DNA of 24,706 nt. It comes from a virus. The DNA lies in the IMG/VR virus record IMGVR_UViG_3300007735_000516, positions 1 to 24,706 of that record; one strand, given 5' to 3'. The position numbers were made by a program, and so were the translations under genes. The notes under the pieces were generated by a model, which did no database searches, had not been told where the DNA came from, and worked only from the letters and a program-made list of their open reading frames with translations. Positions 1 to 24,706 of the stretch are shown here, in pieces; the first letter of the stretch is position 1; every line of letters starts with the position of its first letter.

Positions 1-117
1 AAAGAGTTGACCGAATTACGCAATGAACTTGTAGTTTTGCGTCAGCGGATAGAGAGTTTGGAGAACACAATCCAAGCCCTTGAAGCCGAGAACGCAAACC
101 TCAAATCATTGCAATGA
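1..117 (+). CDS. C-terminal end of a coiled-coil protein (5' partial)
   Basis: An open frame enters from the left edge and stops at TGA 115-117, giving 38 visible residues. They are rich in Leu, Glu and Asn, with Leu/Ile/Val spaced at roughly heptad intervals (LTELRNELVVL, then LENTIQALEAENANL), so this end is almost certainly a coiled coil or leucine-zipper-like tail. The stop overlaps the next start as ATGA, so the two genes are translationally coupled. The start and the rest of the protein are outside the window, so no function can be assigned. Confidence 0.7.
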   Translation, partial: KELTELRNELVVLRQRIESLENTIQALEAENANLKSLQ

Positions 118-998
118 TTCTACCACTAACCAAACACGCTCGCAACATCCACGACCTGACCTGCCAAAGCGGGCAGGAGTTTCTTCTTATCAGCGACCTG
201 CATTGGGACAACCCCCATTGCGACAGGGGGCTGCTGACCAACCACCTAAAGGAAGCACAACGCCGCAACGCAGGAGTCATCGTCAACGGTGACTTTTTTT
301 GTTTGATGCAGGGGAAGGGTGACCCCCGACGGAGCAAGGAAGACATCCGTGAAGAACACAACAACGCCAGGTACTTGGATAGCATCGTCAACACGGCGGT
401 GGAATGGTTTGCCCCCTACGCCAAGAACCTGCTACTGGTTGGCTACGGGAACCACGAAACATCCATCATCCACCACCAAGAAACCGACATCCTGCAACGC
501 TTTGCAAGCACCCTCAACTACGCCACGGGGTCAGCAGTTGAAGTGGGAGGCTACGGAGGAACCATTGACATCCGAGTGCAGCACGACCCGAATCGGGGCA
601 TGAACTTCGTAGTGCATTATTTTCATGGGGCAGGTGGGGGAGGGATCATCAGCAAGGGCGTGATTCACGATTCAAGGTTAATGATGACAATGGAAGGATA
701 TGACTGCACATGGATGGGCCATGTCCACGAACTATACTACCATCAAAACATTATCCACAAATATGACCGCCAAACCAAAACTCTTATTCAAAAGCCTGTT
801 CACCAACTGCGTACTGCGACTTACAAGGAGGAATGGGACGGCGGGTACATGGGCTTTCACACTGAACGAGGACGAGGCCCGAAGCCTCTTGGCGGATATT
901 GGATGAAGTTAGAAACGAGCAGGAACGCAAGCAAAGACAACAAGGGGACCGAGTTGCAACTCCACGCCACCTTCACACCTGCGGATAGGTTGTACTGA
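114..998 (+). CDS. Calcineurin-like metallophosphoesterase
   Basis: The 294-residue product carries the metallophosphoesterase signature in order: DLHWD (D28, H30), NGD (D60), GNHE (N113-H114-E115), a histidine pair around H168/H171, and GHVHE (H203, H205). These residues coordinate the two-metal centre of the family, so the protein is predicted to be a soluble phosphodiesterase or phosphatase. The substrate cannot be read from sequence; phage members may act on nucleic acid ends or nucleotides. The start is ATG at 114, overlapping the upstream stop. The gene ends facing the minus-strand endolysin, with a small hairpin between them. All metal ligands appear present. Confidence 0.88.
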   Translation: MILPLTKHARNIHDLTCQSGQEFLLISDLHWDNPHCDRGLLTNHLKEAQRRNAGVIVNGDFFCLMQGKGDPRRSKEDIREEHNNARYLDSIVNTAVEWFAPYAKNLLLVGYGNHETSIIHHQETDILQRFASTLNYATGSAVEVGGYGGTIDIRVQHDPNRGMNFVVHYFHGAGGGGIISKGVIHDSRLMMTMEGYDCTWMGHVHELYYHQNIIHKYDRQTKTLIQKPVHQLRTATYKEEWDGGYMGFHTERGRGPKPLGGYWMKLETSRNASKDNKGTELQLHATFTPADRLY

Positions 999-1000
999 CC

Positions 1001-1019
1001 TGTACGATTTCCTCGTACA
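1001..1019. terminator. Hairpin between convergent genes (possible bidirectional terminator)
   Basis: TGTACGA (1001-1007) and TCGTACA (1013-1019) form a perfect 7-bp stem with a 5-nt loop TTTCC. It lies exactly in the 22-nt gap between the converging phosphoesterase and endolysin genes. There is no run of T on either side, so intrinsic termination is uncertain; it may instead be an RNA 3'-end stabiliser. Confidence 0.4.
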
Positions 1020-1020
1020 A

Positions 1021-1446
1021 CTATCCCTCCTGCGTGTCGTTGGCGGTCAAGTACAGGTAGCCGTACTCTTTCTCCGCATTGAACTGCGGGCAAGCCTTGG
1101 TCACACCTGGAAAGTCCCTGTGTCCGCAAATGCGGGCCTTCGGGTATTTCTGCAACCAAGATAGCAGAACCCCTGCGATGGCTTGCCTCTGCTGAATGGT
1201 GCGGTCGTCCGTGTCCTTGCCGCCGATATAGGACACATGCAGGCTCGTAGCGTTGTGTCCAGCAACCCCGTTGGTGGTCTTGTCGTCGGTCGCAAGGGTG
1301 AGGATGTTCCCGTTGGGTTCCACAATCTTGTGATAGCCCACCGACTTCCAACCAAGCCCCTCCTTCCAATGGCGGCGGATGGATGCAATGGTGGTGTTCT
1401 TCGGCGTGGCCGTGCAATGCACGACGAGGTGGGTTATGTTTCGCAT
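1021..1446 (-). CDS. N-acetylmuramoyl-L-alanine amidase (phage endolysin)
   Basis: The 141-residue protein is a single amidase_2/PGRP domain of T7-lysozyme type, predicted to cut the bond between N-acetylmuramic acid and L-alanine of the peptide stem at lysis. Visible features are HLVVHCTAT with Zn ligand H10, VGYHK around the catalytic Tyr39 position, VAGHN, VSYIGG, ICGHRDFPG with H109, and KACPQF with K117 and C119. This matches the H/H/C metal site plus Tyr and Lys of T7 lysozyme. I chose the ATG at 1446 because the family homology begins there; a longer frame to 1596 overlaps the upstream gene. There is no signal peptide, so a holin or other export route is needed. It is coupled to the upstream 83-residue gene (2-nt gap). 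Confidence 0.92.
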   Translation of the reverse strand: MRNITHLVVHCTATPKNTTIASIRRHWKEGLGWKSVGYHKIVEPNGNILTLATDDKTTNGVAGHNATSLHVSYIGGKDTDDRTIQQRQAIAGVLLSWLQKYPKARICGHRDFPGVTKACPQFNAEKEYGYLYLTANDTQEG

Positions 1447-1448
1447 GG

Positions 1449-1700
1449 TTATTCTTCGGGGTTTAAAAGCGGATAGTAGCAGACGGTGTGGTCTTCGTCC
1501 TTGGGCAACTGGGAGGCAGACACTTCGTGAATCCCCGCCCATTGGGCTTTGGCGGGGTCGTAGCCCAGCAGTTCGCAGGCACGGCGGTATTCGCACAGGA
1601 GGGCGTGGTTCTGCTCCAGGTCAGCGGGCGAAATAGCAATCATCAGCCGCTCCAAGGCGTTTGTGAGGGCTTTTGCAGGTCGGGTAGAGTGGTAGGTCAT
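1449..1700 (-). CDS. Small protein of unknown function, first gene of the endolysin operon
   Basis: The product is 83 residues, soluble and mostly helical in appearance, with a CEYRRACELLGYDPAKAQW central stretch and an acidic C-terminus ending NPEE. I do not recognise the family. It starts right after a TAnnTTTG box on the minus strand (4 nt between box and ATG) and ends 2 nt before the endolysin start, so the two form one transcript. Its position suggests a lysis or late accessory role, but nothing in the sequence (no membrane segment, no signal peptide) shows it is a holin. Confidence 0.7.
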   Translation of the reverse strand: MTYHSTRPAKALTNALERLMIAISPADLEQNHALLCEYRRACELLGYDPAKAQWAGIHEVSASQLPKDEDHTVCYYPLLNPEE

Positions 1701-1704
1701 GCCG

Positions 1705-1712
1705 CAAATTTA
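1705..1712 (-). promoter_or_regulatory. Leaderless-type TAnnTTTG promoter for the endolysin operon
   Basis: Read on the minus strand the sequence is TAAATTTG, a full match to the Bacteroidetes -7 consensus. Only CGGC (4 nt) separates it from the ATG at 1700. With the usual distance from this box to the transcription start, the mRNA would begin at or next to the start codon. No clear -33 TTG at standard spacing is seen. Confidence 0.6.
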
Positions 1713-1839
1713 TACCCGATAGCGTCAAAATATGGCGAAAACAGCGAGTTTTAAAAATCTTATACCGCATCGGGTGTAGGGCCAAAAAAAAAGTTTCACA
1801 AAAAATTGACACAAGAGGTCGCAAAAGGAAAAACCGCCG

Positions 1840-1847
1840 TATCTTTG
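1840..1847 (+). promoter_or_regulatory. TAnnTTTG promoter for the early gene block
   Basis: TATCTTTG is an exact -7 consensus match, about 30 nt ahead of the ATG at 1878. It sits in the A-rich divergent region (1713-1877) between the minus-strand lysis operon and the plus-strand early genes, so this region holds promoters in both directions. The leader to 1878 is A/C-rich with no Shine-Dalgarno sequence. Confidence 0.6.
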
Positions 1848-1877
1848 ACATACAAACCAACCACAAAACCAAAAGTT

Positions 1878-2129
1878 ATGAAAAACACCACAATCGGAAT
1901 CGAGGTAGTAAGAAGCAAAGGCGACTATGTTATTGGCCGCACAGGTATCGTAATTGCCATTGACACAGAAAAGAACAGGGCGCAAGTCCAGTGGCACAAT
2001 GCAGACAAGTCTTGGGTTAAAATGGAAGTCATTGAGCCGACATCAATACCCTACGAAATCCTTAAGCCAAAGCCAATGTGCCGCCGCACTGGTAGAATGT
2101 TCAACCCAACCTACAGGCGCTTAGCATAA
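1878..2129 (+). CDS. Small SH3/KOW-like beta protein, phage conserved
   Basis: The 83-residue product has a compact beta-rich core, GDYVIGRTGIVIAID followed by RAQVQWHN and WVKMEVIEP, resembling SH3-like or KOW-type barrels that bind nucleic acid or protein. The C-terminal 25 residues are basic. I chose ATG 1878 because the frame upstream to 1806 is low-complexity and runs through the promoter. It is the first gene behind the 1840 promoter. The function is not known; a nucleic-acid-binding role is inferred only from the fold resemblance. Confidence 0.7.
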   Translation: MKNTTIGIEVVRSKGDYVIGRTGIVIAIDTEKNRAQVQWHNADKSWVKMEVIEPTSIPYEILKPKPMCRRTGRMFNPTYRRLA

Positions 2130-2191
2130 TCCAACGAGGGGTGCGGCTCGCCAACGCACATTCTTTTATTCCATCCACTAAACCCAAAACC

Positions 2192-2311
2192 ATGACCCAC
2201 GAAACCAAAACCAAACTCAAAGCCGCCCTTGCCACGGGCTACATCGTGCTGACCACCTGCCTCGGCATCGCATTCTTCGGCAGATTCATTTTCGCAATCA
2301 TCACCAACTAA
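2192..2311 (+). CDS. 39-residue single-pass membrane microprotein
   Basis: ATG 2192 opens a short frame with a basic N-terminus (MTHETKTKLK) followed by one hydrophobic segment at about residues 11-37, including TGYIVLTTCLGIAFFG and FIFAII. The start is preceded by the same A/C-rich initiation sequence (aaacccaaaacc) seen before other genes here, and the next gene starts 10 nt after its stop. A positive-inside orientation is likely. The function is unknown; an early membrane-acting peptide is possible. Confidence 0.55.
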   Translation: MTHETKTKLKAALATGYIVLTTCLGIAFFGRFIFAIITN

Positions 2312-2321
2312 ACCCCAAACC

Positions 2322-2881
2322 ATGCACAAATTCAAAACCACCAACATCAAAGGCAAGGACTATGTTGAAGTCAACCAACGCCTGCTCTATTTCCGCAACG
2401 ACAAACCTTCGCTGGTTGGAGCATTGAGTCGGACCTCGTTGACCTGCAACCCGACCGCTGCTGCATCAAGGCCATCATCCGTGATGCCGATGGCCGCATC
2501 AGGGCAACTGGCCACGCTCATGAGGACCGCACCAGTTCAATGATTAACAAAACGAGTTATGTAGAAAACTGCGAAACCTCTGCCTTTGGCCGTGCCTTGG
2601 CTGCCCTTGGTATCGGGATTGAAACGAGCATCGCAAGTGCCAACGAGGTGTCCATGGCTATCGCCAAGCAGGAGCAGTTCAACGACTTGACTGACAAACT
2701 TGGATTGGTTCCCTCCTACGACGACCTAACCGTTGCGACCCTCAAAGCGGACTTCTTGAAACTGGTCAAGAAACTCCCCGCTGACCAGCAGGAGCGCTAC
2801 ATGAAGGACATCGACCAAATGACCCCCGCCCGTTTTGAAAAGGGCATCGCATTCATCCAAAACCAACTCTCTAAAAAATAA
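2322..2881 (+). CDS. Recombination/annealing-like phage protein, apparent -1 frameshift
   Basis: Two frames must be joined to give a coherent protein of about 187 residues. Frame one starts at ATG 2322 (MHKFKTTNIKGKDYVEVNQR, then LLYFRND). Frame two supplies TFAGWSIESDLVDLQ and then runs through SSMINKTSYVENCETSAFGR to 2881. The join is near 2400-2406 at GACAAACC; one missing A in the A-run would restore a single frame. The motif INKTSYVENCETSA(F/W)GRALA..GIG recalls phage single-strand-annealing (Erf/Rad52-like) proteins, so a role in recombination is plausible but not proven. The second frame alone (ATG 2540) would lack the N-terminal third. Neighbouring replication genes fit this role. Confidence 0.6.
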
Positions 2882-2884
2882 GCC

Positions 2885-3127
2885 ATGGCTAACCTACTAC
2901 AAACCTGCAATGCCGATGTCTTTGCGGCCATCCTAAAATTCAAGGAAGAACGACCTATAATGGGTCAAAAAATAATAGACAGCCTACAATCCAAAGAACA
3001 TTGGACCGAATTTTCAGGAAGAGAGATGCTTGATATTTATTGCGCTCTTCCAAAATCAATTTGGAACGGCAGTGTTTGGTCTATGCACGACCTCTTCCAA
3101 TCCCAACAAACCACTCAAAATCCATGA
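2885..3127 (+). CDS. Small hypothetical protein
   Basis: The 80-residue soluble protein is not recognised. The body (DVFAAILKFKEERPIMGQKI, then SGREMLDIYC) looks helical, and the C-terminus is polar (QSQQTTQNP). The tail arises because the stop overlaps the initiation region of the next gene (ATGA at 3124-3127). It lies between the annealing-like gene and another frameshifted gene, all in one early transcription unit. Confidence 0.6.
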   Translation: MANLLQTCNADVFAAILKFKEERPIMGQKIIDSLQSKEHWTEFSGREMLDIYCALPKSIWNGSVWSMHDLFQSQQTTQNP

Positions 3128-3572
3128 ACCATCTCGTCACTATTCCAAAGTCGGACATCAGCAAGGCTGACATCGCCGACATCGCCGCTGGCCTTATCCA
3201 CCGCATCGAGGAAGGCGAGGTCAATCCCATCGCCGCCCATGTGCGCTTGAAGGCAGTCGTCAAAGCCTTGGAGCAGGTACTGAAAGCCACCGAGGACATG
3301 TCCGTGACGAAGCCGAAAAGCACGGGAAAACCTTCTCCGCCTTCGGTGCTGAAATCCAAGTCAAGGAGGGTGCACTCACTCCCGACTACACGCACGACCA
3401 GGTGTGGAGTGACCTGCAAGCAAGCATGAAGGCGAGGGAAGAACTGCTCAAGATGGCCTTCCGCAACGCTGGCAAGGCCACGGTGTACGACGAAGCGACG
3501 GGCGAAGCGGTTCCTGTGTGTCCCGCAAAAGGGACAAAACCATCCATTGCAGTAACTTTTAAGACCACTTAA
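3124..3572 (+). CDS. Conserved phage protein of unknown function, apparent -1 frameshift
   Basis: Frame one from ATG 3124 encodes a helical N-terminus (MNHLVTIPKSDISKADIADI, later AVVKALEQVLKATEDM). From about 3300 the sensible sequence moves to the -1 frame: VRDEAEKHGKTFSAFGAEIQ onward, a helical segment WSDLQASMKAREELL, and an end in ITVTF-like SIAVTFKTT before TAA 3570-3572. Without the shift the product ends in an unlikely Ser/Pro/Arg-rich tail at 3429. The slip site GACATGTCC is not a known slippery heptamer. The combined length is about 149 residues. Function unknown; the central GKTF..GAEIQ region resembles a small beta hairpin flanked by coiled coil. Confidence 0.55.
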
Positions 3573-3574
3573 CC

Positions 3575-3802
3575 ATGCCCAAACCTAAAGGAAAAGAAAT
3601 CCAACGAAGGGTCGCCACCATCTACGCCGTGTCATACCTCGCACAACGCCCATACAGGGCCACAGAACTCGCCAAAGTGCTTGGCCTTAACATGCGTACC
3701 ACTTACCGAATTCTAAGCGATTTACGGGCCTCAAATTGGCTCGTGCAAGACAACTGTACCTATTCAATTCAACCCAACCAAACCCCAACCCAAAACCCAT
3801 GA
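3575..3802 (+). CDS. Small winged-helix DNA-binding protein
   Basis: The 75-residue product is nearly all one helix-turn-helix domain: YLAQRPYRATELAKVLGLNM, then RTTYRILSDLRASNWL, is the helix 2 to recognition helix pattern of IclR/MarR-type winged helices. A short wing (VQDNCTYSI) and a polar tail follow. It probably acts as a dimeric transcription regulator of phage genes. Its start is 2 nt after the previous stop and its stop overlaps the next ATG. The operator is not identified. Confidence 0.75.
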   Translation: MPKPKGKEIQRRVATIYAVSYLAQRPYRATELAKVLGLNMRTTYRILSDLRASNWLVQDNCTYSIQPNQTPTQNP

Positions 3803-4043
3803 GCGATTACACCCCCCAACCCAACACCTTCACCTTGTTTGCCAACGACAAAGGTGACAACCCCAAGCGTCCCGATTACAGGGGCGATATCGTTCTGCCC
3901 GACGGAACCAAGATGCGCCTTTCTGCATGGGTCAAAGAAGCAAGAAACGGCGAGAGAAGTTCTTGAGCGGCAAGGTGGAACCATTCCAGCAGCAGCCCAG
4001 CGGCGGGAATTTTGCACCGCAAGATGGTGATATGCCTTTTTAG
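3799..4043 (+). CDS. SSB-like small protein with acidic DxDMPF tail, apparent -1 frameshift
   Basis: Frame one (ATG 3799) reads MSDYTPQPNTFTLFANDKGD, then DYRGDIVLPDGTKMRLSAWVKEARNGE, and stops early at 3966. The -1 frame from about 3957 continues as KFLSGKVEPFQQQPSGGNF and ends in QDGDMPF at 4043. The beta-rich N-terminal part plus an acidic tail ending in MPF resembles single-strand-binding proteins, whose DDDIPF tip recruits replication partners. One base missing in GAGAGAAGT would explain the break. It lies directly upstream of the primase-helicase, which fits a replication role. The family assignment is by motif only. Confidence 0.55.
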
Positions 4044-4045
4044 TG

Positions 4046-4053
4046 TAACTTTG
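4046..4053 (+). promoter_or_regulatory. TAnnTTTG promoter ahead of small RNA 1
   Basis: TAACTTTG matches the -7 consensus exactly and begins 3 nt after the stop of the SSB-like gene. By analogy with the other boxes here, transcription should start near 4058. The next ATG is 130 nt away, so this box probably drives the structured RNA that follows and possibly the primase gene by read-through. Confidence 0.55.
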
Positions 4054-4057
4054 TAAG

Positions 4058-4172
4058 CATATTACATTTACCAATAACCACCTCATGTTTCCGGCCATGC
4101 GGTGTTTAGATAAAGGGTTCATTCCATCGTAACCCCTCGCCCCAGCTGCCGGAACAGTTGGGGCGTTTTTTT
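4058..4172 (+). ncRNA. Candidate small RNA or attenuated leader (about 115 nt)
   Basis: The segment has its own promoter box (4046-4053) and ends in a strong intrinsic terminator (4138-4172), with no convincing ORF inside. A 7-nt stretch TTCCGGC (4089-4095) is exactly complementary to GCCGGAA (4148-4154), which is the terminator loop plus one stem base. That could form a pseudoknot or an alternative structure that weakens the terminator. It may be a free-standing small RNA or a regulated leader of the primase-helicase gene that starts 10 nt after the terminator. Confidence 0.45.
4138..4172 (+). terminator. Rho-independent terminator before the primase gene
   Basis: CGCCCCAGCTG (4138-4148) pairs with CAGTTGGGGCG (4155-4165) in an 11-bp stem with one G-T pair and a loop CCGGAA, followed by seven T (4166-4172). 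This is the classical intrinsic terminator shape. Confidence 0.85.
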
Positions 4173-4181
4173 CTTAATGCT

Positions 4182-6419
4182 ATGGCAGAAATATCAATCT
4201 TCAAAGCCTCCACGGGAAGCGGTGTGCGAAACAACGTCCCGGAGAGCCACATGCAGTTCGTCCAGTACATTCAGGACATCAAGGACGGCATCTTCTACAC
4301 CGAGGTCATGGCCTATCGTAAGGCCAAAACCGAGGAAACCAAACGAAGGCTCACCGCCGTAACTCCAAGCGGCAAGTTCAAGAAGCAGGGCAAAGAGGGC
4401 CTTGAAGCGCATTCGGGCATTCTCTGCATTGACATCGATGCCAAGGACAACGAGGGCGTTGACGTGCTGGCAATCCGTGAGGACGAATACCTCTACGCCC
4501 TGCACAAGTCCACGGGAGGCGAAGGCTATGCGGCCTACTACCGTATCGAACCGGACCGCCATTTGGATGCGTTCTACGCCCTGGAGAAACGTCTTGCGGA
4601 CAAGTTCCACATCATCGTGGACCCTGCATGCAAGGACGTAAGCCGTCTGCGGTTCGTCAGTTTTGACCCCGACGCATTCATCACCGCCAAAAATGTGCAG
4701 GTGTTCAAGACCTACCTGCCCAAGGTCAAGGCCGCACCGGTCCCCAAGTTTTATCCCCACGGCGAACACGATGTCGAACACATCCTCCAACAACTGGAGG
4801 CCAAGCGCATTGACCTGACGGATTCTTATGCCGATTGGGTCAAGATTGGATTTGCCATTGCAGCAAAGTACCATGAGCCGGGGGCCGACCTATTCCATCG
4901 GGTATCGGCGCTATCCCCGAAGTACAACCCCGAAGCATGCGACCGCAAGTACAAGCAACTCTGCCAGTCCAAGCAGAACCAGGTGTCCTTCGCCTCGTTT
5001 ATGTGGCTCGCCAAAAACGCAGGGGTCGAAATCCAAACCAAGCAAACCAAGCATATTGTATCAACCGCCAAGTCCCACCGCATGCGGGTGGGTACCAATG
5101 GAGGACCCAAGGACATCAACGCCGCCACCGAAACGGCGGTCCGCATCCTTCGGGAGATTGACCAAATAAACGTGGACCAGTTGGAGGAAATCGTCGCCAA
5201 CACCATGGCCCTTGATACTACGGAATTGAAATCCGCTGATACCGAGGACACTCCGCTCAAACAAATCAAGGCTTACTTAAGGTCCTTTGACCTAAAGCGC
5301 AATGAAGTAACCCGTTGCATTGAACTCAAAGGGGAACCCATTACCGACGTTGACATCAACGACCTATACACCGATTGCTTGGAGCAGTTTGGAAGGAAGG
5401 AGGTCAACATGCAGTTAATCAACTCAATTATTGAATCAAGCCATACCCCGACGTACAACCCGTTTATGCAGTTCTTCGCCAAGAACGCACACCGGACCCC
5501 GACTGGCTGCATCAAAGCATTGACCGATACCATCGTGGCCACAAATGTCGAACACGCATTCATGCAACTCTGCATCTACAAGTGGCTCTGCTCGGTGGTT
5601 GCAAGCATGCACGGGGAGTATTCGTTGTCCATCTTGGTGCTATGCGGCGACCAGGGTATCGGCAAAACCAACTTCTTTCGCAACCTGCTGCCAACGGAAC
5701 TACGGTCCTACTACGGCGAATCCAAACTGGATGCCGGCAAGGATGACGAAATTCTCATGTGCAAGAAGATTATCCTCTGCGACGATGAGTTCGGCGGCAA
5801 GTCCAAGCAGGAGGCCAAGAAACTGAAGGAACTGTCCTCCAAGCAGACATTCAGCATCCGCAAGCCTTACGGACGGGTCCATGAAGAATTGACCAGGTAT
5901 GCGGTGCTTTGCGGCACATCAAACGACGAGGAAGTCATCAACGACCTTACGGGGAACCGTAGGATTCTGCCCATCGTTGTGGGCCACATTGATTGGGATG
6001 CCTATGCCGCCATCGACAAGACGGACCTGTTCATCGAAGCCTACCACGCCTACAAGACCCAAGGAGCAGATGCCTGGCAACTGTCCAAGGCTGAAATCAC
6101 CATGCTGAACGAAAAGACCATGAACAACGTCCAGCCAGCGGTTGAGAAGGAATTGCTCTTTAACTATTTTGAGATGCCAAACGAAAAGAATAAAGGCATC
6201 GGAGCGGAGTGGCTGACCAACTCGGAAATTAAAAACATCCTTGAATCCTACACCGAGCAAAAAATTAACCCGAACAAACTTGGGGCGGTTCTCAAGTCCA
6301 TTGGCTGCAAAAAAGTCAGCCGAGCCGACCGAAACAACCGAGGATGCTATTACCTAGTCACTAAAACGAATAGTAGTAACTATGCGCAAGGCGGTGATAA
6401 TAAGCGATATCCGTACTGA
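4182..6419 (+). CDS. Primase-helicase (BT4734 primase domain, PriCT-2, VirE helicase)
   Basis: The 745-residue protein combines three domains. Residues about 3-170 match the BT4734 N-terminal (VirE-N/AEP-type primase) domain, with ILCIDIDAKD (acidic D84, D86) and KSTGGEGYAAYYRI. Residues about 195-285 look like PriCT-2 (DWVKIGFAIAAKY, LAKNAGVEI). Residues about 450-620 are a VirE/SF3-like ATPase with Walker A GDQGIGKTN (489-497), Walker B IILCDDEF (DDE 534-536), a sensor-like LCGTSNDEEV and arginine-finger candidate GNRRILPI. It should prime and unwind phage DNA. ATG 4182 was chosen; an upstream TTG at 4158 lies in the terminator stem. The probable origin follows it directly. Confidence 0.9.
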   Translation: MAEISIFKASTGSGVRNNVPESHMQFVQYIQDIKDGIFYTEVMAYRKAKTEETKRRLTAVTPSGKFKKQGKEGLEAHSGILCIDIDAKDNEGVDVLAIREDEYLYALHKSTGGEGYAAYYRIEPDRHLDAFYALEKRLADKFHIIVDPACKDVSRLRFVSFDPDAFITAKNVQVFKTYLPKVKAAPVPKFYPHGEHDVEHILQQLEAKRIDLTDSYADWVKIGFAIAAKYHEPGADLFHRVSALSPKYNPEACDRKYKQLCQSKQNQVSFASFMWLAKNAGVEIQTKQTKHIVSTAKSHRMRVGTNGGPKDINAATETAVRILREIDQINVDQLEEIVANTMALDTTELKSADTEDTPLKQIKAYLRSFDLKRNEVTRCIELKGEPITDVDINDLYTDCLEQFGRKEVNMQLINSIIESSHTPTYNPFMQFFAKNAHRTPTGCIKALTDTIVATNVEHAFMQLCIYKWLCSVVASMHGEYSLSILVLCGDQGIGKTNFFRNLLPTELRSYYGESKLDAGKDDEILMCKKIILCDDEFGGKSKQEAKKLKELSSKQTFSIRKPYGRVHEELTRYAVLCGTSNDEEVINDLTGNRRILPIVVGHIDWDAYAAIDKTDLFIEAYHAYKTQGADAWQLSKAEITMLNEKTMNNVQPAVEKELLFNYFEMPNEKNKGIGAEWLTNSEIKNILESYTEQKINPNKLGAVLKSIGCKKVSRADRNNRGCYYLVTKTNSSNYAQGGDNKRYPY

Positions 6420-6623
6420 CATAGTCACATAGTCACTAAAAATGCGATTTCTCTTTAAGCAATATATATGCGTGTGCGTGTGTGCGTGTATGTATATATA
6501 TATATTCTCTATAGAAAAGTAGTGAATGTAGTGACTATGTGACTATAAGTGGCCCTCACGCTATCAAAAACGCAGATTTTCCCAGTCACTACTCAAATTT
6601 TGCAGTAACTATCAGTAACTATG
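6355..6623. other. Probable replication origin (iterons, inverted repeat, Z-DNA-like tract)
   Basis: The region spans the end of the primase gene and the 201-nt gap to the helicase. It holds many copies of AGTnACT: 6356 (C), 6375 (A), 6431 (C), 6530 (G), 6584 (C), 6604 (A) and 6614 (A), plus variants AGTCACA at 6423 and TGTGACT at 6540. TAGTCACTAAAA occurs twice (6355, 6430). A perfect 18-bp inverted repeat (6421-6438 with 6529-6546) encloses an alternating purine/pyrimidine tract of GT/AT repeats at about 6464-6505, prone to unwinding or Z-DNA. Placement between primase and helicase genes fits an origin. The last iteron runs into the helicase start codon, so it may also be an operator. Confidence 0.65.
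6421..6546. repeat. Perfect 18-bp inverted repeat flanking an alternating Pu/Py tract
   Basis: The left arm ATAGTCACATAGTCACTA (6421-6438) is the exact reverse complement of the right arm at 6529-6546; the spacer is 90 nt. The spacer includes TATATATGCG, GTGTGCGTGTGTGCGTG and a run of TA repeats. The arms themselves contain two iterons each. Confidence 0.95.
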
Positions 6624-8048
6624 TTAAGACCCTACCAAACCAAAGCCATTGACATGATGCGGTTAAGCCTTTCCGAGGGCAAGAAACGCTTGATACTCTG
6701 CTCCCCAACTGGAAGCGGAAAGACCGTCATGTTCACCTACATGGTTGCAAGAGCCTTGGAGAAAGGCAAGCAGGCCATCATCTTCACGGACCGTGTCGAA
6801 CTGCTGAAGCAATCCAACGGAGCCTTGGACCTGTTCGGAATCAAGCCTACCCTTATTGAAGCCAGCAAGACCCGGCTCGATGTTTCGGGGAATTGTTTCA
6901 TCGCCATGGCCCAAACCTTTAGCCGTAGGAAGGACGCAGTCGAATACACGGACCTGCTGAACCGAATGGACCTGGTCATCATTGACGAAGCCCACAAGCA
7001 GACCTTCAACCCATTGCTGCCATACATCAACCCCAAGGCCGTGGTCATCGGGGCTACTGCAACACCGCTGCGTCGGGGGAATCAAGAGTGCCTGTCCAAG
7101 TTCTACGAGGTTCTGCATGTTCCAGTTCAGGTGCAGGAATTGATTGACCAAGGGTTTCTTGCCAACCCCGTGACCTATGGTGCCAATCAAGACCTTTCCG
7201 GAATCCGCATGAAGGGGAACGATTACGACACGGAGCAGATGGCAACGGTCTATTCCAAGCGGAGGGTATTTGATGGAGTGGTCCAAAACTATGGGAGGCA
7301 TTGCAGGGGCAAGAAGGCCATCGTGTTTGCCAGCAACATCGCATCCAGTCAAGAGGTCTGCGCCGCTTTGCAGGTTGCAGGCCACAACGCCCGGCATGTG
7401 GATGGGACCATGAACAAGCAGGACCGGGCCGATGTACTGGCGTGGTTCAAGCATGCCCCCGACGCTATCCTTTGCAACTGCGATTTAATGACCACAGGCT
7501 TTGACGAGCCAACCATCGAGGTCGTGATCCTGTACCGTGCGACCGCAAGCCTGCCGCTATTCATGCAGATGGTGGGCCGTGGTTCCAGGGTGACACCTAC
7601 CAAGAAGGAGTTCACCATCCTTGACTTTGGGAACAACGTGCAGACCCATGGCTTTTGGGAGAACCGGCAGCAATGGTCCCTCAAAAAGAAACGCAAGAAG
7701 AAATCCGATGGCGTTGGCGGTGCGAAGAACTGCAAGGGCTGCGAGGCGATTATTCCCGTGGGGGCGATGAAGTGCAAGCATTGCGGCTACGAGTACCAGC
7801 GCAAACCGCAAGAGCAGGGCGAGATGGTGGACCTACACCTGATGACCAAGGCACAGGGCATGCAGTTGGCCACGACCAGCAACATGTACCTAAAGGCACA
7901 ACTGGCCAAGGCCAAGGTAATTTCGCCTTATTGGGTGCTTCACAACCAATGCAAGAGCAAAGCCGAAGCCTTGGAGTTCATCCGCTACATGGGCTGGAAG
8001 CCAGGCTGGGCCTTCCACAACAAAGACCGTTTTCCTATATTAAAATAA
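6621..8048 (+). CDS. SF2 DEAD/DEAH-box helicase with zinc ribbon
   Basis: The 475-residue protein has motif I SPTGSGKT (28-35), motif Ia FTDRVELLKQS, motif II IDEAH (D122), motif III GATATPLRRG, and C-terminal RecA-lobe motifs VFASN, TTGFDEP (V) and QMVGRGSR (VI). A lysine-rich linker then leads to a four-cysteine zinc ribbon with C371, C374, C385 and C388 (CKGC..CKHC). It resembles phage SF2 helicases such as those related to UvsW/RecG-type branch processing or type III restriction-like helicases, so a role in replication or recombination is likely. Its ATG overlaps the last iteron of the probable origin, and it is 4 nt from the following nuclease gene. The C-terminal 90 residues are not recognised. 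Confidence 0.9.
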   Translation: MLRPYQTKAIDMMRLSLSEGKKRLILCSPTGSGKTVMFTYMVARALEKGKQAIIFTDRVELLKQSNGALDLFGIKPTLIEASKTRLDVSGNCFIAMAQTFSRRKDAVEYTDLLNRMDLVIIDEAHKQTFNPLLPYINPKAVVIGATATPLRRGNQECLSKFYEVLHVPVQVQELIDQGFLANPVTYGANQDLSGIRMKGNDYDTEQMATVYSKRRVFDGVVQNYGRHCRGKKAIVFASNIASSQEVCAALQVAGHNARHVDGTMNKQDRADVLAWFKHAPDAILCNCDLMTTGFDEPTIEVVILYRATASLPLFMQMVGRGSRVTPTKKEFTILDFGNNVQTHGFWENRQQWSLKKKRKKKSDGVGGAKNCKGCEAIIPVGAMKCKHCGYEYQRKPQEQGEMVDLHLMTKAQGMQLATTSNMYLKAQLAKAKVISPYWVLHNQCKSKAEALEFIRYMGWKPGWAFHNKDRFPILK

Positions 8049-8052
8049 TTCC

Positions 8053-8379
8053 ATGCAAGAGTTCAAGATTCAAGCCGAGTGCTTCCAATGGCACTGGAAC
8101 ACCTTCCCCGACCAGCGGGGCCGATTGTTTACTGTAAACAACAATGCCCCGTCTGCCTATGCGGGAAGCGTGATGAAGGCCATGGGAGTGGTGGCGGGGG
8201 TGAGCGATATGATATACCTATCCAACGCTGGAGCCGTGTTCTTGGAGTTTAAAGACCCCAAGGGCAAGCAGTCCCTATCGCAGAAATGGTGGCAGGGGGT
8301 CGTTCAGGAGGCAGGGTACAGGTACGAGGTTATCCGAAGCGTGGAAGATTTCCAAAGGGTGTTGGCTGAATGTGGGTAA
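8053..8379 (+). CDS. VRR-NUC endonuclease
   Basis: The 108-residue product is a stand-alone VRR-NUC domain of the PD-(D/E)XK superfamily: GVSDMIYL (D52), AVFLEFKDPKGKQS (E65, K67, Q73) and downstream Q77 with a terminal GYRYEVIRSVEDF. Single-domain phage VRR-NUC proteins are known as structure-selective nucleases, often resolving branched DNA next to helicases. It sits 4 nt behind the SF2 helicase gene, suggesting they work together on replication or recombination intermediates. All catalytic positions appear intact. Confidence 0.88.
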   Translation: MQEFKIQAECFQWHWNTFPDQRGRLFTVNNNAPSAYAGSVMKAMGVVAGVSDMIYLSNAGAVFLEFKDPKGKQSLSQKWWQGVVQEAGYRYEVIRSVEDFQRVLAECG

Positions 8380-8387
8380 ATTGTGCG

Positions 8388-8395
8388 TATCTTTG
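8388..8395 (+). promoter_or_regulatory. Leaderless-type TAnnTTTG promoter for the lipoprotein gene
   Basis: TATCTTTG matches the consensus exactly, with only ACCC (4 nt) before the ATG at 8400. The first transcribed base would lie at or next to the A of the start codon. Confidence 0.65.
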
Positions 8396-8399
8396 ACCC

Positions 8400-8591
8400 A
8401 TGCACCGCATCCTGCTCCTTCTGCTACTGACATCCTGCACCAACGACTGCCCGTGGCGTGTGATTGAGGTACGGCCCAAGGGGAATGCCTGCGAGTATGT
8501 GTTGAGCAGGTCCAACGGATTCGGGCCGCAGATAAAAAACATAACCGCACCATGCGGGAAGTATCAACTTTTCCAAACCCTAAACCCATGA
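8400..8591 (+). CDS. Small predicted lipoprotein
   Basis: The 63-residue product begins MHRILLLLLLTSC, a short signal peptide with lipobox LTSC, so it should be cleaved before Cys13 and lipid-anchored in the envelope. The mature part is about 51 residues with Cys17, Cys31 and Cys52 and a basic/beta-rich middle (WRVIEVRPKGN). Phage lipoproteins of this size can act in superinfection exclusion, or as outer spanins; neither is shown here. The gene has its own TATCTTTG box and is coupled to the next gene by ATGA. Confidence 0.65.
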   Translation: MHRILLLLLLTSCTNDCPWRVIEVRPKGNACEYVLSRSNGFGPQIKNITAPCGKYQLFQTLNP

Positions 8592-8740
8592 AACCAACCC
8601 CCACCGATTTCCGCCGCTGGCAAATCCACATCCGCAAGGAGTGCGTGAACTGCAGCCGCCCCGACCGTTCCGAAACCATCAAGGCTTGGTCCGTCAACTG
8701 GACCCTGCTCGGTCGCATCCTTCAAGCCAAAAACGCCTAA
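8588..8740 (+). CDS. 50-residue hypothetical protein with a CxxC motif
   Basis: ATG 8588 overlaps the lipoprotein stop (ATGA) and gives MKPTPTDFRRWQIHIRKECV, then NCSRPDRSETIKAW and a helical end. The CVNC pair could bind metal, but there is only one pair. I do not recognise the family. It is soluble and basic at the N-terminus. The longer frame from 8552 overlaps the lipoprotein gene and is less likely. Confidence 0.5.
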   Translation: MKPTPTDFRRWQIHIRKECVNCSRPDRSETIKAWSVNWTLLGRILQAKNA

Positions 8741-8742
8741 CC

Positions 8743-8937
8743 ATGCCCTGGATAAGACCCCAAGACCAAATGCCCGAAGATGGCGAACCTGTGCTGATTA
8801 CCGATGTTGAAGGAATGCAAGTCGTTGCTTGGTTTCAAGGCGGGAATAAGTGGCATGACGATATGTGGAACTCCGAGAACCATACTTGGTGGGCTATTGA
8901 AGTCAATTATTGGATGCCAATCCCCGAAATCGTTTAA
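8743..8937 (+). CDS. DUF551 domain protein
   Basis: The 64-residue protein matches the DUF551 pattern: W-I-x-P near the N-terminus, MPEDGEPVLITD, a central AWF, and the closing WMPIPE. These small proteins are widespread in phage and prophage genomes but their role is not known. It starts 2 nt after the upstream stop and is part of the same small-gene run. Confidence 0.8.
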   Translation: MPWIRPQDQMPEDGEPVLITDVEGMQVVAWFQGGNKWHDDMWNSENHTWWAIEVNYWMPIPEIV

Positions 8938-8948
8938 GCCCAACCCCC

Positions 8949-9119
8949 ATGAACGAAATAATAGAAAAATACGAGGCAAAATTGGAACGCCTTACTAAAG
9001 CCATTGAACTAAAAAAGGCACTCCTTACTAAAGAGGATTTAGAAGTATTGACTCAATTAAAAGTCCTTTTAACCGAAGTTGTGACCGACTTGCGTGCAAT
9101 CCGAGCCTTTTCAAAGTAA
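8949..9119 (+). CDS. Small coiled-coil protein
   Basis: The 56-residue product is almost entirely a charged amphipathic helix (EIIEKYEAKLERLTKAIELK, then LKVLLTEVVTDL), so a dimeric coiled coil is likely. ATG 8949 follows the CAACCCCC initiation region. It has no recognisable domain and no catalytic residues. It is more A-rich in codon use than its neighbours, perhaps a recent arrival. Confidence 0.6.
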   Translation: MNEIIEKYEAKLERLTKAIELKKALLTKEDLEVLTQLKVLLTEVVTDLRAIRAFSK

Positions 9120-9122
9120 CCC

Positions 9123-9473
9123 ATGACCCCAGCCCTCATCCACCATTTAGTTGACACCACGGCAGCGATATTCGGCATCACGCCCGACCAAGTGCGCTCC
9201 CCCAGCAGGGAACGGCCCTGCGTCATCGCTAGGAACATCGTGGCTGACATCGCCTACAAAGAGTATCTGTTTACCTACATGGCTATCGGCAAGGAACTGA
9301 ACCGCCACTATAGCACTATCATTATAAACTTGGAATCCTTCCACAACGACTGCAAGGCGAAGCCTCAACTGCGGTACCTACGGAGGCAAGTTTTCAACAA
9401 TGCGCAGGAGTACTTGCAGACCGCCGAAGGGGCTTATATTACTGATACCCTGCAACTTCCGAGCGGAAAGTAG
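9123..9473 (+). CDS. DnaA domain-IV-like DNA-binding protein
   Basis: Residues about 8-80 of 116 follow the DnaA C-terminal domain pattern: VDTTAAIFGITPDQVRSPSR, then the RxxxV-x-AR-x-I-A-D-I-A-Y block, MAIGKELNRHYSTII, matching the helix-turn-helix and the signature loop that read the DnaA box. The AAA+ ATPase domains of DnaA are absent. Such stand-alone domains probably bind DnaA-box-like sites, either to recruit or block the host initiator or as a transcription regulator. The C-terminal 35 residues are variable. A terminator follows the gene. Confidence 0.75.
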   Translation: MTPALIHHLVDTTAAIFGITPDQVRSPSRERPCVIARNIVADIAYKEYLFTYMAIGKELNRHYSTIIINLESFHNDCKAKPQLRYLRRQVFNNAQEYLQTAEGAYITDTLQLPSGK

Positions 9474-9493
9474 CCGAAACCGCATACACGCCC

Positions 9494-9527
9494 AAGGGGT
9501 CGGCCTAACCGCTGCCCCTTTTTTTTT
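9494..9527 (+). terminator. Rho-independent terminator
   Basis: AAGGGG (9494-9499) pairs with CCCCTT (9515-9520), with a second inner pairing CGG (9501-9503) and CCG (9509-9511), then a run of nine T (9519-9527). It ends the transcription unit of small genes 8400-9473. A new promoter box starts 3 nt beyond. Confidence 0.75.
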
Positions 9528-9529
9528 GC

Positions 9530-9537
9530 AATCTTTG
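9530..9537 (+). promoter_or_regulatory. Leaderless-type promoter for the sigma-like gene
   Basis: AATCTTTG matches TAnnTTTG at all but the first base. It lies directly after the terminator T-run, and only CGT (3 nt) separates it from the ATG at 9541. Confidence 0.5.
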
Positions 9538-9540
9538 CGT

Positions 9541-10092
9541 ATGCAGTCAGCAGACCAAGTCATACTGGACCTCTACCGAAGCGGCGAAATCCGAAAGGCG
9601 TGCCTGACCATCACAGGCGGCGACCCGCTTTGGAGGGACCTGGAGCAGGAGTGCGTCCTCATACTGCTGGAGAAAGACCCCGCCAAAATCCTGCAAATCC
9701 AGGCGCAGGGCTACTTCAAGTTCTATGTGGTGCGCCTGCTGCTGAACCTTTACAGGGGCAAGAACAACCAGTTTGCCCAAAAGTACCGACACCACGACCT
9801 GCTTGAAGAACTGAACCCCGATTCGCCTATTCCCCAAGCGGAATATGATTCCCTCATGGACGACCTTTGGGCCATCGCAGAGGCGGAGATGGACACTTGG
9901 GCCAAGGACGGGGCGTTCCCGTATGACAAGGAACTCTTGAAACTGCACCTGCGGACGGGGAACATGAAGAAGTTGTCCCGTGATACGGGCATCCCGTACC
10001 GAAGCATCATTTACTCAATCGACCAAGCCAAGGCCAAAATCAAGGCCGCCATTCAATCCCATGGACACGCTGATATTTCCCCTACTGATTAG
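9541..10092 (+). CDS. Sigma-70-like / ECF-type transcription factor
   Basis: The 183-residue protein has a region-2-like half, DLEQECVLILLEK with GYFKFYVVRLLLNLYRG (residues about 33-72), and a C-terminal region-4-like helix-turn-helix (LKLHLRTGNMKKLSRDTGIP, then YRSIIYSIDQAKAKI, about 142-175). This layout is that of small sigma factors found in Bacteroidetes phages. It could redirect host RNA polymerase to late genes, or act as an antagonist. ATG 9541 was chosen over 9400 because the latter frame runs back through the previous gene and terminator. Its 3' end overlaps the next gene by 32 nt. Confidence 0.65.
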   Translation: MQSADQVILDLYRSGEIRKACLTITGGDPLWRDLEQECVLILLEKDPAKILQIQAQGYFKFYVVRLLLNLYRGKNNQFAQKYRHHDLLEELNPDSPIPQAEYDSLMDDLWAIAEAEMDTWAKDGAFPYDKELLKLHLRTGNMKKLSRDTGIPYRSIIYSIDQAKAKIKAAIQSHGHADISPTD

Positions 10093-10312
10093 TTCGCTCA
10101 CGGCCCTCGCCATTGCGGAGTATCATGTCCTCCCCCAATGGTGGTATCGCACATGGCTGGGAAGGCACAAGCCGTTCAGTTGCGTCACCTGCCTGACCTT
10201 TTGGGTGGCGGTGGCCCTGACCCTGCCTACCTGCGGTTGGGTCCTCGCTCCTGTTTACGGCCTCGCCTCTGCTGGGCTGACCGTTGTCATCCTCCAAGTC
10301 ACGAACCGATGA
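10061..10312 (+). CDS. Small multi-pass membrane protein
   Basis: The 83-residue product has hydrophobic segments at about residues 4-20, 41-57 and 62-79, and a CVTC pair (FSCVTCLTFW) at the start of the second. The N-terminus is inside the sigma-like gene (overlap 10061-10092), which suggests coupled translation. It may be a holin or a membrane-stress protein; holins of similar size and topology exist, but no family match is certain. The stop overlaps the next ATG. Confidence 0.6.
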   Translation: MDTLIFPLLISSLTALAIAEYHVLPQWWYRTWLGRHKPFSCVTCLTFWVAVALTLPTCGWVLAPVYGLASAGLTVVILQVTNR

Positions 10313-10569
10313 CCCAAGAAGAGTACCTGCTTGCCCAAAAGCACCGCCACTATTGGGAGCAGTACCAAGCGGCCCTGTTCATGCGACTGACTCCCGAAGC
10401 GGTCCATGACCTGCAGACCATCCTCGTCGCCCACGGCAGACCCAACACAAATTGGTGGTGTGCTGACTGCGTAAAATCGGCCCTTCAATACATTTACCAA
10501 GAGGCGGACCAATTCGCCGAAGCCAATCACCACACCGTTACCCATGCCATCAACAACCCCAACCCGTGA
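10309..10569 (+). CDS. Hypothetical protein with WWCADC motif
   Basis: The 86-residue soluble protein has a helical N-terminus (MTQEEYLLAQKHRHYWEQYQ), a central NWWCADCVKSALQYIYQ and a His/Asn-rich end. The CxxC pair could bind metal or form a disulphide. The family is not known to me. It overlaps both neighbours (ATGA at the start, 26 nt at the end), placing it in the pre-terminase operon. Confidence 0.6.
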   Translation: MTQEEYLLAQKHRHYWEQYQAALFMRLTPEAVHDLQTILVAHGRPNTNWWCADCVKSALQYIYQEADQFAEANHHTVTHAINNPNP

Positions 10570-10885
10570 ACATTTTGAAACCTATGCCGACTACGGCGAA
10601 GGAGTGCGCAACAACGCCAAGAGGGGCATTGAACTTAACGAGCGGAACGGCAACAAGTGTGCAACCCAAACGGGTAAGGTCAGGGCGCAACAACTCGCCA
10701 ATGGTGAAGGCATATCCCTTGAAACCATCAAGCGGATGCACTCCTACCTTTCACGGGCTGAAACCTACTACGACAACGCTGACTCTACCAGCGACTGCGG
10801 CTACATAAGTTACCTACTATGGGGAGGCAAAGCGGCCCTTGGCTGGAGCAGGAATAAACTACGGGAACTTGGCGAACTCGACTAA
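10544..10885 (+). CDS. Conserved phage domain protein of unknown function
   Basis: The 113-residue product contains NNAKRGIELNERNG, then GKVRAQQLANGEGISLETIK and RMHSYLSRAETYYDN, followed by YLLWGGKAALGWSRNKL. The same R-x-x-QLANGE...I-x-RM-x-S/A...WGG-x-x-G-x-x-W arrangement is a recurring domain in phage head-region and protease/portal-associated proteins; its role is not settled. The protein is probably soluble. It lies just before the terminase genes. Confidence 0.65.
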   Translation: MPSTTPTREHFETYADYGEGVRNNAKRGIELNERNGNKCATQTGKVRAQQLANGEGISLETIKRMHSYLSRAETYYDNADSTSDCGYISYLLWGGKAALGWSRNKLRELGELD

Positions 10886-10916
10886 AGCACCCAACGAAGC
10901 GCAGGTCCAGGCCCGC

Positions 10917-11057
10917 ATGGATTCGCTGATGATGGTCATCACGACCCTCTGCGACTGCATTGGTGCCGTGGAAGAATCCAACTCGCCCAACGCTTTTGCG
11001 GTGAAGATGAAAATCGTGGACAAGATTGATTCGCTCATAGACAAAATCGAATACTGA
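10917..11057 (+). CDS. Short helical protein upstream of the small terminase
   Basis: From ATG 10917 the product is 46 residues (MDSLMMVITTLCDCIGAVEE, then KMKIVDKIDSLIDKIEY), helical with a CDC motif. The frame stays open upstream, and TTG codons at 10869 or 10839 would add protein-like sequence (KAPNEAQVQAR), overlapping the previous gene if 10839 is used. The start is therefore uncertain. Its stop overlaps the TerS start (TGATG). Function unknown. Confidence 0.5.
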   Translation: MDSLMMVITTLCDCIGAVEESNSPNAFAVKMKIVDKIDSLIDKIEY

Positions 11058-11467
11058 TGGGAGCAGGAAGGCCACGGGTATTTGCGAACCCCGGCGAACT
11101 ATGGGATGAGTTCACGGAATACTGCGACAATACAAAGAAGCAACCCATCCTTGTAAAGGATTGGATTGGCCCCAAAGCCGTGCAGGTTTACCGTGAGAAA
11201 GAAGCCCCATTGACTATGGAGGGGTTCAAATTGCACCTTTGGGATAAGGGGATTGCTGATGGGGGAAGGGACTATTTCAACAACAAAGGGGGAGCATACG
11301 AAGAATTTTCCGCAATCTGCCAGCGCATAAAGGAAGCGATACGCGCTGACCAAATTAAGGGAGGCATGGCCGGCATCTACAACCCCTCCATCACGCAGCG
11401 GTTGAACGGTTTGGTCGAGAAGCAGGAAACGAGCGTGACGATAGAGCAGCCGCTCTTCGGCGAATAG
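11057..11467 (+). CDS. terS: Terminase small subunit
   Basis: The 136-residue protein begins MGAGRPRVFANPGELWDEFT, the GRP-x-x-(F/Y)-x-(T/N)PEEL start typical of DNA-packaging small subunits, followed by an acidic helix, an LTMEGFKLHLWDKGI segment (helix-turn-helix-like), FSAICQRIKEAIRADQIKGG and an IYNPSITQRLNGL oligomerisation-like end. It should recognise phage DNA and load the large subunit. It lies 522 nt before TerL, separated by the tRNA-like cluster, which is unusual because the two are normally adjacent. Confidence 0.8.
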   Translation: MGAGRPRVFANPGELWDEFTEYCDNTKKQPILVKDWIGPKAVQVYREKEAPLTMEGFKLHLWDKGIADGGRDYFNNKGGAYEEFSAICQRIKEAIRADQIKGGMAGIYNPSITQRLNGLVEKQETSVTIEQPLFGE

Positions 11468-11469
11468 TA

Positions 11470-11499
11470 TTGCGGGTTTGCGAAAGGCTCGTATCTTTG
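11470..11499 (+). promoter_or_regulatory. Promoter of the tRNA-like cluster
   Basis: TTG (11470-11472) and TATCTTTG (11492-11499) are separated by exactly 19 nt, the best full -33/-7 pair in the window. Only TGTC lies between the box and the mature 5' end of the first tRNA-like gene, so this RNA may need little or no 5' trimming. Confidence 0.65.
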
Positions 11500-11503
11500 T
11501 GTC

Positions 11504-11608
11504 AGTCAGGTGGCGGAATTGGTAGACGCTATTGTTCCAGATTAAATAGTGCCCCTCCTTAAAAAATTGAACAAGGGTACTTTACAGGTTCAAATCCTGT
11601 CCTGACTA
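11504..11608 (+). tRNA. tRNA-Leu-like gene 1 with abnormal anticodon arm
   Basis: The acceptor AGTCAGG (11504-11510) pairs perfectly with CCTGACT (11601-11607), discriminator A at 11608, no encoded CCA. The D arm GCGGAATTGGTAGACGC is the class II tRNA-Leu type, and the T arm is ACAGG-TTCAAAT-CCTGT. The anticodon stem TATT/AATA (11530-11533, 11545-11548) closes an 11-nt loop GTTCCAGATTA instead of 7 nt. The variable arm is long, with CCCT/AGGG and an A-rich loop. One fold places CAG (Leu) as anticodon but with C at position 33, so decoding is doubtful. The length is 104-105 nt against about 85 for normal tRNA-Leu. Confidence 0.6.
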
Positions 11609-11624
11609 CTAAACAAAAAATAAA

Positions 11625-11735
11625 ATGGAAAAAATAGTAAGTATAAAAATTCTTAGACCAATTACATTATCAATTATAGGCATGTTTCTTATCACCTATA
11701 TTATTGTGGCATATGTTTTTGATTTAGAAATGTAA
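11625..11735 (+). CDS. 36-residue membrane microprotein between the tRNA-like genes
   Basis: ATG 11625 encodes MEKIVSIKILRPITLSIIG, then MFLITYIIVAYVF and a short acidic end, i.e. one transmembrane helix with a basic N-terminal side. The segment is strongly AT-rich compared with the surrounding genes, and there is an A-rich leader (ctaaacaaaaaataaa). It may be a real microgene or AT-rich filler; the membrane-like composition favours a gene only moderately. Confidence 0.4.
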   Translation: MEKIVSIKILRPITLSIIGMFLITYIIVAYVFDLEM

Positions 11736-11742
11736 ATAATAT

Positions 11743-11835
11743 AGTCAGGTGGCGGAATGGCAAACGCTCGCTTCAAGGTGCGGTCAGTCAACGAAATGTA
11801 AAACTGACTTGCAGGTTCGAGTCCTGTCCTGACTA
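11743..11835 (+). tRNA. tRNA-Leu-like gene 2 (CAA), 8-nt anticodon loop
   Basis: It has the same acceptor as the first (AGTCAGG 11743-11749, CCTGACT 11828-11834) and the same class II D arm (GCGGAATGGCAAACGC). The T arm is GCAGG-TTCGAGT-CCTGT. The variable arm has a 6-bp stem GTCAGT/ACTGAC (11783-11788, 11803-11808). The anticodon region reads TT-CAA-GG, as expected for Leu(CAA), but the best stem is only TCGC/GCGG around an 8-nt loop TTCAAGGT (11772-11779). The first 16 bases are identical to gene 1, suggesting duplication. Confidence 0.65.
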
Positions 11836-11892
11836 CCAAGTTAACCACACTAAGACAACAAACGTGGTGACAGCGTGGAAAGACACGCACAC

Positions 11893-11961
11893 GGCTATGT
11901 GGTGGGAGGCACACACGCCCCAAAACGGGGTTTCTCGCAGGTTCAACTCCTGCCATGGCCA
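11893..11961 (+). tRNA. Third tRNA-like fold (degenerate or pseudo-tRNA)
   Basis: GGCTATG (11893-11899) pairs with CATGGCC (11954-11960, one G-T pair), discriminator A. There is a GTG/CAC D-like stem and a perfect T arm GCAGG-TTCAACT-CCTGC (11937-11953). The position of the anticodon arm is taken by CCCC-AAAAC-GGGG with only a 5-nt loop, so no anticodon can be read. An alternative longer fold starting near 11864 would use a GCGTG..CACGC D-like hairpin (11873-11888) and a GTGG/CCAC end. It may be a decayed tRNA or a tRNA-like structure; it ends 27 nt before TerL. Confidence 0.4.
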
Positions 11962-11988
11962 CAAAACCATTTCGTTGACGCCAACAAA

Positions 11989-13167
11989 ATGCTGTTCCAG
12001 TACACCACAGCCATCAAGAAGATTCGGGCGATGAAGGCCCGAAAGAAAGTCATCCAAGGCGGTACATCTGCATCCAAAACCTTCGGCATCCTTGCGGTCC
12101 TGATTGACCACGCCGCCCGCCATCCGAAGTCCGAGATTTCCGTGGTAAGCGAATCCGTCCCTCACCTACGGCGGGGGGCTATCAAGGACTTCGCCAAGAT
12201 TATGCAATGGACCCATCGGTGGGTTCCCGACCGCTGGAACAAGACCCTACTGCAGTACAACTTCGCCAACGGGTCCACGATTGAGTTTTTTTCCGCTGAT
12301 TCGGAAGCCCGCCTCCGTGGGGCAAGGCGGCAAATCCTTTACATAAACGAGGCCAACAATATTGACTTTGATTCGTACTACCAGTTGGCCATCCGTACAT
12401 CGCAGGAGATTTACATTGACTTCAACCCCACGCATGAGTTCTGGGCGCACACGGAAGTCCTTCCAGAAACGGATGCGGAGTTCCTCATCCTTACCTACCA
12501 GGACAACGAGGCTCTTCCCGATACGATTCGCAACGATATTGAGTTAAACCGAACCAAGGCCGAAACATCCGCATACTGGGCCAACTGGTGGAAGGTGTAC
12601 GGCCTCGGTCAGGTAGGAACGCTCCAAGGGGCGATATACGGCGATTACACGGTGGTTGAGGCAATAGACCCGTCCACGATGAAATTCGTCGCATACGGGC
12701 TTGACTGGGGCTTTAGCAACGACCCTACCGCCTTGGTCGCAGTTTACCGCAGGGGCGACGACTTGTTTGTGCATGAGTTGCTCTACCACCGAGGCCTGAC
12801 CAACTCCGACATCGCCACCCGACTAAAGGAGTTCGGGATTACCCGTGCTTGGGAGATAGTGGCCGATTCGGCAGAACCCAAGAGCATTGAGGAAATCTAC
12901 CGCTTGGGCTTTAACATCAAGCCCGCAAGCAAGGGACCCGATTCGGTCAGGCAGGGGATAGATGTGCTAAAGCGGTTCAATCTTCATGTGACCAAGGATA
13001 GCACCAACCTCATCAAAGAACTCCGCAGTTATACCTGGGCGACCGACAAGGACGGCAAGGACACAGGTGTCCCCATTGACTCCTACAACCACGCCTGCGA
13101 TGCGCTGCGATATGTGGCCCTCAACAAACTTGCGGTCAGTAATTCGGGGAAGTATCTTGTGGTGTAA
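11989..13167 (+). CDS. terL: Terminase large subunit
   Basis: The 392-residue protein is a Terminase_3/PBSX-type packaging motor. The ATPase half has Walker A GGTSASKT (24-31), VVSESVPHLRRGA, and Walker B/catalytic glutamate LYINEAN (E121), followed by the coupling segment LTYQDNEAL. The nuclease half shows YGLDWGFSNDPTA (D239), VADSAEPKSI (D293) and HACDALRY (D371), the three acidic positions of the RNase H-like fold. It should translocate DNA into the prohead and cut it. ATG 11989 was chosen; the longer frame from GTG 11875 runs through the tRNA-like element. The stop TAA is shared with the next promoter box. Confidence 0.95.
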   Translation: MLFQYTTAIKKIRAMKARKKVIQGGTSASKTFGILAVLIDHAARHPKSEISVVSESVPHLRRGAIKDFAKIMQWTHRWVPDRWNKTLLQYNFANGSTIEFFSADSEARLRGARRQILYINEANNIDFDSYYQLAIRTSQEIYIDFNPTHEFWAHTEVLPETDAEFLILTYQDNEALPDTIRNDIELNRTKAETSAYWANWWKVYGLGQVGTLQGAIYGDYTVVEAIDPSTMKFVAYGLDWGFSNDPTALVAVYRRGDDLFVHELLYHRGLTNSDIATRLKEFGITRAWEIVADSAEPKSIEEIYRLGFNIKPASKGPDSVRQGIDVLKRFNLHVTKDSTNLIKELRSYTWATDKDGKDTGVPIDSYNHACDALRYVALNKLAVSNSGKYLVV

Positions 13168-13172
13168 CTTTG
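13165..13172 (+). promoter_or_regulatory. Leaderless-type TAnnTTTG promoter after terL
   Basis: TAACTTTG is an exact -7 match and its first three bases are the terL stop codon. GGGC (4 nt) separates it from the ATG at 13177. It probably starts the operon of microproteins, glycosyltransferases, methyltransferase and tail genes. Confidence 0.6.
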
Positions 13173-13176
13173 GGGC

Positions 13177-13257
13177 ATGAACCTAACCTTGTTTGCCTTT
13201 TTGCTTTGTCTTGCATTCTTGTTTGGGTGTTTCTTGGGTCATATACATCGCCCATGA
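13177..13257 (+). CDS. 26-residue membrane or lipoprotein microprotein
   Basis: ATG 13177 begins 4 nt after a TAACTTTG box and encodes a hydrophobic peptide (MNLTLFAFLLCLAFLFGC, then a short FLGHIHRP tail). LFGC could be a lipobox, but the tail is very short, so a plain membrane peptide is as likely. Its stop overlaps the next start (ATGA). Function unknown; a lysis or membrane role is possible. Confidence 0.45.
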   Translation: MNLTLFAFLLCLAFLFGCFLGHIHRP

Positions 13258-13355
13258 ACCTCGAATCCATCCTTGACCTCGCCCTCGCCATCGGTCGGGT
13301 CGTGCTGGCCTTGGTCTTTATCGGCTGCATCCTAACCCTCCTTTTCACCCAATGA
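13254..13355 (+). CDS. 33-residue single-pass membrane microprotein
   Basis: ATG 13254 gives MNLESILDLALAIGRVVLAL, then VFIGCILTLLFTQ, one transmembrane helix with an acidic N-terminal part. It is coupled by ATGA to both neighbours: the upstream 26-residue peptide and the downstream glycosyltransferase. It may anchor or assist the glycosyltransferases or act in lysis; no family is recognised. Confidence 0.5.
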   Translation: MNLESILDLALAIGRVVLALVFIGCILTLLFTQ

Positions 13356-14011
13356 AACTCATCCACTACTACCACATTTATTGCGGCGGCGGCGGCCAAT
13401 GGCAACTCATCATGCACCAGCACATGATGGCCCTGTGCAATTACGGGCTGATTGAACAGTTGGACGAGATTCGGGTCGGCATCGTCGGTCCACCAGAGCA
13501 GCGGAAGTTGGTCAAGGAAATCTTGGACAACTCGCTCGTGGCCCCAAAAATCAAGGTGGTGGTCACCCGAACCAACGCTTGGGAGCAGGCCACGCTGACC
13601 GAGATGTACAAGGCATCGCAGACCGAGGATGCGGCCTACCTGTACGGGCATACCAAGGGCGGTGCTGACCCGTCGCTTGTCAAGCAGATGTGGTGCAGGT
13701 CTATGATATTCTTTAACATCGTGGCTTGGGAACGCTCCCTTGCAGAACTCGCCAATGTTGACTGCGTGGGGACGCATTGGCTTACCACCGAGCAGTTCCC
13801 CCAAATTGCAGACCAAAACAACCCCGACGGCTACCCCTACTTTGCGGGTAACTTTTGGTGGGCCAAGTCATCCCACATCCGTGAACTCGGAGAGCCAGTA
13901 CGGGAACACCGCTATCAAGCCGAAACTTGGATTGGAAAGCGGAAAGGAATGACCGTGTACGACCCGAACCCAGGATGGCCCGACCCAAGCAAATTCGTCA
14001 TCACTTTTTAG
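13352..14011 (+). CDS. Putative glycosyltransferase
   Basis: The 219-residue protein has the pattern of a GT family seen in capsular or surface polysaccharide loci: MKLIHYYHIYCGGGGQWQ at the N-terminus, AAYLYGHTKGG (96-104), MWCRSMIFF, THWLTTEQFP and YFAGNFWWAKSSHI (163-176). The HTKG and GNFWW motifs are typical of these enzymes. No signal peptide or membrane segment is seen, so it should act in the cytoplasm, probably with a nucleotide-sugar donor. It belongs to a three-gene cassette coupled to tail genes; the acceptor (virion protein, DNA or host glycan) is unknown. Confidence 0.65.
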   Translation: MKLIHYYHIYCGGGGQWQLIMHQHMMALCNYGLIEQLDEIRVGIVGPPEQRKLVKEILDNSLVAPKIKVVVTRTNAWEQATLTEMYKASQTEDAAYLYGHTKGGADPSLVKQMWCRSMIFFNIVAWERSLAELANVDCVGTHWLTTEQFPQIADQNNPDGYPYFAGNFWWAKSSHIRELGEPVREHRYQAETWIGKRKGMTVYDPNPGWPDPSKFVITF

Positions 14012-14013
14012 CC

Positions 14014-14748
14014 ATGAAACTGCTAGCCAATATCGCCTACCACCACCATCCGAACAGGGTGGAGAACTTGACCAAGGTCATCGAGGCCATCAAGTCCTAC
14101 CCCTTGCAGTCCGAAATCTTTGTGGACACCAACGACCCGCAAGCGGCCCAAGAACTCGCCCACCTTCCCGTTACCTTTCACGCTCATACCAGCATGGGGC
14201 ATCCTTGGGAACTGACCAGCAAGCACCGCAACAGGATTGCGGAGGTGTATCGGCACTTTGATTGGGTGGCCTACTTCGAGGACGACATGATGCTACCCAA
14301 GGAGGGATTCGTCAACTTCACCAAGCAGTTCGACCCGATGTTCGAGGACAACCTGTACCCGTCCTTCACCCGCATTGAAACCTACCCCAATGTGGAAGGC
14401 GAATTTAGCCCCGACATTACATTCAATCCTACACCGAATATGTGGAAGGAATGGAACGGGAAGACCTATGTAAGCCTCCCATTTTACATCAATTACCACG
14501 CTTTTTGGATGTTCAGCACCAAGCGGCTTGCCGAGGTGTTGAGCCGCAACCCGCAAGCGTTGCAGGTTATACCGAACAACGGCCTCTACCGTGAATCCCT
14601 TGCTTCCCTGCCGATTTGGTCTTTGGAATTGAAGCCGATGCTGGAAATGACCGAGCAGGGCGAACTTGCGGACCATTGCAAGGTTTACCACCTATCGAAC
14701 AACTATCGGGACAACAGTAGGAACATCAAAGAAATCTTTAAGCGATGA
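14014..14748 (+). CDS. Putative GT-A-type glycosyltransferase
   Basis: The 244-residue protein begins like a GT-A fold (MKLLANIAYHHHPNRVENLT, IFVDTND) and has the metal-binding DxD-like motif WVAYFEDDMML (E89-D90-D91). PFYINYHAFWMFSTKRL and LYRESLASLPIW further on resemble acceptor-side segments of such enzymes. It should transfer sugars in the cytoplasm. It follows the first glycosyltransferase by 2 nt and overlaps the methyltransferase by ATGA, so all three are made together. No membrane anchor is visible. Confidence 0.7.
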   Translation: MKLLANIAYHHHPNRVENLTKVIEAIKSYPLQSEIFVDTNDPQAAQELAHLPVTFHAHTSMGHPWELTSKHRNRIAEVYRHFDWVAYFEDDMMLPKEGFVNFTKQFDPMFEDNLYPSFTRIETYPNVEGEFSPDITFNPTPNMWKEWNGKTYVSLPFYINYHAFWMFSTKRLAEVLSRNPQALQVIPNNGLYRESLASLPIWSLELKPMLEMTEQGELADHCKVYHLSNNYRDNSRNIKEIFKR

Positions 14749-15296
14749 AACACGACCACATCTTCGGCTGGTCCAGCCCACAGGAACAAGGCCAACTCCT
14801 TCACTTCATTCTTGACACTATGCCCCCCAAGCCCCGAATCACCATGGCTGAAATCGGGGTTTACCTTGGCAGAGGCACGGCCATCTTTGACGAGGTGTTT
14901 GTCAGCAGGGGGCAGAACTACAAGTTGATAGCGGTGGACCACTTTGAGGGTTCGCCCGAACACAAAGCCAGCAATTCGGTACCGTCCTACGAAGCGTTCA
15001 AGCAGAACATCGCCCCGATAAGCGACAAAGTCAAGGACCACAACTGCGATTCTATTGCTGCCTCCAAACTATTCAAGCAGGGCGAATTTGACATCGTGTA
15101 CATCGATGCGGCCCACGAATACGAACCCGTGCTTGCGGACTTGGAGGCGTGGTTCCCGAAGGTCAAGCGGGGAGGGTTCATTTGCGGTGACGACTACACG
15201 GCGGGATGGCCAGGGGTCGTGAAGGCGGTGGGCGAATACTTCGGAGGACGGCACGGTGTTGTCCCAGGCACGCAACAATGGTACTTCCAAAAATGA
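14745..15296 (+). CDS. Class I SAM-dependent methyltransferase
   Basis: The 183-residue protein fits the Methyltransf_24 type: motif I AEIGVYLGRGTAIFDE (SAM-binding glycines), an acidic end of strand 2 (LIAVDHFEGS), and motif IV DIVYIDAAHEYEPVLADLEA followed by VKRGGFICGDDY. This family often methylates sugars in glycan pathways. Overlaps at both ends (ATGA at 14745 and 15293) tie it to the glycosyltransferases and to the tail-chaperone gene. A sugar O-methyltransferase acting on the product of the two upstream enzymes is the most economical guess. Confidence 0.75.
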   Translation: MKHDHIFGWSSPQEQGQLLHFILDTMPPKPRITMAEIGVYLGRGTAIFDEVFVSRGQNYKLIAVDHFEGSPEHKASNSVPSYEAFKQNIAPISDKVKDHNCDSIAASKLFKQGEFDIVYIDAAHEYEPVLADLEAWFPKVKRGGFICGDDYTAGWPGVVKAVGEYFGGRHGVVPGTQQWYFQK

Positions 15297-15859
15297 AACT
15301 CCAAGACCTCACCATCGACCAGTTCCAACGCATCGCTGCGCTGGAGTTCAGCCCCGTCCTCACGGACTACGACAAGCGTGCAGGGGTCGTTGCAATCGTG
15401 GAGGGGGTGGATGTATCACTCGTAAGGGAAATGCCCGCCAAGGGGCTTACCAAGCGTTACAAGACTATCATCGCAGAGTGGAACGAATTGCCTACCCTCG
15501 CCTACAAGCGGCGGTTCAAAGCAGGTGGCAAGTGGTGGATTCCGACGGTGTTCACCGACGAACTCACGGCGGGACAACTCATTGACCTGATGGACACGGA
15601 TACGACGGACGAAAAGAAGTTGGTGCAGAATCTGCACCGCATCATGGCGACCCTTTGCAGGGAGGGCGGTTTCCTCGGTTACTTCCCGAAGAAGTACGAC
15701 GGGGCTTCCCACCAAGAGCGGGCCGAACTGTTCAAGTCCCACGCCAAAATCGGGGATGTTTGGGGGGTGGTCAGTTTTTTTTTGCTAAGTTCAGAATCCT
15801 ACTTGAAAGTTTTGAGCGACTATTCCAAGCACCTGACGAAGGGGATGCAGGCCCAGTAA
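15293..15859 (+). CDS. Tail assembly chaperone, zero-frame product
   Basis: The 188-residue product begins MKLQDLTIDQFQRIAALEFS and has a helical body ending in GDVWGVVSFFLLSSESYLKV and a polar tail. Position before tail-completion, tail and tape-measure genes, and a slippery run near the 3' end, indicate the gpG-like tail assembly chaperone that binds the tape measure protein. A nine-T run at 15775-15783 lies near the end of the frame. The start overlaps the methyltransferase stop (ATGA). Confidence 0.65.
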   Translation: MKLQDLTIDQFQRIAALEFSPVLTDYDKRAGVVAIVEGVDVSLVREMPAKGLTKRYKTIIAEWNELPTLAYKRRFKAGGKWWIPTVFTDELTAGQLIDLMDTDTTDEKKLVQNLHRIMATLCREGGFLGYFPKKYDGASHQERAELFKSHAKIGDVWGVVSFFLLSSESYLKVLSDYSKHLTKGMQAQ

Positions 15860-16038
15860 CCAACCCGCTCGCTGGCTACGGTTGGCTCATGGTCGTGTGG
15901 AGGATGGCCAACAAGGATGTACTGAAATTTGATGCCATCTTTGCGATGAAGGCGGTGGAGTTCTTGAACTACGCCCTTTTGATTCACGACATCTTGGAAG
16001 CCGAACGCCAAGAGGCAGAGCGAATGCGGCGGCGGTAG
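15293..16038 (+). CDS. Tail assembly chaperone, -1 frameshift fusion (gpGT-like)
   Basis: Slipping back one base on T TTT TTT (zero-frame codons 15776-15781) turns ..VVSFFLLSS.. into ..VVSFFFAKFRILLESFERLF and continues for about 80 residues through NPLAGYGWLMVVWRMANKDV, FDAIFAMKAVEFLNYALLI and a charged end EAERQEAERMRRR. This second part is protein-like with no start codon of its own until ATG 15890, and it would give a fusion of about 248 residues, as in lambda gpG/gpGT. The fusion probability is good but unmeasured. Confidence 0.6.
15775..15783 (+). promoter_or_regulatory. Slippery T9 run for -1 ribosomal frameshifting
   Basis: Nine T preceded by AG. The heptamer T-TTT-TTT is in the right phase for a -1 shift relative to the zero frame (AGT TTT TTT TTG). 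The frame after the shift is open to 16038. Confidence 0.65.
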
Positions 16039-16057
16039 GACACTTAATTTGCGAGGC

Positions 16058-16065
16058 TACATTTA
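16058..16065 (+). promoter_or_regulatory. Weak TAnnTTTG-like box before the tail completion gene
   Basis: TACATTTA matches seven of the eight positions, counting the two free ones, and lies 5 nt before the ATG at 16071. It follows the same layout as the leaderless promoters but lacks the final G, so it is only a weak candidate. Confidence 0.25.
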
Positions 16066-16070
16066 CCAGC

Positions 16071-16670
16071 ATGGAGTTTGATGTATTCGTAGGCGGGTCA
16101 GGGAAGAAACTGACCGACTTCCAAAAGCAAGCATTGCCCGATTTCGGGGTAAGCCTTGCGGATGGAGCGATTGACAATAAGTCCTACGCACTAGTCACGA
16201 AATGGTTGGAAGGGGTCATCAAATTGGCCAAGCAGAACCTCGCAAATTCAGGAGCCATCGCAAGCGATTCCCTATCGGCGAGCATTGACTTTGAACCTAT
16301 CACCTTGACCGATACTTCCTTCGTGGTCGCTATTGTGGCCAACGACTATTGGAAGTTTGTGGACCTCGGTGTCAAGGGTGCGAAAAGCAGTAGCCGTGCG
16401 CCAAATAGCCCGTTTCAGTACAGGGACAAGCGGCCACCCATCCGACCCATTCAGGAGTGGATTGCGTTCAAAAGCATTCCTTTGGAGGGCAGGGACAAGA
16501 TTGCCGCCAACAGGTCGTTTGCTATCAATATCGCCAACAAGATTCGGCGGGAAGGCTTACGAGCTACCAACTTTATGAGCAATGCCGTGACCGAGGATAT
16601 GGTCGCAGTACTAACCGAAAACATCGCCGAAGTCCTCGGCAAGTCCATCAGCGTCGCAACCGTCCGTTAA
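16071..16670 (+). CDS. Tail completion / HK97 gp10-like protein
   Basis: The 199-residue protein contains ASDSLSASIDFEPI, YWKFVDLGVKG, then SPFQYRDKRPPIRPIQEWI and AINIANKIRREGLRATNFM. The order (Y-x-x-FVDxGVKG, PxRPI, AxxIAxxI-x-x-x-G) is that of HK97 gp10-like and related tail-completion proteins, which join the tail tube to the head. It should be a soluble virion or assembly protein. It sits between the chaperone and the tail structural genes. Confidence 0.65.
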   Translation: MEFDVFVGGSGKKLTDFQKQALPDFGVSLADGAIDNKSYALVTKWLEGVIKLAKQNLANSGAIASDSLSASIDFEPITLTDTSFVVAIVANDYWKFVDLGVKGAKSSSRAPNSPFQYRDKRPPIRPIQEWIAFKSIPLEGRDKIAANRSFAINIANKIRREGLRATNFMSNAVTEDMVAVLTENIAEVLGKSISVATVR

Positions 16671-16673
16671 TTT

Positions 16674-17885
16674 ATGGCCATATCAGTCCTTTCGGGTTCG
16701 CCCCTCGTAGCAACCCCCGTCTTCAACAAAATGCTCTACAAGGTCAGCGGCTCGCTGATTGCACAACCCAATTTTAGGTATGTCTGCGATGTCAAGAACC
16801 CCGCAGGCACGACGACGCTGGCACGGCTGAAATGCGACAAACTACCCACCACCAACTTCGGATTCTTCGATGTGCAGAAGGTCGTGGAAACTCTGGTAAG
16901 CCCGACCAAGCCGTCCTTGACGCAGACGGGATTCGTGGACCATGCGGGGTTCTATTCGGGTTATCGGCTGACCTTCATGGAAGAATACGGCAGCACCCCT
17001 GTCGTGCAGACGGGAACGACTACCAATGTGACGGGGAATGTTGCCTTTGCGGGAAACTTGGAGCAGTTGGAATTGGCTGATTGGAGTGGGGGCTTGTACT
17101 TCCCAGCAGATGGGGGATTTAATGATGCGGTAACTCAAAGCCTTGCAACGAATGTTCGTAGGACAGTCTATTCCGATTCCTACGGATGGCTTTGTCAAGG
17201 GGTTGGTTCGGGATTAGCAAGCCCCCAAGACATCGTTGCAACGCTCACCTACTATACGGCAGGAGGGACATTGGTTCGGACTTACGATGTCAGCATCGGG
17301 TCTGCATCGGGTTCTACCATCTTCCGCTTTGGTGTTGGACCGATGAATATCAAGAGCCTGACTTCGGGGCAATGTCAAGACGGCTTTGCTGGTTCGGTCA
17401 ACTTCCCAACTGCCGAGGGTGCGTACTATACAATTATTTTTGCTGATGCAGGTGGTAACGGAACGGTTCCCTTCACTTATGTCATCGGCCCATGTCAGCG
17501 GTTCAACTCCATCCCCGTCCACTTCGTCAACAAGTACGGCGGGATTGATTCGTACACCTTCACCATGAAGAACCGCAAGCGGGCCAATATTGAGCGGGAG
17601 GTCTTTGGGTATAACTCGGATGTGTACGCTACCACCACTTACAACAAGGTTTGGGCGGGGTCGTTTGACTATGTGTACGCACTCAACTCCGATTGGCTGA
17701 CCGATGCCGAATCCGAGTGGCTGATTGAGATGGTCCGTAGCGGGTATGTGTGGCTCGAACTCGGTGGCCAACTTGTGGAAGCGGTGGTCAACGCCAATCA
17801 GTATCAATTTGTAACCAGACGGAATGACCGCCTCACGCAGTTGCAGATTGAGATTGCCGTGGCTTACGATAATAATATCCTATGA
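16674..17885 (+). CDS. Tail structural protein
   Basis: The 403-residue protein is rich in beta-type sequence (Gly, Thr, Tyr) with no enzyme motifs. Landmarks are FRYVCDVKN, FVDHAGFYSGYRLTFMEEYG, a Gly/Ser/Thr-rich middle, and RFNSIPVHFVNKYGGIDSYT followed by FTMKNRKRANIERE. It starts 3 nt after the upstream stop and overlaps the next gene by ATGA. Placement suggests a distal-tail or tail-tip structural part, possibly with a carbohydrate-binding insert in the middle. The exact role is not provable from sequence. Confidence 0.55.
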   Translation: MAISVLSGSPLVATPVFNKMLYKVSGSLIAQPNFRYVCDVKNPAGTTTLARLKCDKLPTTNFGFFDVQKVVETLVSPTKPSLTQTGFVDHAGFYSGYRLTFMEEYGSTPVVQTGTTTNVTGNVAFAGNLEQLELADWSGGLYFPADGGFNDAVTQSLATNVRRTVYSDSYGWLCQGVGSGLASPQDIVATLTYYTAGGTLVRTYDVSIGSASGSTIFRFGVGPMNIKSLTSGQCQDGFAGSVNFPTAEGAYYTIIFADAGGNGTVPFTYVIGPCQRFNSIPVHFVNKYGGIDSYTFTMKNRKRANIEREVFGYNSDVYATTTYNKVWAGSFDYVYALNSDWLTDAESEWLIEMVRSGYVWLELGGQLVEAVVNANQYQFVTRRNDRLTQLQIEIAVAYDNNIL

Positions 17886-20242
17886 GCGTAACCCTCATAG
17901 CCTACCCGACCGCCAACTTCATTGACGATTTAACGGCGTGGAATAACTTCAACACCCGTGCGACTGCCGATGGAGCGGATGCGGTTGAAGCAGCCTGCTT
18001 TGACTGCCTGTACCTCCGCTTTGCGGGGCTGAATGCCATGCCCGAACTCGCCTATGTGCTGGACACGATGGGCGGGACCGACATTGCGGTAACCTATAGC
18101 ATTGGCGACATTGAAGATGTGACCAAGCAGCGGGGATCGTTCAGCAAAACCATCACCCTCCCGAACACCCCGAACAATCGGGCCTGTTTTGCGTATGCCT
18201 ACAACATCCAGTCCTTCGTGGGTGGATTTCAACCCAACAAGCGGATTCGTGCCGCCATGTGGGAGGATGGGGTCCAAGTGTTCAGCGGAGTGATGCAGTT
18301 GCTATCTATGTCCAAAACCAAGGGAACGGTCACCTACGAGGTGGGGTTGTTCACCGATAATGTGTCCTTGTTCAAAGCCATTGAGGGCAATATGCTGGTA
18401 AACACGGCGGGCGTTACAGGAATGAACCACACGCCCACCAGCGGCCATGTGTCGGGAACCTGGACGGCAAGCGGTGCGGCATCAAGTGGGTATGTTTACG
18501 GGGTCATTGATTCGGGAGGATTTACGGACATCCTCAACCAGGGGGGCGGTTGGTTCCAAGCCCCGTGGTGGAGCCTTGGCCCAAGCATCTATGTCAAGAA
18601 GATGGTGGACCTCATCTTCGCCGAGGCAGGGTTCAGGTACTCATCCAACTTCTTCAATTCGTCCCTATTCAACAAACTGGTCATCCCATATGCTTCGGGA
18701 TTGCGACCCATTAACCTATCGGGGTCCAATATTTTTGCGCAATCCACAGGCATCACGACTTTTGCCGAAGATGTAGACATCAACCTACCATTCAGCAAAG
18801 ACACACCCGCACCGTTCTATGACAACCCAGGATATTGGGTCGCATCATCCAGCATATTCGTCGCTCCATCCGTTCCAACCCGTTGGAATATTGATGTCAC
18901 TTTGACCGTCAGCGGGGCAGTTACTCCTTCCTATTTTGAGGCCAATATGTCCGTGCGCAATCTTACGGATTCAACTGATAATGCGGTCATCACCAACCTC
19001 AAAGGACAAACGGGCAGGCAATTTGTAGTCCGCTTCCAAAATGTAACGATACCCGCCAACACGACGGCCAATATCGGTTTCATCGTCACATACGACTTAT
19101 TTAACAACAACTTCGCCATTCCATCGGGAGCAACGGTTCAATGGACCTGCCTTGAGAACCCGCAATCACTTGGCGTTCTGGATATGCGGACCGCCCTGCC
19201 TGCTGATGTCAAGCAGTCGGACCTCCTGCAAGATTTGCAGAAGATGTTCAACCTGCAATTCATGCCCGATTCGCAGGACCCAAAACTTTTGTACATTGAG
19301 CCTTGGAAGGATTTCTACTCGTCGGGCGTGGTGGATTGGACGCAAAAGTCGGACGAGAACGCAGAGCAGGTGCTGACCAACGGCGACCCAAATGCCTATA
19401 CCAATGTCATCTTCAAGTACAAGGACATGGACGACTATTTGTCCAAGACCTACAAGCAGTCCTACCCACTTGCAAGGGAAGGCTACGGCGGCCGAATCTT
19501 CAACACCTCCAACTTCTACGGCAAGGGCGATAAGGTCGTTGAAACCCTTTGCGGGACACTTATCCCCGCATCGTTCAGCACGGACAAAATCGTCGGCCGT
19601 ACTTGGGACATTGAAGGAACCCTTGCAAGCGGAACGGTCAAAGCGTTGCAGACGGGCTACCGATTGGCGCAGTACAACCTCATTAATGGACAGACCGAGT
19701 GGGCCTACCAGTACGGCGTGAGCGGGAACACGGCCCTATCCGTGGGAATCTTGCGGATGCCCTTTGTCAGTCATATTGACAACCCCTACGCCCCCAGCGT
19801 GGACTTGGCCTTCGGGCAGCCTCGGTTGGTGTACTACAACGCCGTGAACGCAAGCGGCAACCCGTACGCCTACACCAACAACAACCTCTACAACACCTAT
19901 TGGCTCAACTACATCAACGAAACCGTCAGCCAAGAAGCCTTGCAGTTGGAACTCACGATGCTCTTGTCAAGCGTGGACATTTACCAACTGGACTTCCGCA
20001 AGCCCATCTACTACGGCGGGATTCGGTGGCGGTTGCTCGAAATACGAGATTACCTGGTCGGGCAGATGAAGCCCTGCCGTGTAACCCTGCGACGCATCCT
20101 CAACCTGTCCGAGTTTGTCGCTACCACGACCCCACCCGTTGCAAACGACCCATCGGGACTATTCAACGGTCCCATTGACCCCGACCCAACCGACCCGGGC
20201 TACGAACCACCCATTAACCCCGAACTCCCATCCGAAGGATAA
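17882..20242 (+). CDS. Large tail/baseplate structural protein
   Basis: The 786-residue protein has an N-terminal part with AVTYSIGDIEDVTKQRGSFS and KTITLPNTPNNR, a pattern seen at the start of Bacteroidetes phage tail-tip proteins, then long beta-rich segments (Thr/Asn/Gly-rich) and a C-terminal proline/aspartate linker (PIDPDPTDPGYEPPINPELP). It may form the tail hub or carry receptor-binding parts. The proline-rich tail suggests a flexible tether. It is followed 3 nt later by the tape measure gene. Confidence 0.55.
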   Translation: MSVTLIAYPTANFIDDLTAWNNFNTRATADGADAVEAACFDCLYLRFAGLNAMPELAYVLDTMGGTDIAVTYSIGDIEDVTKQRGSFSKTITLPNTPNNRACFAYAYNIQSFVGGFQPNKRIRAAMWEDGVQVFSGVMQLLSMSKTKGTVTYEVGLFTDNVSLFKAIEGNMLVNTAGVTGMNHTPTSGHVSGTWTASGAASSGYVYGVIDSGGFTDILNQGGGWFQAPWWSLGPSIYVKKMVDLIFAEAGFRYSSNFFNSSLFNKLVIPYASGLRPINLSGSNIFAQSTGITTFAEDVDINLPFSKDTPAPFYDNPGYWVASSSIFVAPSVPTRWNIDVTLTVSGAVTPSYFEANMSVRNLTDSTDNAVITNLKGQTGRQFVVRFQNVTIPANTTANIGFIVTYDLFNNNFAIPSGATVQWTCLENPQSLGVLDMRTALPADVKQSDLLQDLQKMFNLQFMPDSQDPKLLYIEPWKDFYSSGVVDWTQKSDENAEQVLTNGDPNAYTNVIFKYKDMDDYLSKTYKQSYPLAREGYGGRIFNTSNFYGKGDKVVETLCGTLIPASFSTDKIVGRTWDIEGTLASGTVKALQTGYRLAQYNLINGQTEWAYQYGVSGNTALSVGILRMPFVSHIDNPYAPSVDLAFGQPRLVYYNAVNASGNPYAYTNNNLYNTYWLNYINETVSQEALQLELTMLLSSVDIYQLDFRKPIYYGGIRWRLLEIRDYLVGQMKPCRVTLRRILNLSEFVATTTPPVANDPSGLFNGPIDPDPTDPGYEPPINPELPSEG

Positions 20243-20245
20243 GAT

Positions 20246-21769
20246 ATGGCAGATGTAACCAAAGAAATTGTACTTGAGGTTGGCCTCAAGGATTCCACCG
20301 CCGCTGGCACGACCAGCGCAAAGACCCGCTTGCGGGAATTGCAGAAGACCCTTGCGGATATGGCCCTCGCTGGGCAAGACGGAACGAAGGCATTCCGTGA
20401 AATGGAGAAAGAGGCTGGAAGGCTGAAGGACCAAATCGGGGACACGCAGCAGAGGATTAAGCAACTTGCATCCGATACCCGAACCATTGACACCTTCGTC
20501 GGTGCGGTGCAGGGTATCACGGCGGGATTTCAAATCGCCCAGGGTGCAGCGGCACTATTCGGAGCGGAAGAGGAAGAACTGCAAAAGTCCCTCGTCAAGG
20601 TCCAAGCGGCTATGGCCCTCGCCAACGGGGTGCAACAGGTGGCCAACCTGCTGAACAAGGATTCAATCTTGATAACCCAAGGCCAAGCAGCGGCGCAAGC
20701 CCTCTACGCCGTGGCGGTGGGAACCAGCACAGGAGCGATGAAGGCTTTCCGCATCGCACTCCTTGCAACGGGTATCGGTGCAGCAGTCGCAGCCGTTGGC
20801 CTGCTTGTGGCGAAGTGGGACGAACTGACCGCAGCCGTGCGTCGGTTCTTGAACTTACCAGACCCCAAGCAACGGGCAGCGGAGCAGGCCATGGCCCTGC
20901 AAAGGGAGGAAGCGCAGTTGGAGAACTATCGGGACGCTTACAATAGGCACACCGATTCACTCATCGCTGCTGACAACAAGCGGAAGGCCCAACAGGAGCA
21001 ACGCCGCAAGGATGAAGAAGCGGCCACCAGACAACGCTTGCTGAAACTCCAAGAAGAAAACAATGCCATTATCAAGTTCGTGGAGGACTTGAACCTTACC
21101 CTCTATGAGATGGAACTGGACCGCATCATGAAGCAGGACCAACTCCAAGAGAACCAAATGCTACGCAACCGTGATGCCTATCTTCGGAACATCAAAATGC
21201 GCAACGATGCCGAAGCCAAGTCAGCAGCGGGGCAGGCACAACGGGAAGCAGACCTCGCCGCCCTTCGTGAGAAATATGTGGGGCAGTCCTTCGCCGTCAT
21301 CGGCGACATTATCCAAGCGAGTGCAGGCAAGAGCGAGGAAGCCCAACGGCGGGCCTTCAATGTGTCCAAAGCCGCAAGCATCGCCCAAGCCCTTGTCAGT
21401 ACTTACCTTGCCGTGAACTCGGCCTTGGGAATGGACCCAACAAAATTGGTCTTCCCAGGCCAGCGGTTCGTTGAGGCAGGTCTTGCCCTCGCCGCAGGTC
21501 TTGCGAATGTGGCCAAGATTAAAGCGACCCAATTCCAAGGGAGTGGAGGAAGCGCACCAGGCGGGAGCGTGATGGGTGGAACGGCAGGTGCAAGCATGAC
21601 CCCGCCTCCCATCTTCACTAATCCGCAAACGACCAACCTCGGAACGGGCGACCTGTCATCGGGTCAAGGTCAGCAGAACCAACCCATGCGGGCCTATGTC
21701 GTTGAGCGTGACATTCAGCAGACGACCAGCAGGGTGCGCCGCTTGTCCGAATTTGCAACATTGGGGTAA
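20246..21769 (+). CDS. Tape measure protein
   Basis: The 507-residue protein is mostly helical and Ala/Gln/Glu-rich, with coiled-coil segments (KTRLRELQKTLADMALAGQD; REMEKEAGRLKDQIGDTQQR), one strongly hydrophobic stretch (IALLATGIGAAVAAVGLLVA, about 170-189), further coiled coil around 210-350, and a Gly/Ser/Gln-rich C-terminus. This is the usual tape-measure composition; the chaperone gene upstream fits. At about 1.5 angstrom per residue the tail would be roughly 75 nm long if the whole protein is extended, pointing to a short non-contractile tail. Confidence 0.8.
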   Translation: MADVTKEIVLEVGLKDSTAAGTTSAKTRLRELQKTLADMALAGQDGTKAFREMEKEAGRLKDQIGDTQQRIKQLASDTRTIDTFVGAVQGITAGFQIAQGAAALFGAEEEELQKSLVKVQAAMALANGVQQVANLLNKDSILITQGQAAAQALYAVAVGTSTGAMKAFRIALLATGIGAAVAAVGLLVAKWDELTAAVRRFLNLPDPKQRAAEQAMALQREEAQLENYRDAYNRHTDSLIAADNKRKAQQEQRRKDEEAATRQRLLKLQEENNAIIKFVEDLNLTLYEMELDRIMKQDQLQENQMLRNRDAYLRNIKMRNDAEAKSAAGQAQREADLAALREKYVGQSFAVIGDIIQASAGKSEEAQRRAFNVSKAASIAQALVSTYLAVNSALGMDPTKLVFPGQRFVEAGLALAAGLANVAKIKATQFQGSGGSAPGGSVMGGTAGASMTPPPIFTNPQTTNLGTGDLSSGQGQQNQPMRAYVVERDIQQTTSRVRRLSEFATLG

Positions 21770-21786
21770 CTACTACATATCCCCCT

Positions 21787-22380
21787 ATGGAACTACCCGT
21801 GTACCGAATGACCGTGGACGAAGTGGACGAAGGCGTGCAGTTTGTCGCCCTCGTTGATATGCCTGCGATTGAGAAACCCTTCCAAGCCTTCGCCAAGACC
21901 CCGCAGCGATTCGCCGAAACAGGGGAACGCAGGGTGCTGACTGGACCGCTGATGCTTGCCGATACGCCCATCTTTCGGAAGGACGACACCTACGGCGAGT
22001 ACTATGTCGTTTTTGACAAGGCGACCATCCGCAAGATTGTCCAAAAGTATTTCAAGCAAGGGAACCAGCACAATGTGAACGCTTACCACAATGCCGAACT
22101 TGATGGGGTCTTCATGTTTGAATCCTACATCACCGACGCAGAACGGGGCATCCTTCCCCCGAAAGGCTACGAGGACACCCCCGACGGCTCTTGGTTCGGT
22201 TCGTTTAAGGTGGAGAACGATGAAGTTTGGGAGAATCGTCACGCCTTCAAAGGTTTCTCGGTGGAGGGGCTATTCGGCATGAAGAACACAGGCACGGAAT
22301 TAGAGGTCGCACTTGCGGGCCTTGCAGACGACTTAACCGCTTTTTTGCAACATATCAACCCAACCTACAAATCCCAATAA
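21787..22380 (+). CDS. Prohead protease (XkdF/S78-like)
   Basis: The 197-residue protein matches the XkdF-like peptidase pattern: FVALVDMPAIEKPF, VLTGPLMLADTPIFRKD, GEYYVVFDKATI, then NAYHNAELDGVF with the probable catalytic His101 and HAFKGFSVEGLFG with Ser158. It should cleave scaffold and capsid N-termini in the prohead. It is the first gene of the capsid block, placed after the tape measure gene rather than before the tail genes. It is 17 nt after the tape measure stop and 1 nt before the scaffold-like gene. Confidence 0.85.
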   Translation: MELPVYRMTVDEVDEGVQFVALVDMPAIEKPFQAFAKTPQRFAETGERRVLTGPLMLADTPIFRKDDTYGEYYVVFDKATIRKIVQKYFKQGNQHNVNAYHNAELDGVFMFESYITDAERGILPPKGYEDTPDGSWFGSFKVENDEVWENRHAFKGFSVEGLFGMKNTGTELEVALAGLADDLTAFLQHINPTYKSQ

Positions 22381-22381
22381 C

Positions 22382-23014
22382 ATGAACCTGAAATCAGCCA
22401 TTGAAACCCTGCGGACCGAACTCCGCAAGTTCACAACCCAAAAGCAAGCCTTCGCCGACTACAAGTTGGTAGATGGTACGGTCATCCGTGTGGATGGCGA
22501 CCTCGTTGCTGGAACACCGGTGTATGTCATCACCGAAGACGAAACCCTGCCTGCCCCCGATGGTGAGCATCAAGTGGAAGGTGTTGGCGTAGTCAAGACC
22601 GAAGGCGGCAAAATCACCGAAGTTGTCGTAGCCGAAGCCCCAGCCCCCGCCGAGGAAGTGGCCGTTGCCGCCGAGATAACCCCCGAAGTTGCAGGTGAAG
22701 TGGTGAGTGAAATCGCCGAAGGCTACCCATTGGTGGACCCCGCCATGGTTGAAGAAATCGTCAAGAAGCACTTGGTCAGCATCATGGAGGAATTGAAGGC
22801 CGCCTATACCGAGATGGGCAAGATGAAGGACAAGATGGCCGCCTTTGCCTCGCAGATGGAAACCATGACCGACATCGTAGAGAAGGTCGCTGAACTCCCA
22901 TCCGAAGCCCCGAAGCCTACCGCCTCCGCTATCGTGGAGCAACGGAAGGCCGCAACCCAGCAGAACTTCAATGCCCTCGCACAAGCAATCCAAAACCTAA
23001 AAAAATCTAACTAA
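22382..23014 (+). CDS. Scaffold-like protein
   Basis: The 210-residue acidic protein has a basic helical N-terminus (MNLKSAIETLRTELRKFTTQ), a small beta region (YKLVDGTVIRVDGDLVAGTP), a Pro/Ala/Glu-rich linker (VVAEAPAPAEEVAVAAE), and a C-terminal coiled coil (EELKAAYTEMGKMKDKMAAF) ending in a basic tail (QAIQNLKKSN). Location between protease and major capsid gene and this composition fit an internal scaffold that is degraded by the protease. The small beta part might instead be a capsid-associated domain. Confidence 0.7.
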   Translation: MNLKSAIETLRTELRKFTTQKQAFADYKLVDGTVIRVDGDLVAGTPVYVITEDETLPAPDGEHQVEGVGVVKTEGGKITEVVVAEAPAPAEEVAVAAEITPEVAGEVVSEIAEGYPLVDPAMVEEIVKKHLVSIMEELKAAYTEMGKMKDKMAAFASQMETMTDIVEKVAELPSEAPKPTASAIVEQRKAATQQNFNALAQAIQNLKKSN

Positions 23015-23038
23015 CCTTAACCCCCAAAAAACAAAGCC

Positions 23039-23977
23039 ATGAGTTATTCATTTGTTGCACCGCTGACTACCTATACAGAGCAGCAGCGTTTGCCCCTCAT
23101 CACCAAAGCGGTATTTGCCGCTCGTTCGGCATCCTTGTTCACCAAGCAGGTGGGCATCAAGTCAGCCGCTGCCCTCAACCTGATGGACACCGATGCCGCT
23201 ATTGCGAGCGGTGATTCTTGCGGATGGACTTCTTCGGGAACTACCACCTTCACCCAACGCAACATCACCGTTGGTCGCATGAAGATTCAAGAAGAACTCT
23301 GCCCTCGCTCTTTGGAGCAGTACTGGATGCAGTCACAGTTGACCGCAGGTTCCTCTTACGACGGTGTTCCATTTGAACAAGCATTCTCCGAGCAGAAGGC
23401 TCTCCGTATCGCTGAAGCCTTGGAAACCGCCATTTGGCAGGGCAACGCTTACTTCAGCGGTATCAACCAGTTGCTGAACGCTGCATCTGGTTCAACCGTT
23501 CTCGCCAACGCTTCCTCTACCACTTGGAACCCAGTATCGGCTTCCGTTGGTATCACCACAATCAATGTCATCAGCATCTTTGACAAAGTTTACAATGATA
23601 TCCCACAGGCCATCTTGACCAAGACCGACCTCGTAATCTTCTGCGGATGGAACAATTTCCGCACCTTGATTGGTGCCATGAAGGCGCAGACTGGTGTCAT
23701 GTACAACCAAGTTGACTTGCAAGGTTTGGCTGATGGTGACATCATCTACCCTGGCACGAATGTTCGCATCGTTGCAGTCCCAGGCTTGACCAACACCAAC
23801 CGTATCGTCTGCACCTACCTCGGTAACTTGTTCTACGGAACCGACCTCTTGTCCGACGAGGAGCAATTCTCCATCTGGCTGTCACGCGACAACGACTCTA
23901 TCCGTTGGCAGGCAGCCTTTAAGGCAGGAGTGAATTTTGCCTATCCAGACTTGATGGTTGACTTCCGCTTGGCCTAA
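23039..23977 (+). CDS. Major capsid protein
   Basis: The 312-residue protein has the features of an HK97-fold capsid: FTKQVGIKSAAALNLMDTD, the N-arm to E-loop region CGWTSSGTTTFTQRNITVG followed by KIQEELCPRSLEQYW, the spine-helix segment EQKALRIAEALETAIWQGN, and a C-terminal A-domain-like end (SIRWQAAFKAGVNFAYPDLM). Codon use shifts to more CGT, GGT, GCT and TTG-type codons than in neighbours, as expected for a highly expressed protein. The A-rich leader (cccccaaaaaacaaagcc) is a typical strong Bacteroidetes initiation region. A terminator follows directly. Confidence 0.88.
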   Translation: MSYSFVAPLTTYTEQQRLPLITKAVFAARSASLFTKQVGIKSAAALNLMDTDAAIASGDSCGWTSSGTTTFTQRNITVGRMKIQEELCPRSLEQYWMQSQLTAGSSYDGVPFEQAFSEQKALRIAEALETAIWQGNAYFSGINQLLNAASGSTVLANASSTTWNPVSASVGITTINVISIFDKVYNDIPQAILTKTDLVIFCGWNNFRTLIGAMKAQTGVMYNQVDLQGLADGDIIYPGTNVRIVAVPGLTNTNRIVCTYLGNLFYGTDLLSDEEQFSIWLSRDNDSIRWQAAFKAGVNFAYPDLMVDFRLA

Positions 23978-23983
23978 GTGTAA

Positions 23984-24013
23984 GGGGGGAGGGAAACTTC
24001 CCCCCGCTTTTTT
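23984..24013 (+). terminator. Rho-independent terminator after the major capsid gene
   Basis: GGGGGGA (23984-23990) pairs with TCCCCCC (23999-24005), 7 bp with an 8-nt loop, then GC and six T (24008-24013). It ends the capsid operon. Confidence 0.85.
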
Positions 24014-24020
24014 ATTCTTG
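24013..24020 (+). promoter_or_regulatory. Possible promoter for the tail tube gene
   Basis: TATTCTTG has one mismatch to TAnnTTTG and starts on the last T of the capsid terminator, copying the terminator-then-promoter layout seen at 9527 and 24657. The leader to ATG 24045 is about 24 nt and A-rich. Confidence 0.35.
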
Positions 24021-24044
24021 CAACTCACAAAATAAATATACACT

Positions 24045-24578
24045 ATGTCCTGCTCCCTAACTACGGGCTACGCCCTCGGATGCCGTGATTCAGTCGGCGG
24101 CATCAAAACGATTTTTGTACAACCAATCAACGCTACGGGTTCGGTCAACACGAACGGCAGCGGATTGGTAACTGGATTCACTCCTACCTCGGTTTCGGGG
24201 TCTTGGTTTGAATACGATTTGACCAAGGCTACCTCTTCAATGACGGAAACCTTGAACGCATCGGTTGAGAACGGCACCTTGTTCTACACGCCCGAAGTCA
24301 CCTTCACCATCAACAAGTTGCAGACCGCCGTGCGCAACGAACTGCGCCTTTTGGCTCGGAATCGCTTGCTGGTCATCGTCCTTGACAACAACAACCGCTA
24401 CTGGTTGCTTGGTGCCGCGAATGGCTTGGAAGCCTCGGCAGGAACTGCTGGAACGGGTACTGCATTCGGTGACCGTAGTGGCTACGAGATGACGCTGACG
24501 GGTATGGAACCCGATGCAATGCTGAACATCGCCGCCGCAACTTTCTCGGCTCTGACGACCCAAATCAGCGGTTCGTAA
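24045..24578 (+). CDS. Probable tail tube / major tail-like structural protein
   Basis: The 177-residue protein reads MSCSLTTGYALGCRDSVGGI, then WFEYDLTKATSSMTETLNAS, TFTINKLQTAVRNELRLLAR, RYWLLGAANGLEASAG, GTAFGDRSGYEMTLTGMEPD. This order (SMTE..NAS, NKLQ..RNEL, YWLLGxxNGLE, GDRxGYE) is common in Bacteroidetes phage structural proteins and suits a beta-rich tube protein. The early Cys pair C3/C13 is conserved in what I recall of the family. It lies after the capsid terminator and before a small-RNA unit. A head-tail role is an alternative. Confidence 0.55.
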   Translation: MSCSLTTGYALGCRDSVGGIKTIFVQPINATGSVNTNGSGLVTGFTPTSVSGSWFEYDLTKATSSMTETLNASVENGTLFYTPEVTFTINKLQTAVRNELRLLARNRLLVIVLDNNNRYWLLGAANGLEASAGTAGTGTAFGDRSGYEMTLTGMEPDAMLNIAAATFSALTTQISGS

Positions 24579-24579
24579 G

Positions 24580-24587
24580 TATCTTTG
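24580..24587 (+). promoter_or_regulatory. TAnnTTTG promoter for small RNA 2
   Basis: TATCTTTG, exact match, begins 2 nt after the stop of the tail-tube-like gene. Only about 70 nt separate it from a terminator, with no convincing ORF between. Confidence 0.55.
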
Positions 24588-24590
24588 ACC

Positions 24591-24657
24591 TGCGGTTCTC
24601 ATACGCCGCATGGTTTAGTGGTCATGGGCCATCTCTTCGGGGGTGGCCCTTTTTTTT
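24591..24657 (+). ncRNA. Candidate small RNA 2 (about 66 nt, two hairpins)
   Basis: A 5-bp hairpin TGCGG/CCGCA (24591-24595, 24606-24610) lies at the predicted 5' end, followed by a single-stranded stretch TGGTTTAGTGGTCAT, then the terminator hairpin (24626-24649) and T-run. The unit has its own promoter and terminator and sits between two genes with separate promoters, which is how free-standing small RNAs look. No target can be named. Confidence 0.45.
24626..24657 (+). terminator. Rho-independent terminator of small RNA 2
   Basis: GGGCCATC (24626-24633) pairs with GGTGGCCC (24642-24649) in 8 bp including one T-G pair, with an 8-nt loop, followed by eight T (24650-24657). Confidence 0.8.
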
Positions 24658-24658
24658 G

Positions 24659-24666
24659 TACCTTTG
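24659..24666 (+). promoter_or_regulatory. Leaderless-type TAnnTTTG promoter for the last gene
   Basis: TACCTTTG is an exact consensus match that begins 2 nt after the terminator T-run; GGC (3 nt) separates it from the ATG at 24670. Confidence 0.6.
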
Positions 24667-24669
24667 GGC

Positions 24670-24706
24670 ATGAGAATTTGCATCGTTTACAACGCCCACC
24701 CGACGG
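24670..24706 (+). CDS. Start of a new gene (3' partial)
   Basis: ATG 24670 opens a frame MRICIVYNAHPT that runs off the window edge. Twelve residues are too few to name it; the MRICIVYNAHP opening resembles the first strand of a Rossmann-like enzyme, for example a glycosyltransferase, but this is only an impression. It is included because a full promoter box lies directly ahead of it. Confidence 0.45.
   Translation, partial: MRICIVYNAHPT

Follow-up and report, generated by a model that had tools for sequence, protein, structure and literature searches.

What does an array of short repeats do when it is packed between two replication genes of a phage? We asked this of the stretch 6355-6623 in IMG/VR virus record IMGVR_UViG_3300007735_000516, of which positions 1 to 24,706 (the window, analysed as a whole) were available. 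A sequence-only reading had proposed an iteron origin there, serving the primase-helicase encoded just upstream. Judged from the comparison of sequences, the marked stretch is very probably where a Bacteroidota phage starts copying its DNA.

Repeats and genes around the candidate origin

On recounting, the seven AGTNACT copies, the TAGTCACTAAAA direct repeats, the exact 18-bp inverted repeat and the alternating tract (44 nt) given in the sequence-only reading were all found as described. AGTNACT occurs 9 times in the 24.7-kb window, where 3.06 copies are expected and the maximum in 100 shuffles was 7; by this whole-window count, 7 of the 9 copies lie within 6356-6620. All four copies of TAGTNACTA in the window (expected 0.09) fall in 6355-6623, and a blind scan that took the most repeated 7-mer in every 320 bp ranked this array as the single top spot of the window. 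The direct repeat TAGTCACTAAAA is located at 6355-6366 and 6430-6441, its first copy within the primase-helicase gene, and the exact inverted repeat (6421-6438/6529-6546) extends imperfectly to arms of 49 nt. The features of the locus are as follows.

4182..6419, (+): primase-helicase gene, proposed initiator, with BT4734-like_N, PriCT_2 and VapE-like domains (Pfam)
6204..6362, (+): winged-helix codons (residues about 675-727), proposed iteron-reading domain (AlphaFold; differences between loci L141 and L142)
6315..6320, (+): codons V712-S713; VA in L141, HN in L142 and L146, which have AACCA iterons
6355..6363, no strand: iteron TAGTCACTA, inside the primase-helicase gene
6374..6382, no strand: iteron TAGTAACTA, inside the primase-helicase gene
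6421..6438, (-): left arm of the 18-bp inverted repeat, with two (-) iterons TAGTCAC at 6422 and 6430
6439..6528, no strand: core between the iteron clusters, of low duplex stability, proposed unwinding element
6462..6505, no strand: alternating purine-pyrimidine (GT/AT) tract of 44 nt, not kept in all clades
6529..6546, (+): right arm of the 18-bp inverted repeat, with two (+) iterons GTGACTA at 6531 and 6539
6583..6592, (-): lone iteron, in most clades 22-24 bp ahead of the helicase-side iterons
6603..6611, (+): iteron CAGTAACTA
6613..6623, (+): iteron CAGTAACTATG, whose end is the start codon of the SF2 helicase gene
6621..8048, (+): SF2 helicase gene, ResIII/DEAD and Helicase_C (Pfam)

The primase-helicase has 745 residues and its stop codon lies at 6417-6419; ATG 4182 was preferred to TTG 4158 as its start after comparison with relatives. 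Its nearest solved structure is SaPI PriRep1 (7pds; hmmsearch 1.7e-10, Foldseek 5e-9). The predicted model, trusted for local structure alone (mean pLDDT 76, pTM 0.45), ends in a winged helix with the AlphaFold secondary structure E675-679 H680-691 H697-706 E711-714 E720-727. The neighbours named in the sequence-only reading also held in Pfam, with BT4734-like_N, PriCT_2 and VapE upstream, the SF2 helicase at 6621 and a Bac_DnaA_C protein at 9123, downstream of the helicase; a VRR-NUC-like protein (just under the Pfam cut-off) is encoded 3' of the SF2 helicase. The DnaA-like protein had been suggested as a binder of the repeats, a suggestion we dropped, as no DnaA box (TT[AT]TNCACA) is present near the array, the sole copy in the window lying at 751. 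Small proteins similar to this one (9123-9473, with a DnaA C-terminal HTH) are annotated in Cellulophaga phage phi46:1 and in mumin6-4. On the strand opposite to the main genes, an ORF at 1021-1596 (-) resembles N-acetylmuramoyl-L-alanine amidase, as judged by eye alone.

A layout common to relatives and to the Sfi21 origin

Related loci were gathered by primase-helicase similarity from IMG/VR scans with the helicase and four primase-helicases, one genome scan and a few isolated phages, and the 248 loci with a usable gene end gave 83 distinct sequences. Adjacency of the SF2 helicase was checked in the first set alone, where both genes flank the gap in 128 loci (65 distinct gaps). After the primase stop, nearly all loci examined share the same succession of (-) iterons, an AT-rich core of ~90 bp, (+) iterons, one (-) iteron and two or three (+) iterons. 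Counted from the stop, the (-) iterons lie at ~0-13, the first (+) group at ~105/114/123, the lone (-) iteron at ~166 and the last (+) group at ~189/199, and these positions hold across iteron types. In L168, L290 and L272 the layout is shifted with its inner distances kept, the last (-) iteron being 23 bp before the next (+) one. A half-site of GTNAC[T/C]A type was detected at each of the eight fixed positions in 48-74 of 77 scored origins (identity to a query of 60% or more, and sufficient length), counts that are lower bounds since the scan used this single pattern and was blind to other iteron types. Just 5' of the helicase start, most clades carry one to three iterons spaced 10-11 bp apart. 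Across the whole genomes of the Flavobacterium phages mumin6-4 and lotta8-1, the top-ranked 7-mer cluster (at about 16.9 kb and 10.8 kb, respectively) likewise lies close 3' of the VapE gene.

The sequence-only reading had put forward comparison of this gap in related phages as a check, and the outcome was favourable for nearly all relatives examined but not for every one. Phage phi46:1 has homologues of the two genes (38-40%), but its gap contains a small ORF and no array, Nonlabens P12024L has a weak array with the helicase located elsewhere, and no array was found in L163. The scan for homologues in cellular genomes returned only two distant loci, one of which (L162, from a Saprospiraceae MAG) carries an array of GCGACA at the equivalent position. 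In Cellulophaga phage phi12:1 (L297), repeats of TGACCACTT and TTACTGGTCA type occupy non-coding DNA at ~13460-13690, ~0.8 kb downstream of the VapE gene, and this stretch is possibly an origin of the same kind.

According to the sequence-only reading no origin of this design had been described, a statement that Streptococcus phage Sfi21 contradicts. Its deposited record (NC_000872, 34487-34784) names a replication origin ('phage inhibitory sequence', PER) that is non-coding and directly 3' of a D5/DUF5906 replication helicase gene, a position shared by the array of the window. The layout is likewise shared: paired (-) iterons TTAGTTACTTAGTTACT, an AT-rich core, paired (+) iterons GTAACTAAGTAACTAA and more copies before the next ATG. 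Even the letters of the Sfi21 iterons, TTAGTTAC/GTAACTAA around an AAATA core, are close to those of the window. The two differ in that the Sfi21 core consists of AAATA repeats and that of the window of GT/AT; in that Sfi21 has a separate Prim-Pol gene whereas the window encodes a fused BT4734-N/PriCT-2/VapE protein, DUF5906 matching both; and in that the gene after the Sfi21 origin is not the SF2 helicase and the host belongs to the Firmicutes. Thus the Sfi21 layout recurs across phyla with helicases of the VapE/D5 type. Plasmid replication in trans upon infection, together with interference with the phage at high copy number (PER), serves as a criterion for origins of the Sfi21 type. The Sfi21 element has been described as an independent origin activated by infection (PMC6356513).

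Drift of the iterons and the winged helix

The iteron type changes en bloc from clade to clade, all copies together. It is GTNACTA in the clade of the window, TAACCA in L142, L146 and L150, TTACCACC in L290, TTACTACA in L153, GCGACA in L162, GGTAAC in the mumin phages and GGAACA in the lotta phages. The most informative pair is L141 and L142, whose primase-helicases are 97% identical while their iterons are of GACTA and AACCA type, respectively. Of their 19 differences in 747 aa, 11 fall within the last 80 residues, which comprise the winged helix and tail (P 4e-7). The ratio of nonsynonymous to synonymous codon changes is 11:16 in this part and 8:152 in the rest of the gene (Fisher 2.7e-6), the synonymous density being about equal in both. 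The changes include V714H and A715N (V712/S713 in the window), at the strand following the recognition helix. L146, 67-68% identical to L142, combines KKHNR, with HN at the same place, and TAACCA iterons. The intragenic iteron corresponding to 6355..6363 also switched type, from GTAGTC in L141 to GTGGTT in L142, through synonymous codons.

Because the L141/L142 differences cluster in the winged helix and go with an iteron switch, this domain of the primase-helicase is probably the iteron reader, as far as sequence comparison can tell. The evidence, one close pair and one parallel case (L146), is strong but falls short of proof, since L168 and L169 have no such pattern: their primase-helicases differ in 63 of 717 columns (about 91% identity) and their iteron mixes are partly different (GACTACA vs GAATACA copies), with no obvious winged-helix switch. 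The L141/L142 switch could also have arisen by recombination at the 3' end rather than by point changes, yet synonymous divergence is not raised there. We give roughly even chances to a lock-and-key evolution, in which the geometry of the origin stays fixed while iterons and winged helix change together. The few L141/L142 changes within the recognition helix and behind it, VA to HN included, would then accompany the iteron switch and make the two origins incompatible in specificity; the pressure might come from rival phages, from satellites or from PER-type prophage origin decoys.

Recognition of this kind has precedents. SaPI Rep, an initiator of VapE/D5 type like the window protein, whose helicase part it matches best in sequence and structure (PriRep1, 7pds), reads iterons directly downstream of its own gene through its C-terminal domain (PMC7581432), and the covariation of winged helix and iterons among our relatives, seen by sequence comparison, agrees with C-terminal reading in SaPI style. 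The likeness to the SaPI origin, compared by description, is in position and recognition logic; on the SaPI side the primase forms a separate or different module. The P4 alpha protein unites primase, helicase and an origin-repeat-binding C-terminal winged helix (PMC4234260); its primase is, however, of Toprim and not archaeo-eukaryotic type, whereas the window protein has BT4734-like_N and PriCT_2 with no Toprim match in Pfam, and the P4 origin was compared by description. The design itself is already described in Sfi21, and the most useful new element is the natural L141/L142 specificity switch. Through this pair, with two proteins 97% identical and different iterons, the recognition code of initiators of this kind can be tested directly.

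The core, the skew step and alternative readings

The core is AT-rich in every representative examined (GC 0.20-0.37), and in the window the 40-bp stretch of lowest stability starts at 6488, between the arms. The second least stable 40 bp (11616-11655) lie between a GP3-like packaging gene and the terminase gene. The sequence-only reading had counted a Z-DNA-prone GT/AT tract as part of the design, with the perfect inverted repeat as its boundary, and neither survived comparison. No long GT/AT tract is present in L139, L153, L168, L169, L272, L290, L162 or Sfi21, which rules out the tract as an essential part. The uninterrupted stem varies from 6 to 18 bp among relatives, 18 bp in the clade of the window only and often 6-12 bp elsewhere, with offsets in the spacing of the arms, which rules out a conserved cruciform. 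Since the tract is often missing and the stem so variable, both are, by comparison of the clades, traits of some clades, a decoration outside the design. PriCT/HBD primases recognise GTG or GTGA (PMC8718748), and wherever the tract is found its GT is on the + strand; that it might serve as a series of 5'-GTG start sites for the primase is only a weak idea, for it is missing in several clades. In pRN1, a change of the GTG motif did not abolish replication (PMC4234260).

GC skew, another check named in the sequence-only reading, spoke for the origin in relatives and not in the window itself. It was higher in the 8 kb downstream than in the 8 kb upstream of the site in 12/12 family contigs, six of which also showed a change of sign, and in the complete-looking G001 and G012 (99- and 127-bp end repeats) the raw minimum is found less than 1 kb from the site. 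As the 12 contigs share gene order and are not independent, the step lends modest support to an origin. The skew of the window falls throughout, past the site too, as in several relatives, and is uninformative for such a fragment.

Fixed geometry, concerted drift, winged-helix covariation, the weakest duplex in the core, the skew step in relatives and identity of layout with Sfi21 together back the iteron origin proposed for the upstream primase-helicase, and on these sequence-based grounds we consider it highly probable that 6355-6623 works as a phage origin in the following manner. The primase-helicase would bind 7-9 short iterons through its C-terminal winged helix, and the oppositely oriented clusters would let the AAA+/VapE helicase load at each side of the core. 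The AT-rich core of low stability would then melt, the primase domain would prime there and the forks would leave. A large phage group, represented by IMG/VR contigs and by related isolates that infect Flavobacteriia, thereby gains a mapped origin with comparative support.

The array might instead be an operator, its iterons bound by a repressor that controls transcription or translation of the helicase, with no origin at all; the primase-helicase could itself be this repressor, as could the HTH protein encoded at 3575 or the DnaA-like one at 9123. The last iteron does overlap the helicase start codon, and in most clades one to three iterons closely precede this codon at steps of 10-11 bp. This leaves aside the mirror-image iteron sets that flank a 90-bp low-stability core more than 70 bp from the start codon and the two iterons within the upstream gene. 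No promoter exceeded chance, and the layout is that of the annotated Sfi21 origin, so we regard an operator alone as improbable; autoregulation on top of origin function is quite possible, and control of the SF2 helicase gene by the last iteron, as the sequence positions allow, is possible. Somewhat less probable still is a stem-loop origin of the pRN1/BIP-1 kind, in which the inverted repeat would act as a cruciform or hairpin and not through protein-binding iterons. The pRN1 plasmid and phage BIP-1 combine primase, helicase and winged helix with an origin directly 3' of the gene, and pRN1 requires a 100-nt stem-loop there (PMC4234260); the place and size are similar in the window, and 6415-6552 folds stably as single-stranded DNA (z = -5.45 vs shuffles). 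However, those origins have a stem-loop without iterons, whereas the group of the window conserves iteron identity and spacing, governing copies outside the arms too, and not stem length, with 16-18 uninterrupted bp in some clades only. Least credible, to the point of being negligible, is that the array acts in the primase transcript as an RNA element or terminator. In some clades the interval from the right iterons to the lone (-) iteron does allow a short hairpin with a T run (z about -2 in 3/7), but in the window this hairpin is weak if there at all (z 0.2), and it would leave the iterons and their drift alongside the protein unexplained. The search for promoters and terminators gave no signal above chance except the GT/AT tract itself.

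Among the contigs of relatives, G001, G006, G010, G012 and G017 (loci L298-L321) are classed as linear with exact end repeats of 99-127 bp and are probably complete genomes of 32-39 kb. The 40-kb contig IMGVR_UViG_2222084011_000057 has two divergent copies of the locus at its two ends (L134/L135, L073/L037); it probably joins two related phages in one chimeric assembly. G006, of ~32.2 kb, encodes a primase-helicase 98.8% identical to that of the window.
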